From Echinicola rosea (GTDB lineage Bacteria; Bacteroidota; Bacteroidia; Cytophagales; Cyclobacteriaceae): 64,000 nt of DNA. Location of the stretch: the NCBI RefSeq assembly GCF_005281475.1, contig NZ_CP040106.1, positions 191,501 through 255,500 of the forward strand, given 5' to 3'. Shown in pieces: positions 1-64,000 of this stretch. Numbering within the stretch: position 1 is the first letter of the stretch; each line of letters opens with the position of its first letter. A program made the position numbers and the translations under genes. The notes below the pieces were generated by a model, which worked only from the letters and a program-made list of their open reading frames with translations, ran no database searches and had not been told where the DNA came from.

Positions 1-123
1 TCCTTCCGCTATTGTCATCACGCCGTGATTGGAAGTCTGTGCATTGGCTATGTCACAAACCACCATCAGTATCATTATGGCCAGACTAGCGATAAGCGAT
101 ATGTTATTCCTTCCTGGCATCAT
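1..123 (-). CDS. Secreted protein of unknown function (N-terminal fragment, cut by the window edge)
   Basis: Only the first 41 codons are inside the window. They encode a typical signal peptide: a short basic N-terminus, a hydrophobic stretch rich in Ile, Leu, Met and Val, then a DIANAQ cleavage region followed by TSNHGVMTIAEG. The first ATG overlaps the TGA of the upstream OmpA-family gene as ATGA, and a second in-frame ATG follows at once, so translation is probably coupled. The position behind porP/sprF and the OmpA-family gene suggests an envelope or secreted protein of the same unit. Nothing in the mature part is enough to name a family. Confidence 0.7.
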   Translation of the reverse strand, partial: MMPGRNNISLIASLAIMILMVVCDIANAQTSNHGVMTIAEG

Positions 124-2435
124 TTAATTTCAATTATTATTTCCTGTAGTCCTGTATCAAAAGAGGCCATCCGAGACTGGTGTTTGGTACCCTGAACTTC
201 CTCTACATTCTCAAACCACTCCTTGGACAACCTTTTGGAGGAAATCCCTCTCCCCGTCAAATAGTCCACGGACATAGATGCCCATTTCTCAAAAACTGCT
301 TGATCAGAAGCTCCTAAAAAACGTAAAACCACCTTTGGATTCATCTGCAAAAACAGCTTTAATCGCTCTAACGTCATCAACTGCTCTCCACCAAGGGCAT
401 CTTCTTCTGGCTCAAAATCCAATTTGTCCGCCTCTGCTTTTTTGAGCAATTCGTCCAAGGAACTGGTAAGTGAACAGTAATCCTTGTACTCCTTGTGATT
501 GGCCAACCAATCATCGACAGCAACTTTAAGCACGAGTTCACTTCGTCTGTTAAGTTGATGTTGGTCTTCGCTGCAGTCCTTGCCATCAGGACAATCTACT
601 GCCAAGCGTCCTTCTCCAAACCAATTGACATTTATCCGTTCTTTGGGTATTCCCTTTCCTACCATATAATCCTCCACTGACTTTGCCCTGCTCTTACTCA
701 GTCGCTGATTGTAGCGATCGGTAGCCCTAGAGTCCGTATGGGAACTCACATCCAAGGACAATCGGGGATACATCTTCATAACTTCCACTACATCATCTAG
801 GATATCATGCTCAGTCCTTCGGATAAGGCTCCTGTCCAAGTCATAATAGATGATTTCTGTAATGGCTATATCAGCCGCGGGGATCTTGGCCAAATAGTAT
901 GTTCTTTTGATGGTTCCGGAATCCAACCCGACACTCGATATACTCTTATCGTACACAGGAAAGTAGCCTTCAAGATCGATTTTGATCTCATAATTTTGCT
1001 CTGCTGACAAATCCGCAAGAAACGTCCCCTCCTCTTTTCTTTTCCATTCCACACTATCACCGTCGATTTGGTGAAGGACCACTGGGGCATTTTCCAAAAC
1101 ATTTCCATCGCAATCCATCACTTTTGCCAATAGCTTTCTCCGAGCGGGAAGCAATTGATAAATATCATCAAGACCTTCTTCTCCTTTTCTGTTTGAACTT
1201 ATATAGATTTCTTCGTCACCGTACTGTCGGTAAGCAAAGTCATCACTGACCGAATTGACTTTCTCCCCCATATTGACTGCTTGGCCAAAGACCTCACCTG
1301 TGAGTGACCTAGCAGAAAAAATATCTAAGCCTCCGTATCCGGAATGGCCATCTGACGCAAAATAGAATTTACCTTTATATGCAAAGGGATCCCTTTCATT
1401 GGACTTGGAATTGATCCTCTCCCCTAAATTTGCCGGAGCAGAAAAAATAAACCTGTCACCTTCTTTATAATAGGTAACATAGTAAATATCGTAACCTCCG
1501 TATCCGCCTTCCATGTTGGACGCAAAGTATAATCGACTGGTCTCCTGATCAGCAAAAGGCGTAATCAGGCCATACTTGAGTGGTGAATTCCGTGGAAATG
1601 GCTGGGCAAACAAGAGCCTGCCGTCTTTATTGATTGCACCGTAATACAACTCGGGCTGTATCTCAAAGTCGCGGCTTTTCACCTCATCTTTCAGGTCCCT
1701 TGTTACCGAAAAGAACATATAATCCACTCCCTCAACAGTGACGACACTGGGGTCGCTTACATGCATAAAGCCACTGCCCTTCGTATTGACCGCATGAATA
1801 TTACCTTCAGCATCCTGGCGGTAAATCTTAAGGTAATCACGTCCAGTCCATTCATAGATCTCCTCTCCATACATCTTGTTCTTGGCATCAAACCGAAGTT
1901 TCTTCACCCGTGCCCCATCATCAAGCTTTTCTCCCCTATCTGACACAAAGTAGCGATTCCCATTTGCGTCTTTGTCAAGTATAAAATCAGCTGCTACGCT
2001 GTTGATATCCCCTAGATACTTTACCGGATCCTCTCCTCCTGTTTTAGAAACAGGCTTATAGTTTACTGGCTTGTGTTCTTTATCCGTTATCCTGTTTTCT
2101 GACAGGTAATCCAATATTTCTTCTCTCTGGCCTATCGCTAGGGCTGCATCCAAGAAACCCGTAATGTCCTCATCTGTGTATTCTCCACTAAAAGCAAAGG
2201 CCTTCTTGTACCATTCAATGGAAAGGTCGTATTCATTGTTTTTTGAATGACAAAATGCAGCATTCTGGGCTGAAGTATAGGTAGGCCTTTTTTCATAGGC
2301 CTTTTCATACACCTCAGCAGCCACTTTATAATTCATCTGCGTCTTTTGCTGATCTGCATACCTGAGCAATGAATATTGGGCATTTGCAGTCAAAGCCACC
2401 AATAAAATCGATATGATTAAAACAACTCTCTTCAT
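120..2435 (-). CDS. OmpA-family outer-membrane protein with TPR, PD40 propeller and OmpA-C domains (PorE/SprF-partner type)
   Basis: A protein of 771 residues, probably anchored in the periplasm or outer membrane. It starts with a signal peptide ending TANAQ, then TPR-like helices (about 20-105), PD40/WD40-like blades (about 150-430) with repeats such as FASNMEGGYGGYDIYYV and FASDGHSGYGGLDIFSA, a carboxypeptidase-regulatory-like segment (about 435-510) and an OmpA peptidoglycan-binding domain (about 535-640, motif SHTDSRATDRYNQRLSKSRA). The last 130 residues resemble a second, decayed OmpA-like fold (VVLRFLGASDQ, then VDYLTGRGISSKRL). The start chosen is the ATG two bases after the porP stop; an in-frame ATG four codons earlier lies inside porP. 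Known relatives sit beside PorP/SprF and serve type IX secretion or gliding; a role here is inferred. Confidence 0.85.
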   Translation of the reverse strand: MKRVVLIISILLVALTANAQYSLLRYADQQKTQMNYKVAAEVYEKAYEKRPTYTSAQNAAFCHSKNNEYDLSIEWYKKAFAFSGEYTDEDITGFLDAALAIGQREEILDYLSENRITDKEHKPVNYKPVSKTGGEDPVKYLGDINSVAADFILDKDANGNRYFVSDRGEKLDDGARVKKLRFDAKNKMYGEEIYEWTGRDYLKIYRQDAEGNIHAVNTKGSGFMHVSDPSVVTVEGVDYMFFSVTRDLKDEVKSRDFEIQPELYYGAINKDGRLLFAQPFPRNSPLKYGLITPFADQETSRLYFASNMEGGYGGYDIYYVTYYKEGDRFIFSAPANLGERINSKSNERDPFAYKGKFYFASDGHSGYGGLDIFSARSLTGEVFGQAVNMGEKVNSVSDDFAYRQYGDEEIYISSNRKGEEGLDDIYQLLPARRKLLAKVMDCDGNVLENAPVVLHQIDGDSVEWKRKEEGTFLADLSAEQNYEIKIDLEGYFPVYDKSISSVGLDSGTIKRTYYLAKIPAADIAITEIIYYDLDRSLIRRTEHDILDDVVEVMKMYPRLSLDVSSHTDSRATDRYNQRLSKSRAKSVEDYMVGKGIPKERINVNWFGEGRLAVDCPDGKDCSEDQHQLNRRSELVLKVAVDDWLANHKEYKDYCSLTSSLDELLKKAEADKLDFEPEEDALGGEQLMTLERLKLFLQMNPKVVLRFLGASDQAVFEKWASMSVDYLTGRGISSKRLSKEWFENVEEVQGTKHQSRMASFDTGLQEIIIEIK

Positions 2436-2437
2436 AA

Positions 2438-3406
2438 CTAAAACCATCTTTGGTTTCTCATTTTGACTTTCTTTGGAGACAAATAATAGCCCAAGGAAAT
2501 TTCGTGGGAATTGTGCCTTTTATTCTGTAGGACATTCATATTCACATCATAGGCATAGCCGACCCTGAAATTCTCTACAGCGAAAATCTCCACGATCAAG
2601 GCCACAGCATTTCGGTTGCTCAAATTCTCTGGAAGGTTGCTTTTCCAAGCTTTTGTATTCGTCCTGTAGGATCCTCCAAGCCAGAGCCTGTCATAAAACA
2701 AGAACAAAGCATTAAGGTCTATATTGGTAGGGGCACCCTTTACTTCTTTGACCAAAAAAGATGGTTTAAAGGATAAATTATCCGCAATGGGCACCAAACC
2801 ACCAGCTGTGAAATAAAAATGAAATGCCTGATAGCCTCGACCAACCCCCTGTTTTTCAAACACTTTGTTATTAATGACATTATAGGCACTGATTCCTACA
2901 TAAAAATTTGAAGTATTATAGAATAACCCCAAATTCAGGTTTGGATCGAGTACATTGACAACTCCCCGGCTAATATTTTCATCATCTTCATGTACCGCTT
3001 CTAGCATACTGAAGTCTATCCGATAGTCAGAAACCCCTGCACTGATTCCTAATCCCAAAAACCCCTCATAACCTACCTGAATGCGGTATGCATAGGTCAA
3101 CATGGCTCCAGTGGTCTTGGAGGGTCCCAGTTCGTCATGTAAAAAAGAAATGCCAAAGCCCATTGTCCCTTCATTGGCACTGAAATCGGCCGATAAAGAC
3201 ATCGTCCTGGGAGCCCCAGGGAAATTGGCCCATTGAGAGCGGTAGGTGGACTGAATATATCCTTCCTCCTTGTAGCCTGCGTATCCAGGATTAATATAAA
3301 GACCATTAAATATGTATTGGCTAAACTGGGGAAGTTGTTGAGCATGCCCTTCCATGATGCCCAAGGCAAACATAATTAGGACTGCTACTTTTAATAATTT
3401 TCCCAT
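2438..3406 (-). CDS. PorP/SprF family type IX secretion system outer-membrane protein
   Basis: 322 residues with a signal peptide (cleavage near GHAQQ, about residue 23) followed by the family's hallmark opening LPQFSQYIFNGLYINPGYAG and a beta-barrel made of alternating aromatic strands, ending YDVNMNVLQNKRHNSHEISLGYYL. PorP/SprF proteins are outer-membrane parts of type IX secretion or gliding machinery; many paralogues per genome each handle a specific secreted adhesin. The gene is first in a unit with the OmpA-family gene only two bases downstream. With several paralogues expected, this copy is probably a substrate-specific SprF-like protein and not the core PorP, but sequence alone cannot decide. 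Confidence 0.9.
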   Translation of the reverse strand: MGKLLKVAVLIMFALGIMEGHAQQLPQFSQYIFNGLYINPGYAGYKEEGYIQSTYRSQWANFPGAPRTMSLSADFSANEGTMGFGISFLHDELGPSKTTGAMLTYAYRIQVGYEGFLGLGISAGVSDYRIDFSMLEAVHEDDENISRGVVNVLDPNLNLGLFYNTSNFYVGISAYNVINNKVFEKQGVGRGYQAFHFYFTAGGLVPIADNLSFKPSFLVKEVKGAPTNIDLNALFLFYDRLWLGGSYRTNTKAWKSNLPENLSNRNAVALIVEIFAVENFRVGYAYDVNMNVLQNKRHNSHEISLGYYLSPKKVKMRNQRWF

Positions 3407-4149
3407 AGCTCAAAGCATTTAATTCTTAAATTGGATTATTCTCATTCCAATGATCTAATTGCATCGTGCCGGCATTTTTGAGTGGATAAAAAAGAACTAC
3501 TATCATTTATTACCACTTATAAACCATTCGACTACATACAAATGTCATTTATACAAATAACATAAGTTTTTTTATTAATTGATAAAAATCACATACGCAG
3601 ATGTACGCAAACTGGTAAGTTATAACTACGCATTCATACTCAAAATTATTTATATACAATAAAAAATTCTTATAGTTAATTTTTATAGCATAAAAAACAT
3701 TTAATAACACAAATATTTCACATAAATGTAAAAATTAAAAAATACATTGAAAGCCAAATAATCAAACCTAAAAATAATTATATTTAAATAGCGTATAGAA
3801 CAGATTTCTTGCGAAATCAGTTAAATAAAACCACTTCATTGCTTACACAAATAAAACATCTCTTTTAAGTAGAAATCGCCAAATTTAACTGCACGTATTT
3901 TATTTTCCTTCATCCTGTTTGGTCATTTTCCGGATCAAGGCATACTTCTGCGTGGGGGCTCAAAACAATTTTAAGCTACAGACTATAAGGATGAGCACCG
4001 ATTTACAATTGCTCAAGAGTCCTATCTGCGTTAACCACATCTATCTCCGGTAGAAGTACTGGGTGTAGCGAAACCTGAAGAGCGGTGAAAAGAAAAATAC
4101 CGATGACCGCTGGCATTCACTTTACATTTATTAAGGCCTCAGAGCCTGA
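3407..4149. other. Gene-free spacer upstream of porP/sprF
   Basis: About 740 bases without a credible gene on either strand. The part from 3480 to 3880 is extremely AT-rich with poly-A/T tracts, suited to a promoter/upstream region for porP. The part from about 3900 to 4140 has more balanced composition and could hold an unrecognised RNA or a decayed gene; I could not match it to tmRNA, SRP RNA, 6S RNA or a tRNA. Confidence 0.5.
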
Positions 4150-4209
4150 AAAAACCCAAACACAAATGGGGAGACTGTTTGGCTTTGCAGCCCTACACCC
4201 TCCCCATTT
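4150..4209 (-). terminator. Probable terminator of the HIT-family gene
   Basis: Read on the minus strand, AAATGGGGAG pairs perfectly with CTCCCCATTT (outer stem 4164-4173 with 4200-4209), with a small GGCT/AGCC hairpin inside, and a run of six T follows about eight bases after the stem. It lies 19 bases after the HIT stop codon. The U-tract is offset from the stem, so the terminator call is moderate. Confidence 0.5.
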
Positions 4210-4227
4210 GAATATGTTAAATGTTCC

Positions 4228-4620
4228 TTATAATTCAGCTTTTATCCGAGCAGCTATCTCCGCCAGCTCATCATCACCTAACTTTAACTTAGGCCGTGTA
4301 AAATTGATATCATCCATGGTATTCAAAGGCACCAAATGGACGTGGACATGAGGCACTTCCAATCCAATTACCGCAACCCCTACCCGTGTACATTTGATTG
4401 CCTTATCCACTCCCTTTGCAACTTTTTTAGCAAAAATATTCAGCCCTGAGAGTATTTCATCTTCTAGGTCAAAAATATAATCAACCTCCTTTTTGGGAAC
4501 AACCAGCACATGCCCCTTTACCAAGGGCATAATGTCCAGAAACGCGATAAAATCTTCATCTTCCGCCACGATATGGGCGGGGATTTCTCTATTAATAATT
4601 TTTGTAAAAATGCTTGCCAT
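4228..4620 (-). CDS. HIT-family nucleotide hydrolase/transferase (HINT-like)
   Basis: 130 residues, the usual size for a bacterial HINT protein. It carries FTKIINREIPA and EDEDFIAFLDIMP at the N-terminus, GHVLVVPKKEV in the middle and the catalytic histidine triad HVHVHLVP at residues 91-98. HIT proteins hydrolyse nucleoside phosphoramidates or similar nucleotide bonds in the cytosol; the physiological substrate is not known. It follows greA, but a strong hairpin terminator between the two suggests only partial read-through. Its ATG lies 10 bases after the T-run of that terminator. Confidence 0.9.
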   Translation of the reverse strand: MASIFTKIINREIPAHIVAEDEDFIAFLDIMPLVKGHVLVVPKKEVDYIFDLEDEILSGLNIFAKKVAKGVDKAIKCTRVGVAVIGLEVPHVHVHLVPLNTMDDINFTRPKLKLGDDELAEIAARIKAEL

Positions 4621-4629
4621 GGGATAAAA

Positions 4630-4661
4630 ATAAAAAATCCCGAATGGAAAACCATCGGGAT
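4630..4661 (-). terminator. Rho-independent terminator after greA
   Basis: On the minus strand ATCCCGATGG, loop TTTT, CCATTCGGGAT (one unpaired T) is followed by TTTTTATTTTTA. It starts 9 bases after the greA stop and ends just before the HIT start codon. Confidence 0.8.
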
Positions 4662-4669
4662 CGTGTTTT

Positions 4670-5143
4670 TTAGTAAGTAATATCTAGTACTTCAAATTCT
4701 ACGACTCCTGCAGGCGCATTTATCTGTGCAACTTCTCCTACTTTCTTGCCCAAGAGGCCTTTTCCAAAAGGTGAAGCCAAGGAAATTTTATTGGCTTTCA
4801 GGTCTGCTTCCTCTTCCGACACCAAAGTATAGGTCACCGTCATGCCATTTTTTACGTTTTTTATTTTCACTGTGCATAGGATCCCTACTTTAGAGGTATC
4901 CATTTTGGAATTGTCCAGCACGCGGGCATTGCCGATCACCCCTTCCAACTTGGCTATTTTCAATTCAAGAAGTCCTTGCGCATCTTTAGCGGCATCATAC
5001 TCAGCGTTTTCACTCAGGTCCCCTTTATCTCTTGCCTCAGCGATCTGCTTGGCAATATCCTGTCTTCCTTTGGTCTTTAGTTCCTGAAGTTCATCCTTCA
5101 GTTTTTTAAGCCCCTCTTCAGTATAATATTGTACTTGTCCCAT
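4670..5143 (-). CDS. greA: Transcription elongation factor GreA
   Basis: 157 residues from the ATG giving MGQVQYYTEEGLKKL; an upstream in-frame ATG adds six residues that do not fit the family. An N-terminal antiparallel coiled coil (about 8-75) carries the acidic tip motif DKGDLSENAEYDAAK, and a C-terminal FKBP-like domain ends with SPFGKGLLGKKVGEVAQINAP. GreA inserts its coiled coil into the secondary channel of RNA polymerase and stimulates transcript cleavage in backtracked complexes. The gene is flanked by terminators on both sides, so it is probably transcribed alone. Confidence 0.95.
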   Translation of the reverse strand: MGQVQYYTEEGLKKLKDELQELKTKGRQDIAKQIAEARDKGDLSENAEYDAAKDAQGLLELKIAKLEGVIGNARVLDNSKMDTSKVGILCTVKIKNVKNGMTVTYTLVSEEEADLKANKISLASPFGKGLLGKKVGEVAQINAPAGVVEFEVLDITY

Positions 5144-5164
5144 AGTCTTATAATTTATCAAAGT

Positions 5165-5203
5165 GTGAAAAATAAAAGAACGGTCTCATTTCTGAAGACC
5201 GTT
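5165..5203 (-). terminator. Rho-independent terminator upstream of greA, after the 2-hydroxyacid dehydrogenase gene
   Basis: Minus-strand stem AACGGTCT/AGACCGTT (5179-5186 with 5196-5203), loop of nine bases, followed by CTTTTATTTTT. It closes the unit rsmA-mgtE-dehydrogenase about 95 bases after the last stop codon. Confidence 0.8.
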
Positions 5204-5297
5204 TCTCTTTTCCACTTGTATCTTGTGTATAGCGCAAATATAAGTATATATTGACGACAAAGCAATTTTACCCATTGGATTTATAGGCCAAACCACC

Positions 5298-6233
5298 TCA
5301 TTCTGCCAAAAATTCACCCGAAATCTTCTTCACGAGCACTTCATTGATCTTTTTATAAGATTGGAAAGTCCATCCTGCTATATGCGGAGTAAACACCACA
5401 TCTGTGCGCATCACTAACTTATCAAAAGAACGCTTCTGGAGGGGCGTTAAGGATTGAAGCTTTTCATTTTCGAGCACATCAAGCAAGGCACCTTTTAGGA
5501 TCCTTTTTTCCAACGCCTCGTTTAATGACTCCAGGCTGACCACCTCTCCTCTCGCCGTGTTGATAAGGTAAAATGGCTTGCTAAAATCATCCAACACCTC
5601 TACGGTGAAGAAATCCCTCGTTTCAGAAGTGAGTGGCACATGGATACTGAGTACATCTGCCTTTTGCTGAATATCCTCAAAAGTCGCCTCTGTGGCATAT
5701 TCATCACTGTAATTTTCCAAGTACTTATCATAGGCCAAAACCTCAACACCAAAACCACTAAGCCTGCGGGCAAAGGCCTTTCCCATATTGCCATAGCCAA
5801 AAACCCCCACGGTCTTACCCTGAAGCTCTTCACCTCTGTTGCCTTCCCGGTCCCATATTCCTTGGCGCACTTCTCTATCTGCATTCTGGAGGTTATTGAA
5901 AAGCATCAGCAGCATCGCAACGGCGTGCTCAGCCACCGCGTCCCGGTTCCCTTCGGGTGCATGAAAAAGCCTTATGCCATGCTCACGGATATAGTCCAAG
6001 TCTATCTTATCCAATCCTGCCCCTGCCCTACCGATGAATTTTAGCTTTTTGGCCTTCTCCATCAGTGCCTTGTCCATTGGAGTCTTTGACCTGATGATCA
6101 ACCCTTCATAATCTCCAATGATTTCTTCTATCTCCTCCCTGGTGATCTTTGGGCTATAATTCACCTTAAAGCCTTTGGCCTCCAGTAAAGGAGTAATACT
6201 GGCGTGCATTTCGTCAATTATCAGTATGTTCAT
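5298..6233 (-). CDS. D-3-phosphoglycerate dehydrogenase-like 2-hydroxyacid dehydrogenase
   Basis: 311 residues of the NAD-dependent D-isomer 2-hydroxyacid dehydrogenase family. The Rossmann motif FGYGNMG lies near 146-152, the substrate-binding Arg is in NTARGE near 229, the acid is in DVLENE, and the catalytic His is H284 in PHIAGW. The start RAGAGLDKID at about 68 is typical of SerA. It lacks the C-terminal ACT domain of long SerA enzymes, so it belongs to the short form. Serine synthesis from 3-phosphoglycerate is the best guess; a glyoxylate/hydroxypyruvate reductase is possible. It is the last gene of a unit with rsmA and mgtE. Confidence 0.85.
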   Translation of the reverse strand: MNILIIDEMHASITPLLEAKGFKVNYSPKITREEIEEIIGDYEGLIIRSKTPMDKALMEKAKKLKFIGRAGAGLDKIDLDYIREHGIRLFHAPEGNRDAVAEHAVAMLLMLFNNLQNADREVRQGIWDREGNRGEELQGKTVGVFGYGNMGKAFARRLSGFGVEVLAYDKYLENYSDEYATEATFEDIQQKADVLSIHVPLTSETRDFFTVEVLDDFSKPFYLINTARGEVVSLESLNEALEKRILKGALLDVLENEKLQSLTPLQKRSFDKLVMRTDVVFTPHIAGWTFQSYKKINEVLVKKISGEFLAE

Positions 6234-6283
6234 CTATCTGTAGATTAAAAACCTGGCCAAACCAAGTTTTCTATTGTTAACTT

Positions 6284-7651
6284 TTAAAGATTAAGGAGCA
6301 TCATGGCCACTAAAAAGTAAACTGCCAGGCCCAGCAGGTCATTTGCAGTGGTGATAAACGGGCCGGAAGCCATCGCAGGATTGATGCCAAATTTGTCCAA
6401 AACGATCGGGGTCACCGTCCCCATGAACGATGCCAAAAGCACTACACTGAACAATGCAAATCCCACCACGACTCCAAACTTCATCTCATTGCCATAAACG
6501 AATACCACCGTGCCAAAAACAACGGCACCAAGCACTATGCCATTGAGCACGGCCACCAGCAGTACTTTAGCAAATCTCCTCCCAATACTCTCCGCAAAGA
6601 CCGACTTCGCCGCAAGGGATTGTACGACCAGTGAGGAAGATTGGATCCCGACATTCCCCCCGGTCGCGGTGATAAGCGGTATAAACGAGGCCAGCTGTAT
6701 GTACTTGCTCAGCCCATCATTGAACACCCCAATGATCCTTGCGCCCATCAATCCGCCAAAAATCCCTATCAATAGCCACGGCAAACGTGCCTTCGAAAGC
6801 CGGAACACAGAATCCGACTCCTCTACGTCATCGGAAATACCGGTCATCGCCTGCATGTCTTCTTCCGTCTGCTCTCTGATCACATCCAACACATCATCTA
6901 CCGTAATCCTCCCTACAAGTTTGTTTTTGGCATTGACCACAGGAAGTGCTTCAAGATCGTATTTACGCATAATCTCGGCGATTTCCTCTTCATCCATATA
7001 GGTAGGCACCGACATGATATCTTCTTCATAAATATCCTTGATTTTGGTATTTGCAGATCCCAAAATAATTTTCTTTAGCGCCACTCTACCCAAAAGGCTC
7101 TCTTTATTATCCACCACATAAATGGAATAAATTTTCTCCACATTCTCTGCTTGCCTTCGGATTTCGTCTATGGTCTGGACAACGGTCCAGTTAAGATTGG
7201 CCTTGATAAACTCCTTAGCCATCAGCGCACCGGCACTTCCTTCTTCATACCGCAACAGCTCCATGATGTGGCCAGCTTTCTCTTTTTCTTGAAGATGGCT
7301 GATCACATCTTCCCGGTCTTTCACTACTAGCTGATGCAGGATATCCACCGCATCATCAGACTCCATAGAATCAAGCAATACAGCCAATTCATCTGATTCC
7401 ATCTCTTGGACCAGCTTAAACTGCGATTCCTCATCCAGTTCAATAAGCACGTCTGCAGCAAATTCACGCTCAAGTATCCTCAGCACAAACAGTACTTCTT
7501 CCATCTCCAGTTCGTCCAGCAGTGAAGCCACATCAGCCTCATTGGTTCCCTCCAAGGATTCCAAGATACCATCGATGTTCTCCTCCTCAATACCTGTCCT
7601 AAAGGATTCCAAGTACTCTCTTGAGAGCTCAAATTCTCTTATTCTTTCCAA
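6284..7651 (-). CDS. mgtE: Magnesium transporter MgtE
   Basis: 455 residues with the full MgtE layout: acidic helical N domain (about 1-135), two CBS domains (about 140-265, for example IMRKYDLEALPVVNAKNKLVGRITVDDV in the second), a plug helix and five membrane segments (about 285-455). The pore motif TATGGNVGIQSS and the last-segment acidic residue in TTANDLLGLAVYF are present. MgtE is an inner-membrane Mg2+ channel gated by cytosolic Mg2+. Its start overlaps the end of rsmA by 13 bases, so the two are translationally linked. Confidence 0.95.
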   Translation of the reverse strand: MERIREFELSREYLESFRTGIEEENIDGILESLEGTNEADVASLLDELEMEEVLFVLRILEREFAADVLIELDEESQFKLVQEMESDELAVLLDSMESDDAVDILHQLVVKDREDVISHLQEKEKAGHIMELLRYEEGSAGALMAKEFIKANLNWTVVQTIDEIRRQAENVEKIYSIYVVDNKESLLGRVALKKIILGSANTKIKDIYEEDIMSVPTYMDEEEIAEIMRKYDLEALPVVNAKNKLVGRITVDDVLDVIREQTEEDMQAMTGISDDVEESDSVFRLSKARLPWLLIGIFGGLMGARIIGVFNDGLSKYIQLASFIPLITATGGNVGIQSSSLVVQSLAAKSVFAESIGRRFAKVLLVAVLNGIVLGAVVFGTVVFVYGNEMKFGVVVGFALFSVVLLASFMGTVTPIVLDKFGINPAMASGPFITTANDLLGLAVYFLVAMMLLNL

Positions 7652-8421
7652 GACATTTCCAGTTTATTGGTTAGTGAAATAAAAGCTGATACATCTAGCT
7701 GTTCTGCACGCTTGTCCAAAATGGGGTCTTGTTTCATTTCATCAGACAGCCCTAGCGATTTCAACGCATTCCTTAAGGTCTTTCGCCTCGTGCTAAAGCC
7801 CTGCTTTACCACCCTAAAAAACAACTTTTCGTTGCAATCCAGCATTTCGGTTTTATTTCGCTTTAGCCGGATCACACCACTGTTTACTTTTGGAGGGGGA
7901 TCAAAAACGGCTGGCGGAACGGTAAATAAATATTCTATATCATAGTAAGCCTGCAAAAGCACGCTCAGAATACCGTAATTCTTATTGCCATGGGGAGAGG
8001 CTATCCGTTCGGCCACCTCCTTTTGAAGCATACAGACCACTTCTGCCACATTATTCCGGACTTCCAAAATTTTGAAAAATATCTGGGACGAAATATTGTA
8101 TGGAAAATTACCAGCTACGATGTACCTTCCAGCAATAACCCTTCCAAAATCATATTTCAGGAAATCGGCATCAATAATTTTTTCATCCAATTGGGGATAT
8201 TTCTTGTGCAGGTAAGCAATCGATTCCTTGTCAATGTCCACCAAATATAATTCCCAGTCCTGCTCAAGCAGAAAGTCGGTCAGTACCCCCATCCCCGGAC
8301 CTATTTCCAAAACCTTCTTGACTCCCATGTGTCCTGTTACGGACATGGCAATCCTTTCAGCTATCCCAAGGTCTTTCAGGAAGTGCTGTCCAAGGTGCTT
8401 TTTCGCTCTGACCTTCTCCAT
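7639..8421 (-). CDS. rsmA: 16S rRNA (adenine1518-N6/adenine1519-N6)-dimethyltransferase (KsgA)
   Basis: 260 residues, normal length. SAM-binding motifs are visible: KKHLGQHFLKD at the N-terminus, VLEIGPGMGVLTDFLL near 40, and the adenine-dimethylase motif NFPYNISSQIFFKIL near 105. The enzyme dimethylates two adjacent adenines in helix 45 of 16S rRNA during small-subunit assembly. The gene is divergent from the aminopeptidase gene; the 54-base spacer must carry both promoters. It is first in the unit rsmA-mgtE-dehydrogenase. Confidence 0.96.
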   Translation of the reverse strand: MEKVRAKKHLGQHFLKDLGIAERIAMSVTGHMGVKKVLEIGPGMGVLTDFLLEQDWELYLVDIDKESIAYLHKKYPQLDEKIIDADFLKYDFGRVIAGRYIVAGNFPYNISSQIFFKILEVRNNVAEVVCMLQKEVAERIASPHGNKNYGILSVLLQAYYDIEYLFTVPPAVFDPPPKVNSGVIRLKRNKTEMLDCNEKLFFRVVKQGFSTRRKTLRNALKSLGLSDEMKQDPILDKRAEQLDVSAFISLTNKLEMSWKE

Positions 8422-8475
8422 CTTTATTTGTCTGATAAAATTATACTAAATTGCCAATCAAAATTAAGACAATAT

Positions 8476-9912
8476 ATGTTAACCGCCATAAGATTACTAG
8501 ACTCTCCGGGAAATCTTCTCCACCAAAGTGGGGTGATATTTATTTCCAGTGAGCAAGACCTCGAAAGGGTCCCTGTAGATACAACCAAGTCTGCCTATAT
8601 CAAGTCGCAGTTATGGGAAAAGAACAAGTCACAAGTACATTTTTCAAGTGAAAGTAGCCAATTGGTTTTTGTAAAGACCAAAGATCATGATAGCTCCAGT
8701 TATCAATTGGAATTGGCCAGAAAAGCAGGAGCTGCCAGCTGGAAAGTATTGAAGGAATGGGACCGCCCTCGTGTCTTTTATTTTGGAAAATCAGAGAAAC
8801 TCCTGATGGCATTTCTTGAAGGCGCTGTACTGGCCTCTTACAAATTTTCCAAATACAAATCCTCAAAAAACCAAGCCCCTTCTTCTGTAGAAGTTTGCAC
8901 AGACATTACGGATGAAAGCAATCTGGAAGAGTTGATCTCGGTTTGTCTGGCTACTTTTGTTGCCCGGGATTTGGTCAATGAACCAGTGATCTACCTGAAT
9001 GCTGTCCAGCTTAGCAATGAGATCGAAAAACTGGGAAAGGCCTATGGCTTCCATACTGAAATACTGGATGAAAGTAAAATCACCTCATTAAAAATGGAAG
9101 GACTGCTGGCCGTCAATGCAGGAAGTGAACTCCCTCCCACCTTCTCAGTGATGCATTATAAGCCTGCTTCTACCAAGAAATTCAAGAAACCTGTTGTCCT
9201 GGTGGGAAAAGGAGTCGTGTACGACACCGGCGGACTTAGCCTTAAGCCCACACCGAATTCCATGGATTTCATGAAAGCAGACATGGCCGGTGCAGCAGCG
9301 GTCGTGGGCACATTATGCGCCGTTGCCAAAATGGGATTGCCTGTGGAAGTGATCGGGCTCGTTCCTGCCACAGATAATCGACCCGGATATAACGCCATCA
9401 CTCCCGGGGACATCATCACTTACCCAAACGGCAAAAGTGTGGAAATCCTCAATACCGACGCAGAGGGCCGGCTGATTCTTGCCGACGCCCTACTCTATGC
9501 GGCTAAATACGACCCAAAACTGGTCATCGACCTGGCCACACTTACCGGGTCAGCTGCTGCTGCACTAGGGAAAGAAGGTGCCGTGATGATGGGCAAAGCC
9601 TACGATGAGGAAAAAGGGTTCCTGAAAATAGCGGGCAAAGAAGTTTGTGAGCGATTGGTAGAATTCCCCCTGTGGGAAGAATATGGCGATCAGCTAAAGT
9701 CAACTGTGGCGGACATCACCAATATCGGAGGCCCTACTGCAGGTGCTATTACAGCAGGTAAGTTTTTGGAACACTTCACGGATTACAACTGGATCCATAT
9801 CGATATTGCTGGGCCTTCGTTTATCAAAACGGGAGAAAGCTACCGGCCCGCCGGAGGAACGGGCTTTGGCGTTAGGCTGATCACGCAATTCCTAAAGAAC
9901 ATTTCCAAATAA
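8476..9912 (+). CDS. Leucyl aminopeptidase, M17 family
   Basis: 478 residues from the ATG giving MLTAIRLLDSPGNLLHQSG. An open frame runs 49 codons further upstream, but that part overlaps rsmA and does not look like the family. The catalytic domain has the active-site Lys in VGKGVVYDTGG (K245) and the two-metal signature NTDAEGRLILADAL from residue 326. M17 enzymes are cytosolic hexameric di-zinc exopeptidases that release N-terminal Leu and other residues. It stands alone, divergent from rsmA and 99 bases upstream of pdxA. Confidence 0.92.
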   Translation: MLTAIRLLDSPGNLLHQSGVIFISSEQDLERVPVDTTKSAYIKSQLWEKNKSQVHFSSESSQLVFVKTKDHDSSSYQLELARKAGAASWKVLKEWDRPRVFYFGKSEKLLMAFLEGAVLASYKFSKYKSSKNQAPSSVEVCTDITDESNLEELISVCLATFVARDLVNEPVIYLNAVQLSNEIEKLGKAYGFHTEILDESKITSLKMEGLLAVNAGSELPPTFSVMHYKPASTKKFKKPVVLVGKGVVYDTGGLSLKPTPNSMDFMKADMAGAAAVVGTLCAVAKMGLPVEVIGLVPATDNRPGYNAITPGDIITYPNGKSVEILNTDAEGRLILADALLYAAKYDPKLVIDLATLTGSAAAALGKEGAVMMGKAYDEEKGFLKIAGKEVCERLVEFPLWEEYGDQLKSTVADITNIGGPTAGAITAGKFLEHFTDYNWIHIDIAGPSFIKTGESYRPAGGTGFGVRLITQFLKNISK

Positions 9913-10011
9913 GCCGTTTCCACAAAACATAAATCATCGTAAAATGTCCACAGCCAAAACACCTTCTTAGGATTAGGGCAGGGCATCGAAAAACATAAAC
10001 AAACTGATGAA

Positions 10012-11034
10012 ATGAATTCTAAAAAGAATAAACCTGTAATAGGCATTACTATTGGCGACATTAACGGGATTAGTGCTGAGGTGACCATGAAAGCACTGAT
10101 GGACAATCGTATCCTAAAACTGGTCACACCAGTCATCTACGCCCATGGTAAAGCGTTGACATTTTACCGAAAGCACTTAAAGCTGGAAGACTTTAACTTC
10201 ATGCAGGTCCGAAACATCGGTGAAATCCATCATAAAAAGGTGAATGTCATCAACGTGACGGAAGAATGTCCCGAGGTCATGCCAGGAACGGAAACTTCTG
10301 AAGCCGGCAAAATGGCCTTGGCAGCACTGGACCGAGCGATTGCGGATATCAGAGAGCATAAAATAGATGCCTTGGTCACCGCTCCGTTAAATAAAAACAA
10401 TATTAACGCGGAGTCGTTGAAGTTTGTGGGGCACACAGAGTATTTGACAGAGGCTTTCGAAGCCAAGGAAAGCATGATGTTCATGGTTTCCGAAGACATG
10501 CGAGTGGGATTGGTTTCCGGCCATGTGCCCCTTAGCCAGGTAACCGAAAATGTCACAGGCAAAAAAATCAAGCAAAAACTAAAAATAATGCTGGCTTCGC
10601 TGCGTGACGATTTCGGCATCGAAAAGCCGCGAATAGCCGTTTTGGGACTGAATCCACATGCGGGAGAAGATGGACTTCTGGGCAAGGAAGAAACGGAAAT
10701 CATCCAACCAGCCATTCGGGAATACAAAGACAAAGGCCATTTGATATTTGGCCCATACCCTTCGGACGGTTTCTTCGGGATGATGCACCAGAAAAAATTT
10801 GATGGAGTACTGGCCATGTACCATGACCAAGGCCTCATCCCTTTTAAAACCTTGGCTTTTGAAAATGGCGTCAACTTCACGGCAGGATTGCCTATCGTAA
10901 GGACATCGCCAGACCACGGCACTGCGTACAATATTGCCGGCAAAAACATTGCTGATGAGGGCTCTATGCGCGCAGCCATCTTTACAGCCTACGATATCCT
11001 CTCCCAAAAGCAACCTTGGGAAGAGGATGAATAA
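10012..11034 (+). CDS. pdxA: 4-hydroxythreonine-4-phosphate dehydrogenase
   Basis: 340 residues, matching PdxA. The three metal-binding histidines are seen in VGHTEYL, LNPHAGEDG and MYHDQGLIPFK, and the C-terminal signature RTSPDHGTAYNIAG is intact. The enzyme oxidises 4-phosphohydroxy-L-threonine in the DXP-dependent pyridoxal 5'-phosphate pathway. The family also contains D-threonate/erythronate relatives (PdxA2), but the motif set fits canonical PdxA. It precedes the DUF177-rpmF cluster, which has its own promoter. Confidence 0.93.
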   Translation: MNSKKNKPVIGITIGDINGISAEVTMKALMDNRILKLVTPVIYAHGKALTFYRKHLKLEDFNFMQVRNIGEIHHKKVNVINVTEECPEVMPGTETSEAGKMALAALDRAIADIREHKIDALVTAPLNKNNINAESLKFVGHTEYLTEAFEAKESMMFMVSEDMRVGLVSGHVPLSQVTENVTGKKIKQKLKIMLASLRDDFGIEKPRIAVLGLNPHAGEDGLLGKEETEIIQPAIREYKDKGHLIFGPYPSDGFFGMMHQKKFDGVLAMYHDQGLIPFKTLAFENGVNFTAGLPIVRTSPDHGTAYNIAGKNIADEGSMRAAIFTAYDILSQKQPWEEDE

Positions 11035-11075
11035 AAATAAATCGTAGCCATATTTTATATTTAAAAATAGTTCGC

Positions 11076-11083
11076 TAAATTTG
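11076..11083 (+). promoter_or_regulatory. Bacteroidota-type -7 element for the DUF177-rpmF unit
   Basis: TAAATTTG matches the TAnnTTTG -7 consensus of Bacteroidota primary sigma factor. It lies 23 bases before the ATG of the DUF177 gene. No clear TTG -33 element is visible at the right distance. Confidence 0.55.
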
Positions 11084-11105
11084 CGGTCTTAAACAAGCAG
11101 GAGGA

Positions 11106-11669
11106 ATGGTTAAATTCTGGAGAGCTTTTGACATTGACATCATCAAACTCAACGAAGGAACGCATGAGTTTTCCTTGGATGTAGGCGATGAATTCTTTGA
11201 GCAAATCAAAGGCAATGATCTGGTAAAAAAAGGAAATCTGCAGGTCACGCTCCTTTTACGAAAGGAAGTCAACCTTCTGGAGGCAACATTCAAAATAGAT
11301 GGCACAGTGGAACTTACCTGTGACAGAAGCTTGGAAAAATATGACCAGGCACTGCACACGGTGGAGAAGATCATCTACAAATATGGGCCAGAGGAGCAGG
11401 AAATCAACGAAGAAATCTTCATGATTACCCGTGACACGCCCAAAATCAATGTTGCCCAATTGATTTATGAGTTTGTAATACTTGCTTTGCCGATCAAAAA
11501 AATTCATCCTGATTATCGGGACGAAGAAGAAATGGAAGGTGAAGGCAGGTTGGTATATTGGTCCGATGAGCCAGAAGAAGAGGAAGAAAGCAATTCTTCT
11601 GAACCTGACACGGACGACCAGATAGATCCCAGATGGGAAGCATTAAAAAATATTAAGAAAAAAGATTAA
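11106..11669 (+). CDS. DUF177 (YceD-like) protein
   Basis: 187 residues with the DUF177 layout: N-terminal DIDIIKLNEGTHEFSLDVGD, central LEATFKIDGTVELTCDRSLEKYD (usually C..C in this family, here a single Cys) and an acidic C-terminus rich in Glu and Ser that ends DPRWEALKNIKKK. DUF177 proteins are encoded directly before rpmF throughout bacteria and are linked to 23S rRNA or 50S accumulation; the biochemical role is unclear. A GGAGGA sequence abuts the ATG directly, too close for a normal Shine-Dalgarno. Confidence 0.88.
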   Translation: MVKFWRAFDIDIIKLNEGTHEFSLDVGDEFFEQIKGNDLVKKGNLQVTLLLRKEVNLLEATFKIDGTVELTCDRSLEKYDQALHTVEKIIYKYGPEEQEINEEIFMITRDTPKINVAQLIYEFVILALPIKKIHPDYRDEEEMEGEGRLVYWSDEPEEEEESNSSEPDTDDQIDPRWEALKNIKKKD

Positions 11670-11687
11670 TCTAAAAACTGTATAGAG

Positions 11688-11879
11688 ATGGCACATCCTA
11701 AGCGCAAAATTTCAAAAACCAGAAGAGACAAGAGAAGAACGCATTATAAGCTTACCGCTCCAGGTTTGGCTCAATGCCCTACTACTGGTGAATACCACTT
11801 GCCTCACAGAGCTTATTGGCTTGATGGAAAACTTTATTACAAAGGTCAAGTGATCATTGAAAAAGAAGTCCTTGCCTAA
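11688..11879 (+). CDS. rpmF: 50S ribosomal protein L32
   Basis: 63 residues starting [20 protein letters not shown], the L32 signature. The zinc ribbon of other L32 proteins is degenerate: only one Cys (AQCPTTGE) of the usual four is left, so this is the zinc-free form. It lies 18 bases after the DUF177 stop and is followed by a strong terminator. Confidence 0.96.
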
Positions 11880-11927
11880 GCAAGTGGAATCGATCAACGA
11901 ATCTTATGTCACTTAGAAAAAGTGATA

Positions 11928-11976
11928 GCCATAAAAAAATCCATTTGGAAAAATCCAGATGGATTTTTTTTATGGC
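11928..11976 (+). terminator. Rho-independent terminator after rpmF
   Basis: A long, nearly perfect hairpin: GCCATAAAAAAATCCAT..TGGA, loop AAAA, then TCCA..ATGGATTTTTTTTATGGC. It has an A-run before and a T-run within the stem, so it can work on both strands. The remaining spacer up to 12170 has no recognisable gene. Confidence 0.85.
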
Positions 11977-12170
11977 TTTGGTTCTCTTTTGTCACATCAC
12001 AGATGAATAGCCATACCCAAAAGGCACCAAATGCATGTCGCAACCTGCACCCATAGGAATTTATAATCCCATCAACTTCAAAAAAGATATCCGAAAATCA
12101 CACCCTGCAGGTCAAATCGAGGGCTGCTTGGTCTTAATCGGCCACAAAAAGGATTCTACTTCCAAAATTA

Positions 12171-12202
12171 CTTGGTGGTAAGGCACATTTTAAATAATTT
12201 TG
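12171..12202 (+). promoter_or_regulatory. Candidate promoter for fabH
   Basis: TTG at 12171-12173 and TAATTTTG at 12195-12202 are separated by 21 bases, matching the TTG-N(19-23)-TAnnTTTG promoter of Bacteroidota. The ATG of fabH is 121 bases downstream, giving a fairly long leader. Confidence 0.5.
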
Positions 12203-12323
12203 AAAGCCAAAATTATTTTGTATTTGATTCACTGTAAGAAATACTACAAAATAGCATAAAGTAAGGAGCAATTGCTGACATCCCACCGATTTAACAATAG
12301 CATTTGCCCAAAACAAAAAATAA

Positions 12324-13322
12324 ATGGAAAAAACAAGAGCTGTCATTACCGGTGTCAATGGATGGGTTCCGGATTATGTTTTGACAAACAAGGAACTCGA
12401 GTCCATGGTGGAAACCAGCGACGAATGGATTACCTCCCGTACCGGTATCAAAGAACGACGAATACTTAAAGGTGAAGGCAAAGCCACCTCGGACATTGGT
12501 GCCAATGCCATCAAGGGCCTACTAGAAAAAACGAATACCGCCCCAGAAGACATTGACCTCATCATCTGTGCGACGGTAACCCCGGATATGCCTTTCCCTT
12601 CCTGTGCGAACATGATTGCTCATAAAGTAGGGGCCAAAAACAGCTACAGCTTTGACATTTCTGCTGCCTGCTCGGGCTTCATCTATGCCCTGACCATCGG
12701 CAGCCAATTTATCGAAACGGGTATGCACAAAAAAGTCATCGTGGTAGGTGCGGACAAAATGTCCTCCATCGTAAATTATGAAGACAGGACGACCTGTATC
12801 ATCTTTGGTGATGGTGGCGGAGCGGTCTTATTGGAACCTACTACCGAAAACGTAGGGGTCATGGATTCCCTGCACCATTCAGACGGATCAGGCTCTCCTT
12901 ACTTACACATCAAAGCAGGAGGCAGCTTAAATCCAGCCACCGAGGAAACCGTCAAAGCAAAAGAGCATTATGCTTACCAAGAAGGCTCCACTGTATTTAA
13001 ATTTGCCGTAACCAATATGGCAGAAGTGAGTGCCCAAATAATGGCCAAAAACAACCTCAATGGAGACGACATCGCTTGGCTAGTACCCCATCAGGCCAAC
13101 AAACGGATCATTGACGCCACTGCAAACCGCATGAACGTGGGGCCCGAAAAAGTAATGATCAACATCGAAAAATACGGCAACACCACCGCCGGAACCATCC
13201 CGCTCTGCCTATGGGATTATGAATCTAAACTTAAAAAAGGAGACAATATCATCCTTGCCGCTTTTGGAGGAGGATTTACTTGGGGCTCCGTTTATCTCAA
13301 ATGGGGATACGACCCAAAATAA
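12324..13322 (+). CDS. fabH: Beta-ketoacyl-ACP synthase III
   Basis: 332 residues. The catalytic triad is complete: Cys116 in DISAACSGF, His in VPHQANKRI and Asn in YGNTTAGT; the C-terminal AFGGGFTWGSV is also typical. FabH condenses an acyl-CoA starter with malonyl-ACP to begin fatty acid synthesis. It sits upstream of efp and the accB-accC pair. The plsX gene that often precedes fabH after rpmF is absent here. Confidence 0.95.
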   Translation: MEKTRAVITGVNGWVPDYVLTNKELESMVETSDEWITSRTGIKERRILKGEGKATSDIGANAIKGLLEKTNTAPEDIDLIICATVTPDMPFPSCANMIAHKVGAKNSYSFDISAACSGFIYALTIGSQFIETGMHKKVIVVGADKMSSIVNYEDRTTCIIFGDGGGAVLLEPTTENVGVMDSLHHSDGSGSPYLHIKAGGSLNPATEETVKAKEHYAYQEGSTVFKFAVTNMAEVSAQIMAKNNLNGDDIAWLVPHQANKRIIDATANRMNVGPEKVMINIEKYGNTTAGTIPLCLWDYESKLKKGDNIILAAFGGGFTWGSVYLKWGYDPK

Positions 13323-13346
13323 ATTAACATAACTAACAAGAATCTT

Positions 13347-13910
13347 ATGGCAAGTACTGCAGATTTCAAAAATGGTTTATGCATGGAGATGAACAATGAC
13401 ATTTGGAGCATTGTGGAATTCCAGCATGTCAAGCCCGGAAAAGGTGCTGCTTTTGTCAGAACCAAACTAAAAAGCCTAACCACTGGCAAGGTACTGGAAA
13501 AAACCTTCAACGCCGGAGAAAAAATCACGACCGCCAGGGTAGAAAGAAGACAGCATCAGTTTTTGTATGCAGACGACTTGGGCTATCACTTTATGGACAC
13601 CACTACCTTTGAGCAAATCCCTATTCAAGAAAAACTCATCGAAAGGGCGGATCTGATGAAGGAAGGACAACAGGTGGACATCCTTATCCACGACGAAACA
13701 GAAACTCCCCTTGGCGTCGAGTTGCCGCCTTTTGTAGAGTTACTGATCACCTATACAGAACCCGGCATCAAAGGGGACACGGCCACCAATGCCCTGAAAC
13801 CTGCCACAGTGGAAACTGGAGCGACTGTGATGGTACCTCTTTTCGTGGATCAAGACATCATCATTAAGGTGGATACACGGGACGGTTCCTATTCTGAAAG
13901 AGTAAAATAA
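13347..13910 (+). CDS. efp: Translation elongation factor P
   Basis: 187 residues, the standard three-domain EF-P. The modified-loop lysine is K32 in HVKPGKGAAF, and the C-terminal OB domain ends with IIKVDTRDGSYSERVK. EF-P binds the ribosome E site and relieves stalling at consecutive prolines. It lies 24 bases after fabH and is followed by a hairpin terminator. No EpmA/EpmB-type modification gene is in the window. Confidence 0.96.
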   Translation: MASTADFKNGLCMEMNNDIWSIVEFQHVKPGKGAAFVRTKLKSLTTGKVLEKTFNAGEKITTARVERRQHQFLYADDLGYHFMDTTTFEQIPIQEKLIERADLMKEGQQVDILIHDETETPLGVELPPFVELLITYTEPGIKGDTATNALKPATVETGATVMVPLFVDQDIIIKVDTRDGSYSERVK

Positions 13911-13915
13911 TTTCA

Positions 13916-13957
13916 AAAGCTATGTGATTTGTTTAAATTACATAGCTTTACGTTTTT
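13916..13957 (+). terminator. Terminator between efp and accB
   Basis: AAAGCTATGT (13916-13925) pairs with ACATAGCTTT (13940-13949), followed by ACGTTTTT. It separates fabH-efp from accB-accC. Confidence 0.75.
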
Positions 13958-14009
13958 ATAAACCCATCAATTGCTCTATCAAAAAAAGCAATTCTTAAAA
14001 CATAATTTC

Positions 14010-14489
14010 ATGAAAGCCAAAGAAATACAAGAACTAATAGATTTTATTTCCAACTCAGGCCTAGCCGAGGTAAAAATCGAAACGGACGAATTCAAGTTGT
14101 CCATCAAGAAAAATGCAGAAGCCCAAGTAGTAAAAGCTGCCGAAGCAGCTCCTGCACCTACCCCAAGCCCTGCACCCGCTCCTGCACCTGCGGCGGCTTC
14201 TCCTTCTCCGGAAAAAGAAGCTCCTGAGGCAGAAGACACTTCCAAATACTTAGAAATAAAATCGCCGATGATCGGTACCTTCTACACCACACCAAATCCT
14301 GATTCTGACAACTTTGTCAATGTGGGAGACAGCGTGAAGACAGGACAGACCGTTTGCATTATTGAAGCCATGAAACTTTTCAATGAAATTGAGTCTGAGG
14401 TTTCAGGAAAAATCGTAAAAATCCTTGTCGAAAACGCTACTCCAGTAGAATACGACCAACCACTTTTCTTGGTTGACCCAGCAGGATAA
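14010..14489 (+). CDS. accB: Biotin carboxyl carrier protein of acetyl-CoA carboxylase
   Basis: 159 residues from [20 protein letters not shown]; the open frame extends 13 codons upstream into the terminator region and is not used. It has an N-terminal segment, a flexible Ala/Pro linker (about 45-78) and a biotinyl domain with the biotin-accepting lysine K122 in [10 protein letters not shown]. It carries biotin between the biotin carboxylase (AccC, next gene) and the carboxyltransferase in malonyl-CoA synthesis. Confidence 0.96.
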
Positions 14490-14518
14490 ATTTATTTTTC
14501 CACCAATTTGAAATAACC

Positions 14519-15868
14519 GTGTTTAAAAAAATACTAATTGCCAACAGAGGGGAAATAGCACTAAGAATCATCCGTACTTGTAAAGAAATGGGGATCAAAA
14601 CAGTAGCCGTTTACTCCACTGCAGATAAAGACAGCCTCCATGTGAGATTTGCAGATGAAGCCGTCTGTATAGGCGCGGCGCCCAGTCGTGAATCCTATCT
14701 GAATATCCCAAGGGTAATAGCAGCAGCCGAAATCACCAATGCTGATGCGATCCACCCCGGCTATGGCTTCCTTTCAGAAAATGCCGAATTTTCCAAAATC
14801 TGTGAAGAATACAACATCAAGTTCATTGGTGCCAGCTCAGAAATGATTGAGAAAATGGGCGACAAGGCTACTGCCAAAGCGACCATGAAAGCAGCTGGCG
14901 TACCTACCATCCCTGGCTCTGAAGGCTTGCTTGACTCTATCGAGCAAGGCATCAAGATCGCCAATGAAATGGGATACCCAGTTATCCTCAAAGCCACCGC
15001 AGGTGGTGGTGGACGTGGCATGAGGATCGTCCGTGAAGAAAGTGGATTCAAAAAAGCTTGGGACGACGCCCGCCAAGAATCAGGTGCAGCCTTCGGCAAT
15101 GACGGCCTTTACCTCGAAAAATTCGTTGAAGAACCTCGTCACATCGAAATCCAAGTCGTCGGCGATAACACGGGCAAAGCTTGTCACCTTTCTGAAAGGG
15201 ACTGCTCTATCCAACGAAGACACCAAAAACTGGTCGAAGAAACACCTTCTCCTTTTATCACTGACGAACTCAGGGATGCCATGGGCAAAGCTGCCATCAA
15301 AGGCGCCGAAGCCATTGGTTATGAAGGTGCCGGTACCATCGAATTCCTTGTGGACAAACACCGTAACTTCTACTTCATGGAGATGAATACCCGTATCCAA
15401 GTAGAACATCCGATTACCGAAGAGGTGACTGATTACGACCTGATCAAGGAGCAAATAAAAGTAGCTGCAGGCATCCCTATCTCGGGTCAAAACTACTATC
15501 CAAAATTATACGCCATGGAATGCCGGATCAATGCCGAAGACCCTGCCAATGGTTTTCGACCCAGTCCTGGCAAAATCATTAACCTTCACCTCCCCGGAGG
15601 ACGTGGCGTAAGGGTGGACAGTCATGTATATGCTGGCTATATCATCCCACCAAACTATGATTCGATGATCGCAAAGCTGATTGTCAGTGGGCAATCGCGG
15701 GAAGAAGTGATCGTTAGAATGAAGCGTGCGCTAGAGGAATTTGTGATTGATGGCATCAAGACCACCATTCCATTCCACATAGCGCTTTTAGAAGACGAAG
15801 AGTTTAAAGCAGGCAACTTCACCACAAAGTTCTTGGAAACGTTTGACTTCTCAGTCATTAAAGGCTAA
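14519..15868 (+). CDS. accC: Acetyl-CoA carboxylase biotin carboxylase subunit
   Basis: 449 residues, starting at a GTG codon ([17 protein letters not shown]). The ATP-grasp domain has the Gly-rich loop [13 protein letters not shown] and the catalytic [17 protein letters not shown]. It carboxylates the biotin on AccB with bicarbonate and ATP. It is 29 bases downstream of accB and is followed by a strong bidirectional hairpin. Confidence 0.96.
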
Positions 15869-15891
15869 ATAGGTCATTAACAGTTATAAAA

Positions 15892-15930
15892 AAAGCAAAA
15901 AGGCTCCAATTTTGGGAGCCTTTTTGCTTT
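15892..15930 (+). terminator. Terminator after accC (possibly bidirectional)
   Basis: AAAGCAAAAAGGCTCC pairs with GGAGCCTTTTTGCTTT around a six-base loop. The flanking A- and T-runs allow use from both sides, which would also serve the convergent lipoprotein gene. Confidence 0.85.
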
Positions 15931-15956
15931 GGCATGCCTATCTTTGGCATGCCTAT
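15927..15956. repeat. Tandem 15-bp repeat, two copies
   Basis: CTTTGGCATGCCTAT occurs twice head to tail with no mismatch. Each unit contains the palindrome GGCATGCC. It lies between the accC terminator and the convergent lipoprotein stop codon. Confidence 0.8.
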
Positions 15957-15961
15957 CCTCA

Positions 15962-16552
15962 TCAGTCCTCGCATTCCACTTCCATTTTGGCACCGACGTG
16001 AACCGAGTAATAGGGATATCGCTTCAGGATTACTTCGTAATACTCCCAATCATCACCTGTGGCGATCTCTGCCACACCACTGTGCGTATCAAAAGTCGAA
16101 GGATCAAACCCGCCAGAAGGCTCACTTGTAAACCCCTGAACTTTTATATTTTCTGTATCCGGACCGAAATACCACATAGGCTCGTCAATCCGAATAAGCA
16201 ATTTCACATATTCTCCGGCCGCTGATCCTTCAGGAATCTCACCAGGCTCTAACTCCTTAAACTTGACAGCACCTATGTGCTCATGCTCATCACCATCTGT
16301 ATCCAATTCGAGATAAAGCCATAAAATATCCCCTTTACCTACCATACTTTCATCATATGTAGGAAGATCAATGAACTTAATGTGATGACTTTCATGATCA
16401 AGCCCCATTGCCCAAGCATTATTCTCAATAAAGCACCTCGCCTCCTCTGGAATTCCCTCTTCTGCCTCCCCTTCTGGATTCTCCGGTTCTTGTTCCGAAT
16501 CACTGCAAGCCAGCATCACACAGGCAATTAGAGCCATAAAAAATGCCCTCAT
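15962..16552 (-). CDS. Lipoprotein of unknown function
   Basis: 196 residues from the ATG preceded by GAGGTG; two earlier in-frame ATGs would give a longer N-terminus. A lipoprotein signal is clear (hydrophobic stretch, then VMLAC-S), followed by an acidic linker rich in Glu and Pro. The mature part is acidic, with many Trp, Tyr and Asp, and ends VHVGAKMEVECED. I recognise no domain. It should sit on the outer membrane or the cell surface. It converges on accC. Confidence 0.75.
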   Translation of the reverse strand: MRAFFMALIACVMLACSDSEQEPENPEGEAEEGIPEEARCFIENNAWAMGLDHESHHIKFIDLPTYDESMVGKGDILWLYLELDTDGDEHEHIGAVKFKELEPGEIPEGSAAGEYVKLLIRIDEPMWYFGPDTENIKVQGFTSEPSGGFDPSTFDTHSGVAEIATGDDWEYYEVILKRYPYYSVHVGAKMEVECED

Positions 16553-16872
16553 CACCTCAGTTACTTCTCTGTGTCTCATGGTAATAACGTTTAGTTTCAA
16601 CATCGTAAATATTAAACAAAATACATATTAATAAGTCTAAATTACATTTTTTATTATATTAATCACAATTTATAGTAAACAAAATAAAAAATAAACTACC
16701 AAATTCATTTCATTAATTGGCTTGAACAGAATAAAACCATCTACAAATCCAGCTCAAAAGCCTGAAGCATTTTCTCCTTTTTGAGATGCATTTATGTAAA
16801 ATCAATGGGTATAAATATCGATCTTCATGATAAAACTGATATATTTAACATCACCACTAATCATATTGGCCT

Positions 16873-17805
16873 ATGCAGACTATACTTGGATCAGGAGGAG
16901 TTATCGCAAATGAATTGGCCAAAGAGTTAAGCCCATATACGGCTAAGCTCAGGTTGGTGAGTCGGCACCCTCAAAAAGTCAATCCTGAAAACGATATTTT
17001 CACTGCAGACTTAACCAATGCAGAACAGGTAAACCAAGCAGTAGCAGGAAGCCACATTGTGTACCTCACTGTAGGCCTTAAATACAAGGCCCATATATGG
17101 GAAAGTGCCTGGCCAAAAATCATGTCCAATGTTCTGAATGCCTGCAGCCGCCATCGATGTAAGCTGGTATTTTTCGATAATGTATATATGTACGACCCCA
17201 ACTACATTGGTAAAATGACGGAAGAGACCCCTATCAGGCCGGTCAGTAAGAAGGGGACAGTCCGAGCTAAGATTGCCGATATGCTTTTAGAAAAAATTCA
17301 AAAGGGTGAAGTTGACGCCATTATCGCCAGGTCGGCTGATTTTTACGGCCCCCATATCAAATTAAAAAGCATTCTTACAGAACTAGCCTTTAAACCATTG
17401 GCCAAATCGGGAACTGCCAAATGGCTAAGCAACGCCCATCAGCCTCATGCATTTACCTTCACCCCTGATGCAGGTAAAGCACTCGCACTGCTTGGCAATA
17501 CGGAAGATGCCTATAATCAGGTATGGCACCTCCCCACAGCCTCTAATCCGCCAACAGGCAAAGAGTGGATTCACCTGATCGCAAAGGAACTGGGCAAAAC
17601 ACCAAAACACCAGGTCTTGCCGCCATGGTTTTTTACCACTTCCGGCTTGTTTGTTCCATTTATGAGGGAACTAAAGGAAATGCTATATCAATACGATAGG
17701 CCATACATTTTTGACAGCACCAAATTTCAAGAGAATTTCTTCTTCAAACCTACCAACTATAAAGACGGCATAAAAAAAATTGTCGAGGCTGAATTTTCAA
17801 CCTAA
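16873..17805 (+). CDS. NAD(P)-binding SDR-like protein (NAD-dependent epimerase/dehydratase family)
   Basis: 310 residues with a Rossmann start: LGSGGVIANELAKEL near residue 5 and VSRHP, then DLTNAEQV. It follows the extended/atypical SDR pattern (SADFYGPHIKL, substrate region near 150-200). The usual catalytic YxxxK pair is not seen where expected: the aligned region reads PVSKKGTVRAK, so Tyr and Lys are replaced. It may be a non-catalytic or unusual reductase; the substrate is unknown. The gene stands alone, after a 320-base AT-rich spacer that contains no other gene. Confidence 0.75.
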   Translation: MQTILGSGGVIANELAKELSPYTAKLRLVSRHPQKVNPENDIFTADLTNAEQVNQAVAGSHIVYLTVGLKYKAHIWESAWPKIMSNVLNACSRHRCKLVFFDNVYMYDPNYIGKMTEETPIRPVSKKGTVRAKIADMLLEKIQKGEVDAIIARSADFYGPHIKLKSILTELAFKPLAKSGTAKWLSNAHQPHAFTFTPDAGKALALLGNTEDAYNQVWHLPTASNPPTGKEWIHLIAKELGKTPKHQVLPPWFFTTSGLFVPFMRELKEMLYQYDRPYIFDSTKFQENFFFKPTNYKDGIKKIVEAEFST

Positions 17806-17856
17806 ATCAAAAGAGAGAAAGCCCCTTTACTGAATTTCTCCCTTTTGGACTGGAGT

Positions 17857-18420
17857 TTATTTTCCTTCAATATCTGCCACCAGTTCCTCATACCATGTCT
17901 CACCGTACTTACGGATCAAGGCATCTTTGACAAACTTATAGATGGGGACATTCAGCTCTTTTCCGAGGCCACAGGCTGGGCTACATATATCCCACCGATC
18001 GTAGTTTAGTGCATCATATTCATCGTATTTGGTCACTCGCACTGGATAGAGGTGACAGCTGAGGGGCTTTTTATAATCAATATCCCCTTGGATATGGGCT
18101 TCTTCAATGCCGCATTTTAAGGTACCGTTTTCATCCCGAAGTGCATAAGCGCATTCCCGATTATTTATGGTGGGAGTGCCTTTTTCACCTTCTTGGTCGA
18201 TCACCCAGGCACCTTGCTTTTCTATCGCTTCGATACCTTCTTTGGTAAGGTATTTTTTGATTTTGGGATAGAGTTCTTCCAAAATCTCGGTTTCATCATC
18301 TTCCAAAGGCGCACCTGCATCACCTTCTACACAGCAAGCCCCCTTGCACTTCTCCAAGTTGCAAACGAAGAAATGTTCCTTAAGGTCATCGCTGAGCACT
18401 GCATTACCTACTAATATCAT
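17857..18420 (-). CDS. DUF3109 family protein (cysteine-rich, YkgJ-like)
   Basis: 187 residues from the ATG giving [13 protein letters not shown]; the longer open frame adds 37 poorly fitting residues. It shows the DUF3109 pattern [22 protein letters not shown] near the N-terminus, [20 protein letters not shown] and [13 protein letters not shown]. The conserved cysteines suggest metal or Fe-S binding, as in the related YkgJ family; the function is unknown. The gene is divergent from the RNase P RNA gene. Confidence 0.85.
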
Positions 18421-18542
18421 AAATTGTCTCTTTTCCGGTACAAAGTTAGAAAAAGTACGTCGCATATCCCTCTCCATTTGCCAAAGCATCACATTGGAGC
18501 ACAACATTTCTATAGATTGATGAAAAATCAACGGAAATTAAC

Positions 18543-18550
18543 TTATTTTG
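18543..18550 (+). promoter_or_regulatory. Candidate -7 element for rnpB
   Basis: TTATTTTG differs from the TAnnTTTG consensus at one position and ends four bases before the first paired base of the RNase P RNA. A TTG lies at 18517-18519, 23 bases upstream. Confidence 0.45.
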
Positions 18551-18554
18551 CAAG

Positions 18555-18946
18555 GTGCAAGCTGACTTGTCGCTCCGACCCTAGTGGTCGGTGAGGAAAG
18601 TCCGGGCAACATAGAGCGCCATACTTCCTAACGGGAAGGGGGACTGCTGGAGACAGCAGGGCTACAGACAGTGCCACAGAAAACAAACCGCTCCGTCCTT
18701 TATGGATGGAGTAAGGGTGAAAAGGTGAGGTAAGAGCTCACCGGGCAGCGGGTGACCGATGTCGCATGGCAAACCTTATGGGTTGAAAGATCAAATAGGC
18801 TCCGGTCCAAGGGCTGCTCGTCCAATTCCCGCCTCGGCGGGAAAACCGGAGTGGGTAGATCGATAGATCCTGGTCGCGAGGCCAGGGCCAGATAAATGAC
18901 AAGTACCCGCCACGGCGGGGACAGAACCCGGCTTATAGGCTTGCAC
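18555..18946 (+). ncRNA. rnpB: RNase P RNA (M1, class A)
   Basis: The ends pair as P1: GTGCAAGC at 18555-18562 with GCTTGCAC at 18939-18946. The universally conserved core is present: GAGGAAAGTCCGGGC near 18593-18607 and ACAGAACCCGGCTTATAGGC near the 3' end, with GGTAAGAGCTCACC and a GCATGGCAAACC segment between them. The length of about 392 bases fits a class A RNase P RNA. It is the catalytic subunit that removes 5' leaders from pre-tRNAs. The response regulator gene begins 28 bases downstream, with no terminator visible between them. Confidence 0.96.
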
Positions 18947-18974
18947 ATTTATCATTTAACATTAACAACTACTT

Positions 18975-20132
18975 ATGCCGAAAATCCTGATTATCGATGA
19001 TGAAAAAGTCATCAGATCTACGCTCAAAGAAATTTTAGAATACGAAAATTATGAAATCCACGAGGCACAGGATGGTGTAGAAGGACTAAAAAAAATAGAA
19101 AGCCAGGATTTTGATTTGGTGCTATGTGATATCAAAATGCCCAAAATGGATGGACTGGAAGTACTGGACAAGGTCTATCAATCCGACAAACAACCCCAAT
19201 TCATCATGATATCCGCACACGGCTCCATCGAATCTGCGGTAGAAGCCACCAAAAAAGGCGCCTTTGACTTTATCCCCAAACCGCCAGATCTCAATAGGCT
19301 TCTCCTTACGGTCAGAAATGCATTGGAGAAGAAAGATTTGGTCACCGAAACCAAGGTACTTAAGAAAAAGCTGTCTAAAAAACTGGATATGGTGGGCGAA
19401 TCCGCTGCAATTCAGCAAGTAAAGGAGACCATCGAAAAAGTAGCTCCAACGGATGCACGCGTACTCATCACCGGCCCCAACGGGACAGGTAAAGAGCTCG
19501 TTGCCCACTGGCTCCACCAAAAAAGTGGACGAAACAAGTCACCATTTATTGCCGTGAACTGCGCAGCCATTCCTGCAGAACTAATCGAAAGTGAACTTTT
19601 CGGACATGAAAAAGGTGCTTTTACTTCTGCCAACAAACAGCGACAGGGGAAGTTTGAGCAGGCCAATGGTGGTACGATCTTTTTAGATGAAATTGGAGAC
19701 ATGAGCCTTTCTGCTCAGGCCAAAGTACTCCGAGCGCTTCAAGAGCACAAGATTTCCCGTGTTGGTGGAGATAAAGATATCAAAATAGATGTCAGAGTTT
19801 TGGCGGCTACCAACAAGGACTTAAGAAAAGAGATCGAGGAAAACAACTTTCGCGAAGACCTCTACCATAGGCTTAGCGTAATCTTGATCCAAGTACCCGC
19901 ACTAAAAGACCGAAAAGAAGATATTCCCCTACTGGTGGACCGTTTCTTGGAAGACATTGCCAAGGAGTATGGTACTTCCAAAAAGGACATTGAGGATAAA
20001 GCAGTAGCAAAACTGCAAGAATATCCGTGGACAGGAAATATCCGGGAGCTTAGAAATGTAGTAGAAAGACTGATAATCCTGGGAGGAAAAACAATTTCCT
20101 TAGATGACATAAAAAAATACGCTGACTTTTGA
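18975..20132 (+). CDS. Sigma54-type response regulator, REC-AAA, without a DNA-binding domain
   Basis: 385 residues: a receiver domain (about 1-120, acidic pocket IDDE, phospho-acceptor D52, Lys in IPKPP) and a sigma54-activator AAA+ domain (about 140-375) with Walker A ending at K173 in GPNGTGKE and FLDEIGD as Walker B. The protein stops right after the AAA lid (LDDIKKYADF), so the Fis-type helix-turn-helix of NtrC is missing. The sigma54-contacting loop reads GAFTSA (214-219) in place of GAFTGA. It may activate from solution or do something other than classic activation. No partner kinase is adjacent. Confidence 0.9.
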   Translation: MPKILIIDDEKVIRSTLKEILEYENYEIHEAQDGVEGLKKIESQDFDLVLCDIKMPKMDGLEVLDKVYQSDKQPQFIMISAHGSIESAVEATKKGAFDFIPKPPDLNRLLLTVRNALEKKDLVTETKVLKKKLSKKLDMVGESAAIQQVKETIEKVAPTDARVLITGPNGTGKELVAHWLHQKSGRNKSPFIAVNCAAIPAELIESELFGHEKGAFTSANKQRQGKFEQANGGTIFLDEIGDMSLSAQAKVLRALQEHKISRVGGDKDIKIDVRVLAATNKDLRKEIEENNFREDLYHRLSVILIQVPALKDRKEDIPLLVDRFLEDIAKEYGTSKKDIEDKAVAKLQEYPWTGNIRELRNVVERLIILGGKTISLDDIKKYADF

Positions 20133-20147
20133 TCAGCGTATTTTTTT
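20111..20147 (+). terminator. Bidirectional terminator between the response regulator and a small lipoprotein gene
   Basis: AAAAAAATACGCTGA pairs with TCAGCGTATTTTTTT around a seven-base loop that contains the response-regulator stop codon. It overlaps the stop codon of the convergent small gene by two bases. Confidence 0.85.
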
Positions 20148-20265
20148 ATCCTTTTACTTCTTGGTTATCCATTGCCTTGGCGTAAGCAGGGCAAGGCTTG
20201 CTTGACGCGCACGCTCCCATTGCCAACAAGCCGGAAGCGAGAATTACAGCTACTAGTCTTCTCAT
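20146..20265 (-). CDS. Small lipoprotein, 39 residues
   Basis: A short frame with a complete lipoprotein signal: MRRLVAVILASGLLAMGAC, followed by a 21-residue mature part that begins CASSKPCPAY and ends KAMDNQEVKG. The lipobox (L-A-M-G-A-C) places it in the envelope, probably the outer membrane. The stop codon falls in the shared terminator hairpin. Its second Cys next to Pro (KPCPAY) could form a disulfide. Function unknown; the evidence for coding is the textbook signal sequence. Confidence 0.7.
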   Translation of the reverse strand: MRRLVAVILASGLLAMGACASSKPCPAYAKAMDNQEVKG

Positions 20266-20321
20266 ACTAAAATCAGTTTTTATCCAAATCAAATATGTTC
20301 AATATTAGAAGGAATACAAAA

Positions 20322-21326
20322 TTAATTGACCATTAAATTACACCCTCTAATCTCACTATTGTCAAATCGCCCTAGGATTTCAACCCTCCCTTGGCTGTCA
20401 AACCGTCCCAAATCCTGTGTCTCGATAAAGGCACAAGAATGGAAATTGGCCAGATCAATGATGTTGACACCACCTTGTTTCCGGGGGCTCCAAGACAGCG
20501 GGTCATTGACATCCCTAAGCATGACACGCATACTGGAAGGAAGCTGGTATTTCCCATCTCCCAACGAATATGCCTGGGACATCAATTCCGTCATGCCGTA
20601 CTCGGAATGAATACGAGGCTGTTTAAACGCCTGTGTAAGTACCTCATGCACCTCCTCTCGAATCATTTCCTTTCTGCGCCCTTTCATACCGCCTGTCTCC
20701 ATTACGATTAAATTATCCATTTCAGGAAAATCCTCCCCAAACTGCTCGGCCAAGTCCAACAAAGCAAACGTTACCCCCAGCAACAACACCCTTTTCCCGT
20801 CCTTCAATTGCCTCAGATGATAAAGCCGATCGATCAGTACATCGTAATTGTACAAATAGAATCCGGATTGGTCAGAGCCAGATTCCTTGATATAATGGTC
20901 GGCCATGGCCACCAGTGAGCTTCCCTTCCGCTCTAGGTATGCCGGCAAAAGTGCGAGCACATGAAAATCCCTAAGTGGACCATAAATTTGCTCAAAAATC
21001 CTCTCAGAATGCCTCAGATAATATTCCTCAGACCAAATAAAATGCCTGCTCGTAACCTGGCCAGTAGTACCGCTACTGGAATAAAACGACTCAAATCCAT
21101 CCTCTGGCCCACTCACCACCTTATGTGATTTAAAAAAACGGATCGGCAAGAAGGGGATCTCATCCACCGCTTTCACTTCAACAGGATTGATGCCACGAGC
21201 ATCCAAATACGCTTTATAGATCGTATTTTCTTTCGCTTGGTAATGAAACAGCTCCATCGCCAATGACCCGAAATCACCAGGCCCCATACGCTGCACCTGT
21301 TCCGAAAAACTTTTGAAATAATTCAT
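20322..21326 (-). CDS. LuxE/acyl-protein synthetase-like acyl-adenylate enzyme
   Basis: 334 residues from MNYFKSFSEQVQRMG; an ATG eight codons earlier is less likely. The ATP/AMP motif of adenylating enzymes is seen as SSSGTTGQ near residue 87, and later METGGMKGRR and HSEYGMTELMSQAY match the A5-like region of ANL enzymes. Relatives include LuxE and acyl-transferases in surface polysaccharide or lipid pathways. Which acid it activates cannot be told. It is divergent from the lipoprotein gene on the right. Confidence 0.8.
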   Translation of the reverse strand: MNYFKSFSEQVQRMGPGDFGSLAMELFHYQAKENTIYKAYLDARGINPVEVKAVDEIPFLPIRFFKSHKVVSGPEDGFESFYSSSGTTGQVTSRHFIWSEEYYLRHSERIFEQIYGPLRDFHVLALLPAYLERKGSSLVAMADHYIKESGSDQSGFYLYNYDVLIDRLYHLRQLKDGKRVLLLGVTFALLDLAEQFGEDFPEMDNLIVMETGGMKGRRKEMIREEVHEVLTQAFKQPRIHSEYGMTELMSQAYSLGDGKYQLPSSMRVMLRDVNDPLSWSPRKQGGVNIIDLANFHSCAFIETQDLGRFDSQGRVEILGRFDNSEIRGCNLMVN

Positions 21327-21400
21327 CGTTTTATTATCTATAATGCACAAATTTAAGCAAATTTAAGATTGACTCTATATAATCAACTATTACTGGCCAT

Positions 21401-22072
21401 ATGAAAGCAAAAAGCTATGTATATATATTGGTTCTAATTTTTTCTGCAGGTGCCTGTGTATCTCCACCTGATAATTTCCCCACTGTTCCAGAAATCAGTT
21501 ATGCTGGACTATCCTACCTAGAATTGGAGGGGGCTTCGGATTCTTTGAAGATAGCCATAAACTTCCGGGATGCCGAAGGGGATCTTGGACTTGACCCAAG
21601 AGAAGACAATCCTCCCTACAATCCCCTCTTTTTCTTCACTGACGATAATGGAGACTATATCACTTATTCCAACCGGCCCGCTGATGCCCCTGATTATAAT
21701 CCAAGAGATTGGGCGGTAGAACCAACCATTAACAACGAAACCATCGAAGACACCCTCTGGGTAGAGCATAACCCGGACTACTACAATATCTTTGTGCGAT
21801 TTTTCATTAAAAGAAATGGTACTTTTAACGAATTCAAGTGGACTGACGCTCCATACTACACCACCTTTGACGGGCGCTTTCCGCTGATCCTTAATGACAA
21901 CAACCAGAGGGCGGTAGAAGGAACCATTGAATATGCCATGCTTTCCTCAGGATGGAGATCCATCTTCCGTAATGATACCGTCCGCTTGGACCTTCAGATC
22001 CAGGATCGAGCCCTAAACAAAAGCAATGTAGTCTCCACGCCGGAGTTCACCCTCAACCAAATCCAGCAGTAA
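21401..22072 (+). CDS. Lipoprotein of unknown function
   Basis: 223 residues with a clear lipoprotein signal (MKAKSYVYILVLIFSAGAC-V). The mature part starts SPPDNFPTVPEISYAGL and has features seen in many Cytophagales lipoproteins: INFRDAEGDLGL, FFFTDDNGDY and a C-terminal beta-rich part ending LDLQIQDRALNKSN, which recalls an immunoglobulin-like fold. No enzymatic motif. The gene is followed directly by a strong terminator. Confidence 0.8.
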   Translation: MKAKSYVYILVLIFSAGACVSPPDNFPTVPEISYAGLSYLELEGASDSLKIAINFRDAEGDLGLDPREDNPPYNPLFFFTDDNGDYITYSNRPADAPDYNPRDWAVEPTINNETIEDTLWVEHNPDYYNIFVRFFIKRNGTFNEFKWTDAPYYTTFDGRFPLILNDNNQRAVEGTIEYAMLSSGWRSIFRNDTVRLDLQIQDRALNKSNVVSTPEFTLNQIQQ

Positions 22073-22073
22073 T

Positions 22074-22120
22074 AAACCAAAACGGCTTAAATCAGCAATT
22101 GATTTAAGCCGTTTTGGTTT
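22074..22120 (+). terminator. Terminator after the 21401-22072 lipoprotein gene (bidirectional)
   Basis: AAACCAAAACGGCTTAAATC and GATTTAAGCCGTTTTGGTTT form a perfect 20-bp stem around AGCAATT. It also faces the convergent E1 gene. Confidence 0.85.
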
Positions 22121-22168
22121 ACGCTCCATTCTAGGGGCGCAACATCCTACTCATGATAATCTCTCCTA

Positions 22169-24583
22169 TTACCACATAGGATAGCCGACAGGATCCACCT
22201 CGTGCATGATTAGATAAGCTTTTTCGATCACATCATCCACGCTCGGTTTGGAGAAATAATCCCCATCCGAGGAATAGGCTGGACGGTGCGGCTGTGCAGA
22301 AAGGGTCACTGGCTCAGAATCCAATTGATAATAAGCCTTTTGCTTTTCCAACACCTGCTGCATCATATAAGCAGAGGCACCACCTGGAACATCCTCATCG
22401 GCAAATATGACCCGATTGGTCTTTTTGACAGAGTCCAAAATCAGGTGATCTACATCAAAAGGCAACAGTGTCTGCACGTCTATCACCTCTAGGGAGACAC
22501 CGTATTCCTCCAACTGCTCTGCAGCATCCAAGGCGATACGGCACATGGCACCATAAGTAACTACCGTAATGTCCGTACCTTCTCTCAATACTTCGGGTCG
22601 GCCTAGCGGAACTGTAAATTCCCCAACATTTGAGGGCATGCGTTCTTTTTGTCGATAAGCATTGAGGCATTCGATCATCAGTGCAGGTTCGTCACTTTTC
22701 AGCAGGGTATTATACATTCCTGCCGCCTGCGTCATATTTCGGGGCACACAGACCAACAGTCCGCGCAAACTGCCCAAAATAGCGCTCATCGGCGATCCCG
22801 AATGCCAGACCCCTTCAAGACGGTGCCCCCTCGTCCTTACGATCATCGGAGCCTTTTGGCCACCCTTCGTACGATAATGGAGACAGGCCAAATCATCTGT
22901 CAGCGTCATTAAGGCATAATAAATATAATCCAAATACTGGATTTCGGCAATAGGGCGCAGTCCACGAAGTGCTGTACCAATCCCTTGGCCAATTATGGTC
23001 ATTTCACGAATTCCAGTATCCGTAACACGTAAATCTCCATGCTTCTCCTGAAGTCCAGCAAACGCCTGGTTTACATCGCCGATTTTTCCGACATCCTCAC
23101 CAAAAGCAAATACCCTCGGATCATTGGTGAGCATCTGGTCAAAACATGCTTGTAAAATTTCTCTTCCGTCCACTTTCGGGGAGGTCTCAGTATATTCAGG
23201 AGCGACTACCTCAATACGTTGATTCCCTTCTTCAGATTCACTGTAAAGATGGCTATTATAACGATCATAATTGAGCTTTTTCTGCTCTTCATACCATTGT
23301 TTTAAAAGTGTCCTGGCTTCTTCCGCATCAAAACGCATCAACAAAAGCGTCTTTCTAACAGCTCCAAAAACATCTTTTCTGATTGGATTAAGCGTTTTGG
23401 ACAAATCATCTGCAAGCTGACTGAGTACATTTTGCTGCTTACTATTACTTGCTGCATCCTTGATCAGACCAACGACCACTTTAAGGTCAGATTTAATATC
23501 TTCTGTAAAGGATTTCCAAGCTTTTTCCTTCTGTTCCTTCACAAAGCGAACAGCCTCTTTATCGATTTCGTCCAGTTCCTCCTCGGTGGCGATACCGTTT
23601 TCCAGAATGTAGGAACGAAACATCAAGTTACAATCATGGTCCGCCTCCCACTGCAATCTTTCCTTGGACTTATAGCGCTCATGGGAGCCAGAAGTAGAGT
23701 GTCCTTGCGGCTGTGTCATTTCGACCACATGAATCAACGAAGGCACGGAATGTCTCCTAGCCAGCTCTTCGGACTTTTTATAGGCAGCATGAAGGGACTC
23801 ATAATCCCAGCCTTTGGCAACAATTATCTCCACACCAGCCTTACCTTCTTCCCGCTGATACCCAGCCAAGGCTTCCGAAATACTGCCTTTGGTGGTCTGG
23901 AACTCATTGGGCACTGAAATACCATAGTCATCATCCCACACCGAAATAATGAGCGGGATCTGCAAAACACCTGCTGCATTTACGGTTTCTAAAAACATCC
24001 CTTCGGCACAGGAAGCATTTCCAATGGTTCCCCAAGCAATTTCATTCCCGAGCCCTTTGAATTGCTTCAATCCCTGAAGTGCTTGATTCTCCCTAAACAG
24101 CTTGGACGCATAACCCAAACCGATCAGTCGGGGCACCTGACCAGCAGTAGGTGAAATATCACCACCTGAGTTTTTGGTATTTTTAATGTCTTTCCAAGAA
24201 CCATCATCATTCAGTGAGCGAGTGGCAAAGTGCCCATTCATCAAACGCCCACCAGAAGCAGGCTCTTCCTTGACCTCAGTATGCGCATAGAGCTGTGCAA
24301 AATATTCCTGCAGCCTCAACTCTTCAATCGCCAGCATAAAGGTCTGATCACGGTAATAGCCCGAGCGCCAATCGCCCTTTCTAAAATATCGCGCCATGAC
24401 CACTTGCGCCAGTTCCTTGCCGTCACCGAAAATCCCAAACTTAGCCTTGCCCATAAAGACCTCTTTCCTCCCCATCAAAGAAGCTTGACGACTCTGCTGA
24501 ACAATCCTATAATCAAATAAAATTTGATCCTTCTCTAAATCTAGATTAACCTTATGTCTTGGTAACGTTTCCAATTCTATCAT
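22169..24583 (-). CDS. Fused alpha-beta 2-oxoacid dehydrogenase E1 (branched-chain or pyruvate type)
   Basis: 804 residues that combine both E1 chains. The alpha part (about 1-360) has GGDISPTAGQVPRLIGLGYA and the ThDP/Mg region GTIGNASCAEGMFLETVNAAG; it is joined by a helical linker (about 375-465) to a beta part (about 475-804) with FAFGEDVGKIGDVNQAF, PIAEIQYLDYIYYA and VIDVQTLLPFD. E1 decarboxylates a 2-oxoacid on ThDP and acylates the lipoyl group of E2. The classic GDG of the ThDP motif is replaced by GNA. Branched-chain oxoacid substrates are most likely, but E2/E3 genes are not adjacent. Confidence 0.88.
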   Translation of the reverse strand: MIELETLPRHKVNLDLEKDQILFDYRIVQQSRQASLMGRKEVFMGKAKFGIFGDGKELAQVVMARYFRKGDWRSGYYRDQTFMLAIEELRLQEYFAQLYAHTEVKEEPASGGRLMNGHFATRSLNDDGSWKDIKNTKNSGGDISPTAGQVPRLIGLGYASKLFRENQALQGLKQFKGLGNEIAWGTIGNASCAEGMFLETVNAAGVLQIPLIISVWDDDYGISVPNEFQTTKGSISEALAGYQREEGKAGVEIIVAKGWDYESLHAAYKKSEELARRHSVPSLIHVVEMTQPQGHSTSGSHERYKSKERLQWEADHDCNLMFRSYILENGIATEEELDEIDKEAVRFVKEQKEKAWKSFTEDIKSDLKVVVGLIKDAASNSKQQNVLSQLADDLSKTLNPIRKDVFGAVRKTLLLMRFDAEEARTLLKQWYEEQKKLNYDRYNSHLYSESEEGNQRIEVVAPEYTETSPKVDGREILQACFDQMLTNDPRVFAFGEDVGKIGDVNQAFAGLQEKHGDLRVTDTGIREMTIIGQGIGTALRGLRPIAEIQYLDYIYYALMTLTDDLACLHYRTKGGQKAPMIVRTRGHRLEGVWHSGSPMSAILGSLRGLLVCVPRNMTQAAGMYNTLLKSDEPALMIECLNAYRQKERMPSNVGEFTVPLGRPEVLREGTDITVVTYGAMCRIALDAAEQLEEYGVSLEVIDVQTLLPFDVDHLILDSVKKTNRVIFADEDVPGGASAYMMQQVLEKQKAYYQLDSEPVTLSAQPHRPAYSSDGDYFSKPSVDDVIEKAYLIMHEVDPVGYPMW

Positions 24584-24974
24584 ATTTAAATATTAACAGC
24601 TATTTTGGGTTTTTCAAGGTACTTCAAAAATACTGAATTTTAAGTTCTATACAAATAGAACCCTTAAGTATTAACGCTCAAAACCCATAGTAAATTTCAA
24701 AAATAATTAAACTTAACAACCCCGTTAAAATAATATTCCGACAATAATGAAATCACTACAAAATTACAATATTTTAAAATTTTAACTGATTGTATTAAAG
24801 TAACGTCAATTTTTGAAAATTCTTTTACCAAATAAAAAACATTTAAAAAGAATTGTTTTAAAACTTTATACACATGAGATCAGTTTATTGGAATTTTATT
24901 CTTTAATTACATATTTTTCTTACCCATACCAAAATAATCAATAAGTATCTAACAACCAATCACATTACAGTTAG
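24584..24974. other. AT-rich gene-free spacer between the E1 gene and ald
   Basis: About 390 bases, mostly poly-A/T tracts, between two divergent genes. It must carry both promoters; apart from the ald -7 element I see no structured element. Confidence 0.5.
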
Positions 24975-24982
24975 TATATTTG
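24975..24982 (+). promoter_or_regulatory. Bacteroidota-type -7 element for ald
   Basis: TATATTTG matches TAnnTTTG exactly and lies 33 bases before the ald ATG. No clear TTG -33 element is visible at the right distance. Confidence 0.55.
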
Positions 24983-25015
24983 CAAGGTAAGTAGTACATC
25001 CAACCAATAACAGTT

Positions 25016-26134
25016 ATGATCATAGGGATTCCCAAAGAGATTAAAAACAACGAAAACAGAGTTGCCCTAACTCCTGCTGGCGCTCAAGAACTGGTCAAAA
25101 GAGGCCACACTGTATATGTACAACACACCGCTGGTGATGGCAGCGGTTTTCCAGACCACGTTTATGAAGAAGCGGGAGCCAAAATCCTTCCCACTATTGA
25201 GGAGACCTACCGCATCGCTGACATGATCATGAAGGTCAAAGAACCCATCGAACCTGAGTATGACCTGGTCCGCGAAGACCAACTTTTGTTCACCTATTTC
25301 CACTTTGCTTCCCACGAGCCCTTGACCAATGCGATGATCAAAAGCAAGTCAGTTTGCTTGGCATATGAAACAGTTGAAAAACCAGGAGGCGGCCTTCCTT
25401 TACTTGTCCCTATGTCCGAAGTAGCTGGTAGAATGGCCACACAAAAAGGTGCAAATTACCTAGAGAAACCACTGGGTGGGAAAGGCATCCTGATGGGCGG
25501 CGTACCCGGAACCTTACCTGCAAAAGTCCTGATTTTAGGTGGAGGAATAGTAGGAACACAAGCCGCTTGGATGGCAGCAGGGATGAAGGCCGATGTCACC
25601 ATCCTGGATGTTTCGCTCCCCCGGATGAGATACCTTTCCGACGTGATGCCTGCGAACGTAAAAACCAGAATGTCCAATGAATACAACATCAGGGAACTGA
25701 TCAAAACAGCCGACTTGATTATTGGCGCGGTACTTATCCCAGGAGCCAAGGCACCACACTTGATCACCAGGGACATGCTGAAGGAAATGCAGCCGGGCAC
25801 AGTATTGGTGGATGTTGCGGTAGATCAAGGAGGATGCATCGAAACCTGTAAGCCCACCACACACCAAGACCCGACCTTCACCATTGATGGTGTATTGCAT
25901 TATTGCGTCGCCAATATGCCTGGAGCAGTACCTTATACCTCCACTATCGCACTGACCAATGCCACCCTTCCTTATGCTATCCAATTGGCTGATAAGGGAT
26001 GGAAAAAAGCCTCTAAAGAAAATGTAGAGTTAGCAACAGGACTGAATGTGATAAAAGGGGATGTAGTTTATAAGGCTGTAGCTGATGCTTTTGACCTTCC
26101 ATTCACCGCAGTTGAAAAACACTTAGCAAACTAA
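25016..26134 (+). CDS. ald: Alanine dehydrogenase
   Basis: 372 residues, standard length. It starts MIIGIPKEIKNNENRVALTPAGA, the family signature; the NAD-binding Rossmann motif is ILGGGIVGTQAAWMAAGM (near 175), and the active-site region includes KVKEPIEPEY and HFASHEPL. It interconverts L-alanine and pyruvate plus ammonia with NAD. The gene is monocistronic, with its own -7 element upstream and a terminator downstream. Confidence 0.95.
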   Translation: MIIGIPKEIKNNENRVALTPAGAQELVKRGHTVYVQHTAGDGSGFPDHVYEEAGAKILPTIEETYRIADMIMKVKEPIEPEYDLVREDQLLFTYFHFASHEPLTNAMIKSKSVCLAYETVEKPGGGLPLLVPMSEVAGRMATQKGANYLEKPLGGKGILMGGVPGTLPAKVLILGGGIVGTQAAWMAAGMKADVTILDVSLPRMRYLSDVMPANVKTRMSNEYNIRELIKTADLIIGAVLIPGAKAPHLITRDMLKEMQPGTVLVDVAVDQGGCIETCKPTTHQDPTFTIDGVLHYCVANMPGAVPYTSTIALTNATLPYAIQLADKGWKKASKENVELATGLNVIKGDVVYKAVADAFDLPFTAVEKHLAN

Positions 26135-26169
26135 AAATCAATCCCTTAAAAAGGATATTTCCCAAATAT

Positions 26170-26210
26170 AAATAAAAAGACTGCTTAGTAAGGCAGTCTT
26201 TTTATTTTTT
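26170..26210 (+). terminator. Terminator after ald
   Basis: AAATAAAAAGACTGC pairs with GCAGTCTTTTTATTT around a short loop, and the T-run continues. Confidence 0.85.
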
Positions 26211-26603
26211 GACGCAAACTACAGGACCTGTCCCAGTATGGAACGACGTGAAAAAGTTGGGAAATAGATTCCGATTGGAGCTAATAGCATCTAGGTAACG
26301 CAAATGATGAAGATTATCGCTGATCTTTTTCCTACCCAGAATCAATGCTGCTTAGTTAAGGAAACTTCTTTCTTTTCATACACCTAAAAGGACTTTTTTG
26401 ATTGACTTTGGCTGGGAAAACCTGATCATCTTAGTGAATTTTATCCTTTTCCTTTTTTTCCATTAATGAAGAAAGAAAAAAATCTAGGCCGGTGATATGC
26501 TTTTTATGGCCGTTTTATGCATTAGCCTATCTATTACGAGCTGATACTACTTCAAAATCAACCGAGTTAAACGTAACAAATGCCCTTGCCACGGCAATCC
26601 CTT
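26211..26603. other. Gene-free spacer between the ald terminator and the hutH stop
   Basis: About 390 bases between two converging genes. No frame with coding character, no strong hairpin and no repeat were recognised. Confidence 0.5.
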
Positions 26604-28139
26604 TCAGGAAAACCACCCCTCAAACTCCTCGACTTTTCTCTCCTTTAAAAACTGTATCGTCTTATTGATATCCATTGACAGCACACGATCTTGGACGTTA
26701 AAGCTCACCTGCTCTCTATAACACCCAACCAAGCTCTCCACAATGGCAGAACTTTTCGCTGGACGCCTAAACTCCAGTGCTTGTGCGGCCGTCAACAACT
26801 CAATGGCAAGAATTTTTTCCAAGTTATCCAAAACCCGCAAGCACTTTGTGGCTCCATTGGCCCCCATACTGACATGATCCTCCTGTCCATTTGAGGATAC
26901 AATCGAATCCACAGACGCGGGGGTACAAAGCTGCTTGTTTTCACTCACCACAGAAGCGGCGGTATATTGCGGAATCATCAATCCCGAATGAAGACCAGGA
27001 TCATTCACCAAAAATAACGGAAGCCCACGCTGACCAGAAAGCAACTGATAAGTCCGTCGTTCCGAAATACTGCCGATTTCTGCCATCGCAATGGCGAGAT
27101 AATCAAACCCCAATGCCAGTGGCTGGCCATGAAAGTTTCCGCCGGACAATATCTCGTCTTCGTCAGGAAAGATATTTGGATTATCGGTTACTGAATCTGC
27201 CTCGCGCTCAAACGTCCTTTTGACAAAGGCCAGTGTATCTTTAGAGGCTCCATGCACTTGGGGAATGCAGCGGAAAGAATAAGGATCTTGCACCTGTTTT
27301 CCTTTTGACAGGGCAATTTCACTGCCTTCAAGATAGCGTCGCATGGCCGCAGCCGTACTCAACTGCCCTTCATGCCCCCTCACTTGATGAATCAATGCAT
27401 TAAAAGGCTGCAAATTCCCATTAAAACCATCTACCGAAATAGAAGCTATCAAATCAGCCCATCTGAACAATAACTCTGCCCGCTGGGTAATATGTACCCC
27501 ATAACTAAGCATGAACTGGGTGCCATTGATAAGCGAAAGCCCTTCTTTTGACCTTAACGTAACAGGCTCCCAACCAAATTTATCCAGCACTTGATCACTG
27601 GGCAAAATCTTGCCTTCAAAATAAACCTCCCCCATTCCAATCAACGGCAAACTCAAGTGGGAAAGCGGCGACAAATCCCCAGATGCACCCAACGAGCCTT
27701 GGTTATAAACCACCGGAAGCACATCGTAATTGTATAGATCGACTAATCGCTGGACTGTCTCCAGCTGCACACCAGAATGACCACGAGAAAGGGATTCGAC
27801 CTTGGTCAGTAACATCAGCCGTACCAACTCCTTTGGCACTTTCTCCCCCACCCCACAGGCATGGGACTGCAGTAGATTATATTGAAGCTGCTGGATCTCC
27901 TTTCGATCAATCCTCACTTGCTGCAAATAGCCAAAGCCGGTATTGATCCCGTAAAACTGCGCCGTTTCATCTTGATAAATCTTATCATCCAGGTATTCCC
28001 GGCATCGCTGTATCCTTTCTATTGCCGTTTTCGACAAGGTCAAATACGCTCCACTGGCCACTGCATGGTGAATCCGATCTAAGGTAACGGGCATGTCCCC
28101 CACTTTATATTCTTCTCGCTTTATTGCAACATCCATCAT
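26604..28139 (-). CDS. hutH: Histidine ammonia-lyase
   Basis: 511 residues. The MIO-forming triad Ala152-Ser153-Gly154 lies in GSLGASGDLSPLSH; the catalytic Tyr is in YGINTGFG (about 63), and the selectivity residues read Ser92-His93 (QSHACGVG), which fits histidine and not tyrosine or phenylalanine. It deaminates histidine to urocanate. The rest of the hut pathway (hutU, hutI, hutG) is not in the window. Two adjacent ATGs are possible starts. It is divergent from a LysR gene that may control it. Confidence 0.92.
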   Translation of the reverse strand: MMDVAIKREEYKVGDMPVTLDRIHHAVASGAYLTLSKTAIERIQRCREYLDDKIYQDETAQFYGINTGFGYLQQVRIDRKEIQQLQYNLLQSHACGVGEKVPKELVRLMLLTKVESLSRGHSGVQLETVQRLVDLYNYDVLPVVYNQGSLGASGDLSPLSHLSLPLIGMGEVYFEGKILPSDQVLDKFGWEPVTLRSKEGLSLINGTQFMLSYGVHITQRAELLFRWADLIASISVDGFNGNLQPFNALIHQVRGHEGQLSTAAAMRRYLEGSEIALSKGKQVQDPYSFRCIPQVHGASKDTLAFVKRTFEREADSVTDNPNIFPDEDEILSGGNFHGQPLALGFDYLAIAMAEIGSISERRTYQLLSGQRGLPLFLVNDPGLHSGLMIPQYTAASVVSENKQLCTPASVDSIVSSNGQEDHVSMGANGATKCLRVLDNLEKILAIELLTAAQALEFRRPAKSSAIVESLVGCYREQVSFNVQDRVLSMDINKTIQFLKERKVEEFEGWFS

Positions 28140-28227
28140 AATAGGTCAATTTAATTTCTGTAGAAATAATTGGTTTTTTACGCTGACAGCAACAAAGGTC
28201 AAGATTATAAATAATAATAAAAAATAG

Positions 28228-28248
28228 TATTATATTCACCATATAATA
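28228..28248. promoter_or_regulatory. Candidate LysR-type operator in the hutH/lysR spacer
   Basis: A perfect dyad TATTATAT-N5-ATATAATA, compatible with the T-N11-A core of LysR-type binding sites. It lies 16 bases before the lysR ATG and about 90 before the hutH start. In such AT-rich DNA chance occurrence is possible. Confidence 0.4.
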
Positions 28249-28264
28249 ACTTAAAGTGATCAAA

Positions 28265-29143
28265 ATGGAATTGAGACAGCTAAAATATTTTTTGGTATTG
28301 GCAGAAGAGCTGCATTTTCGAAAAGCAGCCGAACGGCTACACATCGTCCAGCCAGCCCTTTCTAAGCAAATCAAATTACTAGAGGAAGAGCTGGGGATCA
28401 CACTGCTCAAAAGGGATAAAAGAAACGTACACCTCACCGCTGCTGGCGAATACTTCAAAAAGGAAACTAAAGCCATTATAGACCAACTGGAACTTATAAA
28501 AAGCCATACTCGGCTTGTACAAGAAGGTGAAAAGGGGGAAATCAGAATTGGCTATGTAGGATCCTGCATCCATACGTTTTTACCCGATGTACTTACCAAA
28601 ATGCACAAATCCCATCCACACATCCAAACATACCTCAACGAAATGACCAGCCGCACTCAATTAGAAGCCATCAAAAACGGGGAACTGGACATTGCCTTTT
28701 TAAGAAACCCCTATCCCCAGCCACTGTATGGAAGCCAACTGGTATTCAGGGAACCTTTTTCACTAGTCGTACCAAAAGATCACCCAATCGGCACTGAAAA
28801 CTTCCAAGAAATCTCCCAACTAAAATCAGAGGAATTCATACTCCCCACGCAAGCAGACGGGGAATTATACTACAGACTGCAACTGAGTATTTGTGAAGAC
28901 GGTGGATTCTCTCCCCATATTGCCCACGAGACCGTCCATGGCCACACCGTGCTAAATCTCGTGGACCACGGTCTGGGCATCACCTTCCTCCCAGCCTCTT
29001 TCGAACAGTTCACCAGCGCCGCCGTAAAATTCATCCACCTTCCCGACATCCCTCAAAAGGCTGAAATCACCGCTCTCTGGAACAAGGAAAACCCAAACCC
29101 AAGCCTCCAAAAACTCCTCAGCTATATCCCGACCATTGATTGA
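28265..29143 (+). CDS. LysR family transcriptional regulator
   Basis: 292 residues from ATG MELRQLKYFLVLAEELHF; a GTG three codons upstream is less likely. The N-terminal winged HTH (1-60) shows FRKAAERLHIVQPALSKQIKLLEEELG, followed by a substrate-binding domain of two lobes (about 90-292). Its HTH resembles the CatR/BenM/CbnR group, which respond to aromatic or related metabolites. The divergent layout with hutH suggests it controls that gene, with urocanate or histidine as possible effector (inference). Confidence 0.9.
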   Translation: MELRQLKYFLVLAEELHFRKAAERLHIVQPALSKQIKLLEEELGITLLKRDKRNVHLTAAGEYFKKETKAIIDQLELIKSHTRLVQEGEKGEIRIGYVGSCIHTFLPDVLTKMHKSHPHIQTYLNEMTSRTQLEAIKNGELDIAFLRNPYPQPLYGSQLVFREPFSLVVPKDHPIGTENFQEISQLKSEEFILPTQADGELYYRLQLSICEDGGFSPHIAHETVHGHTVLNLVDHGLGITFLPASFEQFTSAAVKFIHLPDIPQKAEITALWNKENPNPSLQKLLSYIPTID

Positions 29144-29210
29144 CTTGTGATGGTGTCATCAGTCAGATAATCCACCATATTTTCATTCTCCTATTTCAAG
29201 CTATTTAAAT

Positions 29211-29255
29211 TTTCGTTATATTTCTTTTCCAAAATAAAAAATTACATAACGAAAG
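29211..29255. promoter_or_regulatory. Pair of AgaR-box-like sites upstream of the hexosaminidase gene
   Basis: TTTCGTTATATTTCTTTT at 29211-29228 resembles the AgaR box of E. coli (pattern TTTCRTTTYRTTTYNYTT, from memory). TTTCGTTAT (29211-29219) is repeated in perfect inverted orientation as ATAACGAAA (29246-29254). Similar sites precede the nearby DeoR gene. The site ends 38 bases before the hexosaminidase ATG. Confidence 0.45.
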
Positions 29256-29292
29256 ATAAAATAGCGAAAAGTCCATATTAAACTCCCCACAA

Positions 29293-31224
29293 ATGATTAA
29301 AAGAAAAACAACATTCGCCATTTCGGCACTATTCCTTATCGGCTCACTCCAAGCCCAAGAGCCTAAGAAACACCTTTCAGTCATCCCCAAACCAGCTGAA
29401 ATGACCATAAAAGAAGGCCATTTCACCCTAAATGAGGAGACTTACATATTTGCGGAAAGCGACCAATCAAGAAAATCTGCTGATATATTCAATAATTTCC
29501 TGGACAAGCTTTACGGCATACGGCTTCCCATATCAGCCCTCAAGCAAGATAGGCCCTCGATCAGATTGTCTGTAGCGACCGACAAACCTGCGACTGGCGA
29601 AAGTTATCAATTGGACGTTCAAGAAGGAGACATCTCCATATCAGGATCAGAAAAAGGTATATTTTACGGACTTCAGACCAGTCTACAACTTATCACCCGT
29701 ACCCACGGTACACTGACTATTCCTGCTGTTTCCATTAAGGACAAACCGGAATTTGGTTATAGAGGCATCATGTTGGATGTTGGGCGGCACTTTTTTGAAG
29801 TGGCAGAAATCAAAAAGATGATCGATTTGATGGCATATTTTAAATTCAACAAAATGCATTGGCACCTGACAGAGGACCAAGGCTGGAGATTGGAAATCAA
29901 AAAATACCCCAAGCTCACTGAAATAGGTGCGTGGCGAGACTCCACTATCATCGGGCAATATTGGGACTATGACCCTTTCATCTATGACGGCATTAAACAT
30001 GGCGGCTTCTACACCCAAGAAGAAGCTAAGGAAATCGTCAATTATGCCGCGGAAAGAATGATTACTGTCATCCCTGAAATCGAGCTCCCCGGACACAGTT
30101 CGGCCGCACTTGCTGCATACCCAGAATTTGGCAGTTTCAAAATGGACGGATACGAACCAAAAGATGGAAAACCATTGACGGGATCTGTCATGGCCATGAA
30201 TGAGGAGGGCAAACCTTATGACAACGACCTCAACACTGCTGTTCCCGGATATTGGGGAGTCCATCCCAATATCTACGGCGTAAAAGAAGAAACCTTCCAG
30301 TTTCTGGAAGACGTCCTTACCGAAGTGATGGATATTTTCCCAAGTGAGTACATTCACATCGGAGGTGACGAAGCCCCAAAAGACCACTGGAAGACCTCTT
30401 CCATCTCCCAAGACCTCATCAAAAAAGAAAACCTAGAAGATGAGCACGAACTCCAGAGTTATTTCATTACCAGGATCGAAAAGTTCCTTAATGAAAACAA
30501 CCGAAAGCTCATAGGATGGGACGAGATCTTGGAAGGCGGATTGGCGCCCAATGCAACTGTCATGAGCTGGAGAGGGGAAAAAGGTGGAATAGCAGCTGCC
30601 AAAATGAACCACGACGTCATCATGACGCCCAATAGCCACATGTACTTCGACCATTATCAGGCAGAAGACAAAACGACCGAACCAGTGGCCATCGGCGGAT
30701 TCCTTCCACTCGAAAAGGTTTACCATTATGCCCCACGCCCTGAGGCCCTGTCCACCGATCAGCAGGCTCATATTTTAGGCGTTCAAGCCAACCTTTGGAC
30801 AGAATACATTGCCACCAATAATAAATTGGAGTACCATCTTTTCCCTCGTGCTTTGGCCTTGGCAGAGGTTGCCTGGATGGACAGGCCGCAAAAGGACTAT
30901 CAGGAGTTCACCACCAATCGTCTCCCCAATAGACTTTCAGAACTAGAACAACTTGACGTATTTTACCGAGTGCCCGAAGCCGAGATCACTATATCCACTG
31001 ATGAGACTTCAGGCAGACACAAGGTTTCTATTCGCCCTTTGGTAAAAGGCAGCAAAGTGTACTACACCGTAGATGGGCACAAGGCTGATCAAACCGGAAC
31101 CCTCTACACCGGCGCTTTCCTCGCACCCATCACTGGGCCAGAGCAGGAAAACCTAACCCTGCACTACATCGTCATCACACCTAAAGGAAGACAAAGCAAC
31201 GAATTCTCATATCCCATACAATAA
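29293..31224 (+). CDS. Secreted beta-N-acetylhexosaminidase, GH20
   Basis: 643 residues: signal peptide ending SLQAQ (about 22), an N-terminal GH20b domain (about 30-155), the catalytic GH20 barrel (about 155-515) with the Asp359-Glu360 pair in HIGGDEAPKDHW, and a C-terminal beta domain (about 540-643). LDVGRHFF and MHWHLTEDQGW are also family motifs. It removes terminal N-acetylglucosamine or -galactosamine from chitin fragments or glycans in the periplasm or outside. It is 11 bases upstream of the EEP gene, so the two form a unit. Confidence 0.93.
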   Translation: MIKRKTTFAISALFLIGSLQAQEPKKHLSVIPKPAEMTIKEGHFTLNEETYIFAESDQSRKSADIFNNFLDKLYGIRLPISALKQDRPSIRLSVATDKPATGESYQLDVQEGDISISGSEKGIFYGLQTSLQLITRTHGTLTIPAVSIKDKPEFGYRGIMLDVGRHFFEVAEIKKMIDLMAYFKFNKMHWHLTEDQGWRLEIKKYPKLTEIGAWRDSTIIGQYWDYDPFIYDGIKHGGFYTQEEAKEIVNYAAERMITVIPEIELPGHSSAALAAYPEFGSFKMDGYEPKDGKPLTGSVMAMNEEGKPYDNDLNTAVPGYWGVHPNIYGVKEETFQFLEDVLTEVMDIFPSEYIHIGGDEAPKDHWKTSSISQDLIKKENLEDEHELQSYFITRIEKFLNENNRKLIGWDEILEGGLAPNATVMSWRGEKGGIAAAKMNHDVIMTPNSHMYFDHYQAEDKTTEPVAIGGFLPLEKVYHYAPRPEALSTDQQAHILGVQANLWTEYIATNNKLEYHLFPRALALAEVAWMDRPQKDYQEFTTNRLPNRLSELEQLDVFYRVPEAEITISTDETSGRHKVSIRPLVKGSKVYYTVDGHKADQTGTLYTGAFLAPITGPEQENLTLHYIVITPKGRQSNEFSYPIQ

Positions 31225-31235
31225 TAACAGATCTA

Positions 31236-32033
31236 ATGAAAAAACTATCTTTAGCACTATTGCTTACCCTGGCTGGACTCCCATGCTGGACCCATGCCCA
31301 GGAAATCTCCCTAACCCTGATGAGCTACAACATCTATCACGGGGAGAAAGCATACGAAAAGGGGCATAAGAACATCGAAGAGATCGCTCAGCTGATCAAA
31401 GACATAGACCCGGACTTTGTGGCCCTACAAGAGGTGGACAGCATGACCCAGCGGACTGCCTCGATTTATGAGAAACCGATAGACTTGGTAAAAGAACTGG
31501 CAGGGCGAACCGGAATGCATGGATTCTTCGCCAAAGCCATTGACTTTAGCAACGGAGGATACGGTGAAGGACTGCTCAGCAAACATCCTGCAAAAACGAG
31601 AAAAATAGACCTCCCCATCCCCGAAGGAGGAGAAGGAAGAGCAATGGCTTTAGCTACTTTTACCATGGAAAATGGTGAACAGATCACTTTTGGCGCCACC
31701 CATCTGTGCCACCAGTTTGACATTAACAGAATCGCGCAAACCAAGGCCATCGTGGAATATTCCCAAAATATAAATGGAGCGGTAGTAGTAGCAGGCGACC
31801 TTAACTTTAAGCCAACCGACAATCCCTACCCTATCATGGAAAAAGATTTCACTGATGCCGCGGCCGCCTTCGGCAATCCAAAACCTACTATCCCATATGA
31901 CAATCCCAGCTCTAGGATTGACTATGTTTGGCTTTCTAAAAATGCAAACTGGGAGGTCAAAGAAGTAAAAGTGGTCCCGGTGGATTTTAGTGACCACATG
32001 CCAGTGGTCGTAAAAGTTGTCTTAAAGGACTAA
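31236..32033 (+). CDS. Secreted endonuclease/exonuclease/phosphatase-family hydrolase
   Basis: 265 residues with a signal peptide (cleavage near HAQE) and the EEP fold: LMSYNIYHG, FVALQEVDSMTQRT (metal-binding Glu), GATHLCH, GDLNFKPTDNPY and the C-terminal SDHMPVVVKV. The family includes nucleases, sphingomyelinases and inositol phosphatases; the substrate is not clear. The position behind the GH20 gene suggests use on host or matrix glycan/lipid material, but this is inference. A terminator follows the stop. Confidence 0.85.
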   Translation: MKKLSLALLLTLAGLPCWTHAQEISLTLMSYNIYHGEKAYEKGHKNIEEIAQLIKDIDPDFVALQEVDSMTQRTASIYEKPIDLVKELAGRTGMHGFFAKAIDFSNGGYGEGLLSKHPAKTRKIDLPIPEGGEGRAMALATFTMENGEQITFGATHLCHQFDINRIAQTKAIVEYSQNINGAVVVAGDLNFKPTDNPYPIMEKDFTDAAAAFGNPKPTIPYDNPSSRIDYVWLSKNANWEVKEVKVVPVDFSDHMPVVVKVVLKD

Positions 32034-32045
32034 ATCTTCTCCAAA

Positions 32046-32091
32046 ATAAAGAGGGCCTTTCCCGATTGCTGTGAAAGGCCCTTATCTTTTT
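32046..32091 (+). terminator. Terminator after the EEP gene
   Basis: GGGCCTTTC (32053-32061) pairs with GAAAGGCCC (32073-32081), followed by TTATCTTTTT; the A-rich flank lets it act also for the convergent deoR-type gene. Confidence 0.8.
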
Positions 32092-32851
32092 AGCTGGCAA
32101 TGATCACCTCCACATTGTTTCGTTCAAGCATTTTGACATGCTCTGTTTCGATCCGATCATCGGTTATTACTTTATGGACTTTATTGAAACCAGCTATAAA
32201 TGCCAATCCTATTTTTTTGAACTTAGTGGAGTCGGACACCACAATTACCTCCTCGGCAATATCAATCATGATTTGGTTAAGGTATGCTTCTTCCATGTAG
32301 TGTGTAAACACGCCCACATCAGCCTTAATCCCATCGACCCCTAAAAACAATTTGTTACAGTGAAGTTGCTTCAGGTTGCGCTCTGCCATCGGACCGACTA
32401 GCGACATGGAAAATTCCTTCAAGAAACCACCCGGCATCATCACATCCAAATTATCATAACTGGCCAAATTATTAACAATATCCAGCGCATTACTAATTAC
32501 CGTCAATCGTTCAAACTTTGCGAGGTTATTGGAAATCTCAAAAGTGGTGGTCCCGGAATCCAAAATGATCGAATCATTCTCTTCAATCATGGATACCGCT
32601 TTCTTGCCTATCTTACGTTTGAGGTCTAGGTTTATCTTTTTCTTTTCAGTGACTGGAAGGGCCATATTGTTGGTCTTAAAAGCACCACCGTGAGCCCTTA
32701 CTAAAAGCTTGTTTCTTTCCAGATTGGCCAGGTCATTCCGTATCGTCACCTCACTCACCCCCAACAACTTACTCAACTCACTTACATTCACTTGCCCGTG
32801 CTCATCCAAAACTTCCAAAATTCTGGATCTTCGCTGCGCAGTCTTTTTCAT
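32090..32851 (-). CDS. DeoR/GlpR family transcriptional repressor (AgaR-like)
   Basis: 253 residues. The N-terminal HTH (about 6-60: RRSRILEVLDEHGQVNVSEL, VSEVTIRNDLANLE) is followed by the linker RAHGGAF and the DeoR sensor domain with DSGTTTFEISNNLAKF and FLGVDGIKADVGV. Members of this family sense sugar phosphates and repress uptake or catabolic genes. It converges on the hexosaminidase/EEP pair, and TTTCGTTT-type sequences occur upstream of both, so N-acetyl-amino-sugar control and autoregulation are reasonable (inference). Confidence 0.9.
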   Translation of the reverse strand: MKKTAQRRSRILEVLDEHGQVNVSELSKLLGVSEVTIRNDLANLERNKLLVRAHGGAFKTNNMALPVTEKKKINLDLKRKIGKKAVSMIEENDSIILDSGTTTFEISNNLAKFERLTVISNALDIVNNLASYDNLDVMMPGGFLKEFSMSLVGPMAERNLKQLHCNKLFLGVDGIKADVGVFTHYMEEAYLNQIMIDIAEEVIVVSDSTKFKKIGLAFIAGFNKVHKVITDDRIETEHVKMLERNNVEVIIAS

Positions 32852-33298
32852 ATCTATTTTATGTTTTATTAAATAATATTATTCCCTTAAAAAGTCTTTC
32901 GAAAAATACTCAATAAGCTTCATTTATCAAACACACTTTGCATTCATAACCTTTTGATCGCAATCAAAATAACCTGTCATAATTTACGATTATGACTTTT
33001 TAACTAAAAACGAACACATGAACACGAAATTATATTTTCGTTTTCAATTTACCTAAAAACTTAATTAAAAGACAACTTTAACCAAACCAAAGTTTTCGGA
33101 TATTTTCATTTTTAAAAATGGCATTTATCAATCCGCTGTCCCAACTCACCTCTGAATCAACTCATTTACAATTGACTAATCCTATACTTTCACCCATTCA
33201 CGTAATCACCCAACCACCTAGACCACCATATCAAAATATAATTTAGTACTTTTCAAAACTCCACAATCAAAAATAAAAGAAATCAAAACTATATTTAT
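32852..33298. other. Long AT-rich upstream region of the DeoR gene
   Basis: No coding frame is convincing. It contains one TTTCGTTTTCAATTT (33036-33050), similar to the operator candidates in front of the hexosaminidase gene, and many A/T tracts. Confidence 0.5.
33036..33050 (+). promoter_or_regulatory. AgaR-box-like site upstream of the DeoR gene
   Basis: TTTCGTTTTCAATTT shares the TTTCGTTT core with the hexosaminidase site; it lies 185 bases upstream of the repressor's start codon. Moderate match only. Confidence 0.35.
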
Positions 33299-33316
33299 TT
33301 TCGTTTTATTTGTATT
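33299..33316 (+). promoter_or_regulatory. AgaR-box-like site in front of a possible small RNA
   Basis: TTTCGTTTTATTTGTATT matches TTTCRTTTYRTTTYNYTT at nearly every position. It precedes a hairpin (33343-33361) and a terminator (33389-33427). Confidence 0.4.
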
Positions 33317-33427
33317 GTGAATTTAATTTACGAAATTAGAGGCCAGATAAAGATTATCTGGTTTGTTAGGGTTATTTTTCGAAAAAGGCCGACCACTGTA
33401 CTCCACACACAGATGGTCGGTTTTTTT
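33317..33427 (+). ncRNA. Possible small RNA or leader with two hairpins
   Basis: A perfect hairpin CCAGATAA-AGA-TTATCTGG (33343-33361) is followed by a strong rho-independent terminator (33389-33427). No credible gene lies upstream on the plus strand that would need this terminator; the nearest upstream plus-strand gene ends at 32033 with its own terminator. A transcript starting just after the AgaR-box-like site would be about 110 bases. No family recognised. Confidence 0.35.
33389..33427 (+). terminator. Orphan rho-independent terminator
   Basis: CCGACCACTGT pairs with ACAG-A-TGGTCGG and is followed by seven T. Its U-tract points to the plus strand. Confidence 0.75.
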
Positions 33428-33542
33428 ATTTATGTTAAGTTTGGACTGAAAAAAGGATTAAGGATCACACGGTATTTCTGGATAAGCAGAAAAGTCGGGG
33501 ACGGCCTGTTTTCTTAATGATAAAACCACGTATAAATAAAAA

Positions 33543-33614
33543 TGCCACAAAGGCATATTGAGCCTGTATTAAAAGGAATGTATAATCGCTTTGTGCCTAG
33601 GCGCCTTGGTGGCG
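33543..33614. repeat. Imperfect inverted repeat of an intergenic repeat family
   Basis: GCCACAAAGGCA at the left and GCGCCTTGGTGGC at the right are imperfect inverted copies; between them lies CTTTGTGCCTAGG. The remaining spacer up to 33856 has an open frame continuous with the next gene, but nothing protein-like before the signal peptide. Confidence 0.45.
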
Positions 33615-33856
33615 TATCATTGTTCCCACAACAAAATTTATCGACTCACAAATGTATTGCTTGGCCCGTATTTCGTTGGGACTTCACCATAAAGGGACAT
33701 AATAAATGGGAGAGCAGAAAGGCGATGGGCCATCTTGTAAATACCTCCCACAATAAGTATAAAACTTGTCGGCCCTCAATTATCTCGCAAAGGCGCGTAT
33801 ATCTTTCCAATTCTGTCATTATCTTTATTCATAATTATGACCACAAACTAACCGCC

Positions 33857-34561
33857 ATGAAGCTTTTCCTTTCCATAATTTTGATATGTTTCAGTATTCA
33901 ATTTACCCTACGGGGACAAGATGTTCCCAAAAATTATTCACTGATTTATGAGCAGAGCTTTTCAGAAAAGGAGGCCATTGAGGATTTTGAAATGACCGAT
34001 CCGGAGGCTTGGAGTCTCACTACTGAAAAAACAGGATATGCTTTAGCCATTTCCCAACAAAGCAACTATACCCCGCCATTTAGATCGCCATTTAACATTG
34101 CCATCGTAAAGGGATTTAGTGTAGGCAGTTTTATCCTAGAAGCTGAGTTACAGCAAACAGGAAAAGAGTACGGTCATCGGGACCTTTGTATTTTCTTTGG
34201 CATGGAAGATCCAGCGAACTTCTATTACACCCATATAGCAACAGCACCAGATCCTCACGCCCATAATATTTTCCTAGTCCACAACGCTCCCAGAGTGGCC
34301 ATTGGCAAAAAAATAAACAATGGCATTGACTGGGGAAGTACCGAGCAGTGGCACAAAGTAAAAGTCGTCAGAAACCTGAAAGACCATAGTATCAAGGTTT
34401 ACTTCGATGATATGACCACTCCAATTATGGAAACCAATGACCATCATTTCGACTATGGCCAGATTGGTTTTGGAACTTTCGACGATATTGGCAGGTTTGA
34501 CAGCATTAAAATATGGGCACCAGAAAAAACCTCGACTTCTAAAACTCTCTTCGGCAACTGA
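33857..34561 (+). CDS. Secreted LamG/3-keto-disaccharide hydrolase-like (DUF1080-like) beta-sandwich protein
   Basis: 234 residues from ATG MKLFLSIILICFSIQFTLRGQ; the open frame extends 105 codons upstream through repeat DNA, but a proper signal peptide begins here. The mature protein shows a beta-sandwich pattern: VGSFILEAELQQTG, DLCIFFGMEDPANFYY, QWHKVKVVRNLKDHSIKVYFDD and YGQIGFGTFDDIGRFDSIKIW. This resembles concanavalin-like sugar-binding or DUF1080 folds. No catalytic residues can be assigned. The gene converges on the DUF922 gene, 16 bases away. Confidence 0.75.
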   Translation: MKLFLSIILICFSIQFTLRGQDVPKNYSLIYEQSFSEKEAIEDFEMTDPEAWSLTTEKTGYALAISQQSNYTPPFRSPFNIAIVKGFSVGSFILEAELQQTGKEYGHRDLCIFFGMEDPANFYYTHIATAPDPHAHNIFLVHNAPRVAIGKKINNGIDWGSTEQWHKVKVVRNLKDHSIKVYFDDMTTPIMETNDHHFDYGQIGFGTFDDIGRFDSIKIWAPEKTSTSKTLFGN

Positions 34562-34577
34562 TAAGCGATAACTAAAG

Positions 34578-35660
34578 TTATTTGGCCAGTTCCCGGTCGA
34601 TTAATTCATTCCACTTCTGCTGAGCACCTTTATTTCTACCGTGATCAGTTTCATCGTCATAGGCTTCCTGCATCTTGTTCATCTCCCTATATGTCTCGAT
34701 ATACAGGTAGCCTATACGACCATCATAATCCTGAGGTGTGAGCGACATCTCACGAATCTTCTCCTTAAAACGTTCTACCACGATCTTGGTGATATCAAAA
34801 TGACGCTGCTCATGATTTAACCCATACCCATCCTTTCTTGAACTTCTTGCCCAAGAGGATGATTTGAGCATAAACACCTTCACGATCAGCTCCAGCTTCA
34901 CCCTGCCCTCCTCCACCTTTGGGTCTCCTTCCCAAGAAAAACTAGTGAAAATCGAAGCAGCATAAGAACTCCCAGGGTGTGGCCTTGCCTTAAAATCATC
35001 CCAGTCCAGTTTTCTGTCTTCATGGTAAAAAACAGTATCCCCCTTCTCAACGACAGGATAATCTATTATTTCTAAGTCAAGCCCGGTGGCCAGCTTAATA
35101 TTCCTTGGCGCTTGCTGATCCATCCATTCATTAAAGTATTTTAAAGCATTCCCCAGAGACTGCTCCATCGCATTACCAATGACGGTATAACTTCCCAAAG
35201 ACCTGGTATAGCGGGCTCCACCATCATAATCAAGTAAATGAACCAAGCTATCCCCTTCCAATAAAAACCGTATGGATAAATCTATCTGTCCTTTTACCTT
35301 GCCATCTGTCGCACTATTTTCCGATACATTCATTTTTGATACTTGCATCACCACAGGTCGCTTAGAACGATCGGTGTACATCATACCTGAGACAAATTCC
35401 CCAACACCTTCGACCACTCCGCCCCTGATCTCCAAGGATTCTTTCCTTTGGGAATGAGAAGAAGTATAAATCTCACCTATAAGTGGCTGACCGGCCCTAA
35501 CGTCCTGTATTTCACTAACAAAAAACTCAGTTGGTCGAATAGACTGCCTGCTGGACTTCAAGAGCAAATACACAGGATCATCCTGAGCCTTCACCTCCTC
35601 TACAAAACATACCAAAAGCAATAGTGTAATGCCTTTTGCCAATATTCCGATTGTCCTCAT
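34578..35660 (-). CDS. DUF922 family protein, putative secreted zinc peptidase
   Basis: 360 residues with a signal peptide (ending VKAQD). The C-terminal half (about 225-360) fits DUF922: LDWDDFKARP, then the zinc-binding type motif HEQRHFDITKIVVERF and the closing YDDETDHGRNKGAQQKWN. HExxH-like spacing (HEQRH) and a downstream His in TDHG suggest a metallopeptidase, but activity is unproven in this family. The N-terminal 200 residues, which include LLKSSRQSIRPTEFFVSEIQ, I do not recognise. Confidence 0.75.
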   Translation of the reverse strand: MRTIGILAKGITLLLLVCFVEEVKAQDDPVYLLLKSSRQSIRPTEFFVSEIQDVRAGQPLIGEIYTSSHSQRKESLEIRGGVVEGVGEFVSGMMYTDRSKRPVVMQVSKMNVSENSATDGKVKGQIDLSIRFLLEGDSLVHLLDYDGGARYTRSLGSYTVIGNAMEQSLGNALKYFNEWMDQQAPRNIKLATGLDLEIIDYPVVEKGDTVFYHEDRKLDWDDFKARPHPGSSYAASIFTSFSWEGDPKVEEGRVKLELIVKVFMLKSSSWARSSRKDGYGLNHEQRHFDITKIVVERFKEKIREMSLTPQDYDGRIGYLYIETYREMNKMQEAYDDETDHGRNKGAQQKWNELIDRELAK

Positions 35661-35697
35661 AGCTCCTTATTCCACCTGTTCATTTTATGAAAGATAA

Positions 35698-35727
35698 CAA
35701 AAAAACTGCCGTGTGTTCACGGCAGTT
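35698..35727 (-). terminator. Terminator after the fasciclin gene
   Basis: On the minus strand AACTGCCGTG pairs with CACGGCAGTT and is followed by TTTTTGTTAT; it lies 27 bases after the stop of the fasciclin gene. Confidence 0.8.
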
Positions 35728-35753
35728 CCCCTACTTGTACGAAATATCTTTTA

Positions 35754-36698
35754 TTAAGGCAAGATCACATCATTTATCACATGGATTACGCCATTAGTTG
35801 CATGAATATTTAACATACCTGTATTGAGCGCAGCACCACCCACAGTTCCCGCTCCTAGATCCACTGCTAGTGACGCATCAGTGTTTAGTGGTGTAAGCGA
35901 CGTTCCTGTCCTTAAATCCTGGGAAAATGCCCTGGCTGGCACCACATGTGCGGTAAGCACTGCAGTAAGGGTTTCCATTGGAATATCATTGTAGTCGTTC
36001 CAGTTTGGATTGGTATCATAAAGTGCTTGGAAGGCTGCATCTGTAGGGGTAAAAACAGTAAGATCACCTTCATCACCGCTCACCGCATCCACCAAATCGG
36101 CACGCTGCAAGGCACCTACCAACTGTGTAAATTCAGGAGTAGAAGCCGTGGTCATCCCTACCGCTATTTCTGCAATGGATTCTGAAGGAGGCATGATCAC
36201 GTAATCCAGCGTATGAATCACCCCGTTGCTGGCCTCAATATTGGTATCCACCACCATGGCCGAGCCATTGATCCAGAAGTTCCCGTCCACGTCCTCACTT
36301 ACGTAAAAACTGGCTCCATTAACGGTCCCTACCTCTCCGGCGCTGACATCTGCAGCCACCACCTCACCAGCTAGTACGTGATAAGTCAAAATATCCGCTA
36401 AACTGGAATTTCCCAACAAGTCACTAGCAGACATACCCGTATCATCCAAAAACATTGTAAAAGCTGCGTCAGTAGGCGCAAACACGGTAAAAGGACCATC
36501 GCCTTTAAGGGTGGTGACCAAATCAGCCTCCACCACGGCTGATTCCAACACGGTAAAGTCACCGCTTGCCATCACGACATCCACGATATCGTCTTCTTCC
36601 ATGGGTACTGGATCATCATCATCGTTACAGGCGATCAGAAACATCCAAGCAAATAGAAGCATCAAAAGTGTAGGAAACTTAGTCTTTGTGGTTTTCAT
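35754..36698 (-). CDS. Lipoprotein with two fasciclin (FAS1) domains
   Basis: 314 residues. A lipoprotein signal (LLFAWMFLIAC-N) is followed by an Asp-rich linker and two FAS1 repeats (about 42-172 and 178-314). Each shows the H1 motif (FTVFAPTDAAFTMFL; LTVFTPTDAAFQALY), the internal YH or TAHVVPA element, and H2 (ASNGVIHTLDYVIMP; ATNGVIHVINDVILP). FAS1 domains mediate adhesion or matrix contacts. It should be exposed in the envelope. It is flanked by its own terminator and separated by 149 bases from the cytochrome gene. Confidence 0.92.
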   Translation of the reverse strand: MKTTKTKFPTLLMLLFAWMFLIACNDDDDPVPMEEDDIVDVVMASGDFTVLESAVVEADLVTTLKGDGPFTVFAPTDAAFTMFLDDTGMSASDLLGNSSLADILTYHVLAGEVVAADVSAGEVGTVNGASFYVSEDVDGNFWINGSAMVVDTNIEASNGVIHTLDYVIMPPSESIAEIAVGMTTASTPEFTQLVGALQRADLVDAVSGDEGDLTVFTPTDAAFQALYDTNPNWNDYNDIPMETLTAVLTAHVVPARAFSQDLRTGTSLTPLNTDASLAVDLGAGTVGGAALNTGMLNIHATNGVIHVINDVILP

Positions 36699-36847
36699 GG
36701 TTCAGTTGAATTTAAGTTAATATTTTGTTACAACTGAATAACCATTGGCAGGTAAATTTGTTTAATATTTATTAAAAAAAGTTAAACAAATTAGTAAAAA
36801 TCACCACTTGAGCACATTAAAAGACGAAATAAAAAATCAATAAATCA

Positions 36848-37312
36848 TTATTCTTCCAGCTCGTACCACTCTATCTCATCAAGATTGGCCCTCCTGCCAC
36901 GCTGAACAGGTGCGTAGTACGCTGCCAAATAATCAACGATAATCTCTTCATTTTGGCCAAGATCCCATAACCCTTGGGTTTCCTGCATCCAATCAATTAA
37001 CTTCTCCCAATGTTCTTTGTTTCCACGATTCTGTGTGATCAAATTGGCCGCATGACAATTGGTGCAATTGGCAATTACGGTTTCATACCCCTTCTCTGCC
37101 ACTAGGCCAGTGGCCACATGCACACCATCTTTGACCAAATTTTCCGTCACCAAAGGAGGTGGATTTTCCTTTTCACCCTCATTTTTACTCACCAAAACAC
37201 CAGGATTCTGCTGTAAGAACACCAACCCTACCAGCAGCACCATTACAACCACCCCCAAAACCACTACCATCGTAAAAAGCCCCTTTAATGACTTGATAAT
37301 ATCCTGATCCAT
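36848..37312 (-). CDS. Membrane-anchored c-type cytochrome, probable SorB-like subunit of sulfite dehydrogenase
   Basis: 154 residues: one N-terminal membrane helix (about 12-34), a Pro/Glu-rich linker and a single heme c site C83-T-N-C-H87, with a likely Met axial ligand downstream in LIDWMQ. It starts one base after the stop of the molybdopterin oxidoreductase gene, so the two are co-translated. In SorAB systems the cytochrome takes electrons from the Mo enzyme. The pairing by gene order supports this role; the cytochrome itself is divergent. Confidence 0.82.
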   Translation of the reverse strand: MDQDIIKSLKGLFTMVVVLGVVVMVLLVGLVFLQQNPGVLVSKNEGEKENPPPLVTENLVKDGVHVATGLVAEKGYETVIANCTNCHAANLITQNRGNKEHWEKLIDWMQETQGLWDLGQNEEIIVDYLAAYYAPVQRGRRANLDEIEWYELEE

Positions 37313-37313
37313 C

Positions 37314-38567
37314 CTAACTTACTTTTACGGCAATTCTGTGACATGCATTGTTTAGATACCCTTTGGGATTCCAGCCGGGAACCACCATTGGTTGACTTTC
37401 CCCATTGCTATCAGTCGCCCTTGCCCACACTTCATAGTATCCTTCCTGCGGAAACTCCACCTTTGTAGTGAAATGCTGCCATGCCAATCGATTAACAGGC
37501 GGCGCCAGTTTACAGACCTGCCATGTAGCACCAAAATCAATGGAAACATGCAGCTCACTTACCTCCAGCTCTCCCGCCCAGGCATGCCCCCTGATCTCCA
37601 GCGAATCCCCTAAATCTATCATCGCACCACTTTTAGGATAGGTAATCAACGACTTCACAGGCATGGACTCAATGATGCACATCTCCTCATCGGGCACCTC
37701 ATCCCCCGGAGAGACAGGCTTGCATGGAACACGGTAGGAAGGCGCAGCCATTTTTGTTCCATCGTGTACTTTATCCCTTACAGAAATCCGCTTTAGCCAC
37801 TTTCCGGAAGCCGATGCAGGATAGCCCCCTGCCACCAACCTCAGCGGATATCCATGAGCGATAGGAATGGCCTCACCATTCATCTCAAATGCCAACAACG
37901 TTTCTTCTTGCAAAGCCTTGGTAATCGGAACGCCTCTGGAGATCGGTTCTTTACCGGGATCACCGCTCAGGTGGGTATCAGCAGAATGATAGCCAATATA
38001 GACCGCATTATCCCTTATGCCCACATCTTCCAGTACATCTTTAAGCCTCACACCGGTCCAGGACGCACAAGAGACAGCTCCTGTTTTCCATTGGTTGCCG
38101 CTAGCGGGAGGATAAAACTCACTACGGCCATTCCCTCCACACTCTAAGGTAAGCTGATAAGTATAATGCTTAAAATCACGCTTTAGGGTTTCCAATGAAT
38201 AGGTCTTGGGAGAGGAAACAGCCTCTCCGTCCAACACCAACTCCCAACTCTCTTCATCAATAGATGCTGGGATCAGGCCATTATTCCTGATGAACATCTT
38301 ATCCGCCGGCGTCACCTTATCATCTAAAAGGTGGGGCTGCGACTCTAGGTTCCAAGGTTTATTATTGAGGACAATTAGGTCTTTATCCTTCTTGAAAAGC
38401 TTATAGGGATCATCACCCTGTAATACTACCGGCACGTAACCCTCAGGCATGGATGATGCGAAAACCACCTTGGCCCCCACCGCTGCGGCCACAGTCGCAA
38501 GTACACTGTTCCTTAAAAACTTCCTCCTACTGTTTACAGAAGGGGTCTGCTTATCTTCATTGGTCAT
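37314..38567 (-). CDS. Sulfite oxidase-family molybdopterin oxidoreductase (SorA/SoxC-like)
   Basis: 417 residues with a twin-arginine signal (NSRRKFLRNSVLATVAAAVG), so export with cofactor loaded. The molybdenum-binding domain has the Mo-coordinating cysteine C143 in LECGGNGRSEF, and GYPLRLVAGGYPASASGKWLKRI follows; the C-terminal Mo-co dimerisation domain ends VPGWNPKGYLNNACHRIAV. It should oxidise sulfite (or a related oxyanion) in the periplasm and pass electrons to the cytochrome encoded next to it. SoxC is an alternative, but no other sox genes are present. Confidence 0.88.
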   Translation of the reverse strand: MTNEDKQTPSVNSRRKFLRNSVLATVAAAVGAKVVFASSMPEGYVPVVLQGDDPYKLFKKDKDLIVLNNKPWNLESQPHLLDDKVTPADKMFIRNNGLIPASIDEESWELVLDGEAVSSPKTYSLETLKRDFKHYTYQLTLECGGNGRSEFYPPASGNQWKTGAVSCASWTGVRLKDVLEDVGIRDNAVYIGYHSADTHLSGDPGKEPISRGVPITKALQEETLLAFEMNGEAIPIAHGYPLRLVAGGYPASASGKWLKRISVRDKVHDGTKMAAPSYRVPCKPVSPGDEVPDEEMCIIESMPVKSLITYPKSGAMIDLGDSLEIRGHAWAGELEVSELHVSIDFGATWQVCKLAPPVNRLAWQHFTTKVEFPQEGYYEVWARATDSNGESQPMVVPGWNPKGYLNNACHRIAVKVS

Positions 38568-39007
38568 TGGTATTGCTAATTTGTACTAAAAACTAAAGCT
38601 AACTGATTTTTACAGTAAAACCTCCCCACCCTCGTGGTAATTCAAAAATAACAAAGTTTCAAAATCTTCCGAAAGGAATTTTATTGATCCTCCATAACTA
38701 TATAGAATACCCTTTGTAAAACAAATCCAACCCATCCCCTTCCCCTAAAACCATAGGGGATTTCCACAATTTGTACAGAACAAACTACACAGCAGCTTAG
38801 TCTTCCCTTCCTAAATTAACAAATCTCCCCCTTTCGTACATTGGCACAAAAAATGAATCTTAATAAACAAGTTTGCTTCAAATGTCTGAGTAAGCTTACG
38901 ATCAGTAGCGGAAGTAGCCGTTTTGACTAGTAATCATGATCAATTCGACAAAAATAACTAAGCTACTTACCTGCTGCTTAATGAAAACCAACTAAACCAA
39001 AACAACT
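38568..39007. other. Gene-free spacer between the sulfite dehydrogenase and small PepSY-like genes
   Basis: About 440 bases between divergent genes. A short dyad TCCCCTA-AAACCA-TAGGGGA lies at 38741-38760 and could be an operator or hairpin; otherwise AT-rich sequence with no recognised element. Confidence 0.45.
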
Positions 39008-39322
39008 ATGAAAAAGCTAGCATTAATATTCACTATGGGGGCAATGATGTATTTTGGGACGGTAACCACTCCATCATTAAATTTACATGCCCAAACCTCC
39101 ATCCACCAGGACAATAGGGTAGAAATCGTCCCTGAAGATTTGCCCCTGAAAGTAAAAGAGGCCATTCTAGATGACGAAGAATTAAAAACCATGCCCATTA
39201 CCAAGGCATTTAAGGTTACCGACATGGATGGATCCGTCACCTACGAAGCCCACTTCGGAATGGAAGAAGAAACCATCGTTAAAAAATATGATGAAGAAGG
39301 AGAAGAGATCGAAGATGTATAA
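39008..39322 (+). CDS. Small secreted PepSY-like protein
   Basis: 104 residues: signal peptide (ending NLHAQ) and a mature part of about 75 residues that starts IVPEDLPLKVKEAILDDEEL and runs to a beta hairpin (SVTYEAHFGMEEETIVKKYDEEGEEI). The layout of a Lys/Glu-rich helix followed by TKAFKVTDMDGSVTYEAHF is that of small PepSY-like (BLIP-like) periplasmic proteins of Bacteroidota. Role unknown. Confidence 0.7.
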   Translation: MKKLALIFTMGAMMYFGTVTTPSLNLHAQTSIHQDNRVEIVPEDLPLKVKEAILDDEELKTMPITKAFKVTDMDGSVTYEAHFGMEEETIVKKYDEEGEEIEDV

Positions 39323-39350
39323 TCAGTGAATTTGCTTTTAATCTATTTGT

Positions 39351-39443
39351 AAAAAGATGTCAGCCTGAGCGGACCTGTCTATTCGCCAGATAGCGTCGAA
39401 GGCCAGACGCTGGACCTCGACTCCGCTCGGTCTGACACTTTTT
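39351..39443. repeat. Palindromic intergenic repeat
   Basis: AAAAAGATGTCAGCCTGAGC at the left pairs with GCTCGGTCTGACACTTTTT at the right, and GTCGAAGGCC/GGACCTCGAC forms an inner stem. This is the TGTCAGcCTGAGCGGAgTCGA type of repeat common in Bacteroidota intergenic DNA. It lies between convergent genes and may act as a bidirectional terminator. Confidence 0.7.
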
Positions 39444-39521
39444 GCTTGAATAACTAACTTTATGGGCTAGAAGCGGCTCCCTGGCATCTTTCTGCTATCC
39501 TCCAGTTCTTACACTTGGTTC

Positions 39522-40175
39522 CTAAACCGGCCATTTTTCCAAGCGATAAGCACTGTCCCAAAACATCCACTCTAGTTTGGACGCCATTTCAAACGCCTCA
39601 AACATCTCCTCCCGTAACTCCGGACTAGCTTTTTCTGCAAGCTGGTCAGTGATCTCTAAGGCCTTGGCCACGGATGTAGCGAATTCTTCTCCCGCATACG
39701 TATCTATCCAATTTTTATAAGGATTATCACTTCCATCTTGCTGTGCGTAGATATGATCACCAACTTCTTTATAGATCCAAAAACAAGGCAAAATAGCCGC
39801 TGCAGCCTTTTCTATGTTGGCAAATCCAGCTTGATTCCGAATATAATTGGTATAGAGCAAGCAGGATGGGGAAGGATCTACCTCATCAGGAAGGCCCAAC
39901 TCTTTAAAATAGCTCTCATGTAGTGCTCTCTCTACCACGATGGCACCAGCAGCAAATTCAGAAAATGCCAACACCTTATCCAAATCGTTCAAACGCCCAC
40001 TAATGGTACTGAGCGCCTTGCCAAATTCCCCCAGGTAAAAAGCGTCCTGAGTCATATAAAATTTAAATGTTTCCTTTGGAAGTGTGCCTTTCTGCAATTC
40101 TTGATTAAAAGGCATATAAATAATCTTGTCATAAAGGGGAGCAATTCTCTCCCAAGCTTCACTGGTCCAGCTCAT
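39522..40175 (-). CDS. tenA: Aminopyrimidine aminohydrolase / thiaminase II (TenA)
   Basis: 217 residues of the TenA helical fold. Active-site residues are visible: Asp44 in TQDAFYLGEF, Cys131 in ILPCFWIY, and the C-terminal Glu in LEWMFWDSAYR. TenA recovers the HMP pyrimidine from thiamin breakdown products. It overlaps the end of thiD by 17 bases and is last in the riboswitch-controlled operon. Confidence 0.93.
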   Translation of the reverse strand: MSWTSEAWERIAPLYDKIIYMPFNQELQKGTLPKETFKFYMTQDAFYLGEFGKALSTISGRLNDLDKVLAFSEFAAGAIVVERALHESYFKELGLPDEVDPSPSCLLYTNYIRNQAGFANIEKAAAAILPCFWIYKEVGDHIYAQQDGSDNPYKNWIDTYAGEEFATSVAKALEITDQLAEKASPELREEMFEAFEMASKLEWMFWDSAYRLEKWPV

Positions 40176-40998
40176 GGATAATCATTTTTTCGGGTTGGTA
40201 AAAGTGATTTAAAGGCCCACTTCCCTGGCCTGTTTTGACTGATTTTCCGGCATCAATTGCCTGAAAGACGAAGTTTCTGGCCAACTCCACCGCTTCGGCC
40301 ATTCTCATCCCCTTGGCTAGAAAAACAGCAATGGCTGAAGACAACGTACAGCCAGTTCCGTGGACATTGCCAGTATTTATCTTTTCACTTTCAAAAACAT
40401 GCATTTGCCCATTACCACCAAGGACATCCGCTACCATTTCTCCATGTAGATGTCCTCCTTTGACCAATACGAAGGCCGATTCATAAGTCAATAATTGGCT
40501 AGCGGCTTCCTTCATTTCATCCAAAGTATCCACTGCTTTGCCCATAAGTACAGCGGCCTCGTCCATATTGGGCGTGATAATACGTGAAATAGGGAAAAGC
40601 TCTTTTTTCAATACCTCCACGGTTTCTTCCTTGATCAAACGGTCTCCGCTCGTAGCTACCATGACGGGATCAAAAACAACCGGGATATCCGGATATGGCA
40701 CCAGTGATTCCACAATGACCTGCACCACTTCAGGCCGATTGATCATACCGATCTTTATGGCTTTCGGCCTGATATCTGTAAGCACTGCTTCCAGTTGCTC
40801 CTTGATATGCGCTACGGGAATATCATGGATACTCTTCACACCCATGGTATTTTGCGCAGTAGTGGCGGTGATAACACTCGTACCAAAACAGCCCAAAGCA
40901 GAAAATGTCTTCAAATCCGCTTGGATTCCTGCACCACCACCACTATCCGATCCTGCAATGGTCAATACAGGAATATAGGTTTTGACTTTATCGTTCAT
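40159..40998 (-). CDS. thiD: Hydroxymethylpyrimidine/phosphomethylpyrimidine kinase
   Basis: 279 residues, ribokinase fold. The N-terminal signature is [14 protein letters not shown], with TTAQNTMGV; the C-terminal anion hole/catalytic motif is [12 protein letters not shown]. It phosphorylates HMP and HMP-P, supplying HMP-PP for ThiE. The start overlaps thiE by four bases (ATGA) and the end overlaps tenA. Confidence 0.95.
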
Positions 40999-41633
40999 GT
41001 AGCTTTTTCGATTTCATTTCGGAATTTTTCGGCAGCTTTAGCGGGACTTTGTGCACTGCAAATGGCGGATACCACTGCCAGGCAATCTGCCCCTGCTTCA
41101 ATAACCTCAGCAGCATTAAGTTCATTGATATTACCAATGGCCACTAATGGCGTTGCTGTCGCTTTTCTAAGTTTATTTAACCCCGCTAATCCCCATTCAA
41201 ACCGGGTATCAGGCTTGGTGGGCGTAGAAAAAATAGGACTGACTCCGTAATACCAGGCCAAGTTCGCCTCCTCGTGAGAAAGCTCATCCATTTGCTCTAA
41301 GGATAGGCCGACAGGGAAGTCATCTCCCAAATACGCCTTGGCAGACTTCATACTGCTATCAGATTGCCCGATGTGGACACCATGGGCTAGAGCCTGTTTT
41401 GCCACTTCCAAGCTATCATTGATGATTAGAGGAACCCTGTACTGATCGCAGAGATTTTTTACTTTAAAGGCCTTTTCCAAGAATGCAGCCTTGGGAAGAT
41501 CCTTTTCCCGCAATTGTACCAGATCCACACCACCTTTGAGTGCTTCTTCCAGCACCCAAAAAAAATCCCTGCCAAGACATGCCTTTTCATCGGTCACCAG
41601 GTAAAGCCTGTAAGGGAATAAGCCATCAGTCAT
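40995..41633 (-). CDS. thiE: Thiamin-phosphate synthase
   Basis: 212 residues, TIM barrel. Motifs: LVQLREKDLPKAAFLEKA, LIINDSLEVAKQALAHGVHI, GQSD, the diphosphate-binding GVSPIFSTPTK and GADCLAVVSAI. It joins HMP-PP and HET-P to thiamin phosphate. It overlaps thiM by eight bases and thiD by four. Confidence 0.95.
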   Translation of the reverse strand: MTDGLFPYRLYLVTDEKACLGRDFFWVLEEALKGGVDLVQLREKDLPKAAFLEKAFKVKNLCDQYRVPLIINDSLEVAKQALAHGVHIGQSDSSMKSAKAYLGDDFPVGLSLEQMDELSHEEANLAWYYGVSPIFSTPTKPDTRFEWGLAGLNKLRKATATPLVAIGNINELNAAEVIEAGADCLAVVSAICSAQSPAKAAEKFRNEIEKAT

Positions 41634-42426
41634 TGCTCACTTCCACTTTTGCCCACTGCTTCACTTCGCTTTCCTTGAGATGATAAAGTGCATCGTATAG
41701 GTACAACTGAAGCGTCCCAGGCCCCTCTGCTTTTCTAGCAGCTATCTCACCGGCAAGGCCTAATAGGGTCATTCCTGAGACAGTTGCCGTGAAAGGATCT
41801 GGCTCAATTCCCGCTAAGGCAGCCACTAAAGCGGTGGCAGTACACCCCATCCCGGTCACCTTTCCCATCAGGGCATCCCCGTTCTTGATTACCGCCAACT
41901 TATCTCCATCAATAACATAGTCTATCGCACCTGAAATACAGACAACAGACGAAGTCTCTTTGGATAGCTGCTTTCCATATGCTAAGGCCTCATCAGAAGA
42001 ATGGCTACTGTCCACTCCCTTTGTTTGCACATTTGCTTTGGCCAACGCCATAATTTCAGAAGCATTTCCTCGAATAATGGTCGGCTTGAAAGCCAAAAGC
42101 CTCGTCAAGGTCTCATTTCGATAGGGTGTGGCACCAGCCCCCACCGGATCCAAAACCCAAGGGGTGTTTCGCTCATTGGCTTCTTTGGCTGCCAGTAACA
42201 TACTGTCCACCCAAAACTCGTCCAGTGTCCCGATATTCACGACCAGTGCATTGACGATGTTGACCATGTCCGCCATCTCCAGCTTGGCATGGGCCATGAT
42301 TGGGGATGCCCCAATCGCCAGCAGCGCATTGGCGGTATTGTTCATGACCACATAATTGGTGATACTCTGCACCAATGGGCCTTTTTCCCTTACTGTCTTT
42401 AGATTGTTGATTACAGATTCTTTCAT
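41626..42426 (-). CDS. thiM: Hydroxyethylthiazole kinase
   Basis: 266 residues, ribokinase-like. The start PLVQSITNYVVMNNTANALLA is diagnostic; GASPIMAH, WVLDPVGAGATPYRNE and the catalytic GMGCTATALVAAL are intact. It phosphorylates the salvaged thiazole to HET-P. First gene of the thiM-thiE-thiD-tenA operon, directly behind the TPP riboswitch; AGGAT lies four bases or fewer before the ATG. With no thiC or thiG next to it, the operon is of salvage type. Confidence 0.95.
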   Translation of the reverse strand: MKESVINNLKTVREKGPLVQSITNYVVMNNTANALLAIGASPIMAHAKLEMADMVNIVNALVVNIGTLDEFWVDSMLLAAKEANERNTPWVLDPVGAGATPYRNETLTRLLAFKPTIIRGNASEIMALAKANVQTKGVDSSHSSDEALAYGKQLSKETSSVVCISGAIDYVIDGDKLAVIKNGDALMGKVTGMGCTATALVAALAGIEPDPFTATVSGMTLLGLAGEIAARKAEGPGTLQLYLYDALYHLKESEVKQWAKVEVSND

Positions 42427-42436
42427 ATCCTCAGCT

Positions 42437-42574
42437 TAAAAAACTTTAGGGAACCTGCAAATTACCTGAGCAAAAGCTCACATGAAAAGGTCACTTTTTC
42501 CTTCGCCGGTATGATCCGTTTCAGGTTCGAAGGGTATCATCTCAGCCCCATCACAGGGACACCCCTAAAGTTTG
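42437..42574 (-). promoter_or_regulatory. TPP riboswitch and expression platform controlling thiM-thiE-thiD-tenA
   Basis: On the minus strand the conserved thi-box elements appear in order: AGGGGTGTCC, GGGGCTGAGATGATACCC (pyrimidine-binding arm), TTCGAACCTGAAACGGATC, ATACCGGCGAAGGAA. The aptamer spans about 42492-42574, with P1 from ACTTT and AAAGT. Between aptamer and thiM there is a hairpin TGAGC-TTTT-GCTCA (42467-42480), and CCCTAAAGTTT (42441-42451) is perfectly complementary to the 5' strand AAACTTTAGGG (42563-42573), which also forms P1 and the start of P2. No terminator with a U-tract is seen, so translational control is more likely. Confidence 0.95.
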
Positions 42575-42679
42575 TCATAGGTTGAAATTACGATTTTAAT
42601 CCCATGAAGCAAAGTTAGCAGCACGAAGTTTTACCCCATCCAGAGGCAATTCCAAAACGTGCCCACATACAAAACTCAA

Positions 42680-43705
42680 TTACGGCGCTACCAAATCCTT
42701 GTTAAAACACGAAGCCGCCAGCTCATAGGACTTTAGGCGTTCCCCGTGATCAAAGATGTGGGAACAAATCATGATTTCATCCACTTGGGTGATTTCCTGA
42801 AAATGCTCCAAATCCTCCCGGACAGATGTCTTATCTCCCACAAAACTACAGGCCATCATCTGGTTGATAGCGGCTGCCTCAGCTTCTGTCCAAATCCCTT
42901 CCATGGTATCCACTGGAGGCCGTAATGGATAGGATTTCCTTCGTACGATCCCCAAGGCCATTTGATAAAATGAAGTGGCCATCTTATGGGCTTTTTCATC
43001 GGTTTCGGCAGCAATCACATTGACACATGAAATCACATAGGGGCTTTTTAAATATTCAGAAGGCTGAAAATGCTCCCGGTAATACCGAATGGCATCCAAA
43101 AACTGCGCAGGCGCAAAATGACTGGCAAAAGCATATGGCAATCCCCTTTTAGCAGCAAGCATAGCACTGCTCATACTGCTTCCCAAAAGGTAAATGGGAA
43201 TATCAAGTCCCTCACCGGGAATGGCCCTTACCTTACCATCGATATTTTCATCGGACAGGTAAACCTGCAATTCCTCCAAATCTCGTGGAAATTCCTCTAC
43301 GGTTTCCAACCGATCCCTTCTCAAAGCCTTGGCAGTGGTCTGGTCGGTACCAGGTGCCCGCCCCAAGCCGAGGTCGACCCGATCAGGATAGAGGGATGCC
43401 AAGGTGCCAAATTGCTCTGCCACCATCAGTGGGGCATGGTTGGGCAGCATAATTCCTCCCGAGCCAACCCGAATGCGCTGCGTGCCACCAGCGATATGAC
43501 CGATCAATACTGCTGTGGCAGAACTGCCCACGCTGACCATATTATGGTGTTCCGCGAGCCAAAAACGTTTATATCCCCACTTCTCAGTATGCTTAGCCAG
43601 GTCTAAACTCCTTTCGAATGCATCAGCTGCATCGTGGTTTTCTTTGATAATAGCCAAATCCAATACGGAAAAAGCTACTTCGTCCAGTGGTTTAGTATTC
43701 TTCAT
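42680..43705 (-). CDS. Luciferase-like (LLM class) flavin-dependent oxidoreductase
   Basis: 341 residues, bacterial luciferase-like TIM barrel. Motifs: [53 protein letters not shown] and the C-terminal domain with [15 protein letters not shown]. It probably binds FMN; similar proteins are annotated as monooxygenases, with substrates unknown. It lies between the riboswitch operon and cysM but is separated by spacers. Confidence 0.9.
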
Positions 43706-43797
43706 TTTACTTCTTATTGTCGTCTTCTTACCAACTGGATTAAATCCAAAATCGTTCTTTCAACGCCAATAATTCGCGGATATTCTACCTTAAAAAA

Positions 43798-44676
43798 TCA
43801 TCCAAACAAATCAGAGCTCAGATAGCGATCACCACGATCACAGGTGACACAGACAATCACTCCTGAATCGAGAGTCTCTGCTAGCTTCACCGCAGCATGC
43901 AAAGCTCCTCCACTGCTCATTCCCGCTAGAATGCCTTCTTCCTTTGCCATTCGACGGGTCATTTCAGTGGCCTCATCCTGACTCACATCGATGATTTTAT
44001 CCACTCGGGAAGCATCATAAATCTTGGGCAAAAATTCAGGTGACCATCTTCTGATCCCCGGTATACTAGAACCATCGGTAGGTTGTGTACCGACAATTTG
44101 GATCATCGGATTTTGCTCTTTCAGGTACCTGGAAACTCCCATAATGGTACCGGTGGTCCCCATAGCGGAAACAAAATGCGTAATCTCACCATTGGTATCC
44201 CGAATGATTTCAGGCCCTGTCCCCTCATAGTGAGCTTGGTAATTATCTGGGTTGGCAAATTGGTTAAGGATATAATACCCTTCCCTTTCGGCCATCTCCT
44301 CGGCAAGTGTCCTGGAATATTCAATTGTCTTGGCTGCTGGAGTCAAGATGACTTCTGCTCCGTAGGCTTCCATTGAAACCACCCGCTCCCGGGTTGAATT
44401 ATCGGGCATGATCAGGATCATTTCCACACCGAGCACTTTGGCAATCATGGCAAGGGCTATGCCCGTGTTGCCACTGGTAGCCTCTACTATCCTATCACCC
44501 TTTTTGATATCTCCGCGGTCCATGGCCCTCTTGATCATGCTATAGGCAGCACGGTCTTTTACACTGCCTCCGGGGTTTTGTCCTTCCAGTTTACAGTAAA
44601 TTTTGACATTAGGGTTGGTAGGGATATGTTCAAGCTCCACCAGTGGTGTATTGCCAATCAACTCAACTAATTTCAT
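43798..44676 (-). CDS. cysM: Cysteine synthase (CysM/CysK family)
   Basis: 292 residues. PLP is bound by Lys40 in NPGGSVKDRAA; the Gly-rich SGNTGIALAM and the phosphate-binding GTTGTIMG motifs follow. The size and the SIPGIRRW loop fit CysM. It makes L-cysteine from O-acetylserine and sulfide or thiosulfate. It starts three bases after the serine acetyltransferase stop codon, so the two steps are produced together. Confidence 0.93.
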   Translation of the reverse strand: MKLVELIGNTPLVELEHIPTNPNVKIYCKLEGQNPGGSVKDRAAYSMIKRAMDRGDIKKGDRIVEATSGNTGIALAMIAKVLGVEMILIMPDNSTRERVVSMEAYGAEVILTPAAKTIEYSRTLAEEMAEREGYYILNQFANPDNYQAHYEGTGPEIIRDTNGEITHFVSAMGTTGTIMGVSRYLKEQNPMIQIVGTQPTDGSSIPGIRRWSPEFLPKIYDASRVDKIIDVSQDEATEMTRRMAKEEGILAGMSSGGALHAAVKLAETLDSGVIVCVTCDRGDRYLSSDLFG

Positions 44677-44679
44677 GTG

Positions 44680-45522
44680 CTACGCATCATTTTTGAAAAC
44701 ATACATATCAGTGGTCTCCGCACTGGCATCGTACATTTTGGTCTGATAATAAATTTTGCTTTTGGCAGGAATACTTTTGGTCAGCCATACATTCCCGCCG
44801 ATCACACTTTCTGCCCCAATGACGGTCTTGCCCCCAAGAATCGTCGCTCCAGCATAAATGACCACATGATCCTCGATGGTGGGGTGGCGTTGGACATCAG
44901 CATCCTCCTTGTTCACACTTAGCGCCCCAAGGGTAACCCCTTGATAAATCTTCACATGGTCACCTATCCTGGTGGTCTCACCAATCACCACACCGGTACC
45001 ATGGTCTATGCAAAAGAACCTACCAATTTCCGCTCCCGGATGGATATCAATACCCGTTTTGCTGTGGGCAAACTCTGTAATCATCCTAGGAATAAGTGAA
45101 ACGCCTTGTTTTTGGAGCAGGTGGGCAATTCGATACGCAGCTATTGCATAAAACCCAGGATAACTTCTGATCACTTCTGTGGTAGATTTAGCTGCTGGAT
45201 CCCCTTCAAACATTGCTAGTATATCTTCATGAATCGCATCATAAACATCAGAAAGCCGATCAAAAAAATCCGCTGCTACGGTTTCACTACTTTCGTCAAT
45301 CAGGCGATTGTTATTGCCCAAAATTTCACGCAATTGGATTTCGTAATATGCCAACCTATCCTCAATCTCTTGGGGATCTTTCATGATCTTGACCGCATAT
45401 TCCGGAAAAAGCACTCCCAAAACACCCTCAAAAAACTCCTGAACCTTTCTGGGAGAAGGGCATCCTGGGCATTGCTTGTGGGAATCGTAAATTTTCTTTA
45501 TAAATGATTGTCTATATTCCAT
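44680..45522 (-). CDS. Serine O-acetyltransferase
   Basis: 280 residues. A helical N-terminal part (about 1-150) is followed by a left-handed beta helix with hexapeptide repeats (about 155-260): GIDIHPGAEIGRFFCIDHG, GVVIGETTRIGDHVKIYQ and VIYAGATILGGKTVIGAES. It acetylates serine for CysM. Length and layout match the EpsC-type serine acetyltransferase seen in Bacteroidota. It lies directly upstream of cysM. Confidence 0.92.
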   Translation of the reverse strand: MEYRQSFIKKIYDSHKQCPGCPSPRKVQEFFEGVLGVLFPEYAVKIMKDPQEIEDRLAYYEIQLREILGNNNRLIDESSETVAADFFDRLSDVYDAIHEDILAMFEGDPAAKSTTEVIRSYPGFYAIAAYRIAHLLQKQGVSLIPRMITEFAHSKTGIDIHPGAEIGRFFCIDHGTGVVIGETTRIGDHVKIYQGVTLGALSVNKEDADVQRHPTIEDHVVIYAGATILGGKTVIGAESVIGGNVWLTKSIPAKSKIYYQTKMYDASAETTDMYVFKNDA

Positions 45523-45537
45523 TGTAATCGTTAGCAG

Positions 45538-46110
45538 TTATAAGACAAAACCCAGTCTGATCACATATGGTTCAGTATAAATCAGGTTTTGGTTGTCATA
45601 AAGAACATTGTACAAGAGGGTGAAATTCATTCCTCCCCTACGGCCAAAAGGCACAAAATAACCGCCACCCAAGAAAAGGCCAGGCACCCACTCCCGATCA
45701 GACACTATTCTGCCAAAATCATCCTGTCGATAAGCTTCTACGCTCAGGTTTTCATATTCCGCATGCGCAAAAAGATTGGGCAGGATATTGTAACGGTTAA
45801 AGATCCTCCCACCATAAACATTCGATGATTCCCCAAAATCTTTGTATTTCAAGTACTGGTAAGTAATCCCAAGACCGGCAGAGTAGCGGTCGGTCACCAT
45901 AACACCTACCAATGGAGAAACTTCCACATAGGTTACATACCCAAACTGAAGCCCCAAGTTCCCGCCAAAATATAACCGTTCGCTAAGGGGGACTTTTTCA
46001 TCTTCTTCTTGATAATACTCGATTTGAGCAAATGTCTTGGTTTGGGAAAACAGTAAAAATATGCCTACCAAACATGCCAGTAGGACACCTTTATTCTTCA
46101 ACAATAACAT
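45538..46110 (-). CDS. Outer-membrane beta-barrel-like protein of unknown function
   Basis: 190 residues with a signal peptide (LFSQTKTFAQ). The mature part has alternating aromatic/hydrophobic strands: RLYFGGNLGLQFGYVTYVEV, SAGLGITYQYLKYKDF, LFAHAEYENLSVEAY, GLFLGGGYFVPFG and a final strand ending VIRLGFVL, consistent with a small eight- to ten-strand barrel that ends in a hydrophobic residue. The gene overlaps the FtsB/DivIC gene by 20 bases, so it is translationally linked to it. Function unknown. Confidence 0.75.
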   Translation of the reverse strand: MLLLKNKGVLLACLVGIFLLFSQTKTFAQIEYYQEEDEKVPLSERLYFGGNLGLQFGYVTYVEVSPLVGVMVTDRYSAGLGITYQYLKYKDFGESSNVYGGRIFNRYNILPNLFAHAEYENLSVEAYRQDDFGRIVSDREWVPGLFLGGGYFVPFGRRGGMNFTLLYNVLYDNQNLIYTEPYVIRLGFVL

Positions 46111-46378
46111 ATAGGTCTTCAGTTTTTTTCTTCATCAAATATCTTTCACGAGCAAACTTCTCTAAAAGTTCATAATTACTGAGCAATTCTTCCCTTTCTG
46201 CCTTGATTTTTTCTTTACGCTCCATATAGAACTCCTTTTGATCTTCCAAACTGTTGAGCTTAGCCTGTAGTTTGATCTGACTGATGATGTCGTTATTATC
46301 GATAAACACCATCCAGATCACAAAAAGTACCGTGAAGATAAAATAGAAGTTTTTGGTGTATTTGAGGTATTTGGCCAT
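46091..46378 (-). CDS. Septum formation initiator family protein (FtsB/DivIC-like)
   Basis: 95 residues from MAKYLKYTKN: one membrane helix (about 11-28), then a coiled coil (about 35-75) with LQAKLNSLEDQKEFYMERKE and a C-terminal RERYLMKKKTEDLYVI, the FtsB/DivIC signature. It joins the FtsQ-FtsL-FtsB type complex of the divisome at the inner membrane. Position after eno, as in many bacteria (eno-ftsB), is kept here, but with an 1.8-kb repeat-filled spacer between. Confidence 0.85.
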   Translation of the reverse strand: MAKYLKYTKNFYFIFTVLFVIWMVFIDNNDIISQIKLQAKLNSLEDQKEFYMERKEKIKAEREELLSNYELLEKFARERYLMKKKTEDLYVIVEE

Positions 46379-47029
46379 AAGACACATGGTTTTGCTTATG
46401 ACAAATATAGGAAATAGTGGGGATTATTCTTAAATCAGCTATATACAATAAAAGATTGCGTACTGGAAGTTTAACAGGTTTGAAAATTATAAGTTGAAAG
46501 ATACGAAGATCCCGTTATAATACGGATAAGTATAAGAGCCGGTGCGACCTTTGTCTAGTATGCTTTGGTCTCAGCCCAGGATCATCCCCTAGCTATCAAT
46601 CCCCAAAAACCATTAAAAATTGAAATCCACACCTATAACCTCAGTTCGATTATAAAACCGTCACTGTGAGGCTTAGCGGTAGGCCTGAGCGGGTGGAAGC
46701 CGTGGCAGTCTCAGTATTTCGGGATTGCCACACCCTTTTCCAACCCACATCTTCCTAAATAGGGTTCGCTATGACGCTTTTTATACTAAAATTAAGTCGA
46801 GCGCAGGTCTATAGTTTAAAAAATTTCAAAGCACACACTACTTTGGTCGCTAGTGGGCAGTGGGACCTGCCCTTCTTCAAACGCCTTCCATTGAAGATTC
46901 TTTCAACCCGCTTTATCAAAGTCGTTTAGTTAGTGTGTATCTGGAAATATTGGTTTAATTACTTTTCTTGTTAAATTCCAAGATGGTTTTCATCTCTTTA
47001 CCTTTGCTACTTTTTTGCTTCAAGTCAAA
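46379..47029. other. Gene-free, repeat-bearing spacer right of the group II intron's 3' end
   Basis: No coding frame. It contains the REP-like element at 46664-46773 and the 3' half of the palindromic repeat split by the intron (GCTACTTTTTTGCTTCAAGT, about 47007-47026). Confidence 0.6.
46664..46773. repeat. REP-like intergenic repeat
   Basis: GTCACTGTGAGG at one end and GTTCGCTATGACG at the other are imperfect inverted copies; inside, GCCGTGGCAGTCTC pairs with GGGATTGCCACAC. This is the widespread GTCATTGCGAGG..GAAGCAATCTC..GATTGCCAC type of bacterial repeat. Confidence 0.65.
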
Positions 47030-47622
47030 GTCGAGTAGGCCTGGGCCCTATGCCCAAGCCTCTCTCAGAACCGTACGTGACAGTCTCCCGTCATACGGCT
47101 CTTGACAATCAAATCTGATGTTCCAGATTTTGTTTCAAACAACTCCATCTTCCCTAATTTTAGGTTGTGTAACCATTTAAAACTGATTGCCTCAGTCCCT
47201 TCGCTCTTTCTCCGTTTCCAGAGCTTTCAACACTACTACGGACTGATCCGCCCCATCCCTATTAAAGGGGATGGTTCTCCTGTTCCATCTAACCGCCTGC
47301 TTCGAACTCCTGCCGCCTTAATGCCGCCTGCCAATAGGCCAACTCTCAGTCTGCGCTGCCTATTTTGTCCCGGAAGTCACTCTAGCCCCCGGTTTTGACA
47401 GGAAGTATTTTTCACGACACTTCATCGAACGGTTCACTTTCGTTCAGCTTTTCGAAACACATTCCTTCTGATCGCTCAGTACCACAGCCTTGAAAGCGCA
47501 GCACCATCAGGGGAATTTGACTGGTCTGCCTGATCCAGTCCCAGCCGTCGTGCCAAGGGTTGTAACGCCCTATTCGACATCAGTTGGATAGCATGTCCGG
47601 TTTCCCGAACTTCAGGACACAC
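47030..47622 (-). mobile_element. Group II intron without a reverse transcriptase ORF
   Basis: All hallmarks are on the minus strand. The 5' end reads GTGTGTCC (GUGYG consensus), with GGGAAACCGGAC just after. Domain V is complete at 47068-47101: GAGCCGTA/TACGGTTC, inner stem TGACGG/CTGTCA, GAGA tetraloop, CG bulge and AGC triad. Domain VI follows with the bulged A in CCTACTC and the 3' end GAC. EBS1 (AAAGTGA) sits in the loop of hairpin GAACG/CGTTC (47427-47445) and is perfectly complementary to the last seven bases of the 5' exon, TCACTTT. Domain IV is a short stem (GGCAATCA/TGATTGTC) with no ORF. Length 593 bases. Splicing would need maturase in trans. Confidence 0.88.
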
Positions 47623-48146
47623 AAAGTGACCAAAAAACCCCGCAGCTGTGCATCTATCGGCCTAAAATTAAAACCTTCGCTCATGCAGGCAAACTCCTCC
47701 TTTTCTAGCTGCCAATATTCTTTTTGGCTAGTATTTCGTCAAACAAGCCTGCCTTCTTGCCTACCCGCTTTTTAATTTCTTTACGCCCAATACCTGCAAG
47801 TCGGATCCATTTTATACAGGTTTAAAAAGACCATGGACTAAAACCATGATTTTCTCAATGGACGATCCGTATTGGAAAATCTCTTTAACTATACGACATT
47901 GCTCGCTTTATGCATTTGGAATCGTTATGGCCTGTCCCGATAGCTATGGGGAAGAACTGAAACTACAAGGAAATCAAGCTGTTTGGAGATTGAATCATAG
48001 CATCGCTATAGTGAGATCGAAAACAGCAGCAAAGCGACTGATTTTGAAGTAGTGTCAGGTAGCAATAGATAGGCTAGTGATTAATGCGGGTTCAAATAAA
48101 GATAAAAAACATCCAAGCTACAATACCCTTTATACCTCCTCAAAAT
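47623..48146. other. Gene-free region upstream (5' exon side) of the intron
   Basis: It holds the 5' half of the split palindrome (AAAGTGACC, 47623-47631), a 38-codon protein-like fragment on the minus strand, and about 200 bases of sequence to the eno terminator with no clear feature. Plus-strand open frames here have no protein character I trust. Confidence 0.5.
47705..47821 (-). pseudogene. Fragment of an unidentified reading frame (C-terminal tail)
   Basis: A minus-strand frame between stop codons encodes 38 residues that look protein-like: KWIRLAGIGRKEIKKRVGKK, then AGLFDEILAKKNIGS and a stop. No start codon or upstream extension exists in frame. It may be the remnant of a gene broken by repeat insertion, but family and origin are unknown. 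Confidence 0.3.
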
Positions 48147-48177
48147 GAAAAAAGCACTCCGACTTCTCGGAGTGCTT
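48147..48177 (-). terminator. Terminator after eno
   Basis: On the minus strand AAGCACTCCGA, loop GAAG, TCGGAGTGCTT is followed by TTTTCATTTT. It lies 27 bases after the eno stop codon. Confidence 0.88.
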
Positions 48178-48204
48178 CTACAGTTATTAGTAAAGCTTGG
48201 ACGT

Positions 48205-50602
<2,398 letters not shown>

Positions 50603-50620
50603 TTATTGAAATTGAATGCC

Positions 50621-50628
50621 CAAATTTA
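50621..50628 (-). promoter_or_regulatory. Bacteroidota-type -7 element for carA-eno
   Basis: On the minus strand TAAATTTG matches TAnnTTTG exactly, 18 bases before the carA ATG, giving a very short leader. Confidence 0.55.
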
Positions 50629-50672
50629 AGGATTTTATCACTAAGAGACAGATATTTTTACGAAAAGGATAA

Positions 50673-50703
50673 TAAAAAAGGGATTGAACAAATGTCCAAC
50701 CCC
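50673..50703 (-). terminator. Terminator at the end of the ribosomal protein operon
   Basis: Minus-strand stem GGGGTTG/CAATCCC (one G-U pair), then TTTTTTATTAT. It lies 30 bases after the rplQ stop and closes the long operon before the carA promoter. Confidence 0.7.
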
Positions 50704-50732
50704 CTTCATATTTAATATAATGAATACATATC

Positions 50733-51356
50733 TTATTCAGATTTTGCTTCTTTATCAGAATCTGTATCACCATCAGCAGCTTTGTCATCTGCTGGTTTAT
50801 CTTCAGCTTTGGCCTTAGGCTCAGCAGCTTTCTTTTTGGTCTTGGGAGCTTTTTCTTCCTTGACCTCAGCAGTAGCCTCATCAGCACCTTCTGACTTACT
50901 TTCTGTCGTAGTCTCTGTGCTTTCAGCAGACTTACCAGATCCGCGACGGCTTCTTCTGGTTTTCTTCTTCTCTGGCTTGGCTTCTTTCAACATCAACTCG
51001 TTGAAGTCCACAAGCTCAATGATACACATTTCCGCATTATCACCCAGACGGAATCCAGTTTTGATAATTCGGGTGTACCCACCAGGTCTATTGGCCACTT
51101 TCTCAATCACCTCACCAAAAAGTGCTTTAATAGCCTCTTTGTCCTGAAGGTATGAAAAGGCAATACGTCTGTTATGTGTAGTATCTTCCTTGGCTCTAGT
51201 CACTAGAGGCTCTACATATTTCCTTAATTCCTTGGCCTTGGCAAGCGTCGTAGAAATACGCTTGTGAAGAATTAGAGAAGCTGCCATATTGGAAAGCATA
51301 GCTTTTCTATGGGAAGCTTTTCTACCAAGGTGGTTGAATTTCTTACCGTGTCTCAT
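50733..51356 (-). CDS. rplQ: 50S ribosomal protein L17 with a long charged tail
   Basis: 207 residues. The first ~125 are the L17 fold ([60 protein letters not shown]). A further ~80 residues rich in Lys, Ala, Glu and Asp form a low-complexity tail that ends SDKEAKSE. L17 near the exit tunnel is normally 115-130 residues; the tail is an extension that is seen in Bacteroidota but is long here. It follows rpoA by six bases. Confidence 0.95.
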
Positions 51357-51362
51357 CGTTTA

Positions 51363-52352
51363 TTATTCTTCGTCAAGTTTATACTTAGATATGTCCATGC
51401 CGAACTGCAATCCCTTTTCTTGGATAAGTTGCTCCAGTTCCGCTAAGGATTTTTTACCGAAGTTCCTGAATTTCATCATATCAGAAATTTCCAGTTTCGC
51501 TAAGTCTCCCAATGTCTTCACATCGGCAGCTTTCAGGCAGTTGAACGCCCTAACTGATAGATCTAGATCGCTAAGTGGCGTCTTGAGCAATTTGCGCATA
51601 TGCAAGAATTCCTCGTCTATCGGCTCAGGGGAATCACCACCTGGAGTATCAATAACCATGGTCTGGTCAGAGAATAGCATAAAGTGTTGGATCAGGATCT
51701 TTGCAGATTCCTGAAGCGCCTTTTCAGGGTGAATAGAACCGTCTGTACTTACTTCAAGAACGAGTTTCTCAAAGTCAGTCTTTTGTTCTACCCTTGTATT
51801 CTCTACGCTATATTTTACATTTTTGATGGGAGTGAAGATCGCGTCGATCGGAATCACTCCAAACACCTGCTCTTTTGGTTTTGATTCTTCTGCTGGAAGG
51901 TATCCCCTACCTTTCTCCACAGTAAGCTCGATTTCGAAGCTTTTCGAATCATCCAGATGACAGATTACCAAGTCTGGGTTCAAAACCTCAAAAGAAGAGG
52001 TGAACTTAGCGATATCTCCAGCAGTAAAAACATCTTGGTTTTTCACTTCCACAGTGATCTTACCATCGATGGAATCATGGATCTTTTTAAACCTCACCTG
52101 CTTCAGGTTAAGGATAATATCAGTTACGTCTTCCACAACCCCCTCGATAGTAGAAAATTCATGAACTACACCAGGTAATTTCACCGAGGTGATGGCGTAG
52201 CCCTCAAGGGAAGAGAGCAAGATTCTTCTCAGCGCATTACCAATTGTAACCCCGTAACCTTTTTCAAGTGGCTTAAAAGTGAACAAACCGTGGAAATCAT
52301 CGGCTTTTTCCATCACCACTTTTTCGGGCATTTGAAATGCAAGTATGGACAT
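51363..52352 (-). CDS. rpoA: DNA-directed RNA polymerase alpha subunit
   Basis: 329 residues. The N-terminal dimerisation domain contains [20 protein letters not shown] and [10 protein letters not shown]; the C-terminal domain (about 250-320) has [20 protein letters not shown] and [14 protein letters not shown], which contact UP elements and activators. Positioned between rpsD and rplQ as in the classical alpha operon. Confidence 0.97.
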
Positions 52353-52386
52353 ATCAATAGTTCTTTTAAGTCAGAAAGTTTAGTTA

Positions 52387-52989
52387 TTACTTAGAGTATA
52401 ATTCGACGATAAGTTGCTCCTTGATATTCTCAGGAATGTCCTCTCTTACGGGAACACTTACAAACTTACCAGATAGTGAATTATTATCCCACTCTAACCA
52501 GGAATAACGGTTTGCTCTACCTGCAAGACTGGAGGTAATCGCCTCAAGCGACTTAGATCGCTCTCTAACTGACACAATATCACCTGGTTTTAATGTATAT
52601 GAAGGAATGTTAACCAATTCCCCATTTACCAATATATGCTTATGAGAAACCAATTGTCTCGCTCCTCGTCTGGTCGGTGCTATACCCAATCTGAACACCG
52701 TGTTGTCCAGACGAGCTTCCAACAACTGAAGAAGGTTTTCACCGGTAATTCCTTGTTTTCTGGAAGCAATTCCAAACATTTTGGCAAACTGACGCTCCAA
52801 TACACCGTAGATGTATTTTGCTTTTTGCTTTTCAGCTAGCTGAATTGCATATTCAGACTGCTTCTTTCTTCTTCCTCTTCCGTGTTGACCAGGAGGATAG
52901 TTTTTCTTCTGAAGTGCCTTGCTCTGTCCTTCGATAGGCTCTCCGAATTTTCTAGAAATTTTCGCTTTTGGACCTCTATATCTAGCCAT
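52387..52989 (-). CDS. rpsD: 30S ribosomal protein S4
   Basis: 200 residues. It has [18 protein letters not shown], the S4 RNA-binding domain with [20 protein letters not shown] and [20 protein letters not shown], and a normal C-terminus. No zinc-binding Cys cluster is present at the N-terminus. S4 nucleates 30S assembly and regulates the alpha operon in other bacteria. Confidence 0.97.
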
Positions 52990-53007
52990 TCTTATTTCTT
53001 CGTTAAA

Positions 53008-53406
53008 TTAAACTCTTCTACGTTTTGGAGGACGACATCCATTATGAGGAAGCGGAGTCACATCGATAATCGTAGTAACATCAAGACCTACATTCTGCAA
53101 TGTTCTGATTGCAGACTCTCTACCAGAACCTGGACCTTTTACAAACACTTCGATCTTACGAAGACCCAGGTCATATGCTACCTGTCCACAATTTTGTGCG
53201 GCCATTTGAGCGGCATATGGAGTGTTTTTCTTAGAACCTCTGAAGCCCATCTTACCGGCTGAAGCCCAGGAAATCACTTGACCTGAATTATTGGTAATGG
53301 AAATAATGATGTTGTTAAAAGAAGCTTTGATGTGGGCCTGGCCTACAGCTTCCACCTTAACAACTCTCTTTTTTCCTTTCGCTTTATCGTTTCTTCTTTG
53401 AGCCAT
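53008..53406 (-). CDS. rpsK: 30S ribosomal protein S11
   Basis: 132 residues, with [40 protein letters not shown] and the C-terminal [16 protein letters not shown], diagnostic of S11. It lies 15 bases after rpsM. Confidence 0.97.
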
Positions 53407-53421
53407 AATCTATATCAAGAT

Positions 53422-53799
53422 TTATTTAGTTGCCTTCTTCTTGTTAGCAACAGTCTTTCTCTTACCTTTTCTAGTTCTAGCGTTGTTCTTTGTCTTCTGA
53501 CCTCTTACTGGAAGCCCTTTTCTATGACGAAGACCTCTATAACAACCGATATCCATCAATCTCTTAATGTTCAACTGAACCTCGGATTTCAAAACACCTT
53601 CTGTTTTGAACTCTTCAGCAATGATATTCCTGATCGCGGTAGATTCATCATCTGTCCACTCTCCGGCCTTTTTATCAAACGATATTCCCGCTTTTGTAAG
53701 GATCGCTTTCGCAGAGCTTCTGCCTATTCCGAAGATATAGGTCAAGCCAATTTCCCCGCGCTTATTGTCGGGAATGTCAACACCTGCAATTCTAGCCAT
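53422..53799 (-). CDS. rpsM: 30S ribosomal protein S13
   Basis: 125 residues: [20 protein letters not shown] at the start, the helix-two-turn-helix with [15 protein letters not shown], and [20 protein letters not shown] with the basic tail [14 protein letters not shown]13 contacts the P-site tRNA and forms the head bridge with the 50S. Confidence 0.97.
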
Positions 53800-53803
53800 A
53801 ATT

Positions 53804-53920
53804 TTAACCTTGTCTTTGTTTAAACTTAGGATTCTTCTTGTTGATGACGTAAAGTTTACCTTTTCTTCTGATCACTTTACAGTCAGCACTTCTCTTTTTG
53901 ATAGATGCCTTTACTTTCAT
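53804..53920 (-). CDS. rpmJ: 50S ribosomal protein L36 (zinc-free form)
   Basis: 38 residues from [20 protein letters not shown] to FKQRQG, the L36 pattern. Of the four zinc ligands of the common form (three Cys, one His) only one Cys is left, so it is the non-zinc type. It sits between infA and rpsM, where rpmJ is expected; too short for routine gene finders but unmistakable. Confidence 0.95.
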
Positions 53921-53926
53921 GACATT

Positions 53927-54145
53927 TTATTTATATCGATATACAATTCTGCCTTTCGAAAGATCATATGGAGACATTTCTAGTTTTACCTTGTCCCCAG
54001 GCAAGATCTTTATGTAATTCATTCTCATTTTACCGGAAATATGGGCAATCAGTTGATGTCCATTTTCCAGTTCCACTTTAAACATCGCGTTGGATAACGC
54101 TTCTATGATCGTGCCATCCTGCTCTATTGATGCTTGTTTAGCCAT
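53927..54145 (-). CDS. infA: Translation initiation factor IF-1
   Basis: 72 residues, OB fold: [60 protein letters not shown]. It binds the 30S A site during initiation. Located between map and rpmJ. Confidence 0.97.
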
Positions 54146-54147
54146 AT

Positions 54148-54921
54148 TTAGAATTTAAAGTTTTCTTCTATGTATTGATGCGTAGTGAGTATTTCTGTCC
54201 TATCCTCAAATATTGCTATGGTATGTTCGTAATGTGCCGACGGCTTCCGGTCCGCGGTCCTAATCGTCCATCCATCTCTTTCTTGGACGACATTCCTGGT
54301 TCCTAGATTTACCATGGGCTCAATGGCGATTACCATACCATCTTTTAACAAAGGGCCACTCCCTTTTTTACCGTAATTTGGAACCTCTGGCGACTCATGG
54401 AGGCTCTTGCCAACACCATGTCCGACGAGCTCTCTTACCACTGTATATCCGCGGGCCTCGACAAACTTTTGGATGGCATTACCGACATCACCAATTCGAT
54501 TACCTAACACGGCTTTTTCAATACCTAGGTACAATGACTCTTTAGTGTCTTTGAGCAATGACAATACTTTTGGGGAAACTTCACCGACAGGGTAAGTATA
54601 AGCGCAATCGCTATGAAAACCTTGGTGAAAGACTCCACAATCTATTGAGATTATATCGCCATCTTTCAAAACTCTATCACTAGGAAATCCATGAACTACT
54701 ACTTCGTTCACAGAAATACATAATGAGGCGGGAAAACCATTGTAACCTTTAAAGGAAGGTACTCCTCCGTGATCCCTTATAAATTCTTCAGCAATTTTAT
54801 CAAGGTGTGAGGTCGTTACCCCTGCCTTAACAAGCTTGGCCACTTCTCCGTGAGCCTTGCCTAATATTTGAGCACTTTCTTTAATTAACTGGACTTCTTC
54901 TGAAGTCTTGTAGTGTATCAT
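54148..54921 (-). CDS. map: Methionine aminopeptidase, type I
   Basis: 257 residues of the pita-bread fold. Metal ligands and active site: [27 protein letters not shown] (two Asp), [16 protein letters not shown] (His) and [14 protein letters not shown] (Glu). It removes the initiator Met cotranslationally. It lies one base after secY and two before infA. Confidence 0.96.
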
Positions 54922-54922
54922 A

Positions 54923-56239
54923 TTATGCTACTGCGTAATTTGAAGGATTGTTCTTCATGTTTCCACTTTTCATCATCCCTTCATAATGCCTCATCAGCAA
55001 GTAGCTCTCTATTTGACGCAATGTATCCATGATCACTCCCACCATAATCAGTAAGGAGGTTCCTCCATAAAACTGGGCAAACTGGTTACCCACTCCCGCG
55101 ATCATGGCAAAAGCAGGCATTATAGCCACCAGTGCCAATAGCACAGAACCCGGGAGTGTAATCCTGGATATAATGTTATCAATAAAGTCGGCTGTAGGAG
55201 CCCCCGGCTTCACACCCGGAACAAAGCCTCCGTTTCTTTTCATATCTTCAGCTATCTGCTCTGGATTTACCGTAATAGCTGTATAGAAGAAAGTGAAAAG
55301 GATAATCATCAAGGCAAATACCAAGTTGTATTGCCAAGAGGTAGGGTTACTGAACGTGCTTCCAATATAATTGGCTATATCACTTTCAGAAGACCAAATT
55401 TGAGCGATCAATGCCGGTACAAACATCAAGGATTGTGCAAAGATAATCGGCATTACACCGGATGCATTTACCTTAATAGGAATGTATTGGCGCTGTCCCC
55501 CATAAACTTTTCCTCCTACTACTTGTTTGGCATATTGAACAGGGATTCTTCTAGTAGCTTCTGTCAGGGCAACTACACCCACGACGACGAAGAACAATAC
55601 AAAGAATTCAATAATCAATAACAACGCACCAGAAGTTCCTTTAGAAACAACCTCTCCGAGGATAGCTCCTGGCAAGTTAGAAATGATACCAATCATGATC
55701 AGCATAGAGATACCGTTTCCGATTCCTTTCTCAGTGATTTTTTCTCCCAACCACATACAAAACATAGTACCGGAAGTAAGAAGAATCAAAGAGGAGAACA
55801 TAAACAACACCTGACTAACCAATATAGCATCGTTAGGGATAGTAGCTTTAATATATCCGATTCCCTGTGCCAAGGTGATCAAAATCGTCAGCACTCTAGT
55901 GATCTGATTGATTCTTTTCCTACCTGACTCTCCTTCTTTTTGAAGCTTCTGGAAATAGGGAACTCCAACAGTTAACAATTGCAGCACGATAGATGCAGAA
56001 ATATACGGCATGATACCCAAGCCAAAAATGGAAGCATTGCTGAATGCGCCACCTAGGAATGTATCGATCAAGCCAAAGATCCCTTCTGATGAACCCTCAA
56101 GTTGATCAGGATCAACTCCAGGCAGTACGATGTAAGAACCCAATCTGAATACAACCAGAAAACCGATTGTATTCACGATACGGATTCTTAGATCTTCAAT
56201 AGAAAAGATATTCTTAACTGTTGAGATAAATTTTTTCAT
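54923..56239 (-). CDS. secY: Preprotein translocase subunit SecY
   Basis: 438 residues with ten membrane helices. Start MKKFISTVKNIFSIEDLRIR; the plug segment and LPGVDPDQL in the first periplasmic loop, TEATRRIPVQYAK in the cytosolic loop, and the C-terminal KPGAPTADFI region fit SecY. It forms the protein-conducting channel in the inner membrane. It follows rplO by three bases. Confidence 0.96.
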   Translation of the reverse strand: MKKFISTVKNIFSIEDLRIRIVNTIGFLVVFRLGSYIVLPGVDPDQLEGSSEGIFGLIDTFLGGAFSNASIFGLGIMPYISASIVLQLLTVGVPYFQKLQKEGESGRKRINQITRVLTILITLAQGIGYIKATIPNDAILVSQVLFMFSSLILLTSGTMFCMWLGEKITEKGIGNGISMLIMIGIISNLPGAILGEVVSKGTSGALLLIIEFFVLFFVVVGVVALTEATRRIPVQYAKQVVGGKVYGGQRQYIPIKVNASGVMPIIFAQSLMFVPALIAQIWSSESDIANYIGSTFSNPTSWQYNLVFALMIILFTFFYTAITVNPEQIAEDMKRNGGFVPGVKPGAPTADFIDNIISRITLPGSVLLALVAIMPAFAMIAGVGNQFAQFYGGTSLLIMVGVIMDTLRQIESYLLMRHYEGMMKSGNMKNNPSNYAVA

Positions 56240-56242
56240 TTG

Positions 56243-56689
56243 TTAAATCTTGTTAACAGTTCCGCCCAGCTTTTCAATTGTTTCTGAAGCAGAAGCTGAG
56301 AAATAATGAGCACTTACGTTTAATTTTGACGTAAGTTCGCCTCTTCCTAGGACTTTTACAACATCTTTTTTAGAAACCAATCCGTTTTCTACTAGCACAT
56401 CAAACGTAATGGAGTCAGTGTCAAGCCTTTCAGCTAATGCCTGCAGTACGTCTAAATTTATTGGTTTGTACTCAACTCTGTTGTGGTTTTTAAAGCCAAA
56501 CTTAGGAACTCGTCTTTGAAGGGGCATTTGACCTCCTTCAAAACCAAGCTTACGGCTATAGCCGGACCTTGACTGGGCACCTTTGTGACCTCTTGTCGAA
56601 GTCCCGCCTCTTCCGGACCCTTGTCCTCTACCGATTCTCTTCCGGTTTTTTACGGATCCTTTTGCAGGTTGTAATGTATGTAATTTCAT
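56243..56689 (-). CDS. rplO: 50S ribosomal protein L15
   Basis: 148 residues: MKLHTLQPAKGSVKNRKRIG, then a Gly/Arg-rich loop with GRGQGSGRGGTSTRGHKGAQ and GFEGGQMPLQRRVPKFGF, all typical for L15. Ends in the small mixed domain with HYFSASASETIEKLGG. Confidence 0.97.
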   Translation of the reverse strand: MKLHTLQPAKGSVKNRKRIGRGQGSGRGGTSTRGHKGAQSRSGYSRKLGFEGGQMPLQRRVPKFGFKNHNRVEYKPINLDVLQALAERLDTDSITFDVLVENGLVSKKDVVKVLGRGELTSKLNVSAHYFSASASETIEKLGGTVNKI

Positions 56690-56691
56690 GA

Positions 56692-56871
56692 TTAGGCTTC
56701 CTCTACTTTTACAAGGTGACTAACTTTTCTTATCATTCCAGCAATCTGCGGTGTATTCTCTACTTCTACAGATTTGTTGATTTTACCAAGGCCAAGGGCT
56801 ACGATAGTAGCTTTCTGATCCTTAGGTCTGCTGATGGTGCTTCTTACTTGAGTTACTTTTACCTTCGCCAT
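56692..56871 (-). CDS. rpmD: 50S ribosomal protein L30
   Basis: 59 residues from [20 protein letters not shown]; the open frame runs 28 codons further upstream inside rpsE but has no match to L30. It contains [20 protein letters not shown]. Its start lies five bases after the rpsE stop. Confidence 0.96.
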
Positions 56872-56875
56872 GTTC

Positions 56876-57394
56876 TTACCCGTTAAATACTTTAGACAAT
56901 TTAACACCGCGTTGTTGTGAAACAGCAATCGCATCTCTAATTTGTGACAATGCATCGATGGTTGCCTTCACCACGTTGTGTGGATTGGAAGACCCTTTGG
57001 ATTTGGCCAAAACGTCCGTTACACCAGCACTCTCCAATACAGCACGCATCGCACCACCCGCAATCACACCGGTACCCGGAGCAGCTGGCTTGATCAATAC
57101 CAAACCGCCACTATATTTACCAATGGATTCGTGAGGAATGGTTCCTTTTAGGATTGGCACTTGTACCAAACTTTTCTTGGCATCTTCAATACCTTTGGTA
57201 ATAGCATCAGTTACCTCATTAGCTTTACCTAAGCCAAAACCAACAATGCCGTTGCCATCTCCTACTACTACGATAGCTGAGAAAGAGAAACGTCTACCAC
57301 CTTTCACTACTTTAGCTACACGGTTGATAGCCACTACTTTTTCTTTAAGCTCTGTATCTGTTGCCCTGATGGGTTTTCTTCTTAATTGCGACAT
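56876..57394 (-). CDS. rpsE: 30S ribosomal protein S5
   Basis: 172 residues: [54 protein letters not shown] and [20 protein letters not shown]. It takes part in decoding accuracy and mRNA unwinding at the entry channel. Confidence 0.97.
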
Positions 57395-57400
57395 AATTGA

Positions 57401-57751
57401 TTAAAATTTAAGGCCACCTTCTCTCGCACCTTCAGCGAGAGCTTTTACATTACCATGATACAAGTAGCCATTTCTATCAAAAACTACTTCTGTTAATCCG
57501 CCTGCTACCGCACGCTCAGCCAACTTCTTACCTACTTCTTTTGAAGCAGATACGTTGATGTTAGCTTTATTTCCGAGCTCTTTAGAAGAAGCCTGGGCAA
57601 GCGTATGACCTTTAAGGTCATCTATCAGTTGTGCGTATATACCCGTATTGCTTTTGAATACGGACAAACGAGGTCTCGCGTCAGTGCCGGAAATCTTCTT
57701 CCGAACACTTCTCTTGATCCTAGATCTACGTAAATTTTTATTAAAAGCCAT
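57401..57751 (-). CDS. rplR: 50S ribosomal protein L18
   Basis: 116 residues: [40 protein letters not shown] and [20 protein letters not shown]. It binds 5S rRNA together with L5. Confidence 0.97.
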
Positions 57752-57758
57752 CTTTCAA

Positions 57759-58316
57759 TTATTTTTTAGCGGCAGTTTTACCAGCCTTACGTCTAATATG
57801 TTCACCTACAAAGCGAATACCTTTACCTTTGTAAGGTTCTACCTTACGTAGCGACTTGATTTTAGCGGCTATTTGCCCGATCAATTCCTTATCAATACTC
57901 TCTAGCGATACCAACGGGTTTTTACCTTTTGGTGTCTCAGCACTAACTTTGATTTCATCAGGAAGGGCAAAGAAAATATTGTGGGAGTAACCTAGGGAAA
58001 GCTCTAGCACTTGACCCTGGGTAGTGGCTTTATAACCCACACCTACTAATTCCAATTCTTTCTTATATCCTTCACTTACACCAACAACCATGTTGTTGAT
58101 CAAAGCACGATACAGGCCATGAAGTGACTTGTGCCTCTTCGATTCGGTCGGACGGGTGAATACCACCTCGTTTTCTTCCACAGAAACGGCAATGTCGGGA
58201 TTCACATCCTGAGTCAGCGTACCTTTGGGACCTTTAACAGTAACAACATTGTCTGCTGCTACGTCTACAGTAACACCCGCTGGTAGATTTATTGGTTTTT
58301 TACCTATTCTTGACAT
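57759..58316 (-). CDS. rplF: 50S ribosomal protein L6
   Basis: 185 residues: MSRIGKKPINLPAGVTVDVA, TVKGPKGTLTQDV, and the C-terminal EPYKGKGIRFVGEHIRRKAG. Two related domains as usual; no unusual insertion. Confidence 0.97.
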   Translation of the reverse strand: MSRIGKKPINLPAGVTVDVAADNVVTVKGPKGTLTQDVNPDIAVSVEENEVVFTRPTESKRHKSLHGLYRALINNMVVGVSEGYKKELELVGVGYKATTQGQVLELSLGYSHNIFFALPDEIKVSAETPKGKNPLVSLESIDKELIGQIAAKIKSLRKVEPYKGKGIRFVGEHIRRKAGKTAAKK

Positions 58317-58326
58317 AACGGTATTA

Positions 58327-58722
58327 TTAATATACGTAACAAAGTACTTCCCCGCCTATTCCTTCTGTGCGGGCTTCCTTATCGGTCATCACACCTTTTG
58401 AGGTGGAGATAATTGCAATTCCCAGTCCGTTGATCACTCTAGGAAGTTCATCCTTTGGAGCGTATTTTCTTAGCCCTGGCTTACTTACTCTTGAAAGTTT
58501 AACAATGGCATTTTGCTTCGTGCTAGGGTTATACTTCAAGGCTATTTTAATGGTGCCCTGATGCCCTACCTCCTCAAACTTATAGTTCTGGATGTAGCCC
58601 TTGTCATGAAGTACCTTTGTCATCTCCTTCTTGATATTAGAAGCGGGGATTTCAACGATACGGTGAGACGCCTTGATGGCATTTCTCAACCTGGTCAAAT
58701 AATCAGCTATTGGATCAGTCAT
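58327..58722 (-). CDS. rpsH: 30S ribosomal protein S8
   Basis: 131 residues: [39 protein letters not shown] and the C-terminal [20 protein letters not shown] plus EVLCYVY, which bind helix 21 of 16S rRNA. S8 represses the spc operon in E. coli; a hairpin just upstream of this gene may be a local control element. Confidence 0.97.
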
Positions 58723-58740
58723 ATTAATATAAGTCTAACT

Positions 58741-58760
58741 GCACGCCCTAAAGAGCGTGC
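58741..58760 (-). promoter_or_regulatory. Hairpin between rpsN and rpsH
   Basis: GCACGC pairs with GCGTGC around an eight-base loop (TCTTTAGG on the minus strand), with no U-tract after it. It is 19 bases upstream of the rpsH start, in the only long gap (82 bases) inside the operon segment here. It may be an RNA processing or autoregulatory site. Confidence 0.5.
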
Positions 58761-58804
58761 AAAGTTACACATTGATTCTTAGAATAAAAACTTTTATATG
58801 ATTT

Positions 58805-59074
58805 TTACCAGCTTGCCTTAGTGATACCAGGAATTTTACCCGCAGAGGCCATTTCTCTAAAGGTTACCCTGTTGATACCAAACTTCCTCATATATCCTTT
58901 AGGACGGCCAGTAAGTTTACATCTGTTGTGCAGCCTTACAGGAGAGGCATTCTTTGGCAGTTTGTCCAGGGCTTCATAGTCACCTGCTGCTTTTAGTTCA
59001 GCTCTCTTTTTGGCATATTTAGCTACCAGACGTTCTCTTTTTCTCTCACGAGCTTTGATCGACTCTCTTGCCAT
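58805..59074 (-). CDS. rpsN: 30S ribosomal protein S14 (long, zinc-free form)
   Basis: 89 residues: [60 protein letters not shown]. The short zinc form (61 residues, four Cys) is not used; only one Cys is left. It lies two bases after rplE. Confidence 0.97.
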
Positions 59075-59076
59075 AA

Positions 59077-59637
59077 TTATTCTTCTTTATTGTTGTTTAC
59101 AAAAGGCATCCCGAAAGCTTTCAACAAAGCATAGCTCTCTTCATCGGTTTCAGCAGTGGTCACGAACGTAACGTCCATACCGGAAATCCTGTTAACTTTC
59201 TCGATGCTGATCTCTGGGAAGATTATTTGTTCTTCTACACCCAAAGTATAGTTACCTCTTCCATCAAAACCTTTGTCGCTGATACCTTTAAAGTCCCTAA
59301 CACGTGGAAGCGCTACTGTGGTAAGACGATCCAGAAATTCATACATTCTGTTTCCTCTCAAGGTTACTTTTGCACCAATTGGCATCCCATCTCTAAGCTT
59401 AAAGTTAGAGACAGATTTTTTTGCTTTGGTAGCTACTGCCCGCTGACCTGTGATCAGTGAAAGCTCTTCTACTCCTTGATCTACCAATTTCTTGTCCGCT
59501 ACAGCTGCACCTATACCCTTGTTGATAACGATTTTCACCAACTTCGGTACTTGCATTACTGTTTTATATTGAAACTTCTCCTTTAGTTCTGGAGCGATTT
59601 CCTTGATGTACTTATCTTTTACTCTAGGATTAGCCAT
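59077..59637 (-). CDS. rplE: 50S ribosomal protein L5
   Basis: 186 residues: [40 protein letters not shown] and [20 protein letters not shown] with EQIIFPEI. It binds 5S rRNA and contacts the P-site tRNA and S13. It overlaps the end of rplX by eight bases. Confidence 0.97.
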
Positions 59638-59974
59638 TGATCACCTCCCCGGTTTTCTTAGAATATCTAACTAATTTTCCATTTTCTCCTGGCTTTCTTC
59701 CGGTCCTGGTGGCTTCACCAGTCTTAGGATCTATCAGCATCAGGTTACTTACGTGAATGGCAGCTTCTTTCTTTTCGATACCTCCTTGAGGGTTGGCAGC
59801 AGTTGGCTTCACATGCTTGGTTACCATGTTAAGGCCTTCCACAATAGCTCTTCTCTTCTCCAAGTTTACCGAAAGAACTTTACCAGACTTACCTTTGTCA
59901 TCTCCGGACAATACCTTAACAGTATCTCCTCTTTTGATGTGCAATTTAGGTTGCTTATTCTTTTTTCTTTCCAT
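59630..59974 (-). CDS. rplX: 50S ribosomal protein L24
   Basis: 114 residues with a KOW motif ([20 protein letters not shown]) and [20 protein letters not shown], then the usual [20 protein letters not shown]. It starts 50S assembly near the tunnel exit. Confidence 0.97.
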
Positions 59975-59976
59975 GA

Positions 59977-60345
59977 TTACAATACTTCAGGTGCCAAAGA
60001 TACGATCTTCATAAATTGCTTCTCTCTCAGCTCTCTTGCCACTGGACCAAAGATACGGGTACCTCTTGGCTCATCGTTATTGTTCAAAAGAACCGCTGCG
60101 TTATCTTCAAAACGGATATAAGATCCATCTTTTCTTCTAACCTCTTTTCGTGTTCTTACGATTACCGCTTTTGAAACGGTGCCTTTTTTCATATTGCTGG
60201 AAGAAAGAGCAGATTTTACTGTCACGACTACTTTATCTCCGATAGAAGCATATCGCTTACCGGTTCCTCCCAGTACTCGGATAACTAGCACTTCTTTAGC
60301 ACCTGAATTATCCGCAACACTTAATCTGGATTCTGACTGTATCAT
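59977..60345 (-). CDS. rplN: 50S ribosomal protein L14
   Basis: 122 residues: [60 protein letters not shown] and [14 protein letters not shown]. It forms bridges to the 30S. Confidence 0.98.
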
Positions 60346-60347
60346 GA

Positions 60348-60608
60348 TTATTTAGCTCTTTCTATAATTTCTACTAATCTCCAACGCTTGTTCTTACTCA
60401 GCGGACGAGTTTCACTTATCTTAACGAGGTCTCCTTTGCCACACTCGTTGTTCTCGTCATGAACCATAAATTTTGTAGTCTTAGCAACAAACTTACCGTA
60501 CATCGGGTGTTTCATCCTTCTTTCTACGGCAACGGTAATGGACTTGTCCATCTTGCTGCTGACTACTTTTCCTATTCTTTCTTTACGTAGATTTCTCTCA
60601 GTAGCCAT
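60348..60608 (-). CDS. rpsQ: 30S ribosomal protein S17
   Basis: 86 residues: [40 protein letters not shown] and [20 protein letters not shown]; complete OB fold. Confidence 0.97.
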
Positions 60609-60615
60609 CTTATTG

Positions 60616-60810
60616 TTATTTAGCTAGTTGTTTGGCGGTCAAGAAAGTCTTCAATCTTGCGATAAGCTTCCTTGTCTCACTAATTCTATTAGGATTCTCT
60701 ATAGGAGAAATTGCATGAGCAAACCTCAACTTTGTAAGTTTCTCTTGCTCAGCGGCAATACGCTCAATGATTTCACTCTCGGAGAGTGCTTGGATTTCAG
60801 AGTTTTTCAT
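60616..60810 (-). CDS. rpmC: 50S ribosomal protein L29
   Basis: 64 residues forming two antiparallel helices: [40 protein letters not shown] and [13 protein letters not shown]. It lies at the tunnel exit beside L23. Confidence 0.96.
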
Positions 60811-60818
60811 AGTTGTTA

Positions 60819-61238
60819 TTATCCTACGTAATCTCTACGCACTACAAATTTTGTACTCACTGGAAGCTTTTGCTGGGCTAGGCGAAGGGCCTCTTGGGCC
60901 AACTCCTGGCTTACTCCAGTTGCTTCAAAAAGGATGGTTCCCGGCTTGATTACCGCTACCCAGTACTCAGGGGCACCTTTACCCTTACCCATACGAACCT
61001 CAGCAGGCTTCTTGGTGATAGGCTTATCAGGAAAAATCCTGATCCATACTTGCCCTTCCCTTTTCATTGCTCTTGTCATCGCAATACGAGCTGCCTCAAT
61101 CTGGCGAGAGGTAATCCATCCTGCTTCCAGGGACTTGATACCAAAGTTACCGAACGCAAGAGTATGTCCTCTTTGTGCGATACCTTTGATGCGTCCCTTT
61201 TGCATCTTTCTATATTTAGTTCTTCTTGGCTGTAACAT
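60819..61238 (-). CDS. rplP: 50S ribosomal protein L16
   Basis: 139 residues: [60 protein letters not shown]. It helps place tRNA in the A site. Confidence 0.97.
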
Positions 61239-61262
61239 GATTTCTCACTTATTGGGTGAAAA

Positions 61263-61991
61263 TTAGTTATTTCTCTTTCTTCTCTTAGGACCGCCTTCTC
61301 TTCTTCTACGACCCGCTCCGCCTGACTTCTCATTGGCGATTCCGGCATTTGGAGAAAGATCTCGCTTGCCATAAACCTCACCTTTGAAAATCCACACTTT
61401 GATACCGATGATACCGTACACGGTCTGCGCTTCTGAGAGTGCGTAATCGATGTCCGCTCTTAAGGTGTGCAAAGGAATTCTTCCTTCTTTGTACATCTCC
61501 GAACGGGCCATTTCTGCTCCTCCAAGACGTCCTGAAAGCTTGATCTTGATACCTTCAGCACCGACTCTCATGGTAGCGGCAATGGATTGCTTCATTGCTC
61601 TTCTAAATGAAATCCTGGCCTGAAGTTGTTGAGCAATTGATTCCCCCACCAATTTCGCATCCAGTTCTGGACGCTTGATTTCAAAAATGTTGATCTGAAC
61701 ATCCTTGTTGGTAAGCTTCTTAAGCTCTTCTTTCAATTTATCTACTTCCGCACCACCTTTACCAATGACTACTCCTGGACGAGCAGTGTGAATAGTAAGG
61801 GTAATTCTCTTAAGCGTCCGCTCGATAATTACTTTTGCAATGCCCCCTTTAGGGATCCTGGCATATACATATTTCCTGATCTTTTGATCTTCGTATAGTT
61901 TGTCGGCAAAATCCCTGCCGCCATACCAGTTGGAATCCCAGCCCTTAACGATACCTAGTCTAAGACCAATAGGGTTAACTTTTTGTCCCAT
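61263..61991 (-). CDS. rpsC: 30S ribosomal protein S3
   Basis: 242 residues: [22 protein letters not shown] domain with [20 protein letters not shown], and [20 protein letters not shown] plus [12 protein letters not shown]. The C-terminus carries a Gly/Arg/Lys-rich tail ([20 protein letters not shown]). Confidence 0.97.
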
Positions 61992-62000
61992 ATTCTAATC

Positions 62001-62390
62001 TTAATTAGCGTTTTCTTTTGTTTCTACTTCATCAGCGGTAACTTCAGAGTTGAACGCATCTACTACCAAAGTCACATGATTTGATCTTTTACGAATTCTG
62101 TGGGCCCTACCTTGGGGAGCAGGTCTAAGTCTTTTCAGCATTCGACCACCATCCACTTGAATAGTCTTAACATATAGATCAGCTTCTTCAAGTTTCTCGT
62201 CCGGATTTTTTGCTTGCCAATTTGCAATGGCTGATAGCAACAATTTCTCCAGCTTCGCAGCACCGTGATTCGGTGTAAATTTCAATATACTCAAGGCGTT
62301 ACCTACTCTCTGTCCCCTTACCAGGTCAGCTACAAGACGCATCTTTCGAGGCGATGTAGGTACATTATTTAGTCTTGCTATTGCTTCCAT
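62001..62390 (-). CDS. rplV: 50S ribosomal protein L22
   Basis: 129 residues: [20 protein letters not shown], the tunnel-lining loop with [20 protein letters not shown] and [12 protein letters not shown], followed by a short acidic tail. Confidence 0.97.
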
Positions 62391-62392
62391 GA

Positions 62393-62671
62393 TTATCTTC
62401 TTCCTTTATCTTTTTTGGCAATGTGACCTCTAAAGTTTCTTGTAGGAGCAAATTCACCAAGCTTGTGACCTACCATATTGTCTGTTACGAATACAGGAAT
62501 AAATTTATTTCCGTTATGCACAGCAAAGGTATGGCCCACAAAATCCGGAGAGATCATAGATCTTCTTGACCAAGTCTTGATCACAGACTTCTTGCCGGAT
62601 TCGTTCATTGCATCTACTTTTTTGGCCAAGTGATGAGCTATATAAGGCCCTTTTTTTAATGAACGTGCCAT
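62393..62671 (-). CDS. rpsS: 30S ribosomal protein S19
   Basis: 92 residues: [76 protein letters not shown]. Complete. Confidence 0.98.
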
Positions 62672-62673
62672 AA

Positions 62674-63498
62674 TTATTTAGATCTTTTACTAATGATAAA
62701 CTTGTTTGAATACTTTTTAGGCGATCTGGTCTTTTTACCTTTAGCCAGCAAACCAGTCCTTGACCTTGGGTGTCCTCCAGATGAACGGCCTTCACCACCA
62801 CCCATTGGGTGATCTACAGGGTTCATCGCTACACCTCTTACTCTTGGACGCTTGCCTAACCAACGATTTCTACCAGCCTTGCCCAATACCACATTCATGT
62901 GATCTGAATTAGACACTGTTCCTACGGTGGCCTTACACACACCTAGTACCAGACGCAGTTCGCCAGATGGCAATTTAAGGGCTACATATTTCCCCTCTTT
63001 TGCTACCAATTGCGCATAACTGCCGGCACTTCTTGCCATTGTACCACCCTTACCAGGCTTAAGCTCCACGTTGTGGATAATGGTACCTAAAGGAATGTTT
63101 TGCATCGGAAGGTTATTACCTACTTCAGGAGCAACATTCTCTCCGGAAACAACGGTATCTCCCGCAGTCAATCCTTCCGGTGCGACGATGTATGCCTTGC
63201 TCCCGTCAGCGTAATATAACAACGCCAATCGTGCTGTTCTGTTAGGATCGTATTCAATTCCTTTTACAGTAGCAGGCACTCCATCCTTGTTTCGCTTATA
63301 ATCTACTAACCTAAGTCTTTTCTTATGACCACCACCGATGTAGCGAGCGGTCATCTTTCCTGAGTTATTTCTACCGCCTGATTTCTTCAACGGAGCCAAC
63401 AATGACTTCTCTGGCTTAGACTTGGTGATCTCACCAAAAGTCGGTGCCAATCTATATCGGGTACCGGGAGTTACAGGCTTTAATTTTTTAACTGCCAT
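62674..63498 (-). CDS. rplB: 50S ribosomal protein L2
   Basis: 274 residues: [40 protein letters not shown], and the peptidyl-transferase-near [20 protein letters not shown]. Complete and conserved. Confidence 0.98.
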
Positions 63499-63511
63499 GA
63501 TTCTGATTCAA

Positions 63512-63799
63512 TTAAATTTCTCCGTAAAAGTCAATTACTTCTCCATCGGCCACTTGTACAATAGCTTTCTTGAAAGCATTGGTATAACCGGATACTACTT
63601 TTGTCTTAGTGTAACGCGTCTTCAGTTTACCTGCATAACGCATCGTCCTTACTGACACCACTTTTACACCGAACATTTTTTCTACGGCTGCTTTGATTTC
63701 TGGCTTTTTAGCTGTCTTCTCCACTACAAATCCATATACGCCTCTTTCGTTCATTGCCGAAATCTTTTCCGTAATCAAAGGCTTCTTTAGTATATCCAT
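63512..63799 (-). CDS. rplW: 50S ribosomal protein L23
   Basis: 95 residues: MDILKKPLITEKISAMNERG, VYGFVVEKTAKKPEIKAAVE, KMFGVKVVSVRTMRYAGK. It is the docking point for SRP and trigger factor at the tunnel exit. Confidence 0.97.
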   Translation of the reverse strand: MDILKKPLITEKISAMNERGVYGFVVEKTAKKPEIKAAVEKMFGVKVVSVRTMRYAGKLKTRYTKTKVVSGYTNAFKKAIVQVADGEVIDFYGEI

Positions 63800-63803
63800 T
63801 GTC

Positions 63804-64000
63804 TTACTTCGATAAAAGGGTTTCCAACTTACTTACTGAACCTTCACAAAGCACCAATGTATCGGCATGAAGCACATCGTAGGTATTGATGTCAGCGACC
63901 GTCTTTACTTGCGCTTTTGGGAGGTTTCTACTTGACAAATAAACGTTATTGTTCGCTTCAGGAAGAACCAATAGCGTTTTCTTATCTGCCAGGGAAAGTC
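63804..64000 (-). CDS. rplD: 50S ribosomal protein L4 (C-terminal part, cut by the window edge)
   Basis: The last 64 residues and stop codon are inside the window: LADKKTLLVLPEANNNVYLS, then SSRNLPKAQVKTVADINTYD and VLHADTLVLCEGSVSKLETL, matching the C-terminal domain of L4. It lies four bases upstream of rplW, as in S10 operons. Confidence 0.93.
   Translation of the reverse strand, partial: LSLADKKTLLVLPEANNNVYLSSRNLPKAQVKTVADINTYDVLHADTLVLCEGSVSKLETLLSK

Follow-up and report, generated by a model that had tools for sequence, protein, structure and literature searches.

Group II introns that carry no reverse transcriptase (RT) gene and are driven in trans, as well as group II introns that use a repeated element as homing site, have been described before; the literature drawn on here comprises parts of PMC2882425, PMC8914252, PMC5894124, PMC8919778, PMC4424553, PMC3552965, and PMC1525189. 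In Thermosynechococcus elongatus, 17 ORF-less TeI3 copies go back to one deletion of the ORF in domain IV, which left remnants; they are found at EBS-matched sites, with the enzyme provided in trans, and three of them lie inside an insertion element (PMC2882425). RmInt1 of Sinorhizobium meliloti, an intron of class D / IIB3, prefers the lagging-strand template, both experimentally and among its natural insertions (PMC8914252, PMC5894124). For class D and ORF-less introns of many genomes, a moderate enrichment "on the lagging strand" has been reported, where the naming of the strands may differ from that used here (PMC8919778). Among the titles and abstract openings that the searches listed, in which few subscription papers are covered, none was found to deal with the colonisation of a MITE-like repeat by an ORF-less group II intron.

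The window, which is the whole analyzed stretch of 64,000 nucleotides from the bacterium Echinicola rosea, contains such an intron (Table 1). While the strand choice of the RmInt1 type and ORF-less introns driven in trans are known as such, here 17 apparently young copies are present in one genome, in which a close RT-bearing partner was not found. This set of copies quite probably represents a group II intron retroelement that became non-autonomous through loss of its RT gene and would spread by retrohoming, using an RT/maturase supplied in trans and inserting into the lagging-strand template.

Table 1. Features of the intron and its target (positions in the window) and the candidate driver RT (position in the contig).
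Feature	Position	Strand	Basis
MITE-like element around the intron, inverted repeats of the AATGCCGTTTAGTTA family	46918..47900		repeat consensus, inverted-repeat pairing
3' exon TTTGACTTGAAGCAAAAAAG..., other half of the palindromic target	46997..47029	minus	read directly; 17-copy comparison
ORF-less group II intron, 593 nt	47030..47622	minus	RF00029 match, 17 genomic copies, consensus fold
Domain VI	47033..47064	minus	bulged branch-point A at 47036
Domain V	47068..47101	minus	RF00029; identical in 17/17 copies and the Fulvivirga relative
Domain IV, without RT gene	47104..47191	minus	consensus fold, columns 443-531
Remnant ribosome-binding site AGGGAAGATG and first codons (MELFETKS) of the putative lost RT gene	47125..47155	minus	sequence; IEP N-termini; fold
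Domain III	47192..47246	minus	consensus fold, columns 388-442
Domain II	47250..47277	minus	consensus fold, columns 357-384
Candidate EBS1 AGAGTGAC, intron positions 240-247	47376..47383	minus	complementary to own exon, one G-T pair
Motif GAACGAAAGTGAAC enclosing AAAGTGA	47432..47445	minus	scan of loci for the motif
Predicted IBS1, 5' exon target GTCACTTT	47623..47630	minus	junction same in 17/17 copies; pairs with EBS1 at 47376-47383
Candidate driver RT (L026), 426 aa	5834621-5835901	minus	host intron matches RF01999, 78 bits

An earlier note on this DNA, made from the sequence alone, had described a single compact intron on the minus strand, and most of its description is borne out. The proposed boundaries recur in 16 further full copies, and both ends, GTGTG...CGAC, are the same in 17/17 copies, as expected of a group II intron (GUGYG ... 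AY). In the Rfam covariance check that the note had called for, domains V and VI matched RF00029 with 64.4 bits (E 2.4e-10 for the whole window), well above the gathering score of 40, which agrees with the noted domain V with its GAGA loop and AGC triad; the noted bulged A of domain VI was located 7 nt from the 3' end. Folding, likewise called for, gave a z-score of -6.0 for all 593 nt, with 0/100 dinucleotide shuffles equally good; the intron is thus far more stable than the shuffles, while its score with the D1-D4 model RF01999 (32.2 bits, E 1.6e-4) lies under the gathering score of 36. RF01999 is taken to represent class D / IIB3 introns. Of the 196 pairs of the consensus fold, 31 are compensated and 22 are broken or gapped in one or more of six sequences; since five of the six are nearly identical, this is in effect one comparison with a related copy from Fulvivirga. 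As far as the sequence can say, the intron would be a compact, intact-looking, ORF-less one in need of a maturase from elsewhere. It is real, but it is not the solitary element of the note and belongs to a family of 17 copies. The repeated element that encloses the intron and the strand bias had likewise escaped the note. As a ribozyme it looks ordinary; what appears unusual is the 17-copy non-autonomous family with its near-saturated, strand-restricted occupation of a repeat. Two other structured RNAs of the window, an RNase P RNA at 18554-18951 (+) and a TPP riboswitch at 42481-42576 (-), are ordinary as well.

All 17 full-length copies (593-595 nt; all 28 candidates scored) lie in the single 6.06-Mb contig and are 97.8-100% identical to the window copy; their alignment has 22 variable columns, none of them in domain V. 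From this identity and the invariant domain V it follows that mobility was recent. Domain V matches number at least 21 genome-wide (150 of 338 first-look candidates scored). Four of them do not belong to the family; those at 5184029 (+) and 5834558 (-) are located in RT-bearing introns, and no RT was found adjoining those at 4506596 (+) and 338385 (-). The latter is part of a second, different ORF-less group II intron (L028, 338385-338828, minus), in which domains I and V are about 250 nt apart; a 5' piece nearly identical to it is found elsewhere (L031).

The insertion point of all 17 copies is GTYACTTT|TTTG in the middle of a palindrome, with one copy at GCCACTTT, and the orientation of the intron relative to the surrounding repeat is the same in 17/17. 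This repeat has the traits of a MITE, namely terminal inverted repeats, shortness, and high copy number. At no more than one mismatch per end, 62 inverted-repeat pairs of the element, the window copy included, were found within 2.12 Mb of the genome; 49 of them are intron-free (297-1113 nt) and 13 contain the intron (983-1499 nt), while four of the 17 filled copies are not bracketed by such a pair. The pattern of the palindrome core gave 127 uninterrupted matches at up to three mismatches, 100 of which are considered here, including all 98 with zero to two. Exact empty sites amount to 64, compared with 17 filled sites, not all of which are exact to the pattern. At least one palindrome match (L086) is a bare hairpin that does not lie in the element. 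At another locus (L030, 4303194-4303225), an intron-free element has at its insertion site a near-perfect palindrome that includes the 3'-terminal 32 nt of the intron (97% identical), possibly representing an aborted, truncated insertion. At L088 (1268592-1268624), the palindrome has its short loop inverted with respect to the enclosing element, and the sites at 3371119 and 3701676 share the TGTTACTTT-type start with it, which suggests that inverted loops arise by recombination or cruciform inversion.

The exon-binding sequence is the point on which the earlier note very probably erred. It had proposed AAAGTGA, which pairs with all of the last seven exon bases, as EBS1, but this heptamer is part of a motif, GAACGARAGTGAAC, that is common to other introns of the type. 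In a scan of 20 loci including the window, at up to two mismatches, the motif was found in the window and in L223, L122, L026, L028, L031, L092, L103, and L116; a further match in L225, downstream of its RT, is probably due to chance, so that 9/19 non-window loci are positive if it is counted. Ten loci are devoid of the motif, several probably because the analyzed stretch stops short of domain I; L221, L222, and L224 should reach domain I and still do not have it, hence the motif is not universal. Pairing of the motif with the exon at 7/7 positions is unique to the window copy, with only 2-5/7 in the eight other loci (candidate 5' exons). The likelier EBS1 is AGAGTRAC, which lies 62 nt downstream of the motif, varies with a base of the target, and occupies the loop of a hairpin (approximately 47370-47392), two pairs of which are compensated in the Fulvivirga copy. 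When 7/7 pairing with the 5' exon was demanded (G-T allowed, at least five Watson-Crick pairs, 15-150 nt after the start of the motif), candidates emerged in five introns, always 62-66 nt beyond the motif, namely AGAGTGA with one G-T pair in the window copy, AACGAAA in the Fulvivirga copy, ATATGTG in L026, CTAAGCG in L223, where a second, weaker candidate is present elsewhere, and GTCGAGT in L103. Since the 7/7 match was a condition of the search, independent evidence comes only from the constant offset. The same search, with the 5' ends that were tried, yielded no candidate in the motif-bearing loci L028, L031, L116, and L122. The RT-bearing intron L103 (G271:C21) has as 5' exon TACTCGAC, which is the 3' end of several introns of the type and is matched by its EBS1; it may insert directly behind other introns.

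Within the family, EBS1 follows the target. Three copies have G at intron base 245, and their targets are all of the C type; the other fourteen have A, of which twelve have T-type targets and two, L008 and L011, C-type targets, against the tracking (Fisher 0.015 for 17 copies counted without regard to kinship). The +1 base is T in 17/17 copies.

Regarding domain IV, the earlier note was right that an RT ORF is absent, and wrong in that it saw no trace of one. A ribosome-binding site, an AUG, and about eight codons remain within a domain IVa-like stem. The encoded MELFETKS is comparable to the starts of the intron-encoded proteins (IEPs) of L026 (MIDYYETKE) and L116 (MNLWNETKS), while other IEPs compared start differently. 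The Fulvivirga copy retains AGGGAAGATG and TTGTTT but has TAA as second codon, and the remnant is therefore likely kept as RNA.

Among 295 genomes of the family, 48 including that of E. rosea gave matches at E <=1e-3 (best two candidates per genome). Of the matches listed, near full-length ones are confined to E. rosea and a Fulvivirga MAG (G284), and those of other genomes are short and mostly restricted to domain V. A 26-base pattern of the intron, compared with contigs of 84,980 species from which E. rosea records were possibly left out, occurred in two contigs, one of the Fulvivirga MAG and one of an uncultured bacterium (L122), where, by eye, the match is followed by RT-like sequence. The Fulvivirga MAG has one full copy, with 445/587 aligned bases identical to the window intron, and several partial copies at contig ends or diverging inside. 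In 4/4 readable cases, the 5' exon has TTTTCTTTTGTTTCGTT at its end and lies in similar repeat sequence, and in 3/3 cases the 3' exon begins with TTCTTT. To judge from these exons and its EBS1 candidate, the EBS1 of the Fulvivirga relative is re-specified, and the relative uses another repeat than the E. rosea family.

Three group II RTs are encoded in the E. rosea genome, all with RVT_1 and GIIM domains and none with an endonuclease domain in Pfam; the RT of 568 amino acids has an HNH-like tail by eye. The intron of this RT (L025, 6709-10705) is located between two pieces that resemble, by eye, one IS66-type transposase gene. The earlier note had suggested searching the genome for an intron that carries an RT and has the same domains V and VI, and this search turned out negative, since none of the three RTs resides in a close relative of the ribozyme. 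The driver enzyme would most likely be the RT at 5.835 Mb, which is favored because its ribozyme and its protein are the nearest of the three, the latter to rhizobial RmInt1-like RTs. Its intron shares blocks of D1, D3, and D5 with the ORF-less intron, and both match RF01999, the ORF-less one under the gathering score; 262/447 aligned bases are identical in D1-D3 (59%) and 57/74 in D5-D6 (77%). The other two RT introns belong to D1-D4 types 6 and 7. With five plasmid IEPs (Rhizobium, Mycetohabitans, Enterobacter, Bradyrhizobium, Peribacillus), chosen among its own best matches, the protein shares 46-48% identity; for the other two RTs the values are 32-37% and 30-32%. The missing endonuclease domain does not single out this RT, because none of the three has one in Pfam. 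Its active site reads YSDD, in place of the YADD found in 10/10 relatives with a readable motif, and the enzyme may therefore be impaired; L122 yielded no RT frame in this comparison.

This leaves some room for the possibility, which is the less probable one, that the RT at 5.835 Mb is not acting and that the copies were driven by one of the other two RTs or by another that has been lost or lies outside the assembly. The divergence and the YSDD motif of the favored RT would fit with it, as would the failure to find in the genome an RT-bearing intron with a closely related ribozyme, and the finding of a full-length ORF-less copy in 0/10 other genomes of the genus (best two candidates per genome scored). 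It has to be weighed against the recent mobility that follows from the near-identical copies and their invariant domain V, against the blocks and the RF01999 match that the favored ribozyme has in common with the ORF-less intron, and against the assignment of the other two RT introns to different D1-D4 models.

The proposed insertion into the lagging-strand template is based on the direction of replication, which was deduced from GC skew and from gene and tRNA direction. In 42 samples, skew values are negative or close to zero in the first 1.1 Mb and negative again from 3.92 Mb onwards; between 1.15 and 3.86 Mb they are positive, apart from 3.1 Mb, which places the flips near 1.1-1.15 and 3.9 Mb. 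The leading strand is G-rich, and we infer from the skew pattern that the origin is near 1.1-1.2 Mb. As a search for 16S found no match in the genome, tRNAs and ribosomal-protein genes served as fork check; the latter, recognised by eye in the window, are on the minus strand and co-directional with the inferred fork, as are 24/39 tRNAs. The position of dnaA (1241), away from any skew flip, is neutral or speaks against this origin, and nine proteins inspected around 1.24 Mb were members of ordinary families, with no origin-like genes among them.

With boundaries at 1.24 and 3.7 Mb, 15/17 filled sites are co-directional with the inferred fork, compared with 4/64 exact empty sites, the other 60 of which are head-on (Fisher 5.8e-11). 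The bias persists with boundaries at 1.10/3.90 Mb (p 2.2e-10), with the origin at 0.80 Mb (p 1.6e-6), and against all 98 empty sites with zero to two mismatches (p 1.6e-9), 13 of which are co-directional, including L088, where the element of the other orientation has an inverted loop. Without the bare hairpin L086, the favored class consists of 15 filled and three empty sites and the disfavored one of two filled and 60 empty sites, the 60 not having been checked one by one as lying in elements; the occupancy of favored exact sites is about 15/18. Exceptions are two filled copies of the disfavored orientation and three intact favored sites within elements that are empty. If the inferred origin is correct, the sense strand of the intron would lie in the lagging-strand template, which is the signature of retrohoming of the RmInt1 type. 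At the 60 head-on exact sites, the opposite strand also reads GTYACTTT|T on the favored template, so that the palindrome creates decoys; they are used by 0/17 introns, and the upstream part of the exon must therefore play a role, through IBS2 or protein contacts.

Two other sources of the orientation were considered. Element subfamilies are rejected, as intron-free long and short elements are head-on in 26/32 and 33/38 cases, respectively, one of the empty long co-directional entries being the 5' half of a filled site; filled elements are co-directional in 8/8 long and 7/9 short cases (boundaries 1.18 and 3.8 Mb). Flanking-gene direction is not supported as a source either, since the strand of the upstream gene is shared by 12/17 filled and 37/67 empty sites (p 0.28; one of the 67 again the 5' half of a filled site). 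In the congener G245, in which the ORF-less intron was not found and the search gave a short domain V match only, the element is oriented by chromosome half in 40/40 of its best copies (40 of 195 candidates scored). The element itself is therefore strongly oriented, and the intron occupies a minority class, which is commoner in the E. rosea genome than among the best 40 copies of G245.

It is rather improbable that insertion is not strand-selective and that head-on introns were inserted equally often and then lost by selection or deletion. The strand data reveal a pattern and not a process, and transcribing a structured RNA against the fork could carry a cost; however, dozens of head-on sites would need to have reverted exactly to the empty state, occupancy does not follow the direction of neighboring genes, and selective insertion is the measured behavior of RmInt1 (PMC8914252, in the part drawn on).

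The history of the intron was compared with that of the element. Filled elements diverge from each other by 16.4% on average and the introns inside them by 1.0%; for 30 sampled empty elements the value is 13.5%, an underestimate because the sample was picked for similarity to the query. The distances among the 17 introns show no correlation with those among their elements (Mantel r -0.04, p 0.57). In the sample, the element closest to a filled one is empty in 9/17 and filled in 8/17 cases, and both short and long forms of the element carry the intron. From divergent elements, near-identical introns, and uncorrelated distances it is concluded that the intron most likely entered pre-existing elements singly and recently. 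The opposite scenario, in which a DNA transposase duplicated an intron-containing element and the intron was a passive passenger, could appeal to the transposon-like inverted ends, to the identical place of all 17 copies in the same element, and to the eight filled elements that are nearest to another filled one. It is nevertheless very unlikely; such co-transposition is disfavored by the divergence of the filled elements, which are as diverse as the similarity-picked empty ones, and by the uncorrelated distances, as well as by the nine filled elements nearest to an empty one and by the presence of the intron in both element forms, and it would give the orientation bias of the element itself, while the filled ones face the opposite way. 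That the intron is a solitary relic capable of splicing only, as the earlier note could be taken to mean from the absence of an RT in each copy, is refuted by the copy number of 17, and neither the youth of the copies, nor their single target, nor an EBS1 that tracks it leaves this reading any appreciable likelihood.

Returning to the non-autonomous retroelement, its cycle would start with the intron RNA splicing out, with a predicted ligated-exon junction ...GTCACTTTTTTGAC..., and forming a complex with the RT/maturase supplied in trans. The complex would recognise GTYACTTT|T and upstream exon sequence in the older, MITE-like repeat by RNA-DNA pairing and would reverse splice into the strand exposed as lagging-strand template. 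Eventually, a DNA copy would be made from a nascent replication primer, without an endonuclease cut. A bolder and more doubtful extension, which we put forward only tentatively, is that the family would be a counterpart of SINEs, whose RT was permanently lost before two genera of the bacterial family diverged or exchanged the lineage and which would parasitise distant RTs of relaxed specificity, with EBS1 re-specified to the abundant palindromic repeat of the host and about 80% of the reachable sites filled. Irrespective of this, about 80 exact or filled targets (64 empty, 17 filled) in both orientations constitute a natural experiment on the strand choice of retrohoming, in which the palindromic target supplies built-in decoys, and the range of RNA specificity of an RT becomes directly testable with named parts.

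Summarizing, the E. rosea family combines traits of several known systems, as far as these are covered in the parts of the papers drawn on. With TeI3 of T. elongatus it shares the number of ORF-less copies, the remnants of a domain IV ORF, the EBS-matched sites, the location inside an inserted element (three of the TeI3 copies), and the presumed supply of the enzyme in trans. T. elongatus differs in having RT-bearing relatives of the same lineage in the genome and in that the enzyme shown to act has an endonuclease domain, and its copies form families with different targets (PMC2882425), whereas all E. rosea copies use one repeat, a close RT-bearing relative was not found in the genome, and the strand bias is near absolute. 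As with RmInt1, a repeat serves as homing site, which is an insertion sequence in S. meliloti, and the RmInt1 enzyme is devoid of an endonuclease, as is the E. rosea candidate RT in Pfam (PMC8914252, PMC5894124). RmInt1 encodes its own RT, as class D introns do, whereas the E. rosea intron is without an RT gene, with the endonuclease-less (Pfam) RT in a separate intron, and has occupied about 15 of 18 favored exact sites. RmInt2, also of S. meliloti, targets inverted repeats of insertion sequences, one of which is always on the lagging template (PMC5894124); in the E. rosea palindrome, by contrast, an IBS1 match is available on both strands, and one strand is used in 17/17 cases. Short extragenic palindromic repeats are also visited by group II introns of Pseudomonas putida, where 2/9 copies are at REP sequences (PMC1525189), compared with 17/17 copies at one position of the repeat in E. 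rosea.
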